Origin: Nocardioides mangrovicus | GTDB taxonomy: Bacteria; Actinomycetota; Actinomycetes; Propionibacteriales; Nocardioidaceae | NCBI RefSeq assembly: GCF_003674065.1 | Contig: NZ_RDBE01000001.1 | Location: forward strand, 92,567-156,566 | DNA: 64,000 bases | Reading direction: 5' to 3' | Shown: one piece after another, positions 1 to 64,000 of the stretch | Numbering within the stretch: position 1 is the stretch's first letter | Layout of the letters: each line of letters opens with the position of its first letter | The notes under the pieces: model-generated | Databases searched by the model: none | What the model was told of the DNA's origin: nothing | Seen by the model: only the letters and a program-made list of their open reading frames with translations | Program-made: the position numbers and the translations under genes

Positions 1-5
1 GGCCG

Positions 6-1289
6 TCAGAGCCCGGGAATCGAGATGCCCAGGAGCGCGAGCAACGACTTCGGTGACAGGCTGCTGGCCAGGTTGCTCGCGGCCGACTGCGTCATGCCGC
101 CGAACTTGTTGGTGCAGGCCGACATCGCCCCGGGCAGGTCCTTGTACTGGCCGAGTGCCGAGCTGCAGAACGCGGCGGTCTGGCCGAGCTGGTTGAGCGT
201 CTTGACCACGGGCGTCACGACCGGGGCCGGGTCGGGAGTGGAGACGTGCACCGGGGGACTCGAGACCGGGGCCTTCGGCGTCGAGGAGGAGCCCGACCCA
301 CTGCCGCTGTGGCTGTTGTTGCCGCTGCTGCCGTTCTGGTTCCCGCTCGAGCCGGTCGGGGCGGCGCTGGGCGCCGCGACGTGGACGCTGGCCTTGCTCG
401 GCTTGGGCTTGGCCAGCTTCGCCTTCGGCGTGGCCTGTCCGCCGCCGGAGCCGGACTCGGGGTAGCTGAAGGTCTGGCCGCCGGAGATGCCGTTGGGCAC
501 CGCGGTGTAGTCGCCGGCCTGGTAGGCCTCCATGATCCGCAGCACGAGGTCGACGTAGGCGTCGGAGTGGTTGTAGCGGTAGACCGCCGCCTTCTGGCCG
601 GTGGTCTTGGCCAGGTCCTCGGTGCCGGAGCAGAGGTACACGCCGGTGGCCAGGGAGGCGTCGTCGATGTCCTGGGGGTTGCGCTGGCCGTCGCCGTCGG
701 CGTCGACCTTCACCACCTGCCAGGTGCTCGGGATGAACTGCATCGGGCCCACGGCGCGGTCCCAGGTGGTGTCCTGGTCGAGCTCGCCGCCGTCGGTGTC
801 CTTGATGGCCTGGGTGCCGTCCTGGCCGTCGAGCACAGGCCCGAGGACGCCGGGCTTGGAGACGCCGTTGGACTCCAGCACGTTGCCGCCGTAGCGACCG
901 TGGTCGGACTCCACACGCCCGATCGCGGCGATCAACTCCCAGGGCACGTGGCAGGAGGTGTCGGCGGCGTCGATGATCTGGGCGGCGCGCTGGTAGGCCG
1001 ACAGCGCGGCCGAGGGGATGCCGCTGGTGGAGGCGCCGTTGGCGACCGCGTCGGCGTCGCCGTCGGGTACGCCCGGGGCGATCTGGCCGCTGACCGGCAG
1101 GTTGGCCGGGGCCTGGATGGCCTTGCTCGGGACGGTGGTGCCGTCGGGCAGCGTGCCGTCGTGGCGCGCCTTCCCGGCGGCGTCGGCCGAGCCGAAGCCG
1201 GCCATGCTCACGGTCCAGCCGCCGCAGAGCAGCGCGATCGGGACCAGGACCGCGGCCTTCTGCCGACGGTTCAGCTCATGCGTAGCCAT
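6..1289 (-). CDS. secreted lytic murein transglycosylase (SLT/MltB-like)
   Basis: Probable peptidoglycan lytic transglycosylase of 427 aa, acting outside the membrane. A hydrophobic signal or anchor segment lies at residues 12-32. The catalytic domain spans about 100-285: the motif GRVESDHGR places the likely catalytic Glu at 127, followed by GPMQFIPSTW and a Tyr-rich stretch (YRYNHSDAYVD), all typical of the SLT_2 family. Residues 290-365 are Ser/Gly/Pro/Lys-rich low complexity, probably a wall-spanning linker, before a short conserved-looking tail. I chose the ATG at 1289 because the signal sequence follows directly; the frame stays open to 1406, but the GTG and ATG codons there have no ribosome site at a usable distance. 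It is divergent from the hemL operon and transcribed alone. Class is well supported; the exact wall substrate is not. Confidence 0.88.
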   Translation of the reverse strand: MATHELNRRQKAAVLVPIALLCGGWTVSMAGFGSADAAGKARHDGTLPDGTTVPSKAIQAPANLPVSGQIAPGVPDGDADAVANGASTSGIPSAALSAYQRAAQIIDAADTSCHVPWELIAAIGRVESDHGRYGGNVLESNGVSKPGVLGPVLDGQDGTQAIKDTDGGELDQDTTWDRAVGPMQFIPSTWQVVKVDADGDGQRNPQDIDDASLATGVYLCSGTEDLAKTTGQKAAVYRYNHSDAYVDLVLRIMEAYQAGDYTAVPNGISGGQTFSYPESGSGGGQATPKAKLAKPKPSKASVHVAAPSAAPTGSSGNQNGSSGNNSHSGSGSGSSSTPKAPVSSPPVHVSTPDPAPVVTPVVKTLNQLGQTAAFCSSALGQYKDLPGAMSACTNKFGGMTQSAASNLASSLSPKSLLALLGISIPGL

Positions 1290-1313
1290 GCGGACGAACA
1301 TCTCCCTCTGACG

Positions 1314-1414
1314 ACCACCTCGACGAGGTGGTGGCCGTCCCCTGGTGCTGCTCCTACCCGTGACGCGAGTCACTGAAACCACGAAAGGTACGACTGTATT
1401 ACTCACAGGTAACG
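1314..1414 (-). promoter_or_regulatory. upstream region of the lytic transglycosylase with three inverted repeats
   Basis: Three palindromic signals lie between the divergent transglycosylase and hemL genes. A perfect 9-bp inverted repeat with one central base (ACCACCTCG-a-CGAGGTGGT) occupies 1314-1332, within the probable leader. GTGAC-gcga-GTCAC is at 1360-1373. A near-palindrome ATTAC-N6-GTAAC is at 1399-1414. On the minus strand TAATAC (1396-1401) could be a -10 element. These may be operators for a cell-wall stress regulator; which regulator cannot be told from sequence. Confidence 0.4.
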
Positions 1415-1467
1415 TTGGCTAGGGGGCCAGGTACCCAGCGCTTGTCGCAGCGCGGGAGAATGCCGGT

Positions 1468-2775
1468 GTGTCACCAGTCGATCCGCCGCAGTCCGCCGCC
1501 TGGATGCAGCGGGCCCGCCGCGTCATCCCGGGCGGGGTGAACTCGCCGGTCCGCGCCTTCCACGCCGTCGGCGGCACGCCGCGGTTCATGGCGTCGGCCA
1601 GCGGCGCCCGCCTCACCGACGTCGACGGCATCGAGTACGTCGACCTGGTCGGCTCGTGGGGTCCGATGTTGCTGGGTCACGCGCACCCCGAGGTGGTGGC
1701 GGCAGCGCAGGCCGCGGCGGCGCGCGGCACGTCGTTCGGCACGCCGAGCGCCACCGAGGTGGAGCTGGCCGAGGAGATCGTCGAGCGGACACCGACCGAG
1801 CAGGTGCGGCTGGTCTCCTCGGGCACCGAGGCGACGATGTCGGCCATCCGGCTGGCCCGCGGGTTCACCGGCCGCGACCTGGTGGTGAAGTTCGCCGGCT
1901 GCTACCACGGCCACGTCGACTCGCTGCTGGCCTCGGCCGGCTCGGGCCTGGCCACCTTCGGCATCCCCGGGACGCCCGGAGTGCCCGCCGCCGCCACCGA
2001 GGCGACGCTGGTGCTGCCCTACAACGACCCGGTGGCGGTGGAGAAGGTATTCGCCGAGCACGGCGACCGGATCGCCTGCCTGGTCACCGAGGCGGCCCCC
2101 GGCAACATGGGCGTCGTGCCGCCGGAGGCGGGCTTCAACGAGCTGCTCGCGCGCACCTGCCGCGAGCACGGTGCGCTGTTCGTCAGCGACGAGGTCATGA
2201 CCGGCTTCCGCGCCTCGCGCGAGGGCATGTGGGGCCTCGACGGCAAGGTGGAGGGCTGGGCGCCCGACCTGATGACGTTCGGCAAGGTGATGGGCGGCGG
2301 CTTCCCGGCCGCTGCGTTCGGCGGCCGCGCCGACGTCATGGCGATGCTCTCTCCGGAGGGGCCGGTCTACCAGGCGGGCACGCTCTCGGGGAACCCCGTC
2401 GCCACCGCGGCCGGGCTCACCACGCTGCGGCTGGCCACCGAGGAGGTCTACGACCGCGTGGGCCACGCCTCCGACGTCGTCGCGGCGGCCACCACCGAGG
2501 CGTTGACCCGCGCGGGGGTGCCGCACGTGGTGCAGCGGGTGGGCACCATGTTCAGCGTGTTCTTCACCGACGCCGAGCAGGTGCGCGACTTCGACGGCGC
2601 CGGGGCCCAGGACACCCGTGCCTACGCCGCGTTCTTCCACGCGATGCTCGACGCCGGGGTCTACCTGCCGCCGTCGGCCTACGAGGTGTGGTTCACCTCC
2701 GCCGCCCACACCGAGGAGGACCTCGACCGGATCGTGAGCGCCCTGCCCGCCGCTGCGGATGCGGCTGCGGCATGA
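1468..2775 (+). CDS. hemL: glutamate-1-semialdehyde 2,1-aminomutase
   Basis: PLP enzyme of 435 aa converting glutamate-1-semialdehyde to 5-aminolevulinate, the C5-pathway entry to haem. The N-terminus shows the family signature [24 protein letters not shown] binds the cofactor phosphate; FGKVMGGG contains the Schiff-base lysine at residue 273, the position known in characterised homologues. Length is normal. The GTG start at 1468 is supported by GGGAG about nine bases upstream. It heads an overlapping operon leading into cytochrome c maturation, the same order as Mycobacterium tuberculosis Rv0524-Rv0529 (from memory), so haem supply and haem attachment are co-transcribed. The stop overlaps the next ATG (ATGA). 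Confidence 0.96.
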
Positions 2776-3428
2776 CCAGGACGATCGTGCACCTGCTGCG
2801 GCACGGCGAGGTGGAGAACCCCGAGGGCATCCTGTACGGCCGGCTGCCCGGCTACCGCCTCTCCGCCCTGGGCGAGCGGATGGCCGAGCGCGTGGCCGAG
2901 CGCATCGGCCAGCGCGACATCACCGCCGTCGTCGCCTCGCCGCTGGAGCGGGCCCAGCAGACTGCCACGCCGCTGGCGACCGTGCGCGCGCTCGAGCTCG
3001 GCACCGACGAGCGGCTCATCGAGTCCGGCAACGTCTTCGAGGGCAAGCCGTTCGCGCTCGGCGACGGCGTGCTGCTCAACCCGCCCGCCTGGCGCTACCT
3101 GTGGAACCCCTTCAAGCCCTCGTGGGGCGAGCCCTACCGCGAGGTCGCCCACCGCATGTGGGCCGCCGTGCTCGACGCGCGCGCGGCCAACGAGGGACAC
3201 GAGGCGGTGCTGGTCTCCCACCAGCTGCCGGTGTGGATCACCCGGCTCCTGGCCGAGGGACGTCGCTTCGTGCACAACCCGCGCACACGGCAGTGCACCC
3301 TGGCCTCGCTCACCTCGCTCACCTTCGACGGCGAGCACCTGGTCAGCGTCGGCTACTCCGAGCCGGCCGGCGACCTGATCCCGGCCAAGGACCGCAAGCA
3401 GAACTTCTCCTCCGGCGGCAAGCGGTGA
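2772..3428 (+). CDS. histidine phosphatase family protein (phosphoglycerate mutase-like)
   Basis: A 218-aa member of the histidine phosphatase superfamily. LLRHGE at residues 8-13 carries the phospho-accepting His11; [10 protein letters not shown] and the later [12 protein letters not shown] supply the remaining Arg and His of the catalytic pocket. It sits by ATGA overlap between hemL and the thioredoxin-like gene, as its counterpart does in mycobacteria. Its substrate is unknown; the position suggests a role tied to haem or cytochrome c assembly, but glycolytic phosphoglycerate mutase activity is unlikely given the divergent insert around residues 75-115 ([18 protein letters not shown]). The start codon is fixed by the overlap. 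Confidence 0.88.
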
Positions 3429-3976
3429 GGTACCTGCTCGGCGTGGTGGCGCTGCTGCTGGTGGCCGGCTGCGGCACCGACGCCAGCACCGGCGACAAGG
3501 GCTACGTCTCCGGCGAGGGCACCGTCTCCACCTACAAGGCCGCCGAACGCAAGAAGGCGCCGGCCATCTCCGGCACCACGCTGCAGGGCAAGAAGGTCTC
3601 GGTGGACACGCTCGCGGCCGGCCGGCCCACCGTGGTGAACATCTGGGCGTCGTGGTGCGGCCCGTGCCGCCAGGAGGCCAGCACCTTGATCAAGGCGTCG
3701 CAGAAGCTGGGGTCGACGGCCAGCTTCGTCGGCATCAACGTGCGCAACCCCGAGGGCCGGGCCAGCGGGCTCGCCTACGAGCGCCGCTTCGACGTGACGT
3801 ACCCGAGCATCTACGACCCCGAGGGTCGCACCCTGCTCGGCATGCCCAAGGGCATCACGGTCTACGCGATCCCCAGCACCATCGTCCTCGACGGGCAGGG
3901 GCGCATCGCAGCGACGATCGTCGGCGCCGTGCCGAGCGCGCTGACGGTTGAAGAGCTCGTGAAGAGCGCGGCATGA
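3425..3976 (+). CDS. TlpA/ResA-like thioredoxin-fold lipoprotein for cytochrome c maturation
   Basis: Lipoprotein of 183 aa that should keep apocytochrome c cysteines reduced on the outer face of the membrane. The N-terminal signal ends in the lipobox LVAGC (acylated Cys16). A thioredoxin fold follows, with the redox motif WASWCGPC (Cys78 and Cys81) and the cis-Pro region AIPSTIVLD. The GTG start overlaps the upstream stop by four bases. The next gene, ccdA, supplies electrons to proteins of this type, and resB and ccsB follow, so the assignment to system II cytochrome c biogenesis rests on both sequence and context. Which target it reduces (cytochrome apoprotein or CcsB) is not visible. Confidence 0.92.
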
Positions 3977-4749
3977 CCGGCTACCCGATCCTGCTCGACG
4001 TTGGCTCGTCCTTCGCCCAGACCGCCTCGTCCGGCTCGTTGCTGCTGGCCGTGCCGGTGGCCCTGGTCGCCGGCCTGGTCTCGTTCTTCTCCCCGTGCGT
4101 GGTGCCGCTGCTGCCGGGCTACCTCTCCTACGCCACGGGCCTGTCGGGGTCCGACCTGGAGAACGCACGCCGGGGCCGGATGGCGCTGGGCAGCCTGCTG
4201 TTCATCCTCGGCTTCTCGGCGGTGTTCGTCTCCTACGGCGTGCTGTTCGGCGCGGTGGGGCAGTGGCTGGTGGAGTACTCCCGGCCCATCACCGTGGTGC
4301 TCGGCGTCATCACCGTGCTGGTCGGGCTGGCCTTCCTCGGGCTGGTGCCGTGGCTGCAGCGCGACGTGCGCGTGCACCGGGTGCCCGCCGTCGGGCTGGT
4401 GGCCGCACCGCTGCTGGGCGTGCTGTTCGGTCTGGGGTGGACCCCCTGCATCGGGCCCACGCTGGCCGCGGTGCTCTCGCTGTCGACCCAGGAGGCCTCG
4501 GCCGGGCGGGGTGCGTTCCTCACCTTCGTCTACTGCTTAGGGCTCGGCGTGCCGTTCCTGGTGGCGGGCCTGGCCTACCGACGGATGCTCGGCGCGGTGC
4601 GATGGGTGCGTCGCCACCAGGCGTGGGTGACGCGCGTGGGCGGGCTGATGCTGGTGGCGGTCGGCGTGCTGCTGCTCACCGGCTGGTGGGACGTGCTCGT
4701 GGCCGACCTGCGTGACGTGTTCTTCCCCGGCTTCACTCCCGGCGTATGA
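3973..4749 (+). CDS. ccdA: cytochrome c biogenesis protein CcdA (transmembrane thiol electron carrier)
   Basis: Polytopic membrane protein of 258 aa, about six helices, that passes reducing equivalents from cytoplasmic thioredoxin to extracytoplasmic thiol proteins. The two redox-active cysteines are visible: [12 protein letters not shown] with Cys42 and GWTPCIGP with Cys159, the symmetrical pair that defines the DsbD-beta/CcdA family. The start is fixed by an ATGA overlap with the thioredoxin-like gene. The partners are the lipoprotein just upstream and the ResB/CcsB haem-handling pair just downstream. Confidence 0.95.
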
Positions 4750-6311
4750 CGCTCACCTCGACGCGTCCCGAGACGCCGCCCTCCGAGCCGCCGGACCTGC
4801 GTCCGCGCGAGCTGCTGCGCTGGGCCTGGCGGCAGCTGACGTCGATGCGCACGGCGTTGATCCTGCTGTTCCTGCTCGCGCTGGCGGCCATCCCGGGCTC
4901 GGTGGTGCCGCAGAACGGGGTGGACTCGCTGCGGGCCTCGCAGTGGCGCGAGCAGCACAAGACGCTCGCACCGATCTACGAGCGCCTCGGCCTCTTCGAC
5001 GTCTACGGCTCGCCCTGGTTCGCCGCGATCTACCTGCTGCTGGTGGTCTCGCTGGTGGGCTGCATCCTGCCGCGCACGATGGTCTACTGGCGCGCCGCCC
5101 GAGCGACGCCGCCGCCCGCGCCGCGCCGCCTCACCCGGCTGCCCGAGCACCGCACGTTCACCACCACGGTCTCGCCCGAGGACGTCCTGGACCGAGCGCG
5201 CCGCCAGCTGCGACGACGTCGCTACCGGCTGGCGCCGCAGGAGGAGGGGACGGTGGCGGCAGAGCGCGGCTACCTGCGCGAGGCCGGCAACCTGCTCTTC
5301 CACGTGGCGGTGCTGGTGGTGATCATCGGCTTCGGGCTCGGCTCGCTGCTCGGCTTCAAGGGCGGCGTCATCGTCGTCACCGGCGACGGCTTCAGCAACC
5401 AGCTCAGCCAGTACGACGACTTCACCCCGGGCACGATCTTCAAGCCCAGCCAGCTCGAGCCGTTCAGCTTCACGGTGCACGACTTCCACGTCGACTTCAT
5501 CAAGACCGGACGCTCGGCGGGCGCAGCGCACAAGTTCTACGCCGACCTCGACGTCCGCAAGTCCTCGGGATCCTCGAGCACCCGGGAGCGGATCTCGGTG
5601 AACCACCCGCTCACCGTCGACGGCACCAAGGTCTTCCTCATCGGGCACGGTTACGCCCCCCACATCACGGTGCGCGACGCGGAGGGCAACGTTGCCGCGT
5701 CCGGGCCGGCGGTCTTCCTGCCCGAGAACGAGAGCTTCACCTCCTTCGGCGTGGTGAAGGCCTTCGACGCCCAGCCGACGGCGATCGGGCTGGAGGGCGA
5801 GTTCTACCCGACCTACGCCTTCTCGAACACGACCGGCCCGTTCTCGGCGTTCCCCGACGACGAGGACCCCGCCCTGTCGATGCTGGTGTGGCGCGGGAAG
5901 ACCGGCACGGATCCCGGGAGCAACCAGTCGTCGGTGTACGCGCTCGACAAGGGTGACCTGACGCCGCTGAAGACGTCCAAGGGCGTGCAGCAGCGCATCG
6001 ACCTCAAGCGCGGGCAGACCGTGCAGCTCGCCGACGGCGCCGGATCGGTGACCTTCGACGGCGTCAGCCGCTTCGTGCGGCTGCAGGTCAGCGACCGTCC
6101 CGGCAGCGGCACCGCACTGGTCGGCACCGTGCTCGCGCTGCTCGGCCTGCTGGGCTCGCTGTTCGTGCGGCCGCGGCGGGTCTGGGTGCGCGTCAGCGAT
6201 GCGGGGGACGGTCGTACGCTCGTCGAGGCGGCAGGGCTCGACCGGTCGAGCGGCGGTGACCTGTCCGGTGAGCTGGACGACGTCGTGACAGGGATGCAGG
6301 AGAGCACGTGA
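4746..6311 (+). CDS. resB: cytochrome c biogenesis protein ResB
   Basis: Membrane protein of 521 aa, matching the ResB (Ccs1) half of the system II haem lyase. Hydrophobic segments lie near residues 35-55, 90-108, 185-210 and 455-475, with a large extracytoplasmic domain between the third and fourth. Together with CcsB it moves haem across the membrane and attaches it to CXXCH apocytochromes. The ATG overlaps the ccdA stop (ATGA), and its own stop overlaps the ccsB GTG. The charged C-terminal tail is cytoplasmic by the predicted topology. Sequence conservation in this family is low, so the call leans on topology plus the fixed gene order. Confidence 0.93.
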
Positions 6312-7297
6312 GCCACGAGCAGTTCGAGATCCTCAGCAACCAGGCCGTCGCCGCCTGCGCGATCCTCTACTTCCTGGTGTTCTTGGCCCAGGTGGCGGCC
6401 TGGGTGACCCGGCCGCGCGTCGCGGCGGAGTCCACGAGCGTCGAGGCGCAGGGCCAGGGCGGCGTGGCCGTCGCGGCCCCGCCGGCCACGGGCGGACCAG
6501 TCTCCGACCGCTCCGACTACTGGTCGCGGATCGCGCTCACGCTGACGGTATTCGCGGCGCTGGTGCACTTCGTCGCGCTGGTCTCGCGCGGGCTCGCGGC
6601 CGACCCGGTGCGGGTGCCGTGGGGCAACATGTACGAGTTCACCCTCACCGGCACCTTCGTGGTGGTGGCGCTCTACCTGGCGATGTACAAGCGGTTCTCG
6701 CTGGCCTGGATGGCGCCGGTCGTGTCGCTGTTCGTGCTCACCGTGCTGATGCTCGACGTGCTGGTGCTCTACGAACCGGTCACCCCGCTGCGCGACGCGC
6801 TGCAGTCGCCGTGGCTGGTGATCCACGTGGTCGCCGCGATCCTGGCGACGGGTGCGTTCACCATCGGCGGGATGTGCTCGGTGCTCTACCTGGTCAAGGA
6901 GCGCGCCCTGGCCCGCGGCCGCGGCACCACCGGCTACCTGGCCTCGGTGCCCGAGCTGCGCTCGCTGGACCGGCTGGCCTACCGCTGGCACGCCTTCGCG
7001 TTCCCGGTCTGGACCTTCGCGGCGCTGATCGCCGGCCCGATCTGGGCCGAGCACGCCTGGGGCAGCTACTGGAACTGGGACCCCAAGGAGGTCTGGGCGT
7101 TCATCACCTGGGTCGTCTACGCCGGGTACCTGCACGCCCGCGCCACCGCCGGCTGGAAGGGCTCCCGCGCCTGCTGGGTCGCCCTGATCGGCCTGGCGAC
7201 GCTGTGGTTCAACTTCGTCGGGATCAACTTCTTCTTCGGGTCCGGGTCGCAGCACTCCTACGCCGTCGAGGTCGTGAGTCGGGTCGTCGGGGGCTGA
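6308..7297 (+). CDS. ccsB: cytochrome c biogenesis protein CcsB/ResC (haem-handling WWD protein)
   Basis: Polytopic protein of 329 aa, the other half of the system II haem lyase. WGNMYEF and the tryptophan-rich haem-binding WWD signature (WGSYWNWDPKEVWAFITW, residues 251-268) are clear, as are the flanking conserved His residues (HVVAAI and the final QHSYAVE). The GTG start overlaps the resB stop by four bases. It is the last gene of the hemL-ccs operon; a 230-nt gap with a strong inverted repeat follows, a plausible transcription end. Confidence 0.95.
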   Translation: MSHEQFEILSNQAVAACAILYFLVFLAQVAAWVTRPRVAAESTSVEAQGQGGVAVAAPPATGGPVSDRSDYWSRIALTLTVFAALVHFVALVSRGLAADPVRVPWGNMYEFTLTGTFVVVALYLAMYKRFSLAWMAPVVSLFVLTVLMLDVLVLYEPVTPLRDALQSPWLVIHVVAAILATGAFTIGGMCSVLYLVKERALARGRGTTGYLASVPELRSLDRLAYRWHAFAFPVWTFAALIAGPIWAEHAWGSYWNWDPKEVWAFITWVVYAGYLHARATAGWKGSRACWVALIGLATLWFNFVGINFFFGSGSQHSYAVEVVSRVVGG

Positions 7298-7347
7298 GGT
7301 CCCGGGTGTGCGCGTGGGGGCTGTCCGTCGCGGGCGGGTTGTGGCGG

Positions 7348-7507
7348 GGGTTTTGCCGGGCACCCGGCAAAACCCTGGGAAATCGGCCTCAGTTTCAGTC
7401 GATCTGACGAGTTTCGGTAGCTCGCCGTCCGACATGCGAGGGTTGCGCAGCTGACATCCCAGCCGTCACATCTGCCTCAAGATTCACCGGGCACCCGGCA
7501 AAACCCC
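7348..7507. repeat. 160-bp intergenic element with repeated palindromic ends
   Basis: At 7348-7375 a perfect 13-bp inverted repeat, GGGTTTTGCCGGG-ca-CCCGGCAAAACCC, forms a strong hairpin on either strand. Its right-hand 20 bases recur exactly at 7487-7506 (CCGGGCACCCGGCAAAACCC). The roughly 110 nt between are less GC-rich than flanking genes and carry short internal complements such as CGAG/CTCG. The first hairpin lies 50 nt after ccsB and may terminate that operon and the convergent small gene. The repeated ends suggest a dispersed element or a structured RNA rather than a simple terminator. I recall similar sequence in Nocardioides intergenic regions, but that is memory, not a search. Confidence 0.7.
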
Positions 7508-7527
7508 CCGCCGTCGGGCCCGCCGCC

Positions 7528-7728
7528 TCACTCCTCCGGCCGGTGCTTGCGCTTGCGATCGAGCTCGCGCAGGAAGTCCTCGTCGTCGTCGGGGCCGAGG
7601 GGGCCGCGGGGGCGCGGGTCGGGCGCCGATGACTGGGAGCCCGGGTCGGCGTTGCGCCGGTTGATGCTCCAGAAGACCGCGTAGATCACCGCGGCGATGA
7701 TCAGCAGGTACAGCAGGACCCGGAGCAC
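7528..7728 (-). CDS. small single-pass membrane protein, unknown function
   Basis: Predicted 66-aa protein starting at GTG 7728: one N-terminal transmembrane helix (about residues 2-20, MLRVLLYLLIIAAVIYAVFW), then a charged cytoplasmic tail rich in Pro, Asp and Arg (PLGPDDDEDFLRELDRKRK). A TTG at 7755 is an alternative start that adds nine residues. It is divergent from the DUF4229 gene 51 nt away. The hydrophobic-plus-charged design and codon use look real, but no domain is recognised. It may be a membrane scaffold or stress peptide; nothing here decides. Confidence 0.6.
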   Translation of the reverse strand: MLRVLLYLLIIAAVIYAVFWSINRRNADPGSQSSAPDPRPRGPLGPDDDEDFLRELDRKRKHRPEE

Positions 7729-7767
7729 GTGGCCAAGGGTAGAGGCGCCCGGCAACCGGCGGCTCCG

Positions 7768-7773
7768 TAGGCT
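7768..7773 (+). promoter_or_regulatory. -10 element, leaderless (DUF4229 gene)
   Basis: TAGGCT, followed by exactly six bases and the GTG start codon at 7780. There is no ribosome-binding site, so the transcript probably begins at or next to the start codon. Confidence 0.6.
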
Positions 7774-7779
7774 GCTCCT

Positions 7780-8064
7780 GTGCGCGACTTCTGGGTCTAC
7801 AACGTGCTGCGGATCGCGCTGTTCCTGGCCACCGCCGCCGTGGTCTGGGGGATCTTCGCGCTGTTCGCCGACGAGACCATCAACCTGGTCCTGGTCGCCG
7901 CCATCGCCGCCGTCGTCTCCGCGGTGCTCTCGTGGCGGCTGCTGGCCGGTCCGCGCGAGCGCGCGGCCTCGGCGATCTCGGGCCGGGCGTCGCGGATGAC
8001 CGAGGCGTTCGAGGAGCGGCGCGCGCGGGAGGACGCCGAGTCGGCCTCAGGCGAGGAGCGGTAG
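7780..8064 (+). CDS. DUF4229 domain membrane protein
   Basis: A 94-aa protein with two membrane helices (about residues 8-28 and 33-53) and a charged C-terminal tail that reads as a short coiled coil (FEERRAREDAES). This matches the small actinobacterial DUF4229 family, whose function is not established. The GTG start has a -10 element (TAGGCT) six bases before it and no Shine-Dalgarno sequence, suggesting a leaderless message. Its 3' end overlaps the convergent MDMPI-like gene by 18 nt. Confidence 0.75.
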   Translation: MRDFWVYNVLRIALFLATAAVVWGIFALFADETINLVLVAAIAAVVSAVLSWRLLAGPRERAASAISGRASRMTEAFEERRAREDAESASGEER

Positions 8065-8613
8065 CCGCGAGGCGAGCTCGGCGCCGGGCTCGGCCGTCGC
8101 CACGGCCTGCACCACGTGGCGCGTGTGCGTCAGGGACGCTTGCGAGGGGCCGGGCAGGTCCAGGTGGGCCACCAGGTCGAGGTGGTGCACGGTGGCCTCG
8201 ACGACCAGCGTGCTGAGCAGGTCGGCCACCCGCAGCGCGTGGCCCTGGGTGGCCACGACCGCCTCGGGGTCGGCCTGCGACGCCGCGTGCGCGGCCGCTC
8301 GCGTGGTCTCGGCGTAGAGCCCCCGCAGCTGCTGCCAGCGGCTGAACATGCTGGCCGAGACACGCGCGAACCGGCGGCCGCTGTCGTCGCCCACCGGGTC
8401 GTCGCCCCAGTCCTGCCAGTAGCCGACGGCGTCGCGGTCGGGGGCGGTGTCGGTGGGGGTGTGGAGCGCGACGAGCGCTCGCTGGGCGTCCATCGCGCAG
8501 TGGAACACCAGGTCGCGCACCGCCCAGCCGACGCAGCCGGTGGGGGCGTAGCTGGTGTCGTCGTCGATCCGGTCGAGGACGGCGGCGACGTCCTCGTAGG
8601 CGTCCAGGCTCAC
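8047..8613 (-). CDS. maleylpyruvate isomerase N-terminal domain (DinB-like) protein
   Basis: Protein of 188 aa resembling the TIGR03083 / mycothiol-dependent maleylpyruvate isomerase N-terminal family, a DinB-type four-helix bundle that binds metal through histidines (candidates in VFHCAMDAQR and VVEATVHHLDLVAHL). Members are abundant in actinobacteria, and many act on mycothiol conjugates, but the substrate here is unknown. The GTG start overlaps the menA stop by four bases (GTGA), so it is translated from the menA transcript. No separate promoter is visible. Confidence 0.75.
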   Translation of the reverse strand: MSLDAYEDVAAVLDRIDDDTSYAPTGCVGWAVRDLVFHCAMDAQRALVALHTPTDTAPDRDAVGYWQDWGDDPVGDDSGRRFARVSASMFSRWQQLRGLYAETTRAAAHAASQADPEAVVATQGHALRVADLLSTLVVEATVHHLDLVAHLDLPGPSQASLTHTRHVVQAVATAEPGAELASRLPLLA

Positions 8614-9491
8614 GCCACGAGCATGCCCACGAAGATGCCGATCGCGCACACCAGCTCGCCCAGGCCGGTGCTCTGCAGGACCGGCACGAGGTCGCGTCCG
8701 GTGGCGCCGGACTGCACCGCGCGGGTGCCCGGGTTGGCCACGCCGAGCCCGATCAGCCCGAGCAGGGCCCACCAGCTGGTAAGCGCGGCCAGCACCACGA
8801 CGGCGACCAGGGCCAGCAGCAGGAGCAGTACGTAGAACGTCCGGGTGCGTCGGTCGCCCAGGCGTACGGCGAGGGTGCGCTTGCCGGCCAGCTCGTCGGT
8901 GGGGATGTCGCGCAGGTTGTTGGCCACCAGCAGCGCGCACGCCAGGCAGCCGATCGCGACGGCGGTGGGCACCGCGTCGAGCACCGGTCGCCCGAACCGG
9001 CCGGCCTGCACGTACGTCGTGCCCACCACGGCCACGAGCCCGAAGAACACGAACACCATGACCTCGCCGAGCCCGGCGTAGCCGTAGGGCCGCTTGCCGC
9101 CGGTGTAGTACCAGGCGGCCAGCACCGCGAGCGCGCCGACGGCGACCAGCCACCAGGCGGTGGCCGCGGCGAGCACGAGCCCGGCCACGGCGGCGAGGCC
9201 GAAGGCCGCGAAGGCGGCGGCCTTCACCTGCCCGGGCGCGGCGGCGCCCGAGCCGACGAGGCGCAGCGGGCCGACGCGGTCGGCGTCGGTGCCGCGGATG
9301 CCGTCGGAGTAGTCGTTGGCGTAGTTGACGCCCACCTGCAGCGCCAGCGCGACCACCAGGGCCAGCGCGGCGCGCCACCAGACCTCGACCCCGGCGTAGG
9401 CCGCGACTCCGGTGCCGGCGAGCACCGGCGAGACCGCGGCAGGCAGGGTGCGCGGTCGAGCCCCCTCGAGCCACTGCGCCGCGGTCGCCAC
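8610..9491 (-). CDS. menA: 1,4-dihydroxy-2-naphthoate polyprenyltransferase
   Basis: Integral membrane UbiA-family prenyltransferase of 293 aa that joins the polyprenyl tail to dihydroxynaphthoate, giving demethylmenaquinone. Both Asp-rich motifs are present: NYANDYSDGIRG (residues 56-67) and NNLRDIPTDE (191-200), which bind Mg-diphosphate; seven to nine hydrophobic helices follow the usual pattern. I chose GTG 9491 because the protein then begins with TAAQWLEGARPRTLPAAV, the normal family N-terminus; the longer open frame upstream is antisense to menE. It is divergent from menE with only 19 nt between the start codons. The tail donor probably comes from the synthase encoded after nuoN. Confidence 0.95.
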   Translation of the reverse strand: MATAAQWLEGARPRTLPAAVSPVLAGTGVAAYAGVEVWWRAALALVVALALQVGVNYANDYSDGIRGTDADRVGPLRLVGSGAAAPGQVKAAAFAAFGLAAVAGLVLAAATAWWLVAVGALAVLAAWYYTGGKRPYGYAGLGEVMVFVFFGLVAVVGTTYVQAGRFGRPVLDAVPTAVAIGCLACALLVANNLRDIPTDELAGKRTLAVRLGDRRTRTFYVLLLLLALVAVVVLAALTSWWALLGLIGLGVANPGTRAVQSGATGRDLVPVLQSTGLGELVCAIGIFVGMLVA

Positions 9492-9499
9492 GAAGGGGG

Positions 9500-9505
9500 A
9501 GACTA
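9500..9505 (-). promoter_or_regulatory. candidate -10 element for menA
   Basis: TAGTCT on the minus strand, eight bases before the menA GTG. The spacing is slightly longer than at the other leaderless genes here. It lies within the 19-nt divergent menA/menE gap, overlapping the spacer between the menE ribosome site and its GTG. Confidence 0.35.
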
Positions 9506-9510
9506 GCCCG

Positions 9511-10485
9511 GTGGCAGGTCTGCGCCCGGTGTCGGGTTCTCGCGACGAGGTGGTCGCGCTGCTGGAGGAGTGGCTCGCCGTCCCCGATCCGGCGCCGCTG
9601 AGCGTGGAGACCTCCGGGTCGACCGGCCGGCCCAAGCGCGTGCTCCTCTCGCGCCGAGCGGTGCTCGCCTCGGCCACCGCCACCCACGACCGGCTCGGTG
9701 GGCCCGGGGAGTGGACGCTGCTGCTCCCGGTCACCTACGTCGCCGGACTGCAGGTGGCGGTCCGCTCGCTGCTGGCGGGCACGCCGCCGAACGACACGCT
9801 GGGCGAGGGCCGCTACGTCTCGGTCGTGCCCACCCAGCTGCATCGGATGCTGGCCGAGCCGGACCAGCGCGCCGCGCTCGCGGCGTACGAGGCGGTGCTG
9901 GTCGGCGGCGCGTCGCTGGACCCGGCGCTGCGCGCGGCCGCCGAGCAGGCGGGCGTGCGCGTGGTGGCCACGTACGGCATGAGCGAGACGGCCGGCGGCT
10001 GCGTCTACGACGGCCTCGCGCTGCCGGGGGTGGGCGTCCGGATCGGCGACGACGGACTGGTGCGGCTCGGCGGCCCCACGCTGTTCGACGGCTATGACGG
10101 CGATCCCGAGCTCACCGCGAGCGTGCTCGACGACGGCTGGTTCGTCACCAGTGATCTCGGCGAGCTGGTCGAGGGCCGGCTGCGGGTGCTCGGCCGCGCC
10201 GACGACGTGGTCAACTCCGGGGGCGTGAAGGTGCCGGCGACGGCGGTGGCGCGTCGGCTGCGCGAGCACCCCGGCGTCGAGCACGCCGAGGTGGTCGGCG
10301 TCGAGGACGAGGAGTGGGGGCAGCGCGTGGTGGCCGTGGTGGTGGGCAGCGCCGGCCTGGAGGACCTGCGTGAGTGGGTGGCGCAGGTGCACCCGCGCAG
10401 CTGGGCGCCGCGCGAGCTGCGGGTGGTGGAGGAGATCCCGCTGCTGGGCAACGGCAAGGTCGACCGCATGGCGCTGCTGGCATGA
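9511..10485 (+). CDS. menE: o-succinylbenzoate--CoA ligase
   Basis: Acyl-CoA synthetase superfamily enzyme of 324 aa that activates o-succinylbenzoate with ATP and CoA in menaquinone synthesis. It shows the P-loop SGSTGRPKR (residues 35-43), the adenylate-binding TYGMSETAGG (154-163), DGWFVTSDLGEL, and the C-terminal catalytic lysine in GNGKVDRM (Lys316). It is shorter than the roughly 450-490 aa of E. coli and B. subtilis MenE, as actinobacterial forms usually are. GTG 9511 has GGGGGAG nine bases upstream. menC follows with an ATGA overlap, then menD. Confidence 0.94.
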   Translation: MAGLRPVSGSRDEVVALLEEWLAVPDPAPLSVETSGSTGRPKRVLLSRRAVLASATATHDRLGGPGEWTLLLPVTYVAGLQVAVRSLLAGTPPNDTLGEGRYVSVVPTQLHRMLAEPDQRAALAAYEAVLVGGASLDPALRAAAEQAGVRVVATYGMSETAGGCVYDGLALPGVGVRIGDDGLVRLGGPTLFDGYDGDPELTASVLDDGWFVTSDLGELVEGRLRVLGRADDVVNSGGVKVPATAVARRLREHPGVEHAEVVGVEDEEWGQRVVAVVVGSAGLEDLREWVAQVHPRSWAPRELRVVEEIPLLGNGKVDRMALLA

Positions 10486-11426
10486 CGCGCACGAGGGTCT
10501 GGTCGGTGCCGATGCGCACCCGCTTCCGCGGCGTCGACGTCCGCGAGGGCGTGCTCCTCGAGGGCGAGGCCGGCTGGGGGGAGTTCAGCCCCTTCCTCGA
10601 GTACGACGACCCGGTGGCGGCGCCCTGGCTGGCCGCGGCGCGCGAGGCGGCCGACGTCGGCTGGCCCGAGCCGCTGCGCGAGTCGGTGTCGGTGAACGTG
10701 ACCGTGCCCGCCACCGGTGCCGAGCGCGCGGCGCGGATCGTGCGCGAGGGCGGCTGCACGACGGCGAAGGTGAAGGTGGCCGAGCCCGGGCAGAGCCTGG
10801 GCGACGACCTGGCCCGGGTGGAGGCGGTGCGCGACGCGCTGGGCCCCGGCGGCCGGGTGCGCGTCGACGCCAACGGCGGCTGGGACGTCGATGCGGCGGT
10901 GGAGGCGATCCGGGCCCTGGACCGGGCCGCCGGCGGCCTGGAGTACGTGGAGCAGCCCTGCGCCGAGGTCGAGGAGCTCGCGGCCGTGCGCCGTGCGGTG
11001 GACGTGCCGATCGCCGCCGACGAGTCGATCCGCCGGGCGGCCGACCCCTACCGGGTGCGCGACCTCCGGGCCGCGGACATCGCCGTGCTCAAGGTGCAGC
11101 CGCTCGGGGGTGTGCGCGCCTGCCTGCGCATCGCCGAGGACATCGGGCTGCCGGTGGTGGTCTCCAGCGCGCTGGAGTCCAGCGTCGGCATCGCGGCCGG
11201 CGTGGCGCTCGCCGCGGCGCTGCCGGAGCTGCCGTACGCCTGCGGACTGGGCACGGTGCAGCTCTTCGCCGACGACGTCAGCGAGCCCCCGCTGCTGCCG
11301 GTCGACGGCGCGCTGCCGGTGATGCGCGCGACCCCCTCGTCGGAGGCCCTCGACCGGCTGGAGGCCGCCCCGGAGCGGGTGGCCTGGTGGGAGCGACGGC
11401 TGGGCCGGGTGGGTGACCTCGCGTGA
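10482..11426 (+). CDS. menC: o-succinylbenzoate synthase
   Basis: Enolase-superfamily dehydratase of 314 aa, making o-succinylbenzoate from SHCHC. The TIM-barrel catalytic residues are all visible: the KxK pair at 96 and 98 (AKVKVAEPG), the metal ligands Asp in RVDANGG, Glu in YVEQPC and Asp in AADESI, and the second lysine at 204 (VLKVQPLGG). The start is set by a four-base overlap with menE, and its stop overlaps the menD GTG, so menE-C-D form a tightly coupled unit. Enolase-family relatives can be N-acylamino acid racemases, but this context makes MenC firm. Confidence 0.95.
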   Translation: MTRTRVWSVPMRTRFRGVDVREGVLLEGEAGWGEFSPFLEYDDPVAAPWLAAAREAADVGWPEPLRESVSVNVTVPATGAERAARIVREGGCTTAKVKVAEPGQSLGDDLARVEAVRDALGPGGRVRVDANGGWDVDAAVEAIRALDRAAGGLEYVEQPCAEVEELAAVRRAVDVPIAADESIRRAADPYRVRDLRAADIAVLKVQPLGGVRACLRIAEDIGLPVVVSSALESSVGIAAGVALAAALPELPYACGLGTVQLFADDVSEPPLLPVDGALPVMRATPSSEALDRLEAAPERVAWWERRLGRVGDLA

Positions 11427-13024
11427 GCTCGGCCGATCTCGCCCGCGCGGTGCTGGACCTGCTGGTGCGCAACGGCGCCGAGCACGCCGTGCTCTCGCCC
11501 GGCTCCCGCAGCGCGCCGCTGGCCTTCGCGCTCGAGGAGTACGAGCGAGCCGGGATCCTCACGCTGCACACGCGCATCGACGAGCGCACGGCCGGGTTCC
11601 TGGCGCTGGGCCTGGCTCGCGGCAGCCGCCGTCCGGTACCGGTCGTATGCACCAGCGGCACCGCCGCCGCCAACCTGCACCCGGCGATGCTCGAGGCCGC
11701 TCACGGCGGGCTGCCCCTGGTGGCGGTGACGGCCGACCGGCCGGCGTCGCTGCGCGGCACGAGTGCGAACCAGACCACCGACCAGGTGGCCCTCTTCGGC
11801 GACGCCGTGGCCTCCTGGGACCTCGCGACGCCCGAGGAGCTGGCCGGCGTCGTGGTGGGCGACGGTCCGGTCCAGCTCAACGTGCAGTTCACCGAACCTC
11901 TGGTGCCCAGCGCCACAACGGCCCCACCCGTCAGTCGTTCACCAGGGTGCCATGGTGAACGAGCGACGGACGGGGCACCGCGGCGCCGGTGGGCCGAGGC
12001 CCCCGACGCCGTCCGGCTGCCACCTGGCCCGCGCACGGTCGTGGTCGCCGGCGACGGCGCCGGACCCGCCGCCCGCGGCCTGGCCGAGCGCGCGGGCTGG
12101 CCGCTGCTGGCCGAGCCGAGCAGCGGGTCGCGCACCGGCGCCAACCCGATCCGCACCTACCGGCTGCTGCTGGCCGGCGAGCTGGGGCGGCAGGTCGAGC
12201 GGGTGGTGGTGTTCGGGCACCCGACCCTCTCCCGTCCGGTCAGCCGGCTGCTGGCCGAGGCCCCCGAGGTCTATGCCGTCCCGCCCCACGGCCGCTGGCC
12301 CGACCTGCCCACCCCGGTCACCGGCACGGCCCCCGGCTATGCCGCCGAGGCCGACGACCCGGCCTGGCTCGAGGCCTGGCGGGCCGCTGACCGCGCACTC
12401 AGTCAGCTCCTCGACGGCCTCGTCGAGGAGCAGGGGCTGGGACCGCACGCCGTCGCCCGCGAGGTCAGCGCGGCCGTACCGCCCGGCGGCAGCCTGTTCG
12501 TCGGCGCCTCCAACCCGGTGCGCGACCTGGACCTGATGGCCACCACCTACCCGGTCGGCGAGCGGCGCCGGGTGCTGGCCAACCGCGGCCTGGCCGGCAT
12601 CGACGGCACGGTCTCCTCGGCCATCGGCGCTGCCCTCACCCGACCGGGCCAGCGCCATCTGGCGCTGCTGGGCGACGTCACGTTCCTCCACGACGCGACC
12701 GGGCTGGTGATCGGGCCGGCAGAGCCGCGTCCGGACCTCACGATCGTCGTGGTCAACGACGACGGCGGCTCCATCTTCGCCACCCTCGAGCAGGGGGCTC
12801 CCGCCTTCGCCGACCGCTTCGAGCGGCTCTTCGGCACGCCCCACGGCGTCGACCTGGCCGCCCTGTGCGCCGCGACGCGCACCCCGCACTGGCGGGTGGG
12901 GTCGGTGCCCGAGCTGCGGCAGGCGCTGAGCACCCCCAACGGGGGCGTCGAGGTGGTCGAGGCGCGGGTGCGGCGCGACGACCGTCGCGACGTGGACGAG
13001 CGGATCCGGGGACTGGTCGGATAG
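11423..13024 (+). CDS. menD: 2-succinyl-5-enolpyruvyl-6-hydroxy-3-cyclohexene-1-carboxylate synthase
   Basis: Thiamine-diphosphate enzyme of 533 aa joining isochorismate and 2-oxoglutarate. The N-terminal Pyr domain begins with LSPGSRSAPLAFALEE; the thiamine-binding motif of the PP domain appears as VNDDGGSIFATLEQG (from residue 444). The GTG start overlaps the menC stop. Oddity: residues 167-185 are encoded by a 56-nt imperfect hairpin element (11921-11976) inserted in frame just after VQFTEPLVPS, at the linker between the Pyr domain and the central domain. The flanking domains look intact, so the enzyme is probably functional with a longer, Arg/Pro-rich linker. Confidence 0.95.
   Translation: MSSADLARAVLDLLVRNGAEHAVLSPGSRSAPLAFALEEYERAGILTLHTRIDERTAGFLALGLARGSRRPVPVVCTSGTAAANLHPAMLEAAHGGLPLVAVTADRPASLRGTSANQTTDQVALFGDAVASWDLATPEELAGVVVGDGPVQLNVQFTEPLVPSATTAPPVSRSPGCHGERATDGAPRRRWAEAPDAVRLPPGPRTVVVAGDGAGPAARGLAERAGWPLLAEPSSGSRTGANPIRTYRLLLAGELGRQVERVVVFGHPTLSRPVSRLLAEAPEVYAVPPHGRWPDLPTPVTGTAPGYAAEADDPAWLEAWRAADRALSQLLDGLVEEQGLGPHAVAREVSAAVPPGGSLFVGASNPVRDLDLMATTYPVGERRRVLANRGLAGIDGTVSSAIGAALTRPGQRHLALLGDVTFLHDATGLVIGPAEPRPDLTIVVVNDDGGSIFATLEQGAPAFADRFERLFGTPHGVDLAALCAATRTPHWRVGSVPELRQALSTPNGGVEVVEARVRRDDRRDVDERIRGLVG
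11921..11976. repeat. palindromic element inserted in frame inside menD
   Basis: Two 24-nt arms (11921-11944 and 11953-11976) flank an 8-nt loop GGGTGCCA. By my base-by-base pairing 20 of 24 positions are complementary, the exceptions being two 2-bp mismatches. The innermost arm is CGTTCACCA / TGGTGAACG. Such a hairpin is far beyond chance for coding sequence, and it sits precisely at a domain linker without breaking the frame. This looks like a small mobile or REP-like palindrome that the gene has absorbed. Confidence 0.75.
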
Positions 13025-13027
13025 GTT
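13022..13027 (+). promoter_or_regulatory. -10 element, leaderless (gene at 13034)
   Basis: TAGGTT, six bases before the GTG at 13034. Its first three bases are the TAG stop codon of menD, so the promoter is embedded in the end of the upstream gene. Confidence 0.55.
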
Positions 13028-13033
13028 CGAGGG

Positions 13034-14008
13034 GTGGGGTGGTTCGGACGGCGACACTCCCGCGACGGGTCGACCGAACCCGTCGCGGCGCAGCCCGACC
13101 CTGGACTGCCGATGTTCCCCGACGGTGCGCGAGCCGCTCGGTTCGCGTCGCTGGCGATGCGGGTCTTCGCCGAGCACGGCATCGAGTGCAGCTACGACGA
13201 CGGCTTCCTGCGCGGCAGCGACGGGCGCAGCTACGGGCTGACCAACGTCGCGCTGGTGGCGGCGGCAGGCACGGACCGGCACTGGCGCGAGCTGCTGGAG
13301 CAGCACGTCGGCGGCATCGTCGCAGCGCACGCAACGCCGCGGCAGCGCGACCTGGAGGCGGTCGGCGACCGGCTCTACCTCCGGCTGTGGGCCGCGGCCG
13401 ACCTGCCCCATCGCCCCGATGGGGTCAACGGCTTCGGCGAGCCGCTGGGCGAGGGGCTGGTGGGGCTGGCCGCGATCGACCACCCCGAGCACGTCGAGAC
13501 GCTGACCGGCGGCCACGACATCGGGCTGCTCGGCGGCTGGGACGTGGTGCGCCGCACGGCCCTGGCGAACCTCGCCGCGCTGCGCGCCGACGACGTCGTC
13601 CCCCTCGGCGACGACCCGCACTCCCAGGTGCAGCTGAGCATCGGCGGCTTCTTCAACGCCAGCCGCGTCTTCACCATGGAGCGGTTGCTGCGGGAGGACT
13701 TCTTGCTGGAGGAGCCCTCGCACGGCGTGCTGCTCGTCGTCCCCAACCGGCACCTGGTGGCGGTGCACCCGCTGCGCTCGGCGGGCATGGTGGAGGCCGT
13801 CCACACCCTGACCCGGCTGGCCCGCGCCGAGTCCGAGGTGCCCGGCGGCATCAGCCCGCACGTCTGGTTCTGGCGCGACGGCTGGGTCGAGCAGGTCACC
13901 CGGTCTGCGGAGGAGCCCGACACCGTCGAGCTGCACGTGGCGGGCCTGCTGGAGGTCGCGATGCGCGAGCTGGACCTGGTGGAGGACCCGGGAGACTCCG
14001 GCACCTAG
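13034..14008 (+). CDS. DUF1444/YtpQ-like conserved protein, unknown function
   Basis: Soluble protein of 324 aa with no signal peptide or membrane segment. The arrangement (short variable N-terminus, then alternating strands and helices, with PNRHLVAVHPL near the end of the conserved part) resembles the YtpQ/DUF1444 group, but the match is from overall pattern only. No catalytic motif is recognised. The GTG start has TAGGTT six bases upstream and no ribosome site, consistent with leaderless expression independent of menD. The AGGAG overlapping its own stop serves the following antiporter gene. Confidence 0.6.
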   Translation: MGWFGRRHSRDGSTEPVAAQPDPGLPMFPDGARAARFASLAMRVFAEHGIECSYDDGFLRGSDGRSYGLTNVALVAAAGTDRHWRELLEQHVGGIVAAHATPRQRDLEAVGDRLYLRLWAAADLPHRPDGVNGFGEPLGEGLVGLAAIDHPEHVETLTGGHDIGLLGGWDVVRRTALANLAALRADDVVPLGDDPHSQVQLSIGGFFNASRVFTMERLLREDFLLEEPSHGVLLVVPNRHLVAVHPLRSAGMVEAVHTLTRLARAESEVPGGISPHVWFWRDGWVEQVTRSAEEPDTVELHVAGLLEVAMRELDLVEDPGDSGT

Positions 14009-14020
14009 GAGAATGGCGCC

Positions 14021-15883
14021 GTGGACATCGCTGTCGGTCTGGTCGGGCTCGCCACGACCGTGCTCCTCGTCACCGGTCTGTGCAAGCGCTTCAACCTGGC
14101 CTCGCCGCTGGTGCTCATCGTGGTGGGAATCGTCGTCAGCTACATCCCGCAGATCCCCGACGTCGAGCTCAAGCCCGAGGTGGTGCTCTTCGGACTGCTG
14201 CCGCCACTGCTCTACTCGGCGTCGCTGACCACCTCGCTGGTCGACTTCAAGGCCAACCGCCGCGTCATCGGGCTGCTCTCGGTCGGCCTGGTGGTGTTCA
14301 CGACCGCCGGGGTCGCCGTCGTCGCGCACTGGCTGGTGCCCGACCTGCCCTGGGGTGCGGCGTTCGCCATCGGAGCGGTGGTGGCGCCGCCGGACGCGGT
14401 GGCCGCCACCTCGATCGGCCGCCGGATCGGGCTGCCGCGGCGCATCGTCACGATCCTCGAGGGCGAGTCGCTGCTCAACGACGCGACCGCCCTGGTCGCG
14501 CTGCGGACGGCCATCGCGGCCACTGTCGCGGCCGGCACCGTCGCCCGAGACTTCCTCCTCGCGGCCGGCGGCGGGCTGCTGGTCGGGCTGGTCGTCTACT
14601 GGGTCGTCGCGCGCGTGCGCCGCCACGTCACCGACCCCCTGCTGGACTCCGGGCTCTCGTTCGTCGTGCCGTTCGGGGCCTACGTCGGCGCGGAGTCGAT
14701 CCACATCGGCGAGGCGCACGGCAGCGGGGTGCTGGCGGTGGTCGTGGCCGGCCTGCTGCTGGGTCACAACGCGCCGGTGCTGCAGACCGCGCAGTCGCGG
14801 ATCCAGGAGCGGATGAACTGGAGCAGCATCGCCTACCTGCTGGAGAGCACGGTCTTCCTGCTGATCGGGCTGCAGGCCGCGCGGATCATCAGCGACGCGC
14901 GGGCCGAGGGACTCAGCGGCGGCCGGGTGGTGCTGATCTGCGTCTCCGTGCTCGTCGCGGTGATCGTGCTGCGGCTGGTCTGGATGTTCGCGACCCGGCT
15001 CCTCCTCACCGGCCAGGAGGGTGGCGACCGCCGGCGCCCGCCGCCGAAGTACGCGCTGCTGCTGGGCTGGGCCGGCATGCGCGGCGTCGTCACCTTGGCC
15101 GCGGCCTTCGTCATCCCGGTCGGCACCGAGCACCGCGACGTGCTGCTGCTGGTGGCCTTCGCGGTGGTGGCGGGCACGCTGTTCATCCAGGGGCTCACGC
15201 TGCCCTGGCTGGCGCGGCGGCTCGACGTGCCCTCGCCCGACCCCGGCGCCGACGCGCTGGCCCGCGCGAACCTGCTGCAGCAGGCCTCGCAGGCCGGTAT
15301 GAGCTACCTCAAGGAGCTCAAGCAGGACGACCCGTACGGCGTCGTCGCCCAGATCAAGGAGCGGCTGGAGCGCCGCAACTTCGCGGCGTGGGAGTCGGTC
15401 GGTGCCCGCGACGAGGAGACGCCCACCGAGGTCTACACCCGGGTTCGGCGGGAGATGATCGACGCCGAGCGCGGTTACGTCTTGGAGGCCCGCGACGAGG
15501 GGCACATCCCCAACGAGGTCATCACGCGGGTGCTGACCCAGCTCGACGTCGAGGAGTCGATGCTGGAGAACTCCGAGCGCGAGCGAGCCCGGGTGCGCGA
15601 CGCCGTGCGGTCCGTGGCGATCGACGGCGGGTGCGACCACCTGCGCGAGGAGCGCCCGCCGGTCGAGCCGACCAGCCCCGGCGAGTGCGCCGCGTGCGTC
15701 GAGGAGGGCCTGGCCTGGGTGCACCTGCGCATGTGCCTGACCTGCGGCACCGTCGGCTGCTGCGACTCCTCCATCGGCCGCCACGCCAGCCGTCACTTCC
15801 ACGAGACCAAGCACCCCGTCATGCGCTCGGTCGAGCCGGGCGACGACTGGCGGTGGTGCTTCGTCGACCGGATCACGGGCTAG
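14021..15883 (+). CDS. CPA1 Na+/H+ antiporter with C-terminal UBP-type zinc finger
   Basis: Protein of 620 aa. Residues 1-405 form about twelve helices of a Na+(K+)/H+ exchanger, with the ion-site signature APPDAVAATSIGRR and EGESLLNDATALVA. A cytoplasmic, charged, partly coiled segment follows (410-535). Residues 538-615 are a ubiquitin-protease-type zinc finger: CDH, CAACVEEG, CLTCGTVGCCDSS, then HASRHFHETKHPV, giving the Cys/His ligand series of ZnF-UBP. In eukaryotes that fold binds the ubiquitin C-terminus; here the ligand is unknown, and a regulatory role is my inference. GTG 14021 has AGGAG eight bases upstream. Start and both domains are secure. Confidence 0.92.
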   Translation: MDIAVGLVGLATTVLLVTGLCKRFNLASPLVLIVVGIVVSYIPQIPDVELKPEVVLFGLLPPLLYSASLTTSLVDFKANRRVIGLLSVGLVVFTTAGVAVVAHWLVPDLPWGAAFAIGAVVAPPDAVAATSIGRRIGLPRRIVTILEGESLLNDATALVALRTAIAATVAAGTVARDFLLAAGGGLLVGLVVYWVVARVRRHVTDPLLDSGLSFVVPFGAYVGAESIHIGEAHGSGVLAVVVAGLLLGHNAPVLQTAQSRIQERMNWSSIAYLLESTVFLLIGLQAARIISDARAEGLSGGRVVLICVSVLVAVIVLRLVWMFATRLLLTGQEGGDRRRPPPKYALLLGWAGMRGVVTLAAAFVIPVGTEHRDVLLLVAFAVVAGTLFIQGLTLPWLARRLDVPSPDPGADALARANLLQQASQAGMSYLKELKQDDPYGVVAQIKERLERRNFAAWESVGARDEETPTEVYTRVRREMIDAERGYVLEARDEGHIPNEVITRVLTQLDVEESMLENSERERARVRDAVRSVAIDGGCDHLREERPPVEPTSPGECAACVEEGLAWVHLRMCLTCGTVGCCDSSIGRHASRHFHETKHPVMRSVEPGDDWRWCFVDRITG

Positions 15884-15910
15884 GCGACGAAGGTCGGCTC
15901 GTCGTGGAAG

Positions 15911-15916
15911 TAGCGT
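15911..15916 (+). promoter_or_regulatory. -10 element, leaderless (MBL-fold gene)
   Basis: TAGCGT, seven bases before the ATG at 15924; no ribosome-binding site is present. A GTG at 15915 lies inside the motif, so it is an unlikely start. Confidence 0.5.
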
Positions 15917-15923
15917 GACGGCC

Positions 15924-16562
15924 ATGCGGATCACCAAGTTCGGCCATGCCTGCGTCCGGATCGAGCACGACGGCCAGGTGGTGGTGGTCGACCCGGGCGC
16001 CTTCACCGAGCCCGAGGCCGTCGACGGGGCGACGGCGGTGCTGCTCACCCACGTGCACGCCGACCACCTGCACCCTGCCAACCTGCGGGCCACCGACGCC
16101 CCGGTGTGGACGATCGCCGAGGTCGCCGAGGGCGTCCGCGATCAGGCACCCGACGTCGCCGAGCGGACGACGGTGATCGCACCCGGCGACCGGTTCGACA
16201 TCGGCGTGCCGGTCACCGCGGTCGGCGAGCGTCACGCGGTCATCCACCCCTCGATGCCCGGCGTCGCCAACTCCGGCTACCGGATGGAGGTCGACGGGCA
16301 GACGCTCTTCCACCCCGGCGACAGCTTCGACCACCCCGAGCAGGGCGTCGACCTGCTCTTCCTGCCGGTCAGCGCACCGTGGTGCAAGCTGGCCGAGGTC
16401 ATGGACTACGCGAAGGCCGTCGGCGCGCCGCGATCGCTGGCCGTGCACGACCGGATCCTCTCCGAGGTCGGGCTGAGCCTCCTCGACGAGCGGGTCACCG
16501 CCTACCTCGAGGGCATCGGCGACTACACCCGGATCGCCGACGGTTCGGACCTGCACGCCTAG
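15924..16562 (+). CDS. MBL-fold metallohydrolase (UlaG-like)
   Basis: Metallo-beta-lactamase fold protein of 212 aa. The metal-binding motif THVHADHLHP (His43, His45, Asp47, His48) and a later FHPGDSFD provide the dinuclear zinc or manganese site; the final conserved His is in AVHDRIL. It resembles the UlaG/L-ascorbate-6-phosphate lactonase-like proteins and other unassigned MBL hydrolases; the substrate cannot be named. ATG 15924 is preferred over the in-frame GTG 15915, which lies inside the -10 motif. Its 3' end faces the isochorismate synthase gene across a palindromic terminator-like region. Confidence 0.85.
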   Translation: MRITKFGHACVRIEHDGQVVVVDPGAFTEPEAVDGATAVLLTHVHADHLHPANLRATDAPVWTIAEVAEGVRDQAPDVAERTTVIAPGDRFDIGVPVTAVGERHAVIHPSMPGVANSGYRMEVDGQTLFHPGDSFDHPEQGVDLLFLPVSAPWCKLAEVMDYAKAVGAPRSLAVHDRILSEVGLSLLDERVTAYLEGIGDYTRIADGSDLHA

Positions 16563-16618
16563 TCCAGATCAAGTAGCACCGCTCGACCCCGCGACACCGG
16601 TGTCACTCGGTCTGGACT
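16561..16618. terminator. nested palindromes between convergent genes, probable bidirectional terminator
   Basis: Outer arms AGTCCAGA (16561-16568) and TCTGGACT (16611-16618) are perfect complements and enclose a 12-bp perfect palindrome GACACCGGTGTC (16593-16604). It lies exactly between the convergent MBL-fold and isochorismate synthase genes. No U-tract follows, as is common in actinobacteria. Confidence 0.5.
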
Positions 16619-16625
16619 ACCCGGA

Positions 16626-17861
16626 TCAGTCGCGGGCGGCCAGGGCGTCGCGGACCGGGACGAACTTCGCGGTGGCCTCGGCGAGCTCGGCGGCGGGGTC
16701 GGAGTCGGCGACGATGCCGCAGCCGGCGAAGAGGCGCACGGTGCTGCCTTCGAGGTGGGCCGAGCGCAGGGCGATGCCGAACTCGCCGTCGCCGGTGGCG
16801 TCGATCCAGCCCACCGGTCCGGCGTAGCGGCCGCGGTCCATGCCCTCGATCTCGCTGATCAGCCGGACGGCGGTCTTGGTGGGCGTGCCGCCGACCGCGG
16901 CGGAGGGGTGCAGGGCGGCGGCGAGCTCGAGGGCGTTGGCGCCCGAGGAGTCGTGGACGACCGCGGTGACGTCGGTGGCCAGGTGCATCACGTTGGGCAG
17001 GTGCAGCACGAACGGCGCGTCGGGCACGTTCATCGAGTCGCAGTAGGGCCCCAGCGCGTCGGCCACGGAGCGCACGGCGTACTCGTGTTCCTCCAGGTCC
17101 TTCGAGGAGCGGGCCAGGGTGGCCGCGAGGGTGAGGTCGTGGGCGTCGTCGCCGGTGCGCCGGATGGTGCCAGCCAGCACCCGGGAGGTGACCAGCCCGC
17201 GCTCGCGGCGCACCAGCATCTCGGGGGTGGCGCCGAACCAGCCGTCGACGTGGAAGGTCCAGCACATCGGGTAGCCGCGGGCCAGTCGCCGCAGCGGCCG
17301 GCGTACGTCGATGGGCGCGCGGGTCTCGGCCAGCAGGTCGCGGGCCAGGACGACCTTCTCCAGGTCGCCGGCCTGGATGCGCCGGACGGCGTCGGCGACG
17401 ACCGACTCCCACTGCGCACCGGAGAGCGCGCCGTCGGCGAACCGGACCGTGTCGCCGATCTCGCTGGTCGGCGAGCCCACCAGGTGGGGGGTGGGCAGGG
17501 GCTCGGCGGCGTCGCCGACCACGGTCAGCCAGGCCATCCCGCGGCGCCGGCCCACCACCACCTGCGGCACCACGAGTGCGGAGTCGCCGGGCTCGTCGGC
17601 GAACCCGAACCCGCCGAAGGCCACCAGACCGCTGCCCGGCGCCGCCACGTCGTCCTCGACGTCGGCGTGCTCGACCAGGTCGCGCCACCAGTCCGAGGCG
17701 CGCAGGAACCGGTCGGCGCCCGAGGTGTCCAGGCGCGCGGCCTCGCCCCAGCCGACCAGTCCCTCGCCGCGGCGCAGCCAGGCGAACGTGTGCGAGTCGG
17801 GCAGCAGCTCCAGCAGCGCGCCGGGGTCGGCGATCTCGACGGTGCGAGCACGAAGCCTCAC
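16626..17861 (-). CDS. menF: isochorismate synthase (menaquinone-type)
   Basis: Chorismate-binding enzyme of 411 aa converting chorismate to isochorismate. The conserved C-terminal half is clear: GDLEKVVLARDLL with the general-base lysine, FHVDGWFGATPEMLVRRE, SRVLAGTIRRT, GTPTKTAVRLISEIEGMDRG and the closing LFAGCGIVADSDPAAEL. With menD, menC, menE, menA and menG in the same 10 kb, a menaquinone role (MenF) is far likelier than siderophore synthesis (EntC/DhbC). I placed the start at GTG 17861, eight bases after a TAGGCT that overlaps the stop of the upstream L,D-transpeptidase; longer in-frame extension reads across that gene and is not used. Confidence 0.92.
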   Translation of the reverse strand: MRLRARTVEIADPGALLELLPDSHTFAWLRRGEGLVGWGEAARLDTSGADRFLRASDWWRDLVEHADVEDDVAAPGSGLVAFGGFGFADEPGDSALVVPQVVVGRRRGMAWLTVVGDAAEPLPTPHLVGSPTSEIGDTVRFADGALSGAQWESVVADAVRRIQAGDLEKVVLARDLLAETRAPIDVRRPLRRLARGYPMCWTFHVDGWFGATPEMLVRRERGLVTSRVLAGTIRRTGDDAHDLTLAATLARSSKDLEEHEYAVRSVADALGPYCDSMNVPDAPFVLHLPNVMHLATDVTAVVHDSSGANALELAAALHPSAAVGGTPTKTAVRLISEIEGMDRGRYAGPVGWIDATGDGEFGIALRSAHLEGSTVRLFAGCGIVADSDPAAELAEATAKFVPVRDALAARD

Positions 17862-17869
17862 GACGGTCG

Positions 17870-17875
17870 AGCCTA
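17870..17875 (-). promoter_or_regulatory. candidate -10 element for isochorismate synthase
   Basis: TAGGCT on the minus strand, eight bases before the GTG at 17861. Its TAG is also the stop codon of the upstream L,D-transpeptidase gene. Confidence 0.4.
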
Positions 17876-18772
17876 CGACCGGTAGACGACCACCTTGTCG
17901 CCGACCTGCACCTGGCCGAACAGCCAGCGCACTCCGTCGTAGTCGCGCACGTTGACGCAGCCGTGCGAGGCGCCGGCGTAGCCGCGGGCGGCGAAGTCGC
18001 TGGAGTAGTGCACCGCCTGGCCGCCGGAGAAGAACATCGCGAACGGCATCGAGGAGTCGTAGAGCTTGGAGACGTGGTGCTCGGACTTCCACCCCACGTG
18101 GAACAGCCCCTCGCGCGTGGGCGAGTAGGAGGCGCCGAACCGCACGGCCATCGTCGCCTTCACGCGCCCGTCGACCACCCACCGCAGCGTCTGGCTGGTC
18201 TTGTCGACGCAGATCGCGCGGCCGGTGGTGCACCGGGCGTCGAGCCGGGCCTTCGTGGACGCGCTCTGGCCGACGACGTTGTGCTTCTGCCCGTAGGTCG
18301 GGGTGTCGGTCATCGTCTTCAGCCGCGCCAGCGTGGCGGCGTCGACGATGCCGCTGGCCCGGATGCCCCGCTTGGCCTGGAAGCCCTTCACGGCCGCGCC
18401 GGTGGTGGCGTCGTAGCGGCCGGTGACGTCGGGGGAGTACCAGGCCAGCTGCTTCAGGCGCACCTGCAGGTCGCGCACGGCGTCGTTGCTGTCGCCGGGG
18501 CCGAGCACCTTGACGACGGGGCCCGGGGTGGCCGACGCGGTGGCCGAAGCCGTGGGGGTGGCCGTCGGCGTCGGCGTCGGGGTGGGTGTGGCCGACGGCG
18601 TGGGGGTCGGGCTCGCGGTGGGGGTGGGGGTCGCGGTCACCGTGACCGTGGCCGTCGGTGCCCCGACGCGGGCCGCCGGCCGGTCGAGGCCTCCCGTGGC
18701 GCGCTGCACGCCGTAGCCGAGCCCGCCGAAGCCGGCCAGCAGCAACACCGTCACCAGTAACTTGCGTCCCAC
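17873..18772 (-). CDS. secreted L,D-transpeptidase with peptidoglycan-binding domain
   Basis: Cell-wall enzyme of 299 aa that makes 3-3 cross-links or anchors proteins to peptidoglycan. In order: N-terminal signal/anchor (residues 4-22), a Thr/Pro/Ala repeat linker (about 38-85, many TPTP units), a PG_binding_1 helical domain (about 90-152), and a YkuD catalytic domain ending in HYSSDFAARG...SHGCVNVRDYDG, with the nucleophile Cys272. GTG 18772 is the first start before the signal; the ribosome site is weak. It is divergent from menG. The TP linker should span the wall, and its repeats make this stretch prone to length change. Confidence 0.92.
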   Translation of the reverse strand: MGRKLLVTVLLLAGFGGLGYGVQRATGGLDRPAARVGAPTATVTVTATPTPTASPTPTPSATPTPTPTPTATPTASATASATPGPVVKVLGPGDSNDAVRDLQVRLKQLAWYSPDVTGRYDATTGAAVKGFQAKRGIRASGIVDAATLARLKTMTDTPTYGQKHNVVGQSASTKARLDARCTTGRAICVDKTSQTLRWVVDGRVKATMAVRFGASYSPTREGLFHVGWKSEHHVSKLYDSSMPFAMFFSGGQAVHYSSDFAARGYAGASHGCVNVRDYDGVRWLFGQVQVGDKVVVYRS

Positions 18773-18840
18773 GCGTCACATGGTCGCCGATCGGAGGTCA
18801 CCGCGGCGGATGCCACACCGGGCGGCCTCCCGACACGTCC

Positions 18841-18846
18841 TAGGCT
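18841..18846 (+). promoter_or_regulatory. -10 element, leaderless (menG)
   Basis: TAGGCT exactly six bases before the menG GTG at 18853, with no ribosome-binding site. Confidence 0.6.
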
Positions 18847-18852
18847 TCCCCG

Positions 18853-19548
18853 GTGACCCGCGCCGACCTGGACAAGAAGCCCGCCGAGGTGCAGGCCATG
18901 TTCGACGCCGTGGCCCGCCGCTACGACCTGACCAACGACGTGCTCTCGCTGGGCCAGGACCGGCGCTGGCGGCGCGAGGTGGTCGAGGCGGTCGACCCGC
19001 GCCCGGGTGAGCGCGTGCTCGACCTGGCCGCCGGCACCGGCACGTCGTCGCTCCCCTTCCGCGAGCGCGGGGCCTTCGTCGTCTCCGGCGACTTCTCGGT
19101 CGGCATGCTCGTCCAGGGCCGCAGGCAGCACCCCGGGCTGCCGTTCACCGCCGCCGACGCCACCCGGCTGCCCTTCGCCGACGCCACCTTCGACGCCGTC
19201 ACCATCTCCTTCGGGCTGCGCAACGTCGTCGACCCCGACGCCGGCCTGGCCGAGCTGCGCCGGGTGACCAAGCCCGGCGGCCGACTGGTGGTGTGCGAGT
19301 TCAGCTCGCCCACGTGGGCCCCGTTCCGCACCGTCTACCTGGAGTACCTGATGCGGGCGCTGCCCCCGGTGGCGCGCGCGGTCAGCTCCAGCCCCGACGC
19401 CTACGTCTACCTGGCCGAGTCGATCCGCGCCTGGCCGGACCAGCCCGCGCTGGCGGCCCGCATCGGCGCCGCCGGCTGGTCGGACGTCCGCTGGCGCAAC
19501 CTGAGCGGCGGGATCGTCGCGCTGCACCACGCCACCGCTCGGTCCTAG
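18853..19548 (+). CDS. menG: demethylmenaquinone methyltransferase
   Basis: SAM-dependent methyltransferase of 231 aa doing the last step of menaquinone synthesis. The N-terminal signature [19 protein letters not shown] and the SAM motif [16 protein letters not shown] (LDLAAGTG, residues 56-63) identify the UbiE/MenG family, as does [20 protein letters not shown]. As an actinobacterium without ubiquinone, the MenG role is expected. The GTG start has TAGGCT six bases before it, so the message is probably leaderless. It lies directly upstream of the nuo promoter, so quinone maturation and complex I are neighbours but separately transcribed. Confidence 0.95.
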
Positions 19549-19676
19549 CGCCGGGTCACGGTCGTCGCGCTCGAGGACGCTGCGTGGCGGCGTCGACGAC
19601 CCGTGCCGCACGGTGGGACGCGCGGATGCCTTTTCGCAACGTCGACATGCCCTAAATATCCAGGTCAGGGGTGGTG

Positions 19677-19704
19677 TTGACCGGCGCTGGAGCAGTCGTA
19701 GAGT
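19677..19704 (+). promoter_or_regulatory. sigma70-like promoter of the nuo operon
   Basis: TTGACC (19677-19682), 16-bp spacer, TAGAGT (19699-19704). Transcription would start near 19711, giving a leader of about 60 nt before nuoA. The preceding 19549-19676 stretch shows nothing else I can support apart from a short AT-rich patch (CTAAATATC). Confidence 0.7.
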
Positions 19705-19718
19705 GTGATCTGCGTCGT

Positions 19719-19736
19719 ACGTGAAGGACTTCACAA
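19719..19736 (+). promoter_or_regulatory. probable Rex (NADH/NAD+ redox sensor) operator
   Basis: ACGTGAAGGACTTCACAA matches the actinobacterial Rex operator TTGTGAA-N4-TTCACAA at 12 of 14 conserved positions. It lies at about +8 to +25 relative to the predicted start of nuo transcription, where binding would block elongation. In Streptomyces coelicolor Rex is known to repress respiratory genes including nuo when NADH is low. The rex gene itself is not in the window. Confidence 0.72.
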
Positions 19737-19771
19737 AGTCACCTGCACGGCGCTGTCGACTAGGAGGGACC

Positions 19772-20131
19772 GTGCACCTCTACGCCCCGGTCATGGCGTT
19801 GTTCATCCTCGCCGCCGGCTTCGCGATCTTCTCCGTCGTCGTCTCCACGCTGACGGGTCCCAAGCGCTACAACCGGGCCAAGGTCGACTCCTACGAGTGC
19901 GGCATCGAGCCCACCCCGCAGCCGGTCGGCGGCGGCAAGTTCCCGGTGCGCTACTACATCACCGCGATGCTCTTCATCGTCTTCGACATCGAGATCGTCT
20001 TCCTCTACCCGATCGCCGTCGCCTTCGATGCGATGAAGCTCTTCGGCTTCGTGGAGATGGTCCTGTTCATCGTCCCCGTCTTCGTCGCCTACACCTACGT
20101 CTGGCGACGCGGCGGCCTGGACTGGGACTGA
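19772..20131 (+). CDS. nuoA: NADH-quinone oxidoreductase subunit A
   Basis: Membrane subunit of complex I, 119 aa with three helices. YNRAKVDSYECGIEPTPQPV and FPVRYYITAMLFIVFDIEIV are the conserved loop and second helix of the ND3/NuoA family, including the acidic residues in FDIEIVFLYP. The GTG at 19772 is preceded by a strong AGGAGGG at 19762-19768. It is the first gene of a complete nuoA-N operon. A 138-nt gap separates it from nuoB, unusual in this otherwise overlapping cluster. Confidence 0.96.
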   Translation: MHLYAPVMALFILAAGFAIFSVVVSTLTGPKRYNRAKVDSYECGIEPTPQPVGGGKFPVRYYITAMLFIVFDIEIVFLYPIAVAFDAMKLFGFVEMVLFIVPVFVAYTYVWRRGGLDWD

Positions 20132-20269
20132 GGCCCGCGATGTACGCACCCTGCCCACGTTGTCGTCGGTCGACGACCGCTCCGCTTCGCTTCGCACCGA
20201 GGTCGCCTTCCCTCCTCCGCCTCGGCGTGGCACGCACCTCACGAGCCTCAGAGATGGGAGGACCCAGGA
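20132..20269 (+). other. nuoA-nuoB gap with small hairpin and low-complexity repeat
   Basis: The gap holds a perfect 7-bp inverted repeat (GTCGTCG-gt-CGACGAC, 20162-20177) followed by CTCCGCTTCGCTTCGC, which resembles part of the REP-like sequences seen elsewhere here, and ends with the nuoB ribosome site GGGAGG. No open frame of merit is present. It may be a transcript-processing or attenuation site, or a decayed repeat. Confidence 0.35.
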
Positions 20270-20824
20270 ATGGGTCTTGAAGAAAAGCTCCCCAGCGGCG
20301 TCCTGCTCACCACCGTCGAGGGCGTCGCCGGCTACATGCGCAAGGCGTCGTTCTGGCCGGCCACCTTCGGCCTGGCCTGCTGTGCCATCGAGATGATGAC
20401 CTCCGGTGGCCCCAAGTACGACCTCGCGCGGTTCGGCATGGAGGTGTTCCGGGCCAGCCCGCGCCAGGCCGACCTCATGATCGTCGCCGGCCGGGTCAGC
20501 CAGAAGATGGCTCCGGTGCTGCGTCAGATCTACGACCAGATGGCCAACCCCAAGTGGGTGCTGGCGATGGGCGTGTGCGCGAGCTCGGGCGGCATGTTCA
20601 ACAACTACGCGATCGTGCAGGGCGTCGACCACGTCGTCCCGGTCGACATGTACCTGCCCGGCTGCCCGCCGCGGCCGGAGATGCTGATCGACGCGATCCT
20701 CAAGCTCCACGACCAGGTGCAGCACACCAAGCTCGGCGCCAACCGCCTCGCGCAGATCACCGAGCTGGAGACCGAGGCCCTCAGCGCGCTGCCCACCTCC
20801 GACCAGCCCGGGCTGCTGCGATGA
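20270..20824 (+). CDS. nuoB: NADH-quinone oxidoreductase subunit B
   Basis: Peripheral-arm subunit of 184 aa carrying the terminal iron-sulfur cluster N2, which hands electrons to menaquinone. The four cluster ligands are visible: the tandem Cys in [10 protein letters not shown], Cys in GVCASSGG and Cys in LPGCPPRPE. The ATG has GGGAGG at good spacing. A 61-nt gap precedes nuoC and contains CCCGCTTCGCTCCTCC, again similar to the repeat fragment between nuoA and nuoB. Confidence 0.97.
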
Positions 20825-20885
20825 ATCACCCCACGACGTTCTTCTCCCCCGCTTCGCTCCTCCAAACAACGCCGAGGGGACCCCG

Positions 20886-21641
20886 ATGACCCAGGGCGGA
20901 CCCAAGGGCCCCGACGCCCCCGACGACAAGGGCCTGGAGCACACCGGCACCCAGGACCCGTCCGGGGACTCGGTACGCGAGACGGGCGGCGAGGTCGTCG
21001 GCACCCGGCAGGGCATGTTCGGCGTGCGCGGCACCGGCGATACCTCGGGCTACGGCGGGCTGACCCGCCAGGTCACGATGCCCGGCTCCAGCACCCCGCC
21101 CTTCGGTGGCTGGTTCGACGAGGTCGCCCAGGCGCTGCAGCAGGCCACCGCCGACGCCGGCTTCGACGACGCCGTCGAGGGCGTGGTCGTCCACGTCGGC
21201 GAGATCACCTTCCACGTCAAGCGCGAGCGGCTGGCCGAGGTGGCCCGACTGCTGCGCGACTCCGAGTCGCTGCGGTTCGAGGTGCTGGCCAGCCTCTCGG
21301 GCGTGCACTACCCCGACGAGACCAACCGCGAGCTGCACGTGGTGCTCCACCTGCTCTCGATGACCCACAACCGGCGCATCCGGGTCGAGGTCGCCGCGCC
21401 CGACGCCGACCCGCACGTGCCCAGCGTCGTGGCCACCTACCCGACCGCGGACTGGCACGAGCGCGAGACCTTCGACTTCTTCGGCGTCGTCTTCGACGGC
21501 CACCCGGGCCTCACGCGCATCGAGATGCCCGACGACTGGCCCGGCCACCCGCAGCGCAAGGACTACCCCCTCGGCGGCATCCCCGTCGAGTACAAGGGGG
21601 CCACCGTGCCCCCGCCGGACGAGAGAAGGTCATACAACTGA
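20886..21641 (+). CDS. nuoC: NADH-quinone oxidoreductase subunit C
   Basis: Subunit of 251 aa in the connecting arm, next to NuoD. The conserved 30-kDa family motif is [21 protein letters not shown], then [13 protein letters not shown]. The first 75 residues or so are polar and low in complexity (many Gly, Asp and Thr), an extension common in actinobacterial NuoC. ATG 20886 follows GAGGGGA. Its stop overlaps the nuoD start by one base (TGATG). Confidence 0.96.
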
Positions 21642-22978
21642 TGACCGCAGATCCCTACGCAGCAACCGAGTCCGAGACCACCGAGGGCCGCGTCTTCACC
21701 GTCACCGGTCAGGACTGGGACTCCCTGGTCTCCGGTGTCGCCGAGGAGGGCGAGGACCGGGTCGTGGTCAACATGGGCCCGCAGCACCCCTCCACCCACG
21801 GCGTGCTCCGGCTCATCCTCGAGCTCGAGGGCGAGACCGTCACCGAGGCCCGGTGCGGCATCGGCTACCTGCACACCGGCATCGAGAAGAACATGGAGTA
21901 CCGCTCCTGGGTGCAGGGCGTCACCTTCTGCACCCGGATGGACTACCTGAGCCCGTTCTACAACGAGGCCGCCTACGTCTTCTCCGTCGAGCGGCTGCTC
22001 GGCATCGAGGACGACATCACCGAGAAGGCCCGGGTGATGCGGGTGCTGATGATGGAGCTCAACCGCATCTCCTCCCACCTGGTGTGCATCGCCACCGGCG
22101 GCATGGAGATCGGTGCCCTCACGGTGATGACGATCGGCTTCCGCGAGCGCGAGCTCGTGCTCGACCTGTTCGAGACCATCACCGGGCTGCGCATGAACCA
22201 CGCGTTCATCCGCCCCGGCGGCGTCGCGCAGGACCTGCCCGCCGGCGCCCTGGACGACATCACCAGCTTCATCGCGCTGATGAAGAAGCGGCTGCCCGAG
22301 TACGCCGCGCTGTGCAACGCCAACCCGATCTTCAAGGCCCGCCTCGACGGCGTCGGCCACCTCGACCTCTCCGGCTGCCTGGCGCTGGGCATGACCGGCC
22401 CCGTGCTCCGCTCCACCGGCTACCCCTGGGACCTGCGCCGCGCGCAGCCCTACGCCGGCTACGACGAGTTCGACTTCGACGTCTGCACCTGGGACACCGC
22501 CGACGCCTACGGCCGGTTCCGGGTGCGCCTGGACGAGATGTGGGAGTCGCTGCGCATCGTCGAGCAGTGCGTCACCCGACTCGCCGACCTCGAGGGCGCG
22601 CCGGTCATGGTCGAGGACAAGAAGATCGCCTGGCCCAGCCAGCTGGCCATCGGCCAGGACGGCATGGGCAACTCCTTGGACCACATCCGCCACATCATGG
22701 GTGAGTCCATGGAGGCGCTGATCCACCACTTCAAGCTGGTCACCGAGGGCTTCCGGGTGCCGGCCGGCCAGGCCTACGTGCCGATCGAGTCGCCCCGCGG
22801 CGAGCTCGGCGCCCACGTGGTCTCCGACGGCGGCACGCGTCCGTTCCGGGCCCACTTCCGCGACCCGTCGTTCACCAATCTGCAGGCCACCTCGGTGATG
22901 AGCGAGGGCGGTCAGGTGGCCGACGTCATCGTCGCCATCGCCTCCATCGACCCCGTGATGGGAGGTGTCGATCGATGA
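21641..22978 (+). CDS. nuoD: NADH-quinone oxidoreductase subunit D
   Basis: The 49-kDa homologue of 445 aa, forming the quinone-binding pocket with Nuo[22 protein letters not shown] and the C-terminal [25 protein letters not shown] are diagnostic, with the quinone-site His and Tyr carried by QHPSTHG and the family's conserved helices. The start overlaps the nuoC stop; the end overlaps nuoE (ATGA). About 35 extra N-terminal residues precede the conserved part. Confidence 0.97.
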
Positions 22979-23757
22979 CGCTCACCGCCGAGACCTACAC
23001 CGAGCTCGAGCAGATCGCGGCCCGCTACCCGCAGCCGCGCTCGGGCCTTCTGCCGATGCTGCACCTGGTGCAGTCGGCCGAGGGCATGGTGACGTCCGAG
23101 GGCATCGAGGCGTGCGCGGAGATCCTCGGCATCAGCGCCGCCGACGTCAGCGGCGTCGCGACGTTCTACACGATGTACAAGCGCCGCCCCGTCGGCGACT
23201 ACCACGTCGGCGTGTGCACCAACACGCTGTGCGCGGTGATGGGCGGCGACCTGATCTTCGAGCGGCTCAAGGACCACCTCGACGTCGGCAACGACGAGAC
23301 CACCGAGGACGGGCGCATCACGCTGGAGCACCTGGAGTGCAACGCGGCCTGCGACTACGCCCCGGTGATGATGGTCAACTGGGAGTTCATGGACAACATG
23401 ACCCCGCAGAGCGCGACACAGCTGGTCGACGACCTGCGTGCCGGCGAGGAGGTCACCTCCACCCGTGGCGCGCGGCTGTGCACCTGGCGCGAGGCCGAGC
23501 GGGTGCTGGCCGGGTTCCCCGACGGCCGTGCCGACGAGGGTCCGGGCGCCGGCAAGGCGTCGCTGGTCGGGCTGCAGATCGCCCGCGGCCAGGGCTGGAC
23601 CGCGCCCCCCGCCGACGCGACCGACGACACCGCGAGCGCCGAGAGCAAGGAGGGTGCGGCCGAGGAGGCCGACACCTCCCGCGCCGAGTCGGAGACGAAG
23701 GTCGAGACCTCGCCCGCCGACACCGAGCACGAAGACAGCGAGGACAAGAAGCAGTGA
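22975..23757 (+). CDS. nuoE: NADH-quinone oxidoreductase subunit E
   Basis: NADH-module subunit of 260 aa holding a [2Fe-2S] cluster through CTNTLC and [11 protein letters not shown]. The fold covers about residues 5-200. The last 55 residues are strongly acidic and Ser/Thr/Glu-rich (for example [15 protein letters not shown]), a disordered tail beyond the usual family length. Start is fixed by a four-base overlap with nuoD and by GGGAGGTG upstream. Confidence 0.95.
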
Positions 23758-23841
23758 CCGTGTTTCGACGCGCGGTGGACGCGACGCCGGCTTCGCCGAG
23801 GCGGCGTGGTGCGCTGCTCAACAACCGGATGAGGACACTTC
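23758..23841 (+). other. nuoE-nuoF gap with degenerate REP-like palindrome
   Basis: The 84-nt gap begins GTTTCGACGCGC, contains a GC hairpin (CGCCGGCTTCGCCGAGGCGG region, about 23789-23808) and ends GCTGCTCAACAACCGG before the nuoF ribosome site GAGGA. The edges resemble the GTTTCGAGACGG...TGCGCAAC palindrome in the formylglycine-generating enzyme gene, so this may be an eroded copy. Confidence 0.35.
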
Positions 23842-25149
23842 GTGGCTGACACCTTGACCCCGGTCCTGACCGACACCTGGGACGCCGAGAAGTCCTGGAC
23901 GCTGAAGGCCTACCGCGGCCGCGGCGGCTACCGCGCGCTGGACAAGGCGCTGGCCCAGGAGCCCGACGCCATCGTCGAGTCGGTCAAGGCCTCCGGCCTG
24001 CGCGGGCGCGGCGGCGCCGGCTTCCCGACCGGCATGAAGTGGGGCTTCCTCCCGCCGCTGGAGCCGGGCAAGCCGCGCTACCTGGTGGTCAACGCCGACG
24101 AGTCCGAGCCGGGCACCTGCAAGGACATCCCGCTGATGATGGCCAGCCCGCACACGCTGGTCGAGGGCGTCATCATCAGCTCCTACGCGATCAAGGCCAA
24201 CACCGCGTTCATCTACATCCGTGGCGAGGTGCTCCACGTCGTCCGCCGGGTGCAGGCCGCCGTGCGCGAGGCGTACGAGGCCGGGCACCTGGGCCGCGAC
24301 ATCCACGGCTCGGGCTACGACCTGGAGATCATCGTCCACACCGGCGCGGGCGCCTACATCTGCGGTGAGGAGACGGCGCTGCTCGAGGGCCTGGAGGGCC
24401 GGCGCGGACAACCGCGGCTGCGCCCGCCGTTCCCCGCCGTGGCCGGCCTGTACGCCAGCCCCACGGTCATCAACAACGTCGAGTCGATCGCCTCGGTGCC
24501 CAGCATCGTCGACAACGGCGGCGACTGGTTCGCCTCGATGGGCACCGAGAAGTCCAAGGGCTTCGGCATCTTCTCCCTCTCGGGTCACGTCACCCGGCCG
24601 GGCCAGTACGAGGCGCCGCTGGGCATCACGCTGCGCAAGCTCATCGAGCTGGCCGGCGGCGTCCGCAAGGGCCACGAGCTCAAGTTCTGGACCCCGGGCG
24701 GCTCCTCGACTCCGCTGCTGACCGCCGAGCACCTCGACGTACCGCTGGACTTCGAGGGCGTCGCCGGCGTCGGCTCGATGCTGGGCACCCGGGCGCTGCA
24801 GATCTTCGACGAGACCACCTGCGTGGTCCGCGCGGTGCTGCGGTGGACCGAGTTCTACAAGCACGAGTCGTGCGGCAAGTGCACCCCGTGCCGCGAGGGC
24901 ACCTGGTGGCTGGTGCAGACGCTGGCCAACCTCGAGCACGGTCGCGGCTCGGAGTCCGACCTCGACCAGCTCGACGACGTCTGCGACAACATCCTGGGCC
25001 GCTCGTTCTGCGCGCTCGGCGACGGCGCGGTCAGCCCGATCACCAGCTCCATCAAGTACTTCAAGGACGAGTACCTCGCGCACCTGCGCGAGGGTGGCTG
25101 CCCGTTCGACCCGATGAAGTCGACCCTCTTCGAAGGTGCGCTGGCATGA
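23842..25149 (+). CDS. nuoF: NADH-quinone oxidoreductase subunit F
   Basis: NADH- and FMN-binding subunit of 435 aa. [16 protein letters not shown] is the FMN/NADH glycine-rich loop; [17 protein letters not shown] continues the nucleotide site; [13 protein letters not shown] with a later CALGDGA provides the four Cys of cluster N3. GTG 23842 is preceded by GAGGA. It overlaps nuoG by ATGA. With NuoE and the N-terminal part of NuoG it forms the NADH-oxidising module. Confidence 0.97.
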
Positions 25150-27545
25150 CGGTCACCGCAGACGGCAGCAAGACCGTCGAGCAGAGCGACCTGGTCACCC
25201 TCACCATCGACGGCATCGAGGTGAGCGTGCCCAAGGGCACGCTGGTCATCCGCGCCGCCGAGCAGGTGGGCGTGCAGATCCCGCGCTTCTGCGACCACCC
25301 GCTGCTCGACCCGGTGGGCGCCTGCCGCCAGTGCCTGGTCGACATCCCCGACGGCGGCAACGGCCGCCCGATCCCCAAGCCGCAGGCCTCGTGCACGATC
25401 ACGGTCGCGCCGGGCATGGTCGTCAACACCCAGGCCACGAGCCCGGTGGCCGACAAGGCGCAGCACGGCGTCATGGAGCTGCTGCTGATCAACCACCCGC
25501 TGGACTGCCCGGTGTGCGACAAGGGCGGCGAGTGCCCGCTGCAGAACCAGGCGATGAGCAACGGCCGCGGCGAGACCCGCTTCGAGGTCACCAAGCGCAC
25601 GTTCCCCAAGCCGATCAACATCTCCGCGCAGATCCTGCTCGACCGCGAGCGCTGCGTGCTGTGCGCGCGCTGCACCCGGTTCTCCGAGCAGGTCGCGGGC
25701 GACCCGTTCATCTCGCTGCTCGAGCGCGGCGCGCTCCAGCAGGTGGGCATCTACGAGCAGGAGCCCTTCGAGAGCTACTTCTCCGGCAACACCATCCAGA
25801 TCTGCCCGGTCGGTGCGCTGACCTCGGCGGCCTACCGCTTCCGCTCGCGCCCCTTCGACCTGGTGTCCACGCCCAGCATCGCCGAGCTCGACGCCTGCGG
25901 CTCGGCCGTGCGCGTCGACCACCGCCGCGGCAAGGTGATGCGCCGCCTGGCCGGCAACGACCCCGAGGTCAACGAGGAGTGGATCACCGACAAGGACCGG
26001 TTCTCCTTCCTCTACGCGCGCCAGAGCGATCGGCTCACGGTGCCGCTGGTGCGTGAGGACGGTGAGCTCCGGCCGGCCAGCTGGCCCGAGGCGTTCGCGG
26101 TCGCCGCGCGGGGGTTGCAGCAGGCCGGTGCCGTCGGCGTCCTGACGGGTGGCCGGCTCACCGCCGAGGACTCCTACGCCTACGCCAAGTTCGCGCGCGT
26201 GGTGCTCGGCACCAACGACGTCGACTTCCGTGCCCGCCCGCACTCGGCCGAGGAGGCGGCGTTCCTGGCCTCCGACGTCGTGCTCGGTCGCACCGTGGAG
26301 TTCGAGGACCTCGAGCGGGCCTCGGCGGTCGTGCTCGTCGGCCTGGAGCCCGAGGACGAGGCCGGCGCGATCTTCCTGCGGCTGCGCAAGGCCGCCCGCA
26401 AGTCGGGCACGAAGGTCTACGGCCTCGGCCCGTTCACCACGCGCGGGCTGCAGAAGATGAAGGGCACCTTGGTGCCGACGGCGCCGGGCGCCGAGGCCGA
26501 GGTGCTCGCGAACCTGGCCGACGTGCCCGTCGACGCCGCGACGGTCATCTTGGTGGGGGAGCGGCTGGCCACGGTGCCGGGCGCGCTCTCCGCGGCCTCG
26601 GCCCTGGCCCGGTCCACCGGCGCCAAGCTGGCCTGGGTGCCGCGCCGCGCCGGCGACCGTGGCGCCGTCGAGACCGGTGCGCTGCCGAACCTGCTGCCCG
26701 GTGGCCGTCCGGTCGCCGACGCCGCGGCACGCGTCGACCTGGCCGCGGCCTGGGGCGTGGACTCGCTGCCCGACGCCGAGGGCCGCGACACCGACGCGAT
26801 CCTGGCCGCCGCTGCGAGCGGTGAGCTGGGCGGCCTGGTCGTGGCCGGCGTCGACCCCGCCGACCTCGCCGACCCCATCGCCGGTCGGGCCGCCATCGAG
26901 GCGGCGGCCTTCGTGGTGGCGCTGGAGCTGCGCGAGTCGGAGGTGACCGCGGCGGCCGACGTCGTGTTCCCCGTCGCGCCGGTCAGCGACAAGAGCGGGT
27001 CCTTCGTCAACTGGGAGGGCCGGTTGCGACGCTTCGAGCAGGTGATGCACGTGCCGACCTCGCTGCCCGACCTGCGGGTGCTGGCCGGAATCGCGGCCGA
27101 GATGGGCGCCGACCTCGGCTTCCAGGCCCCCGACAAGGCCTTCGCCGAGATGGCCGCGGTCGGACCGTGGGACGGGGAGCTGTCCGCGCCGCCGACGGTC
27201 GAGGAGGCCTCGCAGGGTCCCGCCACCGCGGGGAGCTACGTGCTCGCCTCCTGGAAGCAGTCGCTGGACGACGGCCGGATGCAGGACGGCGACGAGAACC
27301 TGCGCGCCACTGCGCGCCGGCCGGTGGTCGCGGTGAGCCCGCGGACGCTGGAGGACCTCGGGGTCGAGGAGGGCGGCATCGTGACGCTGAGCGGCCCGCT
27401 GGGCTCTGTCGACCTGCCGGTCGGGGTGGCCGACCTCGCCGACGGCGTCGTGTGGGCGCCCGCCAGCGCACCCGGCGCCAGCGTGCGCCACCTGGTCGGG
27501 CCCGCCGGGTCCGAGGTCAGCCTGAGCGCGGGAGGGGCCCGATGA
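25146..27545 (+). CDS. nuoG: NADH-quinone oxidoreductase subunit G
   Basis: Largest subunit, 799 aa. The N-terminal 240 residues bind iron-sulfur clusters: [19 protein letters not shown] for [2Fe-2S], the His/Cys set of [18 protein letters not shown], and [13 protein letters not shown] for the next [4Fe-4S] cluster. The rest is a molybdopterin-oxidoreductase-like scaffold, inactive in complex I. Menaquinone-type complexes often carry an extra N7 cluster; the [19 protein letters not shown] region has too few cysteines to claim it. Start and end overlap nuoF and nuoH by four bases each. Confidence 0.96.
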
Positions 27546-28831
27546 CGCTGCTCGACACCGCCACCGGACTCTCGCAGTTCGGCAGCGACAAGGTCTGGGT
27601 GATCATCCTCAAGGCCGTGCTGATCTTCCTGGTCCTGGTGCTGCTGACGCTGTTCAACATCTGGTGGGAGCGCCGCGTGGTCGCGCGGATGCAGCACCGG
27701 ATCGGCCCGAACGTGCACGGTCCCTTCGGACTCCTGCAGAGCCTGGCCGACGGCGTGAAGCTGGCGCTGAAGGAGGACATCATCCCCAAGGCCGCCGACA
27801 AGGTGGTCTTCGTCATCGCGCCGGTGCTCTCCACCATCCCGGCCTTCCTCACCTTCTCCGTGGTGCCCTTCGGTCCCGAGGTGCGCATCCCGTGGACCGA
27901 CATCCGCACCCCGCTGCAGCTGACCGACATGCCGGTCGCGATCCCCTTCGTGCTGGCCATCGCCTCGGTCGGGATCTACGGCATCGTGCTGGCCGGCTGG
28001 TCCAGCGGGTCGACGTACTCGCTGCTCGGAGGGCTGCGCTCGAGCGCCCAGATGATCTCCTACGAGGTGGCGATGGGCCTGGCCTTCGTCGCGGTGTTCC
28101 TCTACGCCGGCTCGATGTCGACCAGCGAGATCGTGGCCGCGCAGGACAAGCTGTGGTTCGGCGTCTCGCTGCTGCCCAGCTTCATCATCTACGTCATCGC
28201 GATGGTCGGTGAGACCAACCGCGCGCCCTTCGACCTCCCCGAGGCCGAGGGCGAGCTGGTCGGCGGCTTCCACACCGAGTACAGCTCGCTGAAGTTCGCG
28301 CTGTTCTTCCTCGCCGAGTACATCAACATGGCCACCGTCTCGGCGCTGGCCACCACCATGTTCCTCGGCGGCTGGCACGCGCCGTGGCCGATCAACCTGT
28401 GGGACGGCGCCAACCACGGCTACTGGCCGGTGCTGTGGTTCCTGGGCAAGGTGCTGTTCTTCATCTTCATCTTCATCTGGCTCCGCGGCAGCCTGCCGCG
28501 GCTGCGCTACGACCAGTTCATGCACTTCGGCTGGAAGCGGCTGATCCCGATCTCGCTGGTGTGGACGGTGCTGGTGGCCGGCATCCGCGCGGTGAACAAC
28601 ACCGGCGGCTTCAACCGCAACTGGCTGATCGTGGCCGCCGTCGTCCTGGCCGTGCTGCTGGTGGCCACGTTCTTGATCCCGGAGAAGCAGGACGAGCCGT
28701 CCGAGGAGGAGGTCGACTTCGACGCCTTCGCCGGCGGCTACCCCGTACCCCCCGTTCCCGAGGCCGCGGCGAGCTGGGGCATCCGCGGCCCGCAGGGCCG
28801 ACTGACCTCACCCCCGCATGAGAAGAGCTGA
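27542..28831 (+). CDS. nuoH: NADH-quinone oxidoreductase subunit H
   Basis: Membrane subunit of 429 aa, about eight helices, linking the quinone site to the proton channels. [20 protein letters not shown] and [19 protein letters not shown] are the signature loops with the conserved Glu and Arg residues. The C-terminal 50 residues form a polar cytoplasmic tail, again typical of actinobacteria. Start is fixed by the nuoG overlap. nuoI starts four bases after its stop. Confidence 0.97.
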
Positions 28832-28834
28832 GTG

Positions 28835-29380
28835 ATGGGCACCCTCAAGGAGACCTACTGGGACCCGGTCGCCGGGTTCGGCGTGACCTTCCGGACGATG
28901 TTCCGCAAGGTCGTCACCGAGCAGTACCCGTACGTCAAGGAGAAGACCGCTCCCCGCTTCCACGGCCGGCACCAGCTCAACCGCTGGCCCGACGGGCTGG
29001 AGAAGTGCGTGGGCTGCGAGCTGTGCGCGTGGGCCTGCCCGGCCGACGCCATCTACGTCGAAGGTGCCTCCAACACCGACGACGAGCGCTTCTCCCCGGG
29101 CGAGCGCTACGGCCGCGTCTACCAGATCAACTACCTGCGCTGCATCCTGTGCGGGCTGTGCATCGAGGCCTGCCCCACCCGGGCGCTCACGATGACCAAC
29201 GAGTACGAGCTGGCCGACGACAACCGCGCCGACCTGATCTACGAGAAGTCCGACCTGCTCGCCCCGCTGCTGCCCGGCATGGAGCAGCCGCCGCACCCGA
29301 TGCGGCTCGGCGACGACGAGGGCGACTACTACCGCGGCACCCTGTCGGTCGGACGCCAGTCGGCGGGGGAGGGTCAGTAG
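28835..29380 (+). CDS. nuoI: NADH-quinone oxidoreductase subunit I
   Basis: Ferredoxin-like subunit of 181 aa with two [4Fe-4S] clusters, N6a and N6b: [12 protein letters not shown] and [12 protein letters not shown]. They relay electrons from NuoG to NuoB. An in-frame GTG at 28832 immediately precedes the chosen ATG; either could be used, with GAGAAGAG upstream. Its stop shares one base with the nuoJ GTG. Confidence 0.96.
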
Positions 29381-30162
29381 TGGTCGCCTTCTGGATCCTC
29401 GCGCCCGTCATGGTGATCTGCGCCCTAGGCATCCTGTTCACCCGCAAGGCCGTGCACTGCGCCCTGCTGCTGGCCATCGTCATGGTCTCGCTGGCGGTGC
29501 TCTACGCGGTGCAGGACGCCCCGTTCCTGTTCGCGGTGCAGATCATCGTCTACACCGGCGCGATCTTGATGCTGTTCCTGTTCGTGCTGATGCTGGTCGG
29601 CGTCGACGCCTCGGACTCCCTGGTGGAGACCATCCGCGGCCAGCGGGTGATCGCGAGCCTGGTCGGGCTCGCGTTCGCGCTGCTGCTCGTGCTCGGCGTC
29701 GCGCAGGTGGGCTTCAGCTCCGTGGCCGGGCTGGACTCGGCCAACGCGGAGGGCAACGTGCCGGCGATCGCCAAGATCCTCTTCACCCGCTATGTCTTCG
29801 CCTTCGAGGTCACCTCGGCGCTGCTGATCACCGCGGCGTTGGGCGCGATGGTGCTCGCCCACCGCGAGCGGCTGACGCCCAAGCTCGGCCAGGCCGACGC
29901 CGCCGCGCAGCGGCTGCGCGACTTCGCCGACCACGGCAAGCACCTGGGCCCGCTGCCTCCTCCCGGCACCTTCGCGCGGCACAACGCCGTCGACACCCCG
30001 GCGCTGCGGCCCGACGGCACGCCCGAGCCGACGTCGGTGCCGGCCGTGCTCACCGCCCGCGGCACCGTGCGCACGGCACCGGCGTACGAGGTGCAGCGCT
30101 CCAGCGAGGAGCTGCCGGACCCGGCCACCGAGCCGGTCGGCGGCAGCAAGGACGGTGTCTGA
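29380..30162 (+). CDS. nuoJ: NADH-quinone oxidoreductase subunit J
   Basis: Membrane subunit of 260 aa with five helices in its first 165 residues; [19 protein letters not shown] contains the conserved pi-bulge helix. The last 90 residues are soluble and Pro/Thr/Arg-rich, longer than in E. coli NuoJ. GTG 29380 has a GGGGGAGGG ribosome site and overlaps the nuoI stop by one base. It overlaps nuoK by one base (TGATG). Confidence 0.95.
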
Positions 30163-30461
30163 TGCCGGTCACGCCGTTCATCGTGCTGAGCGCGCTGCTG
30201 TTCTCGATCGGCGCCGTCGGCGTCCTCGTGCGCCGCAACGCCATCGTGATCTTCATGTGCGTGGAGCTGATGCTCAACGCCAGCAACCTGGCCCTGGTGA
30301 CCTTCGCCCGGGTCAACGGCAACCTCGACGGCCAGATCGCGGCGTTCTTCGTCATGGTCGTCGCCGCCGCCGAGGTGGTCGTGGGGCTCGCGATCATCAT
30401 GACCATCTTCCGCACGCGTCGCTCGGCCTCCGTCGACGACGCCAGCCTGCTGAAGTACTAG
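30162..30461 (+). CDS. nuoK: NADH-quinone oxidoreductase subunit K
   Basis: Three-helix membrane subunit of 99 aa. [20 protein letters not shown] contains the functional Glu of helix 2, and [20 protein letters not shown] the Glu of helix 3, both on the hydrophilic axis of the proton path. Length is exactly that of the family. The start overlaps the nuoJ stop. Confidence 0.97.
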
Positions 30462-30471
30462 GTAGGGATCT

Positions 30472-32397
30472 GTGACACTGCACGCCCTGGCGGCCGGACC
30501 GGTCGTCGACCCGACATCCGCGAGCGGGGTGTTCTCCCTGCTCTGGCTGGTGATCGCGCTGCCTGCCGCCGGCGCGCTGGTGCTGCTGCTCGGCGGCAAG
30601 CGCACCGACCGCTGGGGCCACTGGCTCGGCGTCGGCACCGTCGCGGTCTCGTTCGTGATCAGCCTGGTGCTCTTCTTCTCGCTCCTGGGCCGCGACGAGA
30701 GCGACCGCTCGATCGGCCAGCACCTGTGGACCTGGTTCTCGGCCGGTGACTACAAGGTCGGCCTCGACCTGCTCTACGACCCGCTCTCGGCGCTGTTCCT
30801 CATGCTCATCACCGGCGTCGGCGGGCTGATCCACGTCTACTCGGTCGGCTACATGGAGCACGACCCGCGCCGTCGCCGGTTCTTCGGCTACCTCAACCTG
30901 TTCGTCGCCGCGATGCTGACGCTGGTGCTCGGCGGCGACTACGTCGTGGTGTTCCTCGGCTGGGAGGGCGTCGGTCTGGCCTCCTACCTGCTGATCGGCT
31001 TCTGGCAGTACAAGGACTCCGCGGCCTTCGCGGCCAAGAAGGCCTTCGTGGTGAACCGCGTCGGCGACATCGGCATGGCGCTGGGCGTCGGGCTGCTGTT
31101 CGCGACGTTCGGCACCACCTCGTTCGCCGGCGTCTCCAAGCTCGCGCCGCAGGCCTCGGGCGCGACGCTGACCGCGATCGGCTTCCTGCTGTTGCTGGCC
31201 GCCTGCGGCAAGTCCGCGCAGTTCCCGCTTCACACCTGGCTGCTCGACGCCATGGAGGGCCCGACCCCGGTCTCGGCCCTCATCCACGCCGCGACGATGG
31301 TGACCGCGGGCGTCTACCTCATCACCCGGTCGAACTTCATCTTCGAGCTCGCCCCGCACGCGCGTACGGGAGTCGCGGTCATCGGCTGCATCACCCTGCT
31401 GCTCGGCGCCATCATCGGGTGCGCGAAGGACGACATCAAGAAGACCCTCGCCGGCTCCACCATGAGCCAGATCGGCTACATGATCCTGGCCTCCGGGCTG
31501 GGCGTGGCCGGCTACGCGTTCGCGATCTTCCACCTGCTCACGCACGGCTTCTTCAAGGCCAACATGTTCCTCGGCGCCGGCTCGGTCATGCACGGCATGG
31601 AGGACGACGTCGACATGCGGCACTACGGCGCGCTGCGCAAGGCCATGCCGGTGACCTTCCTGACCTTCGCGATGGGCTACCTGGCGATCATCGGGTTCCC
31701 GGGCTTCTCCGGCTTCTGGTCGAAGGACAAGATCATCGAGACCGCCTTCGAGAACAACACGATCGTCGGGCTCTGCGCGCTCATCGGCGCCGGCATCACC
31801 GGCTTCTACATGACCCGGCTGATGCTGATGACCTGGTTCACCGACAAGCGGTGGCGCGAGAACGTGCACCCGCACGAGTCACCCGCCGTCATGACCGGCC
31901 CGCTGGTCGTGCTGGCCGCGCTGTCGGTGCTCGGCGGGCTGCTGCTGCTCGGCGACTGGATCGTCGACTGGCTCTCGCCCGTCGTGGGCGAGCACCCCGA
32001 GGGCCACCTGGCCATCCCGGGCATCGTGCTCTCGCTGATCGTGCTGGTGGTCGTCGCCGTCGGCATCGCCACCGCCTGGTTCTTCGTCGGCCGCAACGAG
32101 GTGCCCGACGTCGCGCCGCAGCGGGTCTCGCCGGTCACCCGCGCGGCCCGCGCCGAGCTCTACGGCGACGCCTTCTACGACGCGGTGCTGGTGCGGCCGG
32201 GGGAGCGGGGGGCCGGCCACATGGTCACCTTCGACCACTCGGTCGTCGACGGTGCCGCCGAGGGACTGGGCCGTTCGTTCAACGGTCTGTCCGGCGGCCT
32301 TCGCCTGCTGCAGAACGGCTACGTCCGCTCCTACGCCCTGTCCCTGCTCGGCGGCGCGGCCCTGGTCGTCGCGGCCCTCCTGGTGGTGAACATCTGA
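30472..32397 (+). CDS. nuoL: NADH-quinone oxidoreductase subunit L
   Basis: Distal antiporter-like subunit of 641 aa with about sixteen helices and a C-terminal lateral helix. [51 protein letters not shown] and [20 protein letters not shown] carry the conserved Glu, Lys and His residues of the proton channel. GTG 30472 follows TAGGGA, eleven bases after the nuoK stop. It shares one base with the nuoM start. Confidence 0.97.
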
Positions 32398-33908
32398 TGC
32401 TCACTGCAATGATCCTGGTGCCCTTCATCGGAGGGCTCGTCGTCGCCTTCGCGCCGACCAAGAAGAACCCCACGCTCACCAAGCAGCTCGCCCTCGGCGT
32501 CTCGCTGGTCACGCTGGTGCTCGCGATCGTGCTCGCGGTGCAGTACCAGACCGACGGCGGCACGCAGTTCGTCGAGGACACGATGTGGATCCGCGCGTTC
32601 GGCGCCCACTACGCGCTCGGCGTCGACGGTCTGGGCCTCACCCTGGTGGTGCTCACCGCGATCCTCACGCCCGTGGTGGTGCTGGCCTCGTGGAACGACG
32701 GCGACGAGGGCCGCTGGTCCACCGCCGCCTTCTTCGGCTTCATGCTGGCGCTCGAGGCGCTGGCGATCGGTGTCTTCGCCGCCACCGACGTGTTCCTCTT
32801 CTACGTCTTCTTCGAGGCGACGCTGATCCCGACGTACTTCCTCATCGGCGGCTGGGGCGGCCCGAACCGCGCCCGCGCAGCGGTGAAGTTCCTGGTCTTC
32901 TCGCTCGCCGGCGGTCTGGTGATGCTGGCGGCCGTGGTGGGCCTCTACGTCGAGTCGGCCAAGGCCGGCACGCCGTCCTACCTGGTGGCCGACCTGGCCA
33001 AGCTCGACATGGGCACCGCCACCGGCCGGCTGCTGTTCGTCGGCTTCTTCATCGCCTTCGCCATCAAGGCGCCGATGTTCCCGGTGCACACCTGGCTGCC
33101 CGACACCACCGAGCAGGCCACGCCGGGCACCTCGGTGCTGCTGGTCAGCATCTTGGACAAGATCGGCACCTTCGGGATGGTGCGGTTCTGCCTGGGCATC
33201 TTCCCCGAGGCCTCGCGCTGGGCCACGCCCGTGGTGATCGTGCTGGCCATCATCAGCATCCTCTACGGCGCGGTGCTCGCCATCGGCCAGGACAACATCT
33301 CCCGGCTCATCGGGTTCACCAGCGTCTCGCACTTCGGCTTCATCGTGCTGGGCATCTTCGTGATGAACAGCCAGGGCCAGAACGGCGCGAACCTCTACAT
33401 GTTCAACCACGGCCTCTCGACCGCGGCGCTGTTCCTGGTCTCCGGCTTCCTCATCAAGCGGCACGGCTCGGCGAGCATCCGCACGTTGGGCGGGGTGGAG
33501 AAGGTCGCGCCGGTGCTGGCCGGCTTCCTGCTCGTGGCCGGCCTGTCGTCGCTCTCGCTGCCCGGCCTCGCGCCGTTCGTCTCCGAGCTGCTGGTACTGG
33601 TGGGCGCGTTCGTCCACTCGCCGTGGACCGCCGCGTTCGCCGTGCTCGGCATCGTGCTCGCCGCGATGTACATCCTGATCATGTACCAGCGCGTCTTCAC
33701 CGGACCCGAGCGGCCGGTGACGGCTGGCATCAGCGACCTCGGCGTGCGCGAGGTCGTCGCCGTGGCGCCGCTGCTGCTGCTCATCGTGGTGCTCGGCTTC
33801 TACCCCAAGCCGGTGCTCTCGGTGCTCAACCCGACCGTGAAGGACACCCTCGCCCACGTCGGGGTCTCCGACCCGACGCCGGCCGTGGCCGAAGGGAGCG
33901 GCAAGTGA
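32397..33908 (+). CDS. nuoM: NADH-quinone oxidoreductase subunit M
   Basis: Antiporter-like proton-pumping subunit of 503 aa, fourteen helices. YVFFEATLIPTYFLIGGWGG holds the conserved Glu, and AIKAPMFPVHTWLPDTTEQA the conserved Lys and His; DNISRLIGFTSVSHFGFI is the broken-helix region. The start overlaps the nuoL stop and the end overlaps the nuoN GTG. Confidence 0.97.
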   Translation: MLTAMILVPFIGGLVVAFAPTKKNPTLTKQLALGVSLVTLVLAIVLAVQYQTDGGTQFVEDTMWIRAFGAHYALGVDGLGLTLVVLTAILTPVVVLASWNDGDEGRWSTAAFFGFMLALEALAIGVFAATDVFLFYVFFEATLIPTYFLIGGWGGPNRARAAVKFLVFSLAGGLVMLAAVVGLYVESAKAGTPSYLVADLAKLDMGTATGRLLFVGFFIAFAIKAPMFPVHTWLPDTTEQATPGTSVLLVSILDKIGTFGMVRFCLGIFPEASRWATPVVIVLAIISILYGAVLAIGQDNISRLIGFTSVSHFGFIVLGIFVMNSQGQNGANLYMFNHGLSTAALFLVSGFLIKRHGSASIRTLGGVEKVAPVLAGFLLVAGLSSLSLPGLAPFVSELLVLVGAFVHSPWTAAFAVLGIVLAAMYILIMYQRVFTGPERPVTAGISDLGVREVVAVAPLLLLIVVLGFYPKPVLSVLNPTVKDTLAHVGVSDPTPAVAEGSGK

Positions 33909-35491
33909 CGACCTTCAACGCTCCGCACCTGGAGTACGCCACCCTGCTGCCGCTGCTGATCGTGCTCGGCGGGGCCGTGGTCGGCGTACTGGTGGAGGCC
34001 TTCGTGCCCCGCGAGCGCCGCTACGTCGTGCAGTCCGCGCTGGCCGGCGTCGTCGTGCTCGCGGCCGGCGTCGACACCGCGGTGGTCACCCGCAACCTCG
34101 GGCTGTTCCACGACAAGCCCGGCAAGGTGGTGGCCGAGGGCGCGATCGCCGTCGACGGCCCGACCTTGTTCATCTGGGGCCTCGTGCTGGCCCTGTCGTT
34201 CCTGGGCGTGCTGATGTTCGCCGAGCGCAAGCTGGAGTCCGGCGTGCTCTCCTTCGCCGGCCAAGCCGCGGCGCTGCCGGGCACCGAGGCCGAGCGACAG
34301 GCCTCCACCCGCGGCCTCGAGCACACCGAGGTCTTCCCGCTGCTGCTCTTCGCGGTCTCGGGGATGATGCTCTTCCCGGCCGCGAACGACCTGCTCACGC
34401 TGTTCGTCGCGCTCGAGGTGCTCTCGCTGCCGCTGTACCTGCTCTGCGGCCTGGCGCGTCGGCGTCGGCTGCTGAGCCAGGAGGCGGCGATGAAGTACTT
34501 CCTGCTGGGCGCCTTCAGCTCCGCGTTCTTCGTCTACGGCATCGCGCTGGTCTACGGCTACGCCGGCTCCATGGGCTTCGCGCAGATCGCCAACGCCGTC
34601 GCCGGCCGCACCGATGGTCACGTGCTGCTGCTGGGCGGCATGGGCCTGATGGCGGTGGGGCTGCTGTTCAAGGTCAGCGCCGCGCCCTTCCACGCCTGGA
34701 CCCCCGACGTCTACCAGGGTGCGCCCACCGCGGTCACCGGGTTCATGGCCGCCGGCACGAAGGTGGCGGCGTTCGGTGCGCTGCTGCGCCTGTTCTACGT
34801 CGCTTTCGGCGGCGCGCGCTGGGACTGGGAGCCGCTGTTCTGGGCGATCGCCATCCTCACGATGGTGGTCGGCTCGGTGCTGGCACTGGCCCAGACCGAC
34901 ATGAAGCGGCTGCTGGCCTACTCCTCGATCGCCCACGCCGGCTTCATGCTCACCGGCTTCCTCGGCGCCCGCTCGCTCGGCGTCGTCAAGGCCGGCGACA
35001 TCAGCGCCGTCCAGGCCATCTTGTTCTACCTCCTCACCTACGGCTTCATGACGATGGCCGCCTTCGCCATCGTCACCGTCGTGCGCGACGCCGGCGGCGA
35101 GGCCACCGGGATGGCCCGCTGGGCGGGCCTGGGCAAGGAGTCGCCGCTGCTGGCCGGGGTGTTCGCGTTCCTGCTGCTGGCCATGGCCGGCATCCCGCTG
35201 ACCAGCGGCTTCACCGGCAAGTGGGCGGTCTTCGCGGCCGCCGTCAGCGCCGGGGCGTGGCCGGTGGTGCTAGTGGCGGTGCTGCTCTCGGCGGTGACGG
35301 CGTTCTTCTACGTGCGCGTCATCGTGGTGATGTTCTTCTCCGAGCCGGTGGGCGAGGGGCCCAGCGTCGCGGTGCCGTCGGTGCTGACGATGCTGGTCAT
35401 CGCGGTGGGCACGGCCGTCACCCTGGTGCTGGGCGTGGTGCCCGGTCCGGTCCTCGACCGGCTGGGTGACGTGGCACAGTTCATCAGGTGA
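33905..35491 (+). CDS. nuoN: NADH-quinone oxidoreductase subunit N
   Basis: Third antiporter-like subunit, 528 aa. FVALEVLSLPLYLLCGLARR contains the conserved Glu; LFKVSAAPFHAWTPDVYQGA the Lys/His pair; TDMKRLLAYSSIAHAGFML the broken helix. The GTG start overlaps nuoM by four bases, and its own stop overlaps the GTG of the polyprenyl synthase, extending the operon past complex I itself. Confidence 0.97.
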   Translation: MTTFNAPHLEYATLLPLLIVLGGAVVGVLVEAFVPRERRYVVQSALAGVVVLAAGVDTAVVTRNLGLFHDKPGKVVAEGAIAVDGPTLFIWGLVLALSFLGVLMFAERKLESGVLSFAGQAAALPGTEAERQASTRGLEHTEVFPLLLFAVSGMMLFPAANDLLTLFVALEVLSLPLYLLCGLARRRRLLSQEAAMKYFLLGAFSSAFFVYGIALVYGYAGSMGFAQIANAVAGRTDGHVLLLGGMGLMAVGLLFKVSAAPFHAWTPDVYQGAPTAVTGFMAAGTKVAAFGALLRLFYVAFGGARWDWEPLFWAIAILTMVVGSVLALAQTDMKRLLAYSSIAHAGFMLTGFLGARSLGVVKAGDISAVQAILFYLLTYGFMTMAAFAIVTVVRDAGGEATGMARWAGLGKESPLLAGVFAFLLLAMAGIPLTSGFTGKWAVFAAAVSAGAWPVVLVAVLLSAVTAFFYVRVIVVMFFSEPVGEGPSVAVPSVLTMLVIAVGTAVTLVLGVVPGPVLDRLGDVAQFIR

Positions 35492-36492
35492 ACGCACTGG
35501 CACTCCCCGTCGTCGACGAGGAGCTGGCGGCCCGGCTGCAGGCGGGGATGGCGCAGGTCGAGGAGCTGCTCGACTCCTACGCCGCGAGCGAGGCGCCGTT
35601 CGTCACCGACGCCGCGCGCCACCTGCTGCGCGCCGGCGGCAAGCGGGTGCGTCCGCTGCTGGTGCTGCTGGCCGCCGAGGCCGGGCGCGAGCAGGTCGGT
35701 GCGAACGTCGGTGCCTACTCCGAGGACGTCCTCACCGCCGGTTGCGTCGTGGAGCTGACCCACCTGGCCTCGCTCTACCACGACGACGTCATGGACGAGG
35801 CGGCGCTGCGCCGCGGGGCCGAGTCGGCCAACGCCCGCTGGGACAACCACGTCGCGATCCTCACCGGCGACTTCCTCTTCTCCCGCTCCTCCGAGCTCAC
35901 CGCCCGGCTGGGCGCCGACGCCGTGCGCATCCAGGCCGAGACCTTCACCCGGCTGGTGGAGGGTCAGATCCTCGAGACGCTCGGACCGCAGCGCGGCGAC
36001 GACCCGCTCGAGCACTACCTGCGCGTGGTCGACGGCAAGACCGGCTCGCTCATCGCCACCAGCGCCCGCTACGGCGCGCGGTTCGGCGATGCGCCGACGG
36101 ACGTGGAGGAGGCGCTGACCGCGTACGCCGCCAAGGTGGGCGTCGCGTTCCAGCTCTCCGACGACATCCTCGACATCGCCTCGGAGTCCGAGGACTCCGG
36201 CAAGACGCCGGGCACCGACCTGCGCGAGGGCGTGCCCACGCTGCCGACGCTGCTGGCCCAGCGCGCCGGCGACGACGCACGGCTGGTCGAGCTGCTGGCC
36301 GGGCCGGTGGCCGAGGCCGACGTCGAGGAGGCGCTGGGCCTGCTGCGCGCTCACCCGGCGATGCAGCAGGCGCGTGACCACGTCATCGGGCTGGCCACCG
36401 AGGCCGTCGAGCTGCTCAAGGTGCTGCCCGAGGGGCCGGTGCGCCAGGCCCTGGCCGACTTCGCCGAGCTCATCGCCGTCAGATCGGCCTAG
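35488..36492 (+). CDS. polyprenyl diphosphate synthase (menaquinone side chain)
   Basis: Long-chain trans-prenyl transferase of 334 aa that builds the isoprenoid tail from IPP and an allylic primer. Both Asp-rich motifs are intact, LYHDDVMDEA and LSDDILDIASESEDSG, plus the IPP-binding GGKRVRPLL. The second motif and the small residues before the first fit the heptaprenyl/octaprenyl type; chain length cannot be read with certainty. Its GTG overlaps the nuoN stop (GTGA), so it is translated from the nuo message and would supply the substrate for MenA. This ties quinone tail supply to complex I expression. Confidence 0.93.
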   Translation: MNALALPVVDEELAARLQAGMAQVEELLDSYAASEAPFVTDAARHLLRAGGKRVRPLLVLLAAEAGREQVGANVGAYSEDVLTAGCVVELTHLASLYHDDVMDEAALRRGAESANARWDNHVAILTGDFLFSRSSELTARLGADAVRIQAETFTRLVEGQILETLGPQRGDDPLEHYLRVVDGKTGSLIATSARYGARFGDAPTDVEEALTAYAAKVGVAFQLSDDILDIASESEDSGKTPGTDLREGVPTLPTLLAQRAGDDARLVELLAGPVAEADVEEALGLLRAHPAMQQARDHVIGLATEAVELLKVLPEGPVRQALADFAELIAVRSA

Positions 36493-36579
36493 ATTCCTCT
36501 CGTCCCCTGTCGATCTCGCCGTGTGCCGTTCGTCGGGACTGGTGAGGCCCGACCGACGGGTCGTCGAGAGGAGCCAGCG

Positions 36580-36912
36580 ATGTCGCAGTACCTGATCCTG
36601 ATCTACGAGACCGAGGCCGACTACGCCGCCGCCACGCCGGAGACGTTCGGGCAGGTGAGCCAGGCGCACACCGAGTTCATGGAGAAGCACCAGGACGCGC
36701 TCGTCGGCGGCAACGCGCTGCAGCCGACGCAGACCGCCACCACCGTCGTCGCCGGTGCCGTCACCGACGGGCCGTTCGCGGAAACCAAGGAGGCGCTCGG
36801 CGGCTACTACCTGATCGAGGCGCCCGACCTCGACGCGGCGCTGGCGATCGCGAAGGAGTGCCCGGCGCGCTTCGGCGGGGTCGAGCTGCGTCCGGTCATG
36901 GTGTTCGACTGA
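36580..36912 (+). CDS. YCII-related DGPF domain protein
   Basis: Ferredoxin-like-fold protein of 110 aa of the YciI/DGPF family; the namesake motif appears as VTDGPFAETKEALGGYYLIE. The molecular function is not established, but such proteins are regularly encoded next to ECF42-type sigma factors, as here. ATG 36580 has GAGAGGAG upstream. Its stop (36910-36912) overlaps the region where the sigma factor begins. A 7-bp complement of that ribosome site (CCTCTCG, 36496-36502) lies 62 nt upstream, too distant to give weight. Confidence 0.88.
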   Translation: MSQYLILIYETEADYAAATPETFGQVSQAHTEFMEKHQDALVGGNALQPTQTATTVVAGAVTDGPFAETKEALGGYYLIEAPDLDAALAIAKECPARFGGVELRPVMVFD

Positions 36913-38150
36913 GCGACGCCGAGGCGGCCGCGGCCGTCGCCGACGCGCACCGTCGTGAGTGGGGCCTCGTGCTCGCCGCGACGGTGCGCGTCACGCGCGA
37001 CCTCGACCTGGCCGAGGAGTGCGTGCAGGACGCCTACGCCCGCGCGCTGACGGTGTGGGCCGACGGTGTGCCGCGCAACCCCGCCGCCTGGCTCACCACC
37101 GCCGCGCGGAACCGCGCGATCGACCTGCTGCGCCGCCAGGACCGGTTGCGGCGGCTGCTGCCCGAGCTCGTCGTCGACGACGTCGATCCCGCCTACGAGC
37201 GCGGCGGTATCCCCGACGACCGGCTCCGGCTGATCTGCACCTGCTGCCACCCGGCGCTGGCGCAGCCGGCCCAGGTGGCGCTCACGTTGAGGCTGCTGTG
37301 CGGGCTCACCACCGCGGAGGTGGCGCGGGCGTTCCTGGTGCCCGAGCCGACCATGGCGGCACGCCTCACCCGGGCCAAGAAGAAGATCGCCGGCGCCGGC
37401 ATCCCCTACCGCGAGCCCGACGCCGCGGAGCTGCCCGAGCGGCTGGCCGGCGTGCTGGAGGTGGTGCACCTGCTCTTCACCACCGGGCACACCGCGAGCA
37501 CCGGCGCCGACCTGGTGCGAGCGGACCTGGTGGAGCGCGCGCTGCAGCTGGGCCGGATGCTGCGGACGCTGTGCCCCGGCTCCGGCGACGTCGCCGGACT
37601 GCTGGCGCTGATGCTGCTCACCGACGCCCGTCGCGACACCCGCGTCGACGCCGAGGGCCGGTTGGTGCTGCTCGCCGACCAGGACCGCGACCGCTGGGAC
37701 GGTGAGGAGATCGCCGACGGCGTCGCGCTGGTGCGCGACGCGCTGCGGCTGGGTGGTCCGGGCCGGTACGCGCTGCAGGCGGCCATCGCCGCCGTGCACG
37801 CCGAGGCGCCGAGCTGGGAGCACACCGACTGGCGCGAGATCGTCGGCCTGTACGACGTGCTCGGCACGATCTGGCCCTCGCCGGTGGTCGCGCTCAACCG
37901 GGCGGTGGCGGTGGGGTTCGCCGACGGCCCGGACGCGGGTCTGGCGGCGCTCGACGCCCTGGCCGGCGAGCCGCAGCTGGCGGGCTACGGCTACCTCGCG
38001 GCGTCGCGGGCGGACCTCCTGCGGCGGTTGGACCGCGGCGCCGAGGCCGCCCTGGCCTACGAGGAGGCGCTCCACCTCACCGGGAACGAGGTGGAGCGCG
38101 CGTTCCTCGCCGCTCGGCTGGCCGAGGTCAGGCCCGCGCCTGGCGGATGA
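36858..38150 (+). CDS. ECF-type RNA polymerase sigma factor with C-terminal extension (ECF42-like, DUF6596)
   Basis: Sigma factor of up to 430 aa. Sigma region 2 is at LDLAEECVQDAYARALTVW and NPAAWLTTAARNRAIDLLRR; region 4 at ALTLRLLCGLTTAEVARAFLV and MAARLTRAKKKIAG; a long helical, TPR-like C-terminal half (about residues 190-425) replaces a partner anti-sigma factor in this group. The nearest canonical start is GTG 36858, inside the DGPF gene, with GAAGGA close by. Family N-termini usually begin near SDAEAAAAV, which would need the CTG at 36909 overlapping the DGPF stop as CTGA. Partner is the upstream DGPF protein. The 3' end overlaps the convergent FrnE-like gene. Confidence 0.9.
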   Translation: MPGALRRGRAASGHGVRLSDAEAAAAVADAHRREWGLVLAATVRVTRDLDLAEECVQDAYARALTVWADGVPRNPAAWLTTAARNRAIDLLRRQDRLRRLLPELVVDDVDPAYERGGIPDDRLRLICTCCHPALAQPAQVALTLRLLCGLTTAEVARAFLVPEPTMAARLTRAKKKIAGAGIPYREPDAAELPERLAGVLEVVHLLFTTGHTASTGADLVRADLVERALQLGRMLRTLCPGSGDVAGLLALMLLTDARRDTRVDAEGRLVLLADQDRDRWDGEEIADGVALVRDALRLGGPGRYALQAAIAAVHAEAPSWEHTDWREIVGLYDVLGTIWPSPVVALNRAVAVGFADGPDAGLAALDALAGEPQLAGYGYLAASRADLLRRLDRGAEAALAYEEALHLTGNEVERAFLAARLAEVRPAPGG

Positions 38151-38766
38151 CCTCGGCGTACTGCTCCACGCTGACCGCGCCCGGCACCCCGAGCCGCTCG
38201 TCGAGCACGACGAACGGCACCCCGGTGATGCCGAGCCGGGCGGCGGTGCGCTGGTCGGCCTCGATCACCTCGGCGTAGCGGTCGCCGTCGAGCACCTCGC
38301 GGATCTCCGCCTCGGCCAGCCCGAGGCCGACCCCGATGCGCACCAGCTCGTCGGCGCGGAACACCTCGAGGTTGCCGGCGAACAGCTCGGCCTGGATGGC
38401 CCGCAGGTAGTCCCAGCCGACGCCGTGCTCCTGGCCCAGCTGCACGACGCGATGCATGCCGGCGGTGTTGGCCACCGCGTGGTCGGCGGCGTAGGGGAGA
38501 CCGTCGGCGGCGGCGCGCTCGGCCATCTGCCCCTCCATCGCCACGGCCTGCTCGTGCGGCAGACCGTGATGGCTGCCGAGGTACTCCACCGCGGTGCCCA
38601 CCTCGGTCGGGCTGCTCGGGTCGAGCTGGAAGGCGTGCACGCGCACCTCCACCGGCTCGCCCGCGCTCTCGATCGCCTGCTGCAGCCGGTGCTCTCCGAG
38701 GTAGCACCAGGGGCAGATGACGTCGGCCCAGACGTCGACGACCAGCGCCGCGTCTGCCACGGTCAC
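38128..38766 (-). CDS. DsbA-family oxidoreductase (FrnE-like)
   Basis: Cytoplasmic thioredoxin-fold protein of 212 aa: VDVWADVICPWCYLG gives the redox motif CPWC near residue 19, then a helical insert, and GITGVPFVVLDERLG the cis-Pro strand. FrnE-type proteins act as dithiol oxidoreductases or isomerases in redox stress and in polyketide clusters. No signal peptide. The GTG start overlaps the stop of the upstream NmrA-like reductase gene by four bases, so the pair is co-expressed under the Rrf2-side promoter. Confidence 0.9.
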   Translation of the reverse strand: MTVADAALVVDVWADVICPWCYLGEHRLQQAIESAGEPVEVRVHAFQLDPSSPTEVGTAVEYLGSHHGLPHEQAVAMEGQMAERAAADGLPYAADHAVANTAGMHRVVQLGQEHGVGWDYLRAIQAELFAGNLEVFRADELVRIGVGLGLAEAEIREVLDGDRYAEVIEADQRTAARLGITGVPFVVLDERLGVPGAVSVEQYAEVIRQARA

Positions 38767-39590
38767 AGCAGGGCCTTCAGCGGCGTAGGCGCGCGACCGG
38801 TGAGGCGCTCGACGACGTCGCTCACGTGGTCGGCGTAGCCCTCGCGGGCGGACTGCGGGAAGCTGGCCAGCAGCTCGGCCACCGGCTGCGGCAGCCCGGC
38901 CCCAACCAGGCCCTCGATGTAGGCGGCGTCGTCGACCTGGACGATCTCCACGCCGCCGGCCAGGGCGGCGAGTTCGGCGGCGCCGACGGCCTCGGGGCCG
39001 GTGACGTCGTAGGCCTGGTTCTCGTGGCCGTCGGTGCTCAGCACGGCGGCGGCCACGGCGGCGCAGTCGGCGCGGGTGACGTAGGCGGTGGCGCCGTCTC
39101 CGAGGTTCGTGACCAGCCGGCCGGCGGCCTCGGCCTGCTCGACGGTGGCCACCTGCATGTCGGCGTAGATGTTGTTGCGCAGCATCGTCCACGCCAGCCC
39201 GGAGGCGCGGAGGGCCTCCTCTGTGGCGTGGTGGTCGGGCACCACGGCGGCCGGGTTGGCCTCGACCGGCTCGGGGATCGAGGTGTAGGCGATGTGCCGG
39301 ACGCCGGCCGCGACGGCGGCGTCGATGGCGGCCTGGTGACCGGCGACGCGCTGGCCGACGGCGTCGGTGGAGATCAGCAGCAGCTTCTCCACCCCGGCGA
39401 ACGCCCCGGGCAGCGAGGCCGGGTCGTCGAAGTCGGCGCGGCGGGTGACGGCGCCTCGCTCGGCGTACTCCGCGAGCTTCGAGGGGTCGCGGCTGAGCAG
39501 CACGACCTCGCCGGGCTCGACGGTCTCGAGCAGGCGGTCGGCGACGAGGCGGCCGAGCTGGCCGGAGGCTCCGGTGACGGCGATGGACAT
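38763..39590 (-). CDS. NmrA-like NAD(P)H:quinone reductase family protein (QOR2-type)
   Basis: Atypical SDR of 275 aa. The N-terminal GASGQLGRLV (from residue 7) is the dinucleotide loop, and TSIPEPVEANPA, HHATEEALRASGLAWTMLRNN match the quinone reductase QOR2/NmrA pattern. Substrate may be a quinone or reactive electrophile. ATG 39590 has AGGGAG upstream. It is divergent from an Rrf2 regulator and co-transcribed with the FrnE-like gene, an arrangement suggesting a thiol/quinone stress response. Confidence 0.88.
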   Translation of the reverse strand: MSIAVTGASGQLGRLVADRLLETVEPGEVVLLSRDPSKLAEYAERGAVTRRADFDDPASLPGAFAGVEKLLLISTDAVGQRVAGHQAAIDAAVAAGVRHIAYTSIPEPVEANPAAVVPDHHATEEALRASGLAWTMLRNNIYADMQVATVEQAEAAGRLVTNLGDGATAYVTRADCAAVAAAVLSTDGHENQAYDVTGPEAVGAAELAALAGGVEIVQVDDAAYIEGLVGAGLPQPVAELLASFPQSAREGYADHVSDVVERLTGRAPTPLKALL

Positions 39591-39630
39591 GGCAGGCTCC
39601 CTTGATCCGTAGTCTTGGTGACGACGATTA

Positions 39631-39660
39631 ACTGTAGTCAGGTCGATGACGATATGACAA
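39631..39660 (-). promoter_or_regulatory. sigma70-like promoter for the NmrA-FrnE unit
   Basis: On the minus strand TTGTCA (39655-39660), 18-bp spacer, TACAGT (39631-39636). The repeated word GTAGTC at 39619-39624? is not perfectly spaced, but GTAGTC does occur on both sides of the -10 region and could form part of the Rrf2 site. Confidence 0.5.
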
Positions 39661-39663
39661 GAT
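39658..39663 (+). promoter_or_regulatory. candidate -10 element for the Rrf2 gene
   Basis: CAAGAT, six bases before the ATG at 39670, no ribosome site: the same leaderless spacing as other regulators in the window, though the hexamer is weaker. It overlaps the -35 of the divergent promoter, so one bound regulator could block both. Confidence 0.35.
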
Positions 39664-39669
39664 GGGGTC

Positions 39670-40128
39670 ATGGCCGCGCCCACGAACACCCGCTTCGCGG
39701 TGGCGGTGCACGCGCTGACCTACCTGGCGGGTCTCGGGGCGCAGCGCGCGATCAGCTCCGATGAGATCGCCGGCAGCGCCAACGTGAACCCGGTGCACAT
39801 CCGCACCGTGATGGGTCCGCTGCGCGAGGCCGGCATCGTCGTCTCGCGCGCGGGCGCCCGCGGCGGCTGGCAGCTCACGCGCGACCCGGCGAGCATCTCG
39901 CTGGCCGAGGTGTGGGACGTGCTGCAGGGCGACGACCCCGTGCTCGGCCTGCACGGACCGAGCCCGGAGTGTCCGGTCGGCGTCGGCGTCCAGGCGGCGC
40001 TGGTCGACCTGGACCGCGAGGTGGCCGAGGCCGTCCGCGCCCGGCTGCGGACCTCGTCGGTGGCCGGCATGCTCGGCGACCTCGAGCTCGACCCGGCCAC
40101 CTGGACCTCGCAGCTAGCGGCTCGCTGA
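39670..40128 (+). CDS. Rrf2 family transcriptional regulator
   Basis: Winged-helix regulator of 152 aa: NTRFAVAVHALTYLAG opens the family, the recognition region is SSDEIAGSANVNPVHIRTVM, and SRAGARGGWQLTRDPASISL is the wing. Iron-sulfur Rrf2 proteins (IscR, NsrR, RsrR) keep three cysteines; this one has a single Cys in SPECPVG, so it more likely senses thiol modification, as YwnA/HypR-type members do. It probably controls the divergent reductase-FrnE pair and itself. The 3' end overlaps the convergent second reductase gene by 15 nt. Confidence 0.9.
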   Translation: MAAPTNTRFAVAVHALTYLAGLGAQRAISSDEIAGSANVNPVHIRTVMGPLREAGIVVSRAGARGGWQLTRDPASISLAEVWDVLQGDDPVLGLHGPSPECPVGVGVQAALVDLDREVAEAVRARLRTSSVAGMLGDLELDPATWTSQLAAR

Positions 40129-40980
40129 CGCCGCGGCCGCGAGCTGATCGCGCGCCGTGAGCGGCTCGCGTTCCAGCAAGGTGCCCAGCAGCGGGTCGAC
40201 GCCGGCGAAGAAGCCCTGCTCCGCGGCCTGGTACATCCCGAGGACGAACCGTGCCATCTGCTCGTCCTGGCCCGCCGCGACCTGCCGGGCCAGCCACTCG
40301 TCCTCCTCCAGCACGACCGAGGTCACCTCGCGTCCCGTCAGCTCCGAGGCGGTGGCGGCGAGGTCGGCGAAGGTCGGGGCGGCGTTCGCGGTGATGGTCG
40401 TCGGTCCGTCGTAGCCGCCGTCGGAGGCCAGCACGATCGCCGCCGCCCGCGCCGCGTCCTCCCGCGCGGTCCAGGACACCGGGCCGTCGGCGGGCACGGC
40501 CACCACGCCAGTCTCCTGCCAGGGCCCCATGAGCCAGGCCAGGCTGTGGGCGTAGAAGCCGTTGCGCAGCGACGTCCACGCGACGCCGGAGCCGGCCAGG
40601 AGCTCCTCGGTGGCGAGGTGGATGCGCGCAGGGACGAACGGCGAGGTAGCCGCCGCGCCCTGGTGGCTGGTGTAGAGGATCCGCCCGACGCCCGCGCTGA
40701 CCGCAGCGTCGATGGCCTGCCGGTGCAGGGCCACCGCATCGGCACCCGGGTCGTTGGAGGAGACGAGCAGCAGCTGGTCGGCGCCGGCGAAGGCCGTCGG
40801 GAGCGAGTCGGCGTCGGCGTAGTCGCCGCCGGAACGCACCTCCACGCCGCGCTCGGCGAACCGCGCCGCCTTGGCGACGTCGCGCACGGCCACCGCGACC
40901 TCGGTGGCCGGGACGAGCTCGAGCAGGTGGTCGACGGTGGCGCCGTTGAGGGCGCCGGTCGCTCCGGTCACGACGATCAT
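40114..40980 (-). CDS. NmrA-like NAD(P)-dependent reductase (second copy)
   Basis: Protein of 288 aa paralogous to the reductase at 38763-39590: VTGATGALNGATVDHLLELV is the nucleotide-binding start, and TSHQGAAATSPFVPARIHLA, EELLAGSGVAWTSLRNGFY match the same positions. It is divergent from the TetR regulator at 41065 with operator-like repeats between, so its inducer differs from that of the Rrf2-controlled copy. ATG 40980 is followed directly by the Rossmann strand. Real substrate unknown. Confidence 0.88.
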   Translation of the reverse strand: MIVVTGATGALNGATVDHLLELVPATEVAVAVRDVAKAARFAERGVEVRSGGDYADADSLPTAFAGADQLLLVSSNDPGADAVALHRQAIDAAVSAGVGRILYTSHQGAAATSPFVPARIHLATEELLAGSGVAWTSLRNGFYAHSLAWLMGPWQETGVVAVPADGPVSWTAREDAARAAAIVLASDGGYDGPTTITANAAPTFADLAATASELTGREVTSVVLEEDEWLARQVAAGQDEQMARFVLGMYQAAEQGFFAGVDPLLGTLLEREPLTARDQLAAAASASR

Positions 40981-40994
40981 GCGAGCCTCCTGGG

Positions 40995-41042
40995 TATCGG
41001 TGGAATACTCATCACGCTATCACCGATAACACAGGCGATAGC
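40995..41042. promoter_or_regulatory. two interlocked inverted repeats between reductase and TetR genes
   Basis: TATCGGTG (40995-41002) pairs with CACCGATA (41021-41028), and GCTATC (41016-41021) with GATAGC (41037-41042). Both lie in the 84-nt divergent gap, upstream of the TetR -10 element. They are the natural candidates for the TetR operator controlling both genes. Confidence 0.55.
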
Positions 41043-41052
41043 AGTGATTCGT

Positions 41053-41058
41053 TACCGT
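41053..41058 (+). promoter_or_regulatory. -10 element, leaderless (TetR gene)
   Basis: TACCGT followed by six bases and the GTG at 41065; no ribosome-binding site. Confidence 0.55.
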
Positions 41059-41064
41059 TGCTAC

Positions 41065-41820
41065 GTGAGCGAGACGGTCGATCGGCGGGCCGGCACCCGG
41101 CAGCGCATCGTCGAGGCGGCGGCACAGGTGCTGCGCGAGCAAGGTCCGGCGGCGGTCACCACCCGTGGCGTGGCTGACGCCGCCGGCGTACAGGCGCCCA
41201 CCCTCTACCGGCTCTTCGGCGACAAGGAAGGCCTCCTCGACGCGGTGGCCGAGCACGTCATGGCCGGTTACGTGAGCGACAAGGCGGCGACGGTCGACGC
41301 CGCGTCGGCGGACGGCGTCGACCCCCTGGACGACCTGCGCGCCGGCTGGGACACCCAGATCGAGTTCGGGCTGGCCAACCCGGCGATCTTCCGGATGCTC
41401 AGCGACCCCGACCGGGTGCGGCACTCGCCGGCGGCGGTGTCGGGCCGGCAGGTGCTGGCCGCGCGGGTGCGCCGGGTGGCGGTGGCCGGTCGGCTACGCG
41501 TCAGCGAGGAGCGAGCGGTCGACCTCATCGCGGCCGCGGGGGTGGGTGCCATCTCGGTGCTGCTGTCGACCCCCGAGCCGGAGCGCGACCGCGGCCTGGC
41601 CGACGCGATGTACGAGGCCGTCCTCGCCCAGGTGCTGGACGGGACGCCGGACGGCGTACCCGAGCGCGCCGAGGCGGGACCGATGGCGGCGACCGTCGCC
41701 TTCCGCGCGATCGCGCCCGAGCTGCATGTGCTGAGCGGGAGCGAGCGCCGGCTGCTCTCGGACTGGCTGGACCGCGTGGTGGCGGACCTCGGCGCGGGGG
41801 CCCGGGTCACGTCGGACTGA
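41065..41820 (+). CDS. TetR/AcrR family transcriptional regulator
   Basis: Repressor of 251 aa. The HTH lies at residues 10-55 (RQRIVEAAAQVLREQG, then TTRGVADAAGVQAPTLYRLF), followed by a helical ligand domain. GTG 41065 begins SETVDRRAGTRQR; a -10 motif is six bases before it, so translation is probably leaderless. It most likely represses the divergent reductase gene through the inverted repeats in the shared upstream region. The end lies six bases from the convergent rarD stop. Confidence 0.92.
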   Translation: MSETVDRRAGTRQRIVEAAAQVLREQGPAAVTTRGVADAAGVQAPTLYRLFGDKEGLLDAVAEHVMAGYVSDKAATVDAASADGVDPLDDLRAGWDTQIEFGLANPAIFRMLSDPDRVRHSPAAVSGRQVLAARVRRVAVAGRLRVSEERAVDLIAAAGVGAISVLLSTPEPERDRGLADAMYEAVLAQVLDGTPDGVPERAEAGPMAATVAFRAIAPELHVLSGSERRLLSDWLDRVVADLGAGARVTSD

Positions 41821-41826
41821 CCGGCG

Positions 41827-42786
41827 TCAGACGGCGGCGGCCTCGGCGCTCTCGCGCAGCGGCCGGCGACGGTGCCGCAGCGCGTCGGCGGTGAAGACCA
41901 CCAGCGCCACCCAGACCAGCACGAAGCCCACCCAGCGCATCGACGTCATCTCCTCGTGCACCACGGCGACGCCGATGACGAACTGCAGGATGGGCGCGAT
42001 GTACTGCAGCAGCCCGAGCGTCGTCATCGGCACCCGGATCGCGGCCGCGCCGAAGCACAGGAGGGGGATCGCGGTGACCAGCCCGGTGGTGGCCAGCAGC
42101 ACGACGTGCCCGGGCCCGTGCCCGAGGAAGTGCCCGCGGCCGGCCAGCCCGAGCCAGACCAGGTAGGCGAGCGCCACCGGCGCGATCACCATGGTCTCGA
42201 AGGTGAGGCTCTCGATGGCGTCCGCGCCGGCGCGCTTCTTGAGCAGTCCGTAGGTGCCGAAGCTGAACGCCAGCAGCAGCGAGATCCACGGCGGCCGCCC
42301 GTACTCCACGGCCAGCCCGACCACCGCCACCACCGCGATCCCGATGGCCGCCCACTGCCACGGCCGCAGCGTCTCCTTGAGCAGCACGACGCCCATCAGC
42401 ACGGTGACCAGCGGGTTGATGAAGTATCCCAGCGAGGTCTCCACCACGAGCCCGTGCGCCACGCCGTAGATGAACCCGCCCCAGTTGACGGTGACGACCA
42501 CGGCCGCCGCCGCGAGCAGCCTCCGCCTGCGCCGGTCGCGGACGATCGACCGCAGCTGCGCCGTCCGGCGGGTGAGCACGACCAGCGCCCCCATGACGAC
42601 CAGCGACCACACCACCCGGTGCGCCAGCACCTCCACCGGCGACGACGGCTCCAGCAGCGGCCAGTACAGCGGGAACAGCCCCCACATCGCATATGCCGCG
42701 ACGCCCAGGAGGAAGCCCTGGCTCTGCTGGTCCCGCCCCGGCGACGACGGTGCTGTCATCGGCGTCTGGCGGGCCGTCTCGCTCAC
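41827..42786 (-). CDS. rarD: RarD-type EamA/DMT transporter
   Basis: Ten-helix membrane protein of 319 aa of the drug/metabolite transporter superfamily. The RarD subgroup is recognised from GVAAYAMWGLFPLYWPLLE, LAHRVVWSLV, VNWGGFIYGVAHGLVVETSL and GYFINPLVTVLMGVV. Its transported compound is not known (chloramphenicol sensitivity is named for the E. coli member). The GTG start has TAGCCT six bases upstream. Expressed alone. Confidence 0.92.
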   Translation of the reverse strand: MSETARQTPMTAPSSPGRDQQSQGFLLGVAAYAMWGLFPLYWPLLEPSSPVEVLAHRVVWSLVVMGALVVLTRRTAQLRSIVRDRRRRRLLAAAAVVVTVNWGGFIYGVAHGLVVETSLGYFINPLVTVLMGVVLLKETLRPWQWAAIGIAVVAVVGLAVEYGRPPWISLLLAFSFGTYGLLKKRAGADAIESLTFETMVIAPVALAYLVWLGLAGRGHFLGHGPGHVVLLATTGLVTAIPLLCFGAAAIRVPMTTLGLLQYIAPILQFVIGVAVVHEEMTSMRWVGFVLVWVALVVFTADALRHRRRPLRESAEAAAV

Positions 42787-42792
42787 CTGGTG

Positions 42793-42798
42793 AGGCTA
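42793..42798 (-). promoter_or_regulatory. -10 element, leaderless (rarD)
   Basis: TAGCCT on the minus strand, six bases before the rarD GTG at 42786. The rest of the 42799-42943 gap, which borders the low-GC unit, shows no gene or repeat I can support. Confidence 0.55.
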
Positions 42799-42943
42799 AA
42801 CCTGGGGAGCAGCTCATCTGTCGAGGGGTGATGCCCTGTCTGCCCCGGGCGCGTCACTTCGCCCACATTGACGCAGCCATGCTCTATTCGGCCTGCACTG
42901 CCTTCGGAGCCAATGCTGCATCTTTAGACGGCCGGGCACGGCA

Positions 42944-43915
42944 TTAAGCAACGCGCAAGTGGCTCCAGCTGGTCAGCTCTCCGAGGTGATCGGCATTGAT
43001 GCCAAGTTCGCGAGCCGCGGCCTCGGTACCGCCGTTCTCGGTGACGAGCCGGGTCATCAACTCGCCATGCACTGGCGCGAAGTACGCCGGCTCGGTACGC
43101 CGCCACTTCGACATCTGAATCTGAAGCGCGCGGTAGCGCTTGTCGTCGATGTACTCGAGGTCGTGGGCTCGATAGATCAGCGCAGCTGCTGAGACGCCCC
43201 AGGAGGACTTGAGGTTCACGAAGTCCCTGAGTTGGGGGTTGGCAGGCACCATGTCGTCGAACTCGGCCTGGGGGAAAAGGAGGTTCGAGGCGAACCGGTT
43301 CGCCTCGGCCTCGGTAGTCGAGGTCGATCGTCGGTGCAGGAGTAGGTGCGCAAGCTCGTGGCCGAGCGTTAGGCGAAGCCGATCACCGGCGACGTTTGGC
43401 GCGAGACCAATGACCGGGACCTTTCCCACCCAGGCCGAGATGCCATCGACGCCGAGCCCGACGATCGGCACCAGACAGACGCCGGCGCGTTCAACCAGCG
43501 AGGTGAGGTTGCGGATGGGACCGTGCTCCTCGTGGCGCAGTGAGTACCGGAGATCGGTCGCGAGGTCATCGAGCTCGTCCATGCTGGTCGGTGAGTCCCC
43601 GGGGCTAAGAGCGAGTTTTGGGGCGCCTGCGGTTGTCTCCTGGAGCTCACCGAATACCTCGCCGGCGAGCCGCAGAAGTTCCTTTGCACGTTTCCTGGTT
43701 GCGACCTTGGTTGAAGCGCGCTGACGGTGCAGAGGCTCAGACATGTCAGGAATCTCGAACCGGTCGTTCGAATAGCCGATCGGCGCCAGATCACCAGTGA
43801 AGCTGCGCGTCCCCTTTTCGATCGCGGAGATCATCTGCGCCGACAGGCCGAGGCGATCACCAAGCTTGTCCTGGGCTATGCCCTCAATGTCCCTGTAAGC
43901 CAGCAGGCGATTCAC
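42944..43915 (-). CDS. HTH (XRE) + ImmA/IrrE metallopeptidase fusion protein
   Basis: Protein of 323 aa. Residues 9-45 form an XRE-type HTH (IAQDKLGDRLGLSAQMISAI). A ImmA/IrrE (COG2856) zinc peptidase domain follows with LGHELAHLLLH (His186, Glu187, His190) and the downstream ligand region TTEAEANRFASNLLFP. In ICEBs1 and Deinococcus, enzymes of this family cleave a repressor to trigger a response; HTH-fused versions occur in phage and toxin-antitoxin-like loci. The GTG start overlaps the stop of the upstream gene (GTGA). Base composition is visibly less GC-rich than the neighbours, suggesting acquisition. Its cleavage target is unknown; the partner below is the first candidate. Confidence 0.85.
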   Translation of the reverse strand: MNRLLAYRDIEGIAQDKLGDRLGLSAQMISAIEKGTRSFTGDLAPIGYSNDRFEIPDMSEPLHRQRASTKVATRKRAKELLRLAGEVFGELQETTAGAPKLALSPGDSPTSMDELDDLATDLRYSLRHEEHGPIRNLTSLVERAGVCLVPIVGLGVDGISAWVGKVPVIGLAPNVAGDRLRLTLGHELAHLLLHRRSTSTTEAEANRFASNLLFPQAEFDDMVPANPQLRDFVNLKSSWGVSAAALIYRAHDLEYIDDKRYRALQIQMSKWRRTEPAYFAPVHGELMTRLVTENGGTEAAARELGINADHLGELTSWSHLRVA

Positions 43916-44487
43916 TGCCCGGCCTCTTCGTCCTCTTCGAGGGTTCCGACGTCGCCGAACGGGTCGCGGCTGCCCTGATCAAACGGCACATCGTCGCTGC
44001 CGCCGTCGTCGAAGTATGGCCAAAAGCCGGCGAAGATGGGCTCGCCCTTCACGTACACACGGGTACTGGCCGCACGCTTGGCACCGGCAGCGATGGACAG
44101 TGTTAGACCAGCCGCGTCGAACTCGTAGACCAGAACACGGATGTCGACGGGCTTCAGAAGCGAGCCGACGCCGAACAGGGCTCCTTGGCCTCTATCGTCC
44201 CAACGCTTCTGGATGGCGACGGCAGTAGCGCTGCGCAGGAGAATTCGCTCTTCGGTCTGCCGCTCAACAAACTCGACACGACCGAAGTCGACGTAGGAAG
44301 GGGACAGGTCGTACGCATCGTCGTGGATGATGCGAGCCTGCATCAGAGAACGGTGGTGGTGGACGCGGGCCATGTTGGACGGGGGTACGTCGTGGTTGTC
44401 GTCCTTGAACTGGCGACTGTAGGCACCGGTGTCGAGGTAGCTGCCGATGAGGTGCGCGGCAATCGGGTCCAGATGGTCCTTCTCCAT
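43912..44487 (-). CDS. unrecognised partner of the HTH-ImmA/IrrE protein
   Basis: Protein of 191 aa with no domain I recognise. It lacks signal and membrane segments. The body mixes strands and helices (for example ILLRSATAVAIQKRWDDRG, SLLKPVDIRVLVYEFDAAG), and the C-terminus is very acidic with many Asp and Gly (FDDGGSDDVPFDQGSRDPFG). ATG 44487 is chosen; the frame is open further upstream but would run through the operator. It is the first gene of a two-gene unit, coupled to the peptidase by a four-base overlap and preceded by a near-perfect operator. It could be the sensor, the effector or the peptidase substrate. Confidence 0.75.
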   Translation of the reverse strand: MEKDHLDPIAAHLIGSYLDTGAYSRQFKDDNHDVPPSNMARVHHHRSLMQARIIHDDAYDLSPSYVDFGRVEFVERQTEERILLRSATAVAIQKRWDDRGQGALFGVGSLLKPVDIRVLVYEFDAAGLTLSIAAGAKRAASTRVYVKGEPIFAGFWPYFDDGGSDDVPFDQGSRDPFGDVGTLEEDEEAGQ

Positions 44488-44500
44488 GGCCGGCAGGTTA

Positions 44501-44535
44501 CTACAATCGTTGTGGAATCTACACAACGAATGTAG
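44501..44535 (-). promoter_or_regulatory. operator of the HTH-ImmA/IrrE unit
   Basis: CTACAATCGTTGTG (44501-44514) and CACAACGAATGTAG (44522-44535) are inverted repeats with 13 of 14 positions complementary and a 7-nt spacer. It begins 14 nt upstream of the first ATG and contains -10-like TGTAGT on the minus strand, so binding would shut the promoter. The HTH protein of the same unit is the likely binder. Confidence 0.7.
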
Positions 44536-44609
44536 GCGGCGCGTCGCTCCGGTCGAGCGGACGGATGCTTGATGACCCAGCCAAGAAACGGCGCCCTGAC
44601 GATGAGGGG

Positions 44610-44777
44610 TCACTGCCGGCCGCGAGACACGGCCCCTGATCGTGTCTCAAGGTCCGATAAGCGCGTGACTCCGCCGCCAATGCCTCGGTCGAACTTGAAC
44701 CGGGGGCTATTCGTCAGCTGATCAACGGCGGCTTGAACGGCTTTCACATATCTGAGCAACACGACGGCGTCGCTCAC
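44610..44777 (-). CDS. possible small coupled ORF at the island edge
   Basis: A 55-codon frame whose GTG overlaps the stop of the SDR gene by four bases (GTGA), starting SDAVVLLRYVKAVQAAVDQL. Composition is less GC-rich than the SDR genes and closer to the adjacent HTH-ImmA unit. It may be a real coupled peptide, the broken end of a gene cut by the island, or chance. No domain is recognised. The remaining 44536-44609 stretch holds nothing I can support. Confidence 0.3.
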   Translation of the reverse strand: MSDAVVLLRYVKAVQAAVDQLTNSPRFKFDRGIGGGVTRLSDLETRSGAVSRGRQ

Positions 44778-45511
44778 CAAGGCACCACCCGCCGGTCCTC
44801 CCACAACACCCCGGTCTGAGCGTCCTCGGCCGGGCGGCTGGCCAGCCAGACCGCGGTCTCGGCTCCCTGCTCGGCCGAGCGGGGGGCGTCCGGTCCGCCC
44901 ATGTCGGTGCGGCAGTGGCCCGGGCAGGTGGCGTCGACCAGCACGCCGCGGCGGCCCAGGTTCTGCTCGTGGGCGAGGTTGCGGACGAGGGCGTTGACCC
45001 CGGCCTTGGCCACTCGGTAGGGCGCCAGGCCGCCGGCGTTGCCGGGGCCGCTCATGCGGCCCAGGCAGGCGCTCACCGCGATGACGCGGCCGTGGCGGCG
45101 CTCGATCATGCCCGGCACGAAGCGCGCCATCGTGCGCCAGACGCCGTCGAGGTCGACGGACATGACCCGGCGCCACTCGTCCTCGCTCGTGCGCAGCGTC
45201 TTGGCCGTGCGCTCGCTCATGACAGCGGCCGCGCAGACCAGCACGTCGACGGCGGCCAGTGGTCCCAGCCGGTCCGGCAGCGCGGCGAGGGCGTCGGCGT
45301 CGGCGACGTCGCACCCGAAGCCGACCGCGTCGACGCCCTCGGCCACCAGGTCGGCGGCGGCCGCACCGGCGGAGTCGTCGGTGCGGCCGACCAGCACCAC
45401 GGTGGCGCCCAGCCGGCCCAGGCCGCGGGCGGTGGCCAGGCCGATGCCGCGGCTGCCGCCGGTCACCAGCGCCACCTGGCCCTCGAGCGAGGCCGGCGCC
45501 GGGTCGGTCAC
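44774..45511 (-). CDS. short-chain dehydrogenase/reductase
   Basis: Classical SDR of 245 aa. TGGSRGIGLATA is the cofactor loop, VLVCAAAVMSE replaces the usual NNAG, and the catalytic Ser and Tyr-x-x-x-Lys appear in AVSACLG and PYRVAKAG. The C-terminal CPGHCRTDMGGPDAPRS matches SDRs acting on small carbonyls. The GTG overlaps the stop of the preceding SDR, so they are co-transcribed. Substrate unknown. Confidence 0.9.
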   Translation of the reverse strand: MTDPAPASLEGQVALVTGGSRGIGLATARGLGRLGATVVLVGRTDDSAGAAAADLVAEGVDAVGFGCDVADADALAALPDRLGPLAAVDVLVCAAAVMSERTAKTLRTSEDEWRRVMSVDLDGVWRTMARFVPGMIERRHGRVIAVSACLGRMSGPGNAGGLAPYRVAKAGVNALVRNLAHEQNLGRRGVLVDATCPGHCRTDMGGPDAPRSAEQGAETAVWLASRPAEDAQTGVLWEDRRVVPW

Positions 45512-46326
45512 GACCCCTGCGCCTCCAGGGCCACCGGCTGCCACTCGTTCCAGGTGGCCAGGCGCGACTCGTAGTCCTTGGTCGCGATGTCGAGCGGGGC
45601 CTGGCCGAAGAACACGCGCAGCGGCGGCTCGTCGGCGTCGACGACCTTGAGGATCGGCGCACGGGTGGCGGTGGGGTCGCCCGGGCTCGCCTTGGAGGGG
45701 CGGTTCTGGGCGGCCTCGCGGACGTCGGCGTAGGCCGAGATCTCCTCGCTGTGCGAGGCCGAGGGGCCGGACCAGTCGGTGGAGAAGCCGCCGGGCTCGA
45801 TCAGCGTCACGTGGATGCCGAAGCCCGCCACCTCCTGCGCGAGCGACTGGGAGATGCCCTCCAGCGCCCACTTCGAGGCGTGGTAGGCGCCGACGGTCGG
45901 GAACGCGCTGATCCCGCCGATGCTCGAGACCTGGATGATGTGGCCCGAGCCCTGCTCGCGCATCACCGGGATCGCCGCCTGGGTCACCCAGACCGCGCCG
46001 AAGAGGTTGGTCTCCAGCTGGCTGCGCAGCTCCTCCTCGCTGAGCTCCTCGACCATGCCGAAGTGCCCGTAGCCGGCGTTGTTGACCACCACGTCCAGCC
46101 GGCCGAAGTGCTCGGCCGCCCGAGCCACGGCCGCCCGGTCGGCGTCGCGGTCGGTGACGTCGAGCTGGAGTGGCAGCACGAGGTCGCCGTACTGCTCGAC
46201 CAGCGCGTCGAGCGTCTCGGGCTTGCGGGCCGTTGCCGCCACCCGGTCGCCGCGCTCGAGCGCGGCCTCGGCCCACTCGCGGCCGAAGCCCTTGGACGCA
46301 CCCGTGATGAACCAGACCTTGCTCAC
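45508..46326 (-). CDS. short-chain dehydrogenase/reductase
   Basis: Classical SDR of 272 aa: FITGASKGFGREWAEAAL, VVNNAGYGHFG, QVSSIGGISAF and YHASKWALEGISQSLA give cofactor loop, structural NNAG, catalytic Ser and YxxxK. The variant IEPGGFSTDW is common in NADP-dependent members. I prefer GTG 46326 (GAGGAG nine bases upstream) to GTG 46332, which lies too close. First gene of a coupled SDR pair; no regulator is adjacent, and the substrate cannot be inferred. Confidence 0.9.
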   Translation of the reverse strand: MSKVWFITGASKGFGREWAEAALERGDRVAATARKPETLDALVEQYGDLVLPLQLDVTDRDADRAAVARAAEHFGRLDVVVNNAGYGHFGMVEELSEEELRSQLETNLFGAVWVTQAAIPVMREQGSGHIIQVSSIGGISAFPTVGAYHASKWALEGISQSLAQEVAGFGIHVTLIEPGGFSTDWSGPSASHSEEISAYADVREAAQNRPSKASPGDPTATRAPILKVVDADEPPLRVFFGQAPLDIATKDYESRLATWNEWQPVALEAQGS

Positions 46327-46410
46327 GATCACTCACTCCTCATCGCGCGACAGCGTTCTACGTACCTCGGGCCAACCGGCTCGAGGTCGCTGCCATTCCG
46401 TGAAGAGCAC

Positions 46411-47148
46411 CTACCAGGGCTGGATGCCGGTCTCGTCGCGGAAGGTGCCGGACGGCCCGTCGTCGGGCAGCGTCGCCAGCTCGAGGAAGATCGCCGCGCC
46501 CTGCTCGGGCGTGCGGTGGCCCTGGTGAGCGTTGAGGTCGGTGGCCACGTAACCGGGGCAGCCGGCGTTGATCAACACGCCCGTCCCGGCCAGCTCCTTG
46601 GCGTACTGCACGGTCACGGCGTTGAGGTAGGTCTTGCTGGGGGAGTAGGCCGCCGAGATGGGGCCGACCGCGTCGGCCTGCGCGGTCTGCAGGGTGAGCG
46701 AGCCGACGGTGCTGGAGACGTTGACGATGCGCGGCGAGGCGGCTTGGCGCAGCAGCGGCAGCATCGCGTTGGTCGTCCGGATGACGCCGACGACGTTGGT
46801 GTCGACCACCTCGAGCACCTGCGACGCGCTGACCTTCGTCGGCTCCTGCGGGCTGCCTCCGGTGATGGCTGCGTTGTTGACGAGGACGTCGAGGCCGCCC
46901 TCGCCCTCGAGCTGGGCGGCGGCCGCCGCGACGCTCTCGTCGTCGGTCACGTCGAGCGGGACGCCGAACACGTCGAGGCCCTCGGCGCGCAGCTTCTCCA
47001 CGGCCGCCTCGCGTCGACCGGTGTCGCGGGCGCCGACGCCCACGCGGAACCCGCGGCGCGCGAGCCCGGCGGCGATCTCGTAGCCGATGCCCTTGTTGGC
47101 GCCGGTGACCAGCGCGATCCTCGTGTTCTCGGTGCTGTTCTGTGTCAT
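46411..47148 (-). CDS. short-chain dehydrogenase/reductase
   Basis: SDR of 245 aa resembling carbonyl-reductase-like members: VTGANKGIGYEIAAGLARRG, VLVNNAAITGG, VNVSSTVGSL and YSPSKTYLNAVTVQYAKEL. The catalytic set (Ser, Tyr, Lys) is complete. ATG 47148. It is divergent from the LysR gene at 47251 with a clear palindrome between, so it is the likely target of that regulator. Inducer and substrate unknown. Confidence 0.9.
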   Translation of the reverse strand: MTQNSTENTRIALVTGANKGIGYEIAAGLARRGFRVGVGARDTGRREAAVEKLRAEGLDVFGVPLDVTDDESVAAAAAQLEGEGGLDVLVNNAAITGGSPQEPTKVSASQVLEVVDTNVVGVIRTTNAMLPLLRQAASPRIVNVSSTVGSLTLQTAQADAVGPISAAYSPSKTYLNAVTVQYAKELAGTGVLINAGCPGYVATDLNAHQGHRTPEQGAAIFLELATLPDDGPSGTFRDETGIQPW

Positions 47149-47201
47149 GCCTCGATCGTGTGCCGAGGGTCGTCGCGGATCAAAGATCGATCGGGTCAGG
47201 C

Positions 47202-47222
47202 CCGATACCGCAGGGGTATCGG
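47202..47222. promoter_or_regulatory. LysR-type operator (ATAC-N7-GTAT)
   Basis: CCGATACC-gcagg-GGTATCGG is a perfect 8-bp inverted repeat in the divergent SDR/LysR gap. It contains ATAC-N7-GTAT, a classic LysR-type recognition pattern, and ends 16 bases before the LysR -10 element, allowing both autoregulation and control of the SDR. Confidence 0.65.
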
Positions 47223-47238
47223 TGCTGGCCGGCGGGCG

Positions 47239-47244
47239 TAGCGT
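47239..47244 (+). promoter_or_regulatory. -10 element, leaderless (LysR gene)
   Basis: TAGCGT, six bases, then the GTG at 47251; no ribosome-binding site. Confidence 0.6.
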
Positions 47245-47250
47245 GAAGGC

Positions 47251-48093
47251 GTGGAGACCCGCGAGCTGCGCTACTTCGTGGCGGTGGCCGAGGAGGCCCA
47301 CTTCGGCCGCGCCGCCGACCGGCTGGGCATGTCGCAGCCGCCGCTGTCGCGCGCGATCGCGCAGCTGGAGCGCCGGCTCGGTGTCGAGCTGCTGGTCCGC
47401 ACGCCGCGTGGGGTCACCCTCACCGTCGCCGGGCGGACGCTGCTCAGCGAGGGGCGCGCCGCCCTCGCCGCGGTGGCGGCGGCCGAGCGGCGCACCCGGC
47501 GCCGGGCCGGGACGCCGCACGATTCAGTGGTGCTCACCGCCAAGGCCGGGGCCTCGAGCGAGCTGATGGTCAAGCTGCTCGACGCCTACGCCACCGAGCC
47601 CGACGCCGCCGAGGTGGAGGTGGTGCTCAGCCCGCCGGGCCACCAGGCGCCCATGCTGCGCGACGGCCGGGCCGACGTCGCCGTGCTGCACCGTCCCTTC
47701 GACGACCTCAGCGGCTTCGACATCACCCCACTGACCACGGAGTCGCAGGTGCTCATCGTGCCCGCCGGGCACCCGCTGAGCACCCGCGTGGCGATGAGCG
47801 TCGAGGAGGCGACGTCGATCCCGGACCTCCCGTTGCCTCGCTGGCCGCACCTGGACGGCACGTACCCCGAGGGACCCGGGCCGGAGCTGCACGACCTGAC
47901 CCAGGTGCTCCAGCTGGTGCGGCTGGGGCGCACGGCCGTGGTGCTGCCGGAGTCGGTGCAGGCCAACCTGCGCGACGGCCTCGCCGTCGTCCGCCTGCTC
48001 GACGCGCCCCAGGTGACCACGGTGCTGGCCTGGCCGCCGCACAGCACGTCGGGCGGAGTCGCCGGGCTGGTGCGCACCGCCGAGCGACTCTGA
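47251..48093 (+). CDS. LysR family transcriptional regulator
   Basis: Regulator of 280 aa. Winged HTH at residues 1-60: ELRYFVAVAEEAHFGRAADR, SQPPLSRAIAQLERRLGVEL. A PBP2-type effector domain follows (about 90-275). The GTG start begins directly with the ETRELRYF of the family. Likely target is the divergent SDR at 46411-47148. The gene ends 13 nt from the convergent TetR stop. Confidence 0.93.
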   Translation: METRELRYFVAVAEEAHFGRAADRLGMSQPPLSRAIAQLERRLGVELLVRTPRGVTLTVAGRTLLSEGRAALAAVAAAERRTRRRAGTPHDSVVLTAKAGASSELMVKLLDAYATEPDAAEVEVVLSPPGHQAPMLRDGRADVAVLHRPFDDLSGFDITPLTTESQVLIVPAGHPLSTRVAMSVEEATSIPDLPLPRWPHLDGTYPEGPGPELHDLTQVLQLVRLGRTAVVLPESVQANLRDGLAVVRLLDAPQVTTVLAWPPHSTSGGVAGLVRTAERL

Positions 48094-48106
48094 GGCGCAG
48101 GCAAGC

Positions 48107-48685
48107 TCAGCCCAGGGCCGTGCTCGCCGCGCGCAGGTCGGCCAGCGCCGAGGTGGTGTAGGTCGCCAACGGCTCCTCGGCCGCCTGATCCGACTCCGAC
48201 CAGGCGGCGTAGCCGCGCTTGAAGGCCAGCACGCCCAGCTCGGCGGCGAGCTCCGCCGTCGCCTCGGGGACGCCGCGGGCGATCAGGGCCTCGGTCATCG
48301 CGGCGGCCAGGCCGACGCTCTTGAGGGCGTCGCGCTCCTGGAGCTCGCCGCTCGCTGCCACGGCGGCCTTGAGCCGCGGGCCCAGCTCGCGGTTCTGCGG
48401 TCCCATCTCCGCCGAGGCGCGTTCGAGCCCGGCGGCGACCGCCGCCAGCGGGGTCGAGCCCTCGGGTGCGTCCGCGATGCCCTCGGCCAGCAGCCGGCTC
48501 AGCGTCTCCTGGCCCGCGACCAGCAGCTCGCGCTTGTCGGGGAAGTGCCGGAAGAAGGTGCTCTTGGTGACGCCCGCCCGCTCGGCGATCTGGGCCACCG
48601 TCGTGTCGTCGTAGCCCTGCTCAGTGAAGAGGTCGACGGCGGCCACGACGAGCCGGAAGCGCGCGTCGGGTGCCCAGCGAGCCAT
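48107..48685 (-). CDS. TetR family transcriptional regulator
   Basis: Repressor of 192 aa with the HTH at residues 12-55 (VAAVDLFTEQGYDDTTVAQI, AERAGVTKSTFFRHFPDK) and a helical effector domain. ATG 48685 is divergent from the reductase gene at 48769. The shared gap holds two copies of a 20-bp palindromic operator in opposite orientation, so this protein very probably represses both genes. Confidence 0.93.
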   Translation of the reverse strand: MARWAPDARFRLVVAAVDLFTEQGYDDTTVAQIAERAGVTKSTFFRHFPDKRELLVAGQETLSRLLAEGIADAPEGSTPLAAVAAGLERASAEMGPQNRELGPRLKAAVAASGELQERDALKSVGLAAAMTEALIARGVPEATAELAAELGVLAFKRGYAAWSESDQAAEEPLATYTTSALADLRAASTALG

Positions 48686-48700
48686 GGCCCCATCCTAGGC

Positions 48701-48752
48701 GATGGGATACTTGTCCCATCGCCTGCTATGGTGATGGGACAAGTATCCCATC
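48701..48752. promoter_or_regulatory. paired TetR operators, exact reverse complements
   Basis: GATGGGATACTTGTCCCATC (48701-48720) and GATGGGACAAGTATCCCATC (48733-48752) are exact reverse complements of each other, and each is itself a GATGGGA-N6-TCCCATC palindrome. TATGGT (48727-48732) between them could be the -10 of the rightward promoter. Center-to-center spacing is 32 bp, about three helical turns. Confidence 0.8.
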
Positions 48753-48768
48753 ACTGACTGGAGTCACC

Positions 48769-49650
48769 ATGCAGGTCTTCGTCACCGGCGGCACCGGGCT
48801 CGTCGGCTCGGCGGTCGTCGCCGAGCTCATCGGCCACGGTCACCGCGTCGCCGTGCTCACCCGGTCCGACGCCTCGGCCGCCGCTGCCACCGGGGCCGGC
48901 GCCACCCCGGTCCGCGGCTCCATCGCCGACCTCGACGCCGTGCGCACAGCCGCCGCCGAGGCCGAGGGCGTCATCCACCTGGCGTTCGCGAACGACTTCA
49001 GCGGACCTGACGCGCTGACGCGCGCGATCGAGGAGGAGACCGCTGCGGTGGCCACCATCGGGGAGGCGCTCGTCGGCAGCGACCGGCCCTTCGTGGTGGT
49101 CTCCGGCACGCCGTGGATCGCGGGGCGGGCGGCCACCGAGGCCGACCCGCTCCCCACCGACGGGCCCGTGGGGGGACGCGGCCGCTCGGTGAACGCCGCG
49201 CTGGCGCTGGCCGAGAAGGGCGTACGGGTCTCGGCGGTGCGGCTGCCCCGCACCGTGCACCGCGACGGTGAGGGCGGCTTCGCGGGCCTGCTCACCACCA
49301 TCGCCCGCAGCAGCGAACGCTCGGGCTACCCCGGCGACGGCAGCAACCGGTGGCCGGCCGTGCACGCGCTCGACGCCGCCGCGCTCTTCCGGCTCGCCCT
49401 CGAGCAGGCCCCGGCCGGCACGGCCTGGCACGCGGTCGCCGACGAGGGTGACGCCGTGCGCGACATCGCCGCGGTGATCGGGCGACGGCTGGGCCTGCCG
49501 GTCGAGTCGGTGCCGCCGGAGACCTTCGGTGAGCTGGGGCCGATCTTCGCCGCCGACCAGCCCGCCACGAGCACCCGCACCCGCGAGGAGCTCGGCTGGA
49601 CGCCGACCCACCCGAGCCTGCTCGACGACCTCGAGCTGCTGGAGCCCTGA
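48769..49650 (+). CDS. NAD-dependent epimerase/dehydratase family protein
   Basis: Extended/atypical SDR of 293 aa: VTGGTGLVGSAVVAELIGHG is the Rossmann loop, then GVIHLAF. The catalytic Tyr-x-x-x-Lys is not evident (VNAALALAEKG at the usual position lacks Tyr), so activity may be altered, as in other atypical members. ATG 48769 has GGAG upstream. Under the paired TetR operators; the substrate could be the compound sensed by that TetR. Confidence 0.85.
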   Translation: MQVFVTGGTGLVGSAVVAELIGHGHRVAVLTRSDASAAAATGAGATPVRGSIADLDAVRTAAAEAEGVIHLAFANDFSGPDALTRAIEEETAAVATIGEALVGSDRPFVVVSGTPWIAGRAATEADPLPTDGPVGGRGRSVNAALALAEKGVRVSAVRLPRTVHRDGEGGFAGLLTTIARSSERSGYPGDGSNRWPAVHALDAAALFRLALEQAPAGTAWHAVADEGDAVRDIAAVIGRRLGLPVESVPPETFGELGPIFAADQPATSTRTREELGWTPTHPSLLDDLELLEP

Positions 49651-49655
49651 GCCGA

Positions 49656-50582
49656 TCAGGCGAGTCGCTGCGCCAGCTCGCGTCCCAGGGCGTGGCCGGA
49701 GAGCCAGGCGGTCTCCACTTTCGGCGAGGCGCCCCAGCCGTCGCCGCAGACGCCGATGCCGTCGACCAATGCGAACGGTTCGTCACGCTCGCCGACCGGA
49801 CGGGCGTAGGTCCAGCGCTGCACGGCGCGGTAGGTGGGCTCGGGCAGCCGCAGCAGCGCCTGCAGGGCCACCTGGAGGCCGAGGGCGGCGGCGTTCGGGT
49901 CGGCCAGGTGCTGGCGCGCGAACGACGCGGTGGAGTGGGCCACCAGCACCGGCGCGTCGTCGCCGCGGCGCCGGCCGTCGTCGGCCACCCAGGCCAGCGC
50001 GGGGTGGTCGGAGACGAACGCGCCGTCGAAGTGGCCGCTGGGACTGACCGTGTCCCAGGTGCGCTCGGGCAGCCGCAGCGTGAGGGCGAGGACGGGCTCG
50101 AACTCGCGGTCCAGCCGGTCGGCGAGCGGGTGGCCCTCGGGGACCAGTCGCCGCGCCTGGGGGTCCGGCATGGCCAACACCACCGTGGCGGCCGCGGGAA
50201 GGGCGGCGACGTCCTCGCGGGTCACCTCGAGGCCGCGCGCCAGGTCCTCCACCAGCGTCTGCAGCCCGAACGGCGTACCCCACCGCACCGGGCCCTGCTT
50301 GAGCTGCGGCTCGTCGTCGCCGAGCACGCAGAAGGTGTCGGTCCACGGCCGGGCCAGTCCCGCCTCGTGCCAGCCGTCCACCACCGCCGCGAAGGCGTCG
50401 TCGGAGACGGTCAGGTACGACGCGCCGACGTCGGCGGGCCGGCCGGCACCCCCGTGCCGGGCCATGCGACCACCGACCCGGTGGCCACGGTCGAGCACCC
50501 GCACCGCGAGCCCGGCCTCCTGCAGCGCCCGCGCGCAGGCCACGCCGGAGATCCCAGCGCCGACCACCACGACGTCAGTCAT
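49656..50582 (-). CDS. FAD-dependent amine oxidase-like protein (renalase-like)
   Basis: Flavoprotein of 308 aa. VVVGAGISGVACARALQEAG is the FAD dinucleotide fold, GHRVGGRMARHGG the conserved second motif, and IGVCGDGWGASPKVETAW the C-terminal FAD contact; together they match the renalase/NAD(P)-binding FAD oxidoreductase group. Start is ATG 50582; an in-frame GTG at 50588 is possible. Follows a small membrane protein gene and a larger amine-oxidase-like gene, all on one strand. Substrate unknown. Confidence 0.85.
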   Translation of the reverse strand: MTDVVVVGAGISGVACARALQEAGLAVRVLDRGHRVGGRMARHGGAGRPADVGASYLTVSDDAFAAVVDGWHEAGLARPWTDTFCVLGDDEPQLKQGPVRWGTPFGLQTLVEDLARGLEVTREDVAALPAAATVVLAMPDPQARRLVPEGHPLADRLDREFEPVLALTLRLPERTWDTVSPSGHFDGAFVSDHPALAWVADDGRRRGDDAPVLVAHSTASFARQHLADPNAAALGLQVALQALLRLPEPTYRAVQRWTYARPVGERDEPFALVDGIGVCGDGWGASPKVETAWLSGHALGRELAQRLA

Positions 50583-50594
50583 GCCCACAGCACA

Positions 50595-51008
50595 TCACCC
50601 GGCCGCCACCACGGCGACGGCGGCCGAGACCGCGCCGAGCACCGCCGCCGCGCACCGCCAGCGGTCCACCACCAGCAGCCGGGCGACACGCGTCGTGTCG
50701 TGCGTCCGCAGCCGACCGTGCAGGGGAGCGGCGAGCGTGGCGGTGACGACGAGGGACGCGGCGCCGCCGAGCAGCCCGACGACGGCGAGCGGGCCGGGCC
50801 CGGCGGCCACGAGCACGCCGCCGCAGACGACCAGCAGCGCGTAGACCAGGCCGACCAGCGGCGTGATGCGCGAGGAGTGGCGCCCATGGATCGTGGGCCA
50901 CTGCGCGGCGTCGTGCGCGGCCAGCGCGGGGTAGACCAGCACGGTCACGGTCAGCTGGAACCCCGCGTGCAGCGCCGAGGCGAGCGCGAAGGCGACCACC
51001 GGAGTCAT
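50595..51008 (-). CDS. four-helix membrane protein, unknown function
   Basis: Protein of 137 aa with four predicted helices (about residues 5-25, 45-65, 70-92 and 115-135). Conserved-looking charged residues sit in short loops (HGRHSSRITPLVG). It resembles small DUF1772-like membrane proteins only in general form. ATG 51008 is seven nt after the stop of the upstream flavoprotein gene, so the two are probably co-transcribed; twelve nt follow before the next start. Confidence 0.65.
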   Translation of the reverse strand: MTPVVAFALASALHAGFQLTVTVLVYPALAAHDAAQWPTIHGRHSSRITPLVGLVYALLVVCGGVLVAAGPGPLAVVGLLGGAASLVVTATLAAPLHGRLRTHDTTRVARLLVVDRWRCAAAVLGAVSAAVAVVAAG

Positions 51009-51015
51009 CGGCGGC

Positions 51016-52248
51016 TCACGCGGTGCCCGCGAGCACCGCGTCGGCCGCCCGCTGCCCACTCACCAGGGCGCCCTGGATGGACCCGGTGTCGCGGTGGTCG
51101 CCGCAGACCACGACGTCGCCCACCCGCACCGGCCGCGCGGTCGTGAACGGCGGCGGCTGCGCGGGCAGCGCGTCGGGCACCTCGTGGCGGGCGACCACCT
51201 CCCAGCCGCGCGCGTCGGCGCCGAGCAGCTCCGCGGCGTGGCGGCGCATCGCCGGCTCCTCGACCACCCGGCCCGGACCGAGCAGCGCCGAGCCCTGCAC
51301 CAGATGGCGGTCCGGCGGGGCGTAGCTGGGGGCCGCGTCCGAGACCACCGCGGTGTTCACCAGCGGCCCGGTCGGCCGGGCGCGGGCGTCGACGTGCAGC
51401 AGGTCGCTGCTCTCGGTCCGCTTCGCCGACCACCACACGGTCACCACGCCCTTGGTGGCCCTCGCCTCGACGCCGGTCAGACCGTGCGCCGCGCCGGCGT
51501 CCGTGGCGACGACGACGTGCGGGGCGCGCCAGGTGCCCTCGGTGGTGCTGACCTGCGAGCGACCGACGGCGGTGACCCGGTGCCCCAGCCGCACCCGGGC
51601 ACCGAGGGGCCGGGCCAGCTGCTCGGGCAGCGCCTGCATCCCCTCGGCCGGCAGCGCGGGGACCCCGCGCAGGAACGAGGACACCAGCAGCAGCGCGAAC
51701 CGGTCGGCGGTCGAGCCGTCGTCCTCCAGGAGCACACCGGCCAGGAACCCGTCGACCACCCGGCGCAGCACGCCGCGTGCGCCGGCGCGGTCGAGCGCCT
51801 CGCCGCGGGCGACGTCGTCGTGGGCCTCCAGAACCCGGGCGAGTGGGCCTCGGTGGGGGCGCAGCAGCGGCGCCACCCACCGCAGCAGGCCCAGCACCTC
51901 GCCGGGACGGGTCAGCGTGCTGGCCAGCGTGCCCGGCAGCAGACCGGGCTCGCGCAGCGGATGGCCGAGCATGACCCGCCCCTGCTCGGTCGCGGCCACC
52001 ACCCCGGCGCCGAACGCCTGAAGCCCCAGCGCGTCGACGTCGACCCACCGGCGGACCGCGGGGTAGGCGGGGTTGAGCAGCTGGAAGCCCCGGTCGACCA
52101 GGAAGCCGTCCACCCGGTCGGTGCGGATCCGGCCGCCGACCGCGTCCGCCGCCTCCAGCACCACCACCTCGCGACCGGCCTCGACCAGGGCTGCGGCGCA
52201 CCGCAGCCCGGCCAGTCCGGCGCCCACCACCACGACGTCGGCGTCCAC
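51016..52248 (-). CDS. FAD-dependent protoporphyrinogen oxidase-like/amine oxidase protein
   Basis: Flavoprotein of 410 aa: DVVVVGAGLAGLRCAAALVE binds FAD, EAADAVGGRIRTDRVDGF is the GG doublet motif, and VVCGDHRDTGSIQGALVSG the C-terminal FAD contact. The family includes phytoene desaturase-like and PPOX-like enzymes; no evidence places it in haem synthesis here. GTG 52248 starts the protein exactly at DADVVVVG; GTG 52284 would add twelve residues. Divergent from the rhodanese gene. Confidence 0.85.
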   Translation of the reverse strand: MDADVVVVGAGLAGLRCAAALVEAGREVVVLEAADAVGGRIRTDRVDGFLVDRGFQLLNPAYPAVRRWVDVDALGLQAFGAGVVAATEQGRVMLGHPLREPGLLPGTLASTLTRPGEVLGLLRWVAPLLRPHRGPLARVLEAHDDVARGEALDRAGARGVLRRVVDGFLAGVLLEDDGSTADRFALLLVSSFLRGVPALPAEGMQALPEQLARPLGARVRLGHRVTAVGRSQVSTTEGTWRAPHVVVATDAGAAHGLTGVEARATKGVVTVWWSAKRTESSDLLHVDARARPTGPLVNTAVVSDAAPSYAPPDRHLVQGSALLGPGRVVEEPAMRRHAAELLGADARGWEVVARHEVPDALPAQPPPFTTARPVRVGDVVVCGDHRDTGSIQGALVSGQRAADAVLAGTA

Positions 52249-52290
52249 GGCGGACCGGTACCCAGCCGAGCGCGGCTGACGCACCCCTGC

Positions 52291-52296
52291 CAGGCT
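52291..52296 (+). promoter_or_regulatory. candidate -10 element, leaderless (rhodanese gene)
   Basis: CAGGCT, six bases, then ATG 52303. Differs from TAGGCT of menG and the DUF4229 gene only in the first base; no ribosome-binding site. Confidence 0.45.
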
Positions 52297-52302
52297 CGGG
52301 GC

Positions 52303-52686
52303 ATGACCTCACCGGGCCGGAGCATCGAGGAGCTGCTGGACCAGGCGCGGAGCCGGCTGGACCGCCTCGACCCCCACCAGGCCCTCCAGGCACAGCAGGA
52401 CGGCGCGATGCTCGTCGACGTACGCCCGCAGGCCAATCGTGAGGCCGAGGGCGAGCTGCCCGGGGCGGTGGTGCTCGAGCGGATCGTGCTCGAGTGGCGG
52501 CTCGACCCCGCCAGCGACGCCCGGTTGGCGGAGGCCGCCTACGACCTGCAGGTGGTGGTGGTCTGCAACGAGGGCTATTCCTCCAGCCTGGCCGCGGCCA
52601 CGCTGCAGGGCCTCGGGCTCACCCGCGCGACCGACCTCGTCGGCGGCTTCCGCGCCTGGAAGGACGCCGGGCTGCCCACCGCTTAG
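52303..52686 (+). CDS. rhodanese-like domain protein
   Basis: Single rhodanese domain of 127 aa. LVDVRPQANREAEGELPGA is the N-terminal part, and VVCNEGYSSSLAA the active-site loop with the persulfide-forming Cys; AWKDAGLP closes the domain. Such proteins move sulfur or detoxify cyanide, and context gives no clear role. The stop overlaps the convergent formylglycine-generating enzyme stop by three bases. Confidence 0.9.
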   Translation: MTSPGRSIEELLDQARSRLDRLDPHQALQAQQDGAMLVDVRPQANREAEGELPGAVVLERIVLEWRLDPASDARLAEAAYDLQVVVVCNEGYSSSLAAATLQGLGLTRATDLVGGFRAWKDAGLPTA

Positions 52687-53570
52687 AGCGCGACGCGGAA
52701 CCCCTGGTTGCCGGTGGTGGAGTCGACGGTGGTAAAGGTGCGGGCCGAGACCCGGTAGCGGTTGCAGTAGGAGGCGTGGCACAGGTACGAGCCGCCCCGG
52801 ACGACCCGGGTGTCCGGCGTCGACCAGACGTCGGCCGTGTGCTCCCAGACGTTGCCGGAGGTGTTGAACAGCCCGTAGCCGTTGGGGGCGTACGCGGCCA
52901 CCGGCGCGGTGCCGGCGTAGCCGTCGGCGACGGTGTTCGAGGCCGGGAACTCGCCCTGCCAGATGTTGCACCGGTGCTCGCCGTCCGGTGTCAGCTCCTC
53001 GCCCCACGGGAACCTGGCGCCGACCAGCCCGCCGCGCGAGGCGTACTCCCACTCGGTCTCGGTGGGCAGCCGCAGCCGCGCCCACCGGCAGTAGGCGCGG
53101 GCGTCGGCGTGGGAGACGTGGACGACCGGGTGGTCCTCGCGGCCCGCCAGGGTGCTGCCGGGACCGTCGGGGCTGCGCCACGTGGCCCCCGCCACCGCCA
53201 GCCACCACGGCGCCTGCGCGGCTCGGTCGCCTTCCGCGGTCGCGAACGCCTCGAAGACGAACGACCAGCCGTAGCGCTCGGCGTCGGTGACGTGGCCGGT
53301 GGCCTCGACGAACGCGGCGAAGCGGTCGTTGCTCACGCAGACGGCGTCGATGGCGAAGGGCGCGACCTCGACCGACCGCACGGGCCCTTCGCCGTCGCCG
53401 GGTACGACGTCGGCGTCCTCGGAGCCCATCGCGAAGCGGCCGCCGGGGAGCGGAACGAGGCGGGCGCCGTCGTGGGCGGGGTGGGGGTTTCGAGACGGTT
53501 GCTGCGCAACATCCTTAATCACCGTCTCGACCACCGCCGGGTCGCGGCGGGGCGCACAGCACTCGCTCAC
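52683..53570 (-). CDS. formylglycine-generating enzyme (sulfatase maturation)
   Basis: Aerobic copper-dependent enzyme of 295 aa that converts the Cys of CxPxR in sulfatases to formylglycine. The core runs from about residue 38 (LVPLPGGRFAMGSED) to the end, with YASRGGLVGARFPWG, NIWQGEFP, YGLFNTSGNVWEH and the active-site pair Cys264 and Cys269 in GGSYLCHASYCNRYR. The GTG overlaps the upstream thioesterase stop by four bases, fixing the start. Oddity: residues 14-27 are encoded by a palindromic repeat (53491-53529), giving a non-homologous N-terminal extension. Client: the arylsulfatase at the window's right end. Confidence 0.93.
   Translation of the reverse strand: MSECCAPRRDPAVVETVIKDVAQQPSRNPHPAHDGARLVPLPGGRFAMGSEDADVVPGDGEGPVRSVEVAPFAIDAVCVSNDRFAAFVEATGHVTDAERYGWSFVFEAFATAEGDRAAQAPWWLAVAGATWRSPDGPGSTLAGREDHPVVHVSHADARAYCRWARLRLPTETEWEYASRGGLVGARFPWGEELTPDGEHRCNIWQGEFPASNTVADGYAGTAPVAAYAPNGYGLFNTSGNVWEHTADVWSTPDTRVVRGGSYLCHASYCNRYRVSARTFTTVDSTTGNQGFRVAL
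53491..53529. repeat. palindromic element in frame near the start of the formylglycine-generating enzyme gene
   Basis: CGAGACGGT (53491-53499) and ACCGTCTCG (53521-53529) are perfect 9-bp inverted arms. They enclose a second inverted repeat, GTTGC-tgc-GCAAC. The element encodes residues 14-27 of the enzyme. The same style of sequence (GTTTCGAC..., GCTGCTCAAC) appears degenerately in the nuoE-nuoF gap. Confidence 0.7.
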
Positions 53571-54028
53571 GAGACCAGGATGGACCTCGACGCCTCCGGC
53601 GGGGGCGGCACCCGGGCGGCCTCGATCGCCGCGGCCACCTCCGCGGGGAACGGTGTGGTGCGCGCGGTGGCCGTGTCCGGGTCGGTGCCGACGTGCACGC
53701 CGAGGATCTCCTCGGTCGCGCGCAGCGAGCCCGCGGCGTAGAGCTCGTGCCAGATCCACAGCAGCTTCGGCGTCGAGCCGATGACCCACGAGCGCGCCTC
53801 GAGCAGCTCGCCGGGGCCCACCTGGTCGAGGTAGCGCACGTGCGCCTCGACCGTGTACAGCGAGGCCTGTGCGGCCTCGCGGTAGGCCGGCCCCAGCCCG
53901 ACCGCGTCCATCACGGCGTCCGTGGCGTGGCCGAGCACCAGCACGTAGTACGGCTCGGAGAGGTGGCCGTTGTAGTCGATCCACTCCGCCAGCACCGGCT
54001 CGGACCAGACGGTGAGGGGGTCAGGCAC
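53567..54028 (-). CDS. thioesterase-like (hot-dog) protein, probable betainyl-CoA thioesterase
   Basis: Hot-dog-fold protein of 153 aa: WIDYNGHLSEPYYVLVLGHA is the 4HBT start with a conserved Asp/Asn, and TVEAHVRYLDQVGPGELLEA follows. Proteins of this type are found next to, or fused with, carnitine 3-dehydrogenase, where they hydrolyse betainyl-CoA to glycine betaine. Its GTG overlaps the carnitine dehydrogenase-like gene by 8 nt. The function is inferred from that context. It also couples to the formylglycine-generating enzyme gene downstream. Confidence 0.82.
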   Translation of the reverse strand: MPDPLTVWSEPVLAEWIDYNGHLSEPYYVLVLGHATDAVMDAVGLGPAYREAAQASLYTVEAHVRYLDQVGPGELLEARSWVIGSTPKLLWIWHELYAAGSLRATEEILGVHVGTDPDTATARTTPFPAEVAAAIEAARVPPPPEASRSILVS

Positions 54029-54977
54029 GTCCCAGCGCCCGCAGGATCGCGATGACGCCGGCGTCGCGCTCGGCCACCAGGTCGTCGATCGAGCGGCCGT
54101 CGGCCTCGCGCTCGCAGCCGTCGACGACGGCGTCGCGCAGCGCCGGGGTGAGCTCGGCCGAGACCAGCCGGGTCCACGGCGACTGCAGCGACGGCCCGAA
54201 GTGGTCGAGCATGTGCGCCATGCCGCCCTGCCCGCCGGCGAGGTGGAAGGTCAGCATCGGTCCGTGGATCGGCCAGCGCAGGCCGGGGCCGTCGGTGATC
54301 GAGAGGTCGATCTGCTCGACGGTGGCCTCACCGGCGTTCACCATGTGCAGCGCCTCGCGCCACAGCGCCTCCTGAAGCCGGTTGGCGATGAAGCCGGGCA
54401 CCTCGCGGTCCATGGTGATGACCGACTTGCCGACGTGGCGGTAGAAGTCGCCCGCCCAGGCCACCACCTCCGGCGAGGTGCGCTCGCTGCCCACCACCTC
54501 GACCAGGGGGATGAGGTACGGCGGGTTGAACGGGTGGCCGACCACCAGCCGCTCCGGGTGGTCGGCGAGGGTGTCCATCTCGCTCATGCCGTAGCCGGAC
54601 GTGGAGGAGCCGATCACCACGCCCTCGGGCGCCGCGGCGTCGAGGTCGGCGAGCAGCCGGCGCTTGAGCTCGAGGTCCTCCGGCGCGCTCTCCTGCACGA
54701 ACTCGGCGCCGGCCAGCGCCTTGTCCAGCTCCGGCTCGAAGCGCAGTCGTGACCGGTCGGCCCCGTCGGCCAGGCCCAGCTCCGTGAGCGCGGGCCACGC
54801 GGCGTCGACGACGTGCCGCAGCCGATCGTCGGCTCCGGGCGCCGGGTCCCAGGCGACGACGTCGTACCCGCGCGCGAGGAAGTACGCCGCCCAGCCTCCG
54901 CCGATGACGCCGACCCCGGCGCAGCAGACGGTGCGGACGTCGGCGACCGCGATCGGCGGCGTCATGCCCCGACTCAT
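54021..54977 (-). CDS. probable L-carnitine 3-dehydrogenase (3-hydroxyacyl-CoA dehydrogenase family)
   Basis: NAD-dependent dehydrogenase of 318 aa. GVGVIGGGWAAYFLARGYDV binds NAD, and GHPFNPPYLIPLVEVVGSER plus VPGFIANRLQEALWREALH carry the catalytic His/Glu region of the 3HCDH fold. Carnitine dehydrogenases belong here and oxidise L-carnitine to 3-dehydrocarnitine. Placement between a BKACE gene and a thioesterase gene is the pattern described for carnitine degradation, so I infer this substrate. The ATG overlaps the BKACE stop by four bases; ATG 54966 is an alternative. Confidence 0.85.
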   Translation of the reverse strand: MSRGMTPPIAVADVRTVCCAGVGVIGGGWAAYFLARGYDVVAWDPAPGADDRLRHVVDAAWPALTELGLADGADRSRLRFEPELDKALAGAEFVQESAPEDLELKRRLLADLDAAAPEGVVIGSSTSGYGMSEMDTLADHPERLVVGHPFNPPYLIPLVEVVGSERTSPEVVAWAGDFYRHVGKSVITMDREVPGFIANRLQEALWREALHMVNAGEATVEQIDLSITDGPGLRWPIHGPMLTFHLAGGQGGMAHMLDHFGPSLQSPWTRLVSAELTPALRDAVVDGCEREADGRSIDDLVAERDAGVIAILRALGRA

Positions 54978-55873
54978 GACCGTGGCCGCAGGTTGAGCAT
55001 CTCGCGGGCCTCGTCGGGCGTGGCCACGGAGGAGCCCATGGCCTCGACGATGGTCTTCGCCCGGTCGGCGAGCTGCGCGTTCGTGGCCTTGACGCCCTTG
55101 CTCAGGTAGAGGTTGTCCTCCAGCCCGACCCGGACGTGACCGCCCAGCAGCACCGACTGCGCCACCCACGGGAACTGCATGCGGCCCAGCGCGAACGAGG
55201 CCCAGTGCGCGCCCTCGGGCAGCTGCGCCACCATCGAGGCCAGCAGCGAGGAGTCGGCCGGGGCGCCGTAGGGGATGTCCATGCACAGCTGGTAGAGCGG
55301 GGGAGCGTCGATCAGCCCCTCCTCCACCAGGGTGTTGGCGAACCACAGGTGTCCGGTGTCGAAGATCTCCATCTCGCACCGCACTCCGAGATCCTGGATG
55401 CGCTTGGCACCCTCGCGCAGCATGTCGGGGGTGCTGACGTAGACCAGGCTGCCCTCGCCGAAGTTCAGGCTGCCGCAGTCCAGCGTGCAGATGTCGGGCA
55501 TCACCTTCTCCACGTGCTTGAGCCGCTCGACGCCGCTGACCAGGTCGGTGCCCTCGACGAAGGTGGTCGGGTCGTGCGGGTCGAGGTAGAGGTCGCCGCC
55601 CATGCCGGCGGTGGTGTTGATGATGACGTCGACGCCGCTCTCGCGGATCCGGTCGACGGCCTCGACGTAGAACGCGGTCTCGCGCGAACCCTGGCCGGTC
55701 TCGGGGTCGCGCACGTGCACGTGCACGACCGTGGCGCCGGCCTTCGCCGCGGCGATGCCCGACTCGGCGATCTGCTGCGGGGTGACGGGCACGTGCTCGG
55801 ACCTGCCGGTCGTGTCGCCGGCGCCGGTCAGGGCGCAGGTGATGATGACCTTGCGGTTGATGGCTGCTCTCAC
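54974..55873 (-). CDS. BKACE (DUF849) beta-keto acid cleavage enzyme, probable dehydrocarnitine cleavage
   Basis: Zinc enzyme of 299 aa: the Zn-binding VVHVHVRDPETGQGS (His51, His53), INTTAGMGG and EMEIFDTGHLWFANTLV are the DUF849 hallmarks. The family transfers a beta-keto acid's acetyl part with acetyl-CoA; one described group cleaves 3-dehydrocarnitine into betainyl-CoA and acetoacetate. With the dehydrogenase and thioesterase next door, that activity fits. GTG 55873 has GGAGGT six bases upstream. A TetR-type palindrome lies just upstream of its promoter region. Confidence 0.88.
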   Translation of the reverse strand: MRAAINRKVIITCALTGAGDTTGRSEHVPVTPQQIAESGIAAAKAGATVVHVHVRDPETGQGSRETAFYVEAVDRIRESGVDVIINTTAGMGGDLYLDPHDPTTFVEGTDLVSGVERLKHVEKVMPDICTLDCGSLNFGEGSLVYVSTPDMLREGAKRIQDLGVRCEMEIFDTGHLWFANTLVEEGLIDAPPLYQLCMDIPYGAPADSSLLASMVAQLPEGAHWASFALGRMQFPWVAQSVLLGGHVRVGLEDNLYLSKGVKATNAQLADRAKTIVEAMGSSVATPDEAREMLNLRPRS

Positions 55874-55894
55874 GGGATACCTCCGAGGATGGTG

Positions 55895-55910
55895 CTGATT
55901 GATCAGTCAG
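55895..55910. promoter_or_regulatory. TetR-type palindrome upstream of the BKACE gene
   Basis: CTGATTGATCAGTCAG is a near-perfect palindrome (one mismatch pair per arm), followed by another TCAG. Sites of this TGACTGATCA type are bound by many TetR/FadR-like repressors of acyl-CoA genes. No TetR gene lies in this cluster; the serine hydrolase gene ends 55 bases away. Confidence 0.5.
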
Positions 55911-55964
55911 TCAGTTGGGGGCGGAGCGACGGTGCTGGACCGCCGACGACGAGGTGGGGCGGTC

Positions 55965-57014
55965 TCAGCCAACGGCCGCTGCCACGAGGGGGAGACCGAG
56001 GTAGGACAGGTCGCGCTGCTGTCGGTCGACCCACGGGTCGTCGTAGGGCCACAGCGAGGTCTTGACGACGGCGACGCCGCGGTCGCGGTCGGCGTAGCCG
56101 AACTGGCCGCGGCTGCCGTCGGCGGTCACGCGCGAGCCGTCGGCGCTCAGCGGCCACCAGTGATAGCCGAATCCGGCGTGGGTGGTGATGCTGCTCGGCA
56201 GCCGGCCGGGCTCGAGCCAGGGCTGCGTGGGCGTCGAGGAGGCCTGCGCCCAGGCGGTGGGCTCCAGCTGCAGGGCGGCCAGCCGCAGCCAGTCCTCCGC
56301 ACACGCGGCCAGGCCGCCGCCGGCCAGCGCGACCCCGGCGACGTCGACGCCCACCACGGCGTCGCGGACGCAGCCGAGCTCGGCCCACAGGTCGCCCAGC
56401 GCCTCGGCGTAGGTCTGCCCGGTGGCCCGCTCGCGTGCCCAGTCGAGCACCTGGGAGTCGGCGGTGCTGTACTCCCACCGCGTGCCGGGTGGGTCCTGGG
56501 GACGCACCTGCACCAGCAGCTCGCGCGAGCGCTCCTGCGTGCCGCCGAAGCAGGCCACCAGCCGGGTGGCGGGTCCGTCGGGGTCGCGGTGGTCCTCGGT
56601 CCAGGCGGTGCCGGTGGTCATCGTCAGCAGGTGCTCGACGGTGCAGCCGGCGTAGCCGCTGCCGGCCAGCTCGGGCACCAGGTTGCCCACGACGTCGGTG
56701 ACGCGCAACGAGCCCGCGCCCACCGCCCGGCCGACCAGGTGGGCCAGCGCCGACTTGGTCATCGACGCCCCCAGCAGCAGCGAGCCCGGCCCCACGCCGT
56801 CGGCGTACCACTCGTGCACGACGCTGCCGCCGCTGAGCACCAGGAGCGAGGTGGAGTGGGTCTCGGTGACCCAGTCGGCGAACGGGCGCGAGCGCCCGGC
56901 GCCGGGGATCTCGACGTCGATCTCGCGCGGCGCCCGCTCCAGCGGACGCGGTGCGCTCGCGCGCACGACCTCGTGCCGCCGGGAGGCGTCCTCCTGCGGG
57001 TCGACGAACCTCAT
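55965..57014 (-). CDS. serine hydrolase, beta-lactamase/esterase family
   Basis: Class C beta-lactamase-fold protein of 349 aa without a signal peptide, so probably cytoplasmic. The nucleophile motif is SMTK (Ser84-Lys87), followed by the Tyr of YSTADSQ at the second catalytic position. Such proteins are commonly esterases or amidases rather than beta-lactamases. Between an ABC importer and carnitine genes, a plausible job is hydrolysis of an acyl ester such as acylcarnitine, which is inference. ATG 57014. Confidence 0.82.
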   Translation of the reverse strand: MRFVDPQEDASRRHEVVRASAPRPLERAPREIDVEIPGAGRSRPFADWVTETHSTSLLVLSGGSVVHEWYADGVGPGSLLLGASMTKSALAHLVGRAVGAGSLRVTDVVGNLVPELAGSGYAGCTVEHLLTMTTGTAWTEDHRDPDGPATRLVACFGGTQERSRELLVQVRPQDPPGTRWEYSTADSQVLDWARERATGQTYAEALGDLWAELGCVRDAVVGVDVAGVALAGGGLAACAEDWLRLAALQLEPTAWAQASSTPTQPWLEPGRLPSSITTHAGFGYHWWPLSADGSRVTADGSRGQFGYADRDRGVAVVKTSLWPYDDPWVDRQQRDLSYLGLPLVAAAVG

Positions 57015-57046
57015 CACGGAGAGGCGGGGCCGTTGCTGGCTGGACG

Positions 57047-58849
57047 TCAGTCGATCCTGGGACTGTTGGCCAGCAGCCGCTGGGTGTACTCCTGCTGCGG
57101 GCGGTCCATCACGTCGACCACGAAGCCGGACTCGACGACGTTGCCCGCGTTGAGGATCTGCACCCGGCTGGCGATGGAGCGCACCAGGGCCAGGTTGTGG
57201 GTCACGAAGAGCATGCTGATGCCGCGCGTCTGCCGCAGGTCCTCCAGCAGCGCCACGATCGAGCCCTGCACCGAGACGTCGAGCGCCGAGGTGATCTCGT
57301 CGCAGACCAGCAGGTCGGGCTCGGCGGCCAGCGCTCGCGCGATCGCCACCCGCTGCCGCTCGCCTCCGGAGAGCCGGCTGGCCTGGTAGCGCAGCACCGC
57401 AGGGCCCAGCGCCACCTGGTCGAGCAGCGCGACCACCCGGTCGGTGGCCTCCTTGCCCGAGGCGAGGCCGAACAGCTCCATCGGCCGTCGCACGATCTGC
57501 TCGATCGTCAGCCGCGGGTTCAGCGACAGGTAGGGGTTCTGGAAGATGTACTGCACGCGCTTGCGGTCCGAGGCGCTGCGCGAGCGCGAGCCCTTGCCCA
57601 GCTCGTTGCCCTCGAAGGTGATCGAGCCGGTCCACTCCTTGTGCAGCCCGCCGACGCAGCGCGAGATGGTGGTCTTGCCGCTGCCGGACTCGCCGACCAG
57701 CGCGACCACCTCGGCCTTGCCCACCTCGAAGCTGACGCCGTGCACGACCTCCGTGTGGCCGTAGAAGACCTTGAGGTCGCCCAGCGTGAGGATCGGCTCA
57801 CGGTGCTGGTTGGGGTCGGAGTCCGGCACCGTGCCCCGGGAGATGTCCCAGTGGCCGATCTGCTCACTGCGGATGCAGCGCACCAGGTGGTCCGGGGCCA
57901 CCTCGCGCAGCTCGGGCACACCCGCCGAGCACTCATCGATGGCGTAGGAGCAGCGGTCGTGGAACCGGCAGCCGTCGGGTCGCGCGCCCGGCGCCGGCGT
58001 ACGACCGGGGATGCCGGTGAGCGCCCGCGCCTGGCTCAGGTGCGGGATCGAGTCCAGCAGGGCGCGCGTGTAGGGGTGGGTCGGCTGGCCGAAGATGGTC
58101 TCGCGTGGCCCGAGCTCGGCGATCTGGCCGGCGTACATGACCGCGACCCGGTCGGCGATGTTGGAGATGACGGCCAGGTCGTGGGTGACGTAGAGCGCCG
58201 CGACGCCGTGGGAGCGGCACAGCTCGCCCATGGTCTGCAGCACCATGCCCTGGGTGGTGACGTCGAGGCCGGTGGTGGGCTCGTCGAGCACCAGCACCTT
58301 CGGCTTCGGCAGGAAGGCCATGGCCAGCGCCACCCGCTGCACCTGGCCGCCGGAGAGCTGGTGGGAGTAGCGGCGCAGGAACTCGTCGTCGTTGGGCAGG
58401 CCCACCTCGGCCAGCCCGTCGCGCGCGCCCTGCAGCCGTGAGGCGGGCGTGCCGATGCCGCGCAGCTCGAGCAGCTCGACGATCTGCTTGCCGATGCGGA
58501 TGCTGGGGTTGAGCGCCGCGGCCGGGTCCTGCGGCACGTAGGCGATCTCCTCGCCGCGCAGCTGCCGCACCTGCTGCCAGGGCAGGCCGAGCACGTCCTT
58601 GTCCTCGAAGAGGACCTTGCCCTTCTCGATCAGCGCGCCAGCGCGGGTGTAGCCGAGGAGCGCGGTGCCCACCGTGGTCTTGCCGCTGCCGGACTCGCCG
58701 ACCAGCCCGACCACCTCGCCGGGCTTGAGCACCAGGTCGATGTCGTCGACGACGTCGACGCCCGGCCGGGCGGTGAGCCCGATGCGCAGGTTCTGCACCG
58801 CGATGCCGGTGCCGGCCCGCTCCCGGTCGCTGCTCACCGTGGCGCTCAC
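57047..58849 (-). CDS. dipeptide/oligopeptide-type ABC transporter, fused DppD-DppF ATPase
   Basis: Two ATPase domains in one 600-aa chain. Domain 1 has VGLVGESGSGKTT (Walker A, 48-59), YSHQLSGGQVQRVALAMAF and LVLDEPTTGLD; its C-terminal part has the oligopeptide-binding cysteines (CRFHDRCSYAIDEC). Domain 2 starts near residue 350 with VALVGESGSGKTT, SRLSGGERQRVAIARAL and LLVCDEITSALD. Fusion of the usual dppD and dppF is seen in some actinobacteria. GTG 58849 overlaps the permease stop (GTGA). Confidence 0.94.
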   Translation of the reverse strand: MSATVSSDRERAGTGIAVQNLRIGLTARPGVDVVDDIDLVLKPGEVVGLVGESGSGKTTVGTALLGYTRAGALIEKGKVLFEDKDVLGLPWQQVRQLRGEEIAYVPQDPAAALNPSIRIGKQIVELLELRGIGTPASRLQGARDGLAEVGLPNDDEFLRRYSHQLSGGQVQRVALAMAFLPKPKVLVLDEPTTGLDVTTQGMVLQTMGELCRSHGVAALYVTHDLAVISNIADRVAVMYAGQIAELGPRETIFGQPTHPYTRALLDSIPHLSQARALTGIPGRTPAPGARPDGCRFHDRCSYAIDECSAGVPELREVAPDHLVRCIRSEQIGHWDISRGTVPDSDPNQHREPILTLGDLKVFYGHTEVVHGVSFEVGKAEVVALVGESGSGKTTISRCVGGLHKEWTGSITFEGNELGKGSRSRSASDRKRVQYIFQNPYLSLNPRLTIEQIVRRPMELFGLASGKEATDRVVALLDQVALGPAVLRYQASRLSGGERQRVAIARALAAEPDLLVCDEITSALDVSVQGSIVALLEDLRQTRGISMLFVTHNLALVRSIASRVQILNAGNVVESGFVVDVMDRPQQEYTQRLLANSPRID

Positions 58850-59724
58850 TCCGATCCCCCTCCGCGCTGGGCGACCTGGGCGACACCGTCGGCCATCAGG
58901 TTGGTGCCGACGGTGAACAGACCGATGATGAGCACCGGCGCCAGCACGGCCCAGGTCTGGATGGTCAGGCCGAGGCGGTTCTCGTTGATCATCTGGCCCC
59001 AGTTCGCGGCGTTCGGGTCGGTGGAGAAGCCGAGGAACCCCAGCGCGGCCACCAGACCGATGGAGTAGGTCAGGCGCAGCCCCGCCTCGGCGAGGAGCGG
59101 CGCGCTCATGTTGGGCAGCACCTCGGCCAGGATCACGCGCGAGCGCCTCTCGCCCAGCGCCTCGGCGGCGTAGACGAAGTCGCGCGAGACGATGCCGAGC
59201 GCGACGCCGCGAGCCAGCCGGGCCACGCGCGGGGCGTGGGAGATGCCGACCAGGATGATGATGATCCAGGCGCGCGGCTGGTTGACTGCGGTGAGCACGA
59301 CCAGCGAGAGCAGGATCTGCGGGAACGCGAGCGTCACGTCGTTGAGCCGCATGATCACCTCGTCCCACCAGCCGCCGGCGTAGGCCGCGACGACGCCGAT
59401 GAGCACGCCGAGCACCATGCCGAGCAGGGTGGCGAAGAGCGAGATGAGCAGGATGACCCGGCCGCCGTACAGCAGCCGCGTGAGGACGTCCTGTCCCAGG
59501 TAGTCGGTGCCGAAGAGGCCCTTGCTGGAGAACGTCGGGCCGACCACCTCGTTCTGGCCGTGGGGGGCCAGCAGCGGCCCGAACACGGCCAGCAGCACGA
59601 TGATCGCGGTGATCGTCAGGCCGACGGTGAACCGCTTCTGGTCCAGGGCGCGACGCAGCGTCGACTTCTCGGCGGGCGCGGGGGCCGGCGAGGGCCCGGG
59701 TGTGGGCTCGGAGACGGCGGTCAT
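58846..59724 (-). CDS. ABC transporter permease (DppC-type)
   Basis: Membrane permease of 292 aa with six helices; the cytoplasmic EAA loop is ALGERRSRVILAEVLPN. The N-terminal 25 residues are Pro/Ser-rich and disordered. Domain order, the LFGTDYLGQDVLTRLLYGG signature and its partner place it as DppC. The ATG overlaps the DppB stop by four bases (ATGA). Confidence 0.94.
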   Translation of the reverse strand: MTAVSEPTPGPSPAPAPAEKSTLRRALDQKRFTVGLTITAIIVLLAVFGPLLAPHGQNEVVGPTFSSKGLFGTDYLGQDVLTRLLYGGRVILLISLFATLLGMVLGVLIGVVAAYAGGWWDEVIMRLNDVTLAFPQILLSLVVLTAVNQPRAWIIIILVGISHAPRVARLARGVALGIVSRDFVYAAEALGERRSRVILAEVLPNMSAPLLAEAGLRLTYSIGLVAALGFLGFSTDPNAANWGQMINENRLGLTIQTWAVLAPVLIIGLFTVGTNLMADGVAQVAQRGGGSE

Positions 59725-60752
59725 GACGAGATCGCCGTCCTCGCGCGGGGGGTGAGCAGGATGGAGAGGACGTCGGCGATCAGGTTCACCAGCACGTAGA
59801 TGGCGGCGATGATCATGCTCAGCGCCTGCACCATCGAGACGTCGTGGTTGCGCACGGAGTCGACGAGCTGGAAGCCGACGCCGGGGTAGTTGTAGAGCGT
59901 CTCGACGACCACGACGCCGCCGGCCAGCCACGCGAGCTGCAGGGCGATCACCTGGATGCCGGGCACGAGCGCGTTGAGCAGGGCGTGCTTGCGCATGACC
60001 ACCCGCTCGGGGATGCCTTTGAGCCGCGCCAGCTCCACGTAGTCGCTGTCGAGCACCTCCAGCAGCGTCGAGCGCACGATGCGCGAGACGTACGGCGCCA
60101 CGGCCAGCACCAAGGTGGCGACCGGCAGCACCATCGCCTTCGGCTGGTCCCACGGGTGTCCGCCGGCGGCGACGAGGGTGACCGCCGGGAGCAGGTGGAA
60201 CACGGTGGTGGAGAACACCGCCACCAGCAAGATGCCGATGACGAACTCCGGCAGACCGGCCAGCGTGAGCAGGATGGTCTGGATGACGGTGTCTGGGCGC
60301 CGTCGCCGGTAGTTGGCCGAGAGCATCGCGATGCCGAAGGCCACCGGGATCATGACGATCGCCGAGACCAGCACCAGCACCAAGGTGTTGACCACGTTGC
60401 TGCCGATCAGCTCGCTGACCGGTCGCTGGCTGGCGATGGAGGTGCCCAGGTCGCCGGTGAAGAGGCCGCCGAGCCAGTGGAGGTAGCGGGTGACCAGCGG
60501 CTCGTCGAGGTTGAGCTGCGAGGTCAGCTGCGCCGCGCGTGCCTTGTCGGCGAGGTAGTCACGACCGAGGATCGCCTTGACCGGGTTGCCCAGTGACGAC
60601 GTCGCCACGTAGACGAGGATCGAGACCAGCCACAACGTGAGCACGGCCAGCCCGATGCGGCGCGCGAACCAGGACGCCCACGCCGCCGCGCCGTGACGGC
60701 CCGATGGCGGGGCGACCTCCTCCAGCGCGTCGGTGACGACGACGTCGGTCAC
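59721..60752 (-). CDS. ABC transporter permease (DppB-type)
   Basis: Six-helix permease of 343 aa. RRIGLAVLTLWLVSILVYV is the first helix, GDLGTSIASQRPVSELI the periplasmic signature, and ARLKGIPERVVMRKHALLNA the EAA loop that docks on the ATPase. GTG 60752 lies ten bases after the binding protein stop. Forms the channel with the DppC-type subunit. Confidence 0.94.
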   Translation of the reverse strand: MTDVVVTDALEEVAPPSGRHGAAAWASWFARRIGLAVLTLWLVSILVYVATSSLGNPVKAILGRDYLADKARAAQLTSQLNLDEPLVTRYLHWLGGLFTGDLGTSIASQRPVSELIGSNVVNTLVLVLVSAIVMIPVAFGIAMLSANYRRRRPDTVIQTILLTLAGLPEFVIGILLVAVFSTTVFHLLPAVTLVAAGGHPWDQPKAMVLPVATLVLAVAPYVSRIVRSTLLEVLDSDYVELARLKGIPERVVMRKHALLNALVPGIQVIALQLAWLAGGVVVVETLYNYPGVGFQLVDSVRNHDVSMVQALSMIIAAIYVLVNLIADVLSILLTPRARTAISS

Positions 60753-60761
60753 GACCCCGCC

Positions 60762-62330
60762 CTAGCTCGAGACCGACGCGGTGTTGAACTTGTAGTTGCC
60801 CAGTGGGAGGTACTTGCTCGGCTTGACCCCGGAGACCTTCGACGACGTCGCGTCGACCTGCTTGCGGAAGCCCCAGATGATGTAGCCGCCCTCGTTGTAC
60901 TCGATCTCCTGGGCGTCCTGCAGCAGCGTCTTGCGCTTGGCCTCGTCAGTCTCGGCCTGGGCCGAGGCGATCAGTCCGGCGAACTTGTCGTTGTTGAAGT
61001 GGGTCTCGTTGTACGTGCCGTTCTTCAGCGCGCACACCGCGGCCTGCGGGATGTAGTTGCGGGTGTTCCAGAAGTCCTGGGCGAAGGTGTAGCTGAGGTA
61101 GTCGTCGCCGTAGAACGGGTTCTTCTTCACCACGCTGACCTTGACCCCGGCCTTGGCCGCCTGCTGCACGAACAGCGAGGCACTGGCCGTGGCCACCGAG
61201 CCGATGTCGTCGCCGGTGAACAGCTGCACCGACAGGTCGGACTGCCCGGCCGCCTTGAGCAGTGACTTGGCCTGGTCGATGTCCTGCTCGCGCTGGGGTA
61301 GCTCGCTGGCGAAGGAGGGGTCGAACGGCGCGTAGAGATCGTTGCCCAGGCTGCCCTCGCCCGAGAGCGCCTGCTCGATCATCTGCTTGCGGTCGCAGAT
61401 CAGCCGCATCGCCTGGCGCACGCGGACGTCGCTGAACGGCTTCTGGTCGACGCGCATCGTGAAGGGGACCCAGGCGCCGGTCTCGGCCTCGACGATCTTG
61501 CCGGTCTTCTTCACCGAGCTCATCAGGTTGTACGGCAGGTTGTCCATGGTCTGGATCTGGCCCGCCGAGAGCGCATTCACCAAGGCGTTGGCGTCGGCGA
61601 AGTCCTGGATCTGCAGCTGGTCGACCTTGGCCTTGTCGCCCCAGTAGCCGTCGTAGCGCTCGAAGACGCTCTGCTTGCCCGGGGTGAAGGACTTGTACTT
61701 GAAGGCACCGGTGCCCACCGGGTTCTTCGGGTCGTAGTCGGTGGGGACGATGCCGAAGGTGTACTCGGCGAACAGCCAGTCGAGCACGGCGTAGGGCGTC
61801 TTGAGCGCGATGACGACCGTGCTGTCGTCGACCTTCTTGGTGCCGTCGAAGTCGATGAAGGTCGACAGGCCGGCGCCGGCGGAGCGGGGGTTCTTGGGGT
61901 CGGCGACGCGCTTGATGGAGAACAGGACGTCCTCGGGCGTCACGTCCTTGCCGTTGTGGAAGGTGACGCCCTTGCGCAGCTTCACGGTCCAGGTCTTGGC
62001 GTCCGAGGACGGCTCGATGGACTCCGCCAGCGCCGGTGCGATCTGGTAGTTGTCGTCCCAGAACAGCAGCGGCTCGTAGAGGTTGTTGATGCGGGCGATG
62101 TCGGCCGACTGCACGGGGCTGTGGGCGTCGAGGGTGTCCTTGCTGCTGCCGCCGCTGGTGCCGTGGATCAGCAGGCCGCCCGAGCCGCCGCCGCTGCCGC
62201 CGCTGCTCGAGCCGCCGCCGCACGCGGCGAGGAGCTGGCTGCCGCCGACCGCCGCAGCGGCGACGCCGCCCATGCGGAAGATGTCGCGTCGGGAGAACCG
62301 GGCACTGTCGAGAATCTCGTTGTTCGCCAT
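60762..62330 (-). CDS. ABC transporter substrate-binding lipoprotein (SBP_bac_5)
   Basis: Extracellular binding protein of 522 aa. The N-terminus combines a twin-arginine motif (SRRDIFRMGG, Arg14-Arg15) with a lipobox ending LLAAC (Cys37), so a Tat-exported lipoprotein is likely; a Gly/Ser linker follows. The body is a DppA/OppA-type clamshell (YEPLLFWDD, TWTVKLRKGVTFHNGKDVT are typical). Ligands of this family range from peptides to glycosides and quaternary amines; carnitine or a derivative is suggested only by neighbours. ATG 62330 has GGAGGTG. Divergent from the IclR gene. Confidence 0.93.
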   Translation of the reverse strand: MANNEILDSARFSRRDIFRMGGVAAAAVGGSQLLAACGGGSSSGGSGGGSGGLLIHGTSGGSSKDTLDAHSPVQSADIARINNLYEPLLFWDDNYQIAPALAESIEPSSDAKTWTVKLRKGVTFHNGKDVTPEDVLFSIKRVADPKNPRSAGAGLSTFIDFDGTKKVDDSTVVIALKTPYAVLDWLFAEYTFGIVPTDYDPKNPVGTGAFKYKSFTPGKQSVFERYDGYWGDKAKVDQLQIQDFADANALVNALSAGQIQTMDNLPYNLMSSVKKTGKIVEAETGAWVPFTMRVDQKPFSDVRVRQAMRLICDRKQMIEQALSGEGSLGNDLYAPFDPSFASELPQREQDIDQAKSLLKAAGQSDLSVQLFTGDDIGSVATASASLFVQQAAKAGVKVSVVKKNPFYGDDYLSYTFAQDFWNTRNYIPQAAVCALKNGTYNETHFNNDKFAGLIASAQAETDEAKRKTLLQDAQEIEYNEGGYIIWGFRKQVDATSSKVSGVKPSKYLPLGNYKFNTASVSS

Positions 62331-62331
62331 A

Positions 62332-62359
62332 CGAACACCTCCGTCTAGGATGCGAACAC
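62332..62359. promoter_or_regulatory. direct repeats in the importer/IclR divergent gap
   Basis: CGAACAC occurs at 62332-62338 and again at 62353-62359, 21 bp apart (two helical turns). TAGGAT (62346-62351) between them could be a -10 for the IclR gene. Plausible IclR binding site, unproven. Confidence 0.35.
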
Positions 62360-62400
62360 ACGGTGGTCCATCTCTCACCCGCGGTCAAGGAGGGATCTTG

Positions 62401-63198
62401 GTGGTTGCCCGAACCGTGACCCCGCGGACGTCTTCCGCCCCTAGTGGTCCAGACCGGTCCTCCTTCCGAGTGCAGTCCGTGGACCGGGCGGCGTCGCTGC
62501 TGCGCGCGGTGGCCGAGGCCAAGGCGGTCGGTGCCGGCACGACGGCGCTGGGCCGGACCTGTGGTGTCAACCGGGCCACCGCCTGGCGGATCCTGTCCAC
62601 CCTGCGCGGGCACGGACTGGTCGAGCAGGACCCGGCCAGCGGCCGGTGGAGCCTGGGCGCCGGGATCGTCGACCTGGTGCGCACGGCCGGTCTGGACGCC
62701 GTGCTCCACGAGGTGCACGAGGTGCTCGAGCACGTGGCGCTGCAGACCGGCGAGACCGCCGCGCTGGCCCAGCTGCGCAACGGCGTGCTGACCTACGTCG
62801 ACGAGGCCGCGCCCGCCGCCGTCGTTTCGGTGACCTGGGTCGACCGGCCGCTCAGCCTGCACGCCACCTCCACGGGCAAGGTCGTGCTGGCCTGGTCCGC
62901 CGAGCAGGAGGTCGAGCGGCTGCTGCCGCGGCGCCTGGAACGTTTCACCTCGGCGACGGTGACCGACCGCCGCCGGCTGCGCGCGGACCTCGACCGGTGC
63001 CGCGAGCGCGGCTACGCCACCTGTCGCGGCGAGTTCGACGAGTCGGCCTGGGGGGTCTCGGCCCCCGTCGTCGACCCGGTGGGCCGGCTGCTGGCGGTCG
63101 TGAGCATCTGGGGGCCACCGCCCCGCGTGGGCGCCGAGCGGTTCCCCGCGCTGGCCGAGGTCGTCCGCGCCGCGGCCGACCAGCTGGCGCCGGGCTGA
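62401..63198 (+). CDS. IclR family transcriptional regulator
   Basis: Regulator of 265 aa. Winged HTH near residues 22-80 (VQSVDRAASLLRAVAEAKAV, RTCGVNRATAWRILSTLRGH), then the effector-binding domain with HATSTGKVVLAW and RGEFDESAWGVSAPVVD. GTG 62401 is chosen because AAGGAGGG lies six bases upstream; TTG 62398 is too near. Divergent from the binding protein gene, so it likely controls the importer and the downstream catabolic genes in response to a substrate or intermediate. Confidence 0.93.
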   Translation: MVARTVTPRTSSAPSGPDRSSFRVQSVDRAASLLRAVAEAKAVGAGTTALGRTCGVNRATAWRILSTLRGHGLVEQDPASGRWSLGAGIVDLVRTAGLDAVLHEVHEVLEHVALQTGETAALAQLRNGVLTYVDEAAPAAVVSVTWVDRPLSLHATSTGKVVLAWSAEQEVERLLPRRLERFTSATVTDRRRLRADLDRCRERGYATCRGEFDESAWGVSAPVVDPVGRLLAVVSIWGPPPRVGAERFPALAEVVRAAADQLAPG

Positions 63199-63223
63199 GA
63201 CCGGGGCTGAGACCGGGGCGGGC

Positions 63224-64000
63224 CTAGTCGCGGATCCGGCTGGCCAGCAGCGCCTCGGCCTCGGCGTCCAGCGCGGTGCCCGGCGCCAGGTCGACCACCA
63301 CCTGGCGGATCTCGCCGGTGAAGGAGTTGCGCAGTGCCGGGTAGTCGTCGACCACCGGGCTGCCCCGGTCGATGCCGACGTTGAAGGTCTCGTCGAAGGC
63401 GAAGTAGTAGGCGGTCGTCTCCTCGACCCGTCCGCGGCCGACCAGGTCGCCGTCGAGCACGATCACCGCCTCGCCACCACTGCCGGGCGGGCCGCCGTCG
63501 TAGTCGAACTGCAGCTCCACCTCGTGCTCGCCGGGCCAGAGCACCTCGGTGGCCCGCACGACGGTGAGGTCCTTGCCGTAGCGGTTGTAGGCGTAGCAGG
63601 GCCGACCGTCGACGACGTAGAGCGACCAGCCGCCGAAGCGGCCGCCCTGGGCCACGAGCACGCCCTGGGTGGACTGGGGCGGGTGGTCGGCGGGGATGTC
63701 GAGCCGCACGGTGATCCGGTGGGTGCGGTTCTTGACGTTCGGCGCGGCCTCCTCCGACAGCCGGCCGCTGTGTGGGCCGAGCAGCATCCGGGTGCGGCCG
63801 TGGTGCAGGTCGTAGCGTCCGGCGAGCTCGGGGTTCTCGCGCTCGGTGACCCGGTCGTCCAGCGGGAGCACCTGGTACTTCTCGGCCTCGGCGTCGAACA
63901 GCGCCTGCAGCCGCGCCAGGCGCTCGGGATCGTCGGCGGCCACGTCGTGGGCCTGCGACCAGTCGGTGCCGGTGTCGTAGAGCTCCCAGGTGTCGGCGTC
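63224..64000 (-). CDS. arylsulfatase, C-terminal part (5' end outside the window)
   Basis: At least 258 residues of a type I sulfatase running off the right edge. The visible part starts in DADTWELYDTGTDWSQAHDV and continues FDAEAEKYQVLPLDDRVTER, the conserved middle of a large arylsulfatase subfamily, and ends in a beta-sandwich domain (VELQFDYDGGPPG and so on). The catalytic CxPxR segment would lie upstream of the window and should need formylglycine from the enzyme encoded at 52683-53570. Stop at 63224 is 25 bases from the convergent IclR stop. Confidence 0.88.
   Translation of the reverse strand, partial: DADTWELYDTGTDWSQAHDVAADDPERLARLQALFDAEAEKYQVLPLDDRVTERENPELAGRYDLHHGRTRMLLGPHSGRLSEEAAPNVKNRTHRITVRLDIPADHPPQSTQGVLVAQGGRFGGWSLYVVDGRPCYAYNRYGKDLTVVRATEVLWPGEHEVELQFDYDGGPPGSGGEAVIVLDGDLVGRGRVEETTAYYFAFDETFNVGIDRGSPVVDDYPALRNSFTGEIRQVVVDLAPGTALDAEAEALLASRIRD

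Follow-up and report, generated by a model that had tools for sequence, protein, structure and literature searches.

The window analysed here is a stretch of 64,000 nucleotides from Nocardioides mangrovicus, which carries the following features:

52683-53570, minus strand: formylglycine-generating enzyme (FGE), sulfatase-activating (PF03781, 235 bits)
53567-54028, minus strand: thioesterase (4HBT_2), predicted betainyl-CoA hydrolase (PF13279, 74 bits)
54021-54977, minus strand: 3HCDH-fold protein, predicted L-carnitine 3-dehydrogenase (best family NF005471, 351 bits)
54974-55873, minus strand: BKACE, predicted 3-dehydrocarnitine:acetyl-CoA cleavage enzyme (PF05853, 323 bits)
55965-57014, minus strand: PF00144 serine hydrolase, predicted cytosolic ester hydrolase (104 bits)
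57047-58849, minus strand: fused Opp/Dpp-type double ABC ATPase (two PF00005 domains and oligo_HPY)
58846-59724, minus strand: OppC/DppC-type permease (PF00528 and PF12911)
59721-60752, minus strand: OppB/DppB-type permease (PF00528; PF19300 barely above its cut-off)
60762-62330, minus strand: family-5 solute-binding protein (PF00496, 258 bits)
62322-62336, minus strand: predicted IclR operator GTTCGTATGGCGAAC; it overlaps the start codon annotated for the binding protein
~62446-63198 (start uncertain), plus strand: divergent IclR-type regulator (PF01614 and PF09339)
63224-64000, minus strand: 3' third of an arylsulfatase-type sulfatase of 774 amino acids (PF00884, 211 bits)

The genes named in an earlier, sequence-only reading are all found where it placed them, on the minus strand with the IclR gene divergent on the plus strand, and their main Pfam families score above the curated cut-offs; the Pfam matches also bear out the upstream serine hydrolase, complete Opp/Dpp-type importer and divergent IclR that it described. 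The overlaps it reported are real, amounting to 8 bp between the thioesterase and dehydrogenase genes and 4 bp between the dehydrogenase and BKACE genes. The FGE and sulfatase genes are additions to its gene list. The FGE and thioesterase genes overlap by 4 bp if the former is read from its first GTG, and are separated by ~32 bp with the start of the gene caller. The sulfatase gene runs beyond the window: its end lies at 63224 and its start at G000:C1:158114 (L004:11791-14115). The N terminus of the binding protein is twin-arginine-like and lipobox-like, as judged from motifs read by eye.

A BKACE, a carnitine-dehydrogenase-type 3HCDH and a thioesterase are encoded together, as in the cdhCAB-type pathway. 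Judging from families, tree and context, which back the earlier reading on this point, the predicted function of the island in this soil-type bacterium is very probably the conversion of carnitine to glycine betaine, a salt protectant. In a midpoint-rooted tree of 89 sequences, collected for their similarity to the window BKACE, this protein falls inside a carnitine-associated clade (support 0.963), 51 of whose 55 members have a CDH homologue no more than 4.5 kb away; its subtype is assigned by this tree, not by the published specificity-residue groups. The best family of the dehydrogenase is L-carnitine dehydrogenase (NF005471), at 351 bits vs a cut-off of 414, and a Pseudomonas dehydrogenase 52% identical to it (L024) scores 656 bits, above that cut-off. 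The thioesterase matches residues 343-473, the thioesterase part, of the carnitine 3-dehydrogenase model NF005716 (E 2.6e-26), with a score far under the cut-off for the whole protein. The Pseudomonas locus encodes an AraC+DJ-1 regulator, an OpuAC binding protein, a BKACE, a dehydrogenase and a thioesterase, and is laid out like caiX-cdhCAB in the accessible sections of the report on that operon (PMC5806209). Genes for a hydratase and for acyl-CoA dehydrogenases adjoin several relatives; the best family of the L015 hydratase is crotonobetainyl-CoA hydratase (276 bits vs a cut-off of 500).

The importer consists of PF00496, PF00528 and PF00005 with oligo_HPY, and BCCT or OpuAC domains, as in BCCT and ProU/OpuA transporters, are absent from the island. 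The pairing of carnitine genes with an Opp-type importer had been called unusual, a view that does not hold, as the combination of a PF00496 importer, an ester hydrolase and carnitine genes is seen repeatedly, in two phyla (Agrobacterium, Paracoccus, Sulfitobacter and Citricoccus). In four alphaproteobacterial loci the ester hydrolase is an Abhydrolase_3 protein; that of Citricoccus is a PF00144 protein with no detectable similarity to that of the window. Since hydrolases of different families recur in this combination, the suggestion that the substrate is an acylated or larger carnitine derivative is indirectly supported. In L123 the importer and serine hydrolase form a block apart from the carnitine genes, and the serine hydrolase is absent from four importer-bearing loci. 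In L161, a Ruegeria relative, a BCCT gene is located near the BKACE.

The SxxK residues Ser84 and Lys87 of the serine hydrolase, together with Tyr182, are kept in at least 95% of 24 sequences (including that of the window), and the protein has no strongly hydrophobic N terminus. Its type was identified in 4 of 393 genomes of the class; all four are Nocardioidaceae, and an occurrence beyond this family was therefore rejected. The protein is not a member of the HocS family of acylcarnitine hydrolases, as it belongs to PF00144 and does not have the alpha/beta-hydrolase fold, but it may work like HocS.

Over 1.216 Mb of loci, the pattern GTTCGNATNNYGMAC, drawn from aligned intergenic regions between the IclR and binding-protein genes, has 36 matches with at most one mismatch, and 26 of these matches adjoin a binding-protein start. 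IclR would bind this operator-like word and control the importer operon. The word is absent from the 220 bp preceding each of 29 sulfatase genes, although for three of these almost no upstream sequence was available; control of the sulfatase by the IclR operator was rejected on this basis.

The sulfatase carries the CSPTR motif and ten conserved catalytic positions; the CxPxR motif and the metal and catalytic residues are present at the positions that we take to be those of the P. aeruginosa arylsulfatase PAS. This enzyme provides its nearest solved structures, by sequence and by fold, the fold match being all that was drawn from an AlphaFold model with a mean pLDDT of 72 and values below 50 in the active-site loops. 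A choline-sulfatase (BetC) assignment was rejected, with 51 bits for TIGR03417 vs a cut-off of 433 and no PF12411 (Choline_sulf_C) domain. The closest solved chain to the FGE is itself an FGE (6s07, E 5.5e-100), and the C-terminal cysteine pair of true FGEs (CHASYC) is present (LCHASYCNRYRV aligned to LCHESYCNRYRV). This pair is found in only one of the two PF03781 proteins of the genome, that of the island, while the other passes the EgtB cut-off. Two other Cys-type sulfatases, on C19, are possible clients of the FGE, and a role as maturase of the island sulfatase alone was therefore rejected. At E <= 1e-50 no FGE was found in G008, G010 and G031, all of which bear the sulfatase.

The sulfatase and FGE suggest an O-sulfated conjugate, and together with the esterase and the peptide-type importer they point to a bulky carnitine ester, sulfated in part, as the food in place of free carnitine. 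We lean slightly towards a model in which acylcarnitine-type conjugates, some of them O-sulfated, are imported and stripped in the cytosol, and the carnitine is converted to glycine betaine. We infer what each enzyme does, which conjugate is used and that the imported compound is a target of the sulfatase, as follows. The Opp-type ABC importer, under control of IclR through the conserved operator-like word, would take up carnitine conjugates; in the cytosol, the FGE-activated arylsulfatase would remove the O-sulfate, where present, and the serine hydrolase would cleave the acyl ester, freeing carnitine. The dehydrogenase, the BKACE (with acetyl-CoA) and the thioesterase would then yield glycine betaine and acetoacetate.

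A plausible but less probable alternative is that the island is an ordinary one for carnitine and short-chain acylcarnitines, with the sulfatase and FGE as bystanders scavenging sulfate or other arylsulfates. No sulfatase was found in any of the 67 loci L023-L089 (two phmmer queries), so that Nocardioidaceae are the sole family in which the sulfate link was observed, and a bystander would fit with this, with the lack of an operator-like word before the sulfatase genes, and with a sulfatase clade that occurs without a carnitine BKACE in 6 of 23 genomes and ~0.8 Mb away from it in three. Nor are importer and sulfatase a strict pair, as the importer occurs without the sulfatase in G050, G068 and G113 (genome-wide search; G068 and G113 are fragmented). 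In favour of the sulfate link, among 197 Nocardioidaceae genomes 17 have both the carnitine-type BKACE and the sulfatase, 4 the BKACE alone, 6 the sulfatase alone and 170 neither, counts that, like the others here, share ancestry. Against a bystander role, the sulfatase is present in 14 of 26 distinct loci in several gene orders, the linked sulfatases belong to three branches of the sulfatase tree, and the genes overlap in L105 and in L109 (4 bp between sulfatase and thioesterase), whereas none of eight other reported sulfatases lies near a BKACE. The FGE gene directly follows the thioesterase gene in the window and in L018, and L127 contains a choline-sulfatase, which also argue against this alternative.

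That choline-sulfatase (L127:4766-6325) scores above the TIGR03417 cut-off and has the Choline_sulf_C domain; its gene overlaps the ATPase gene and takes the place of the sulfatase within the importer operon. It would fit a general quaternary-ammonium importer, by which free carnitine, gamma-butyrobetaine and choline-O-sulfate would all end up as glycine betaine, without any conjugate of carnitine and sulfate. The acyl-CoA route genes beside several relatives point the same way, as does a Ruegeria pomeroyi ABC importer whose uptake of free carnitine was confirmed with mutants, according to the accessible part of that study (PMC10130141). We consider this reading, which is compatible with the others, improbable: the window sulfatase resembles an arylsulfatase and falls far below the choline-sulfatase cut-off, and the recurrent ester hydrolase is left unexplained. 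Very improbable is another gamma-substituted 3-hydroxy acid as substrate: although the dehydrogenase scores under the curated carnitine cut-off and L127 and L128 have BKACEs of another subtype than the window's beside the same dehydrogenase type, the BKACE clade includes the Pseudomonas cdhC-type locus, its members lie beside dehydrogenases annotated as carnitine dehydrogenase (tested in L152 and L024), and the thioesterase matches the carnitine-dehydrogenase fusion.

The uptake of partly sulfated acylcarnitines can be taken one step further. Tentatively, and with doubt, the island may be the first recognised bacterial system that feeds on sulfated acylcarnitines, for instance the phenylpropanoyl carnitines with an aryl sulfate that were recently detected in urine: these would be taken up whole by the Opp importer, the arylsulfatase matured by the island FGE would remove the phenol sulfate, and the beta-lactamase-fold esterase would free the carnitine for conversion to glycine betaine. 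A sulfated aromatic acylcarnitine, 4-O-sulfodihydroferuloylcarnitine, exists in human urine, and the available text of the preprint calls such compounds "poorly documented" (PMC13060134). We found no report of bacterial use of sulfated acylcarnitines or carnitine sulfate in the literature searched. If true, the island names an importer, a sulfatase and an esterase for sulfated acylcarnitines, suggests what class of substrate is taken up by the Opp-type importers repeatedly seen next to carnitine genes, and provides a testable natural role for the large arylsulfatases of Nocardioidaceae.

In the P. aeruginosa caiX-cdhCAB-hocS operon, we take cdhC, cdhA and cdhB, partly by their family names, to encode the BKACE, dehydrogenase and thioesterase; HocS, presumably an alpha/beta hydrolase, is of a family other than PF00144. 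As in the window, the operon has these three genes in the same order, a short-chain acylcarnitine hydrolase within it and a divergent regulator (PMC5806209). In contrast to the window, the accessible sections of that report describe an AraC-family regulator and, where the window has an Opp importer, the binding protein CaiX working with CbcWV, and they place neither a sulfatase nor an FGE among the operon genes (PMC5806209). Similar to the window, Agrobacterium fabrum C58, Paracoccus aminophilus, P. denitrificans and Sulfitobacter plasmids have a PF00496 importer, an ester hydrolase, a BKACE and a carnitine 3-dehydrogenase in one run, but with a dehydrogenase-thioesterase fusion (tested in L152), a regulator of GlxA or HTH type, an Abhydrolase_3 protein in place of the PF00144 one, and no sulfatase annotated inside the stretches. 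The Citricoccus plasmid cluster shares the BKACE, CDH, thioesterase, PF00496 importer and a PF00144 hydrolase with the window, but has a TetR regulator and no sulfatase annotated inside the stretch. For the sulfatase itself, PAS (1hdh, 4cxk) is the closest solved protein in sequence and fold, and the catalytic residues are conserved; the window sulfatase has ~220 extra C-terminal residues and 28-30% identity over the aligned part.

The island occupies the minus strand of the window, with overlaps of 4 to 8 bp between several adjacent genes. Importer, serine hydrolase, BKACE, 3HCDH, thioesterase and divergent IclR were all found as the sequence-only reading had stated; that reading had overlooked the formylglycine-generating enzyme (FGE) gene behind the thioesterase.

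Features of the island and its surroundings (window G000:C1:92567-156566, genome of 4.1 Mb)
51016-52284, minus: FAD-dependent amine-oxidase-like gene directly below FGE (named by sequence reading only)
about 52292-52686, plus: rhodanese-like gene directly below FGE (named likewise)
52683-62330, minus, in this order: family-5 binding protein, two Opp/Dpp permeases, fused double ATPase, PF00144 serine hydrolase, BKACE, 3HCDH-type dehydrogenase, thioesterase, FGE
62322-62336: operator-like word GTTCGNATNNYGMAC
about 62446-63198 (start uncertain), plus: IclR, divergent from the island genes
end at 63224, start outside the window: sulfatase, 774 aa, on the far side of IclR
L004:14169-15548 (locus with the whole sulfatase gene): succinate-semialdehyde-dehydrogenase-like gene, adjoining and divergent from the sulfatase (named by reading only)

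This is a real, nearly complete carnitine island of known kind, and its variant feature is an added sulfatase with the activating FGE, which points to sulfated carnitine conjugates as candidate substrate. How probable each reading is held to be is a matter of judgement, and as the rival readings partly overlap, their odds may add up to something other than one.

The conversion of carnitine to glycine betaine proposed earlier is upheld as the predicted, very likely pathway by protein families, BKACE clade and gene context. The best NCBIfam match of the dehydrogenase is L-carnitine dehydrogenase, which it hits with 351 bits and so short of the curated threshold of 414, and the thioesterase aligns with the thioesterase portion of a fusion model for carnitine 3-dehydrogenase, with a score far under its cut-off. 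The window BKACE shares 87% identity with its counterparts in Nocardioides aequoreus and Marmoricola sp. URHB0036, and on this ground the source is regarded as an actinobacterium of Nocardioides type. The collected loci gave 89 BKACEs for a midpoint-rooted tree, which lacks the third own-genome copy (L003); there the window BKACE belongs to a clade with 55 members (support 0.963), distant from its paralogue L002, and 51 of the 55 have a carnitine-dehydrogenase homologue within 4.5 kb. Loci from Agrobacterium, Paracoccus and Rhizobium, with dehydrogenases annotated as carnitine 3-dehydrogenase, fall in this clade too. A different architecture is seen in L015 (1-12300), L017 and L113, where BKACE, dehydrogenase and thioesterase lie beside a TetR-like gene, an SBP_bac_8-type (polyamine-like) importer, a flavin amine oxidase, a CoA ligase, an acyl-CoA dehydrogenase and a crotonobetainyl-CoA-hydratase-like gene, with neither sulfatase nor serine hydrolase within the locus; such loci may start from a trimethylated diamine and proceed via gamma-butyrobetaine.

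The sulfatase has the CSPTR motif and the expected residue at ten catalytic positions of the P. aeruginosa arylsulfatase, its closest solved relative by sequence and fold. Among 36 aligned sulfatases, some of them fragments with gaps at these positions, a single Lys-to-Arg change was seen there. The island FGE has the cysteine pair typical of true FGEs and is the only one found in the genome, since the second PF03781 protein exceeds the EgtB cut-off. A tandem pair of Cys-type sulfatases with CCPSR and lipoprotein-like N termini (L007 and L008, G000:C19:195511-198384) could be further clients. Against a role for sulfate, three genomes (G008, G031 and G010) encode CSPTR sulfatases (L090, L091 and L097, respectively) and gave no FGE match at E <= 1e-50; these may use another maturase or a missed FGE, or be inactive.

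Association with BKACE was assessed in 197 Nocardioidaceae genomes, sampled evenly from a larger group. Carnitine-type BKACE (E <= 1e-90) occurs in 21 and a sulfatase-search match at the same threshold in 60; the island sulfatase clade (at least 63% identity) comprises 23 genomes, including one fragment (G065) and one partial sequence (G046). Both genes are present in 17 genomes, BKACE alone in 4, the sulfatase alone in 6 and neither in 170 (Fisher's p = 4e-16, ignoring shared ancestry). Of the 17, 10 have the two on a single contig with no more than 8.3 kb between them, 3 have them about 0.8 Mb apart, and 4 have them on different contigs, one of which (G062, locus L101) has the sulfatase next to IclR and importer. 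None of eight other, more distant sulfatases reported in BKACE genomes is near BKACE (p = 0.008). Taking one locus per genome, 14 of 26 carry the sulfatase; this set leaves out four duplicates (L011, L013, L018, L022), loci from outside the family and the sulfatase-free 6.6-kb contig L121 of G030, and includes L101 though the G062 BKACE is on another contig. The gene sits on the far side of IclR in convergent orientation (window, L117, L118), behind IclR on its strand (L103-L106), after the thioesterase (L012 and L109, with a 4-bp overlap in L109) or after acyl-CoA dehydrogenase and hydratase genes (L016, L020, L107, L122), and in the sulfatase tree linked copies are spread over three branches with unlinked copies in between.

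Several observations nevertheless count against the involvement of sulfate: the sulfatase occurs without BKACE in those 6 of 23 genomes, the importer without sulfatase in three (two of them fragmented), and none of the 67 loci L023-L089, not all of which are carnitine loci, has a sulfatase (two queries, E <= 1e-4). A scan of 29 sulfatase genes, of which three had almost no upstream sequence, found the operator-like word before none, and the window sulfatase is probably not part of the importer transcript, because IclR lies between them on the opposite strand.

A sister island in G130 (contig C1, L127:4766-19501) bears on the same question. Its importer operon, of the same kind, terminates in a choline-sulfatase (740 bits, cut-off 433) whose gene shares 4 bp with that of the ATPase; 11 of the 197 genomes have a choline-sulfatase. 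L127 also has the operator-like word, at one mismatch. Recruitment of this unrelated sulfatase, a single case, is hard to explain were sulfate esters irrelevant. Divergent from the operon are a serine hydrolase, IclR, a BKACE of another subtype, a carnitine dehydrogenase, thioesterases, an acyl-CoA dehydrogenase and a CoA ligase. The BKACE matches NF053538 (465 bits, cut-off 430) and adjoins a 63% identical carnitine dehydrogenase; the BKACE subtype is swapped relative to the window and the dehydrogenase retained. A rifampin ADP-ribosyltransferase family gene (PF12120, L127:4286-4720) is convergent with the choline-sulfatase.

According to a 2026 preprint (PMC13060134), dihydroferuloylcarnitine and its 4-O-sulfate are present in human urine; 252 participants had the sulfate. 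This was the one paper listed when a literature library was searched for carnitine sulfate or for acylcarnitines bearing sulfate. A sulfated acylcarnitine would be taken up by the roomy importer and pass to arylsulfatase, esterase and carnitine breakdown, so that a molecule of the 4-O-sulfodihydroferuloylcarnitine type would need just the tools predicted here. Other O-sulfated conjugates are equally possible. As neither serine hydrolase nor sulfatase has a strongly hydrophobic N terminus, both should act in the cytosol, after uptake.

The operator-like word has equivalents in 18 other distinct loci and adjoins a conserved TTGAC/TA-GTT promoter-like block. In G113, importer and carnitine enzymes are on different contigs (L124 and L108) with this word before both, with one mismatch before BKACE; the word was itself derived from importer promoters. 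In L123 of G050, importer and serine hydrolase also form a block apart from the carnitine genes. Given this block and the common word, the carnitine enzymes probably go together with importer and hydrolase. Counting against the main reading, the serine hydrolase is absent from four importer-bearing loci (L016, L100, L109, L110). The recurrent hydrolase argues for an ester substrate, in line with the acylated or larger carnitine derivative suggested previously.

Previously called unusual, the pairing with an Opp-type importer is in fact not uncommon. In Agrobacterium fabrum C58, Paracoccus aminophilus, P. denitrificans and Sulfitobacter plasmids a single run holds BKACE, carnitine 3-dehydrogenase, an alpha/beta hydrolase (Abhydrolase_3) and an importer made up of binding protein, two permeases and ATPase, and Citricoccus combines BKACE, dehydrogenase, thioesterase and importer with a PF00144 hydrolase that has no detectable similarity to the window serine hydrolase; the binding protein is PF00496 in all five. 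The arrangement is recurrent and not universal, since a Ruegeria locus (L161) has a BCCT gene instead. The BKACE clade further includes a Pseudomonas locus (L024; identities to the window of 61% for BKACE, 52% for dehydrogenase and 36% for thioesterase). The regulator there is of the AraC+DJ-1 type, the binding protein belongs to OpuAC, and the dehydrogenase scores above the L-carnitine dehydrogenase cut-off. Its layout is that of the P. aeruginosa operon caiX-cdhCAB-hocS, which is described as hydrolysing short-chain acylcarnitines and breaking carnitine down to glycine betaine (PMC5806209).
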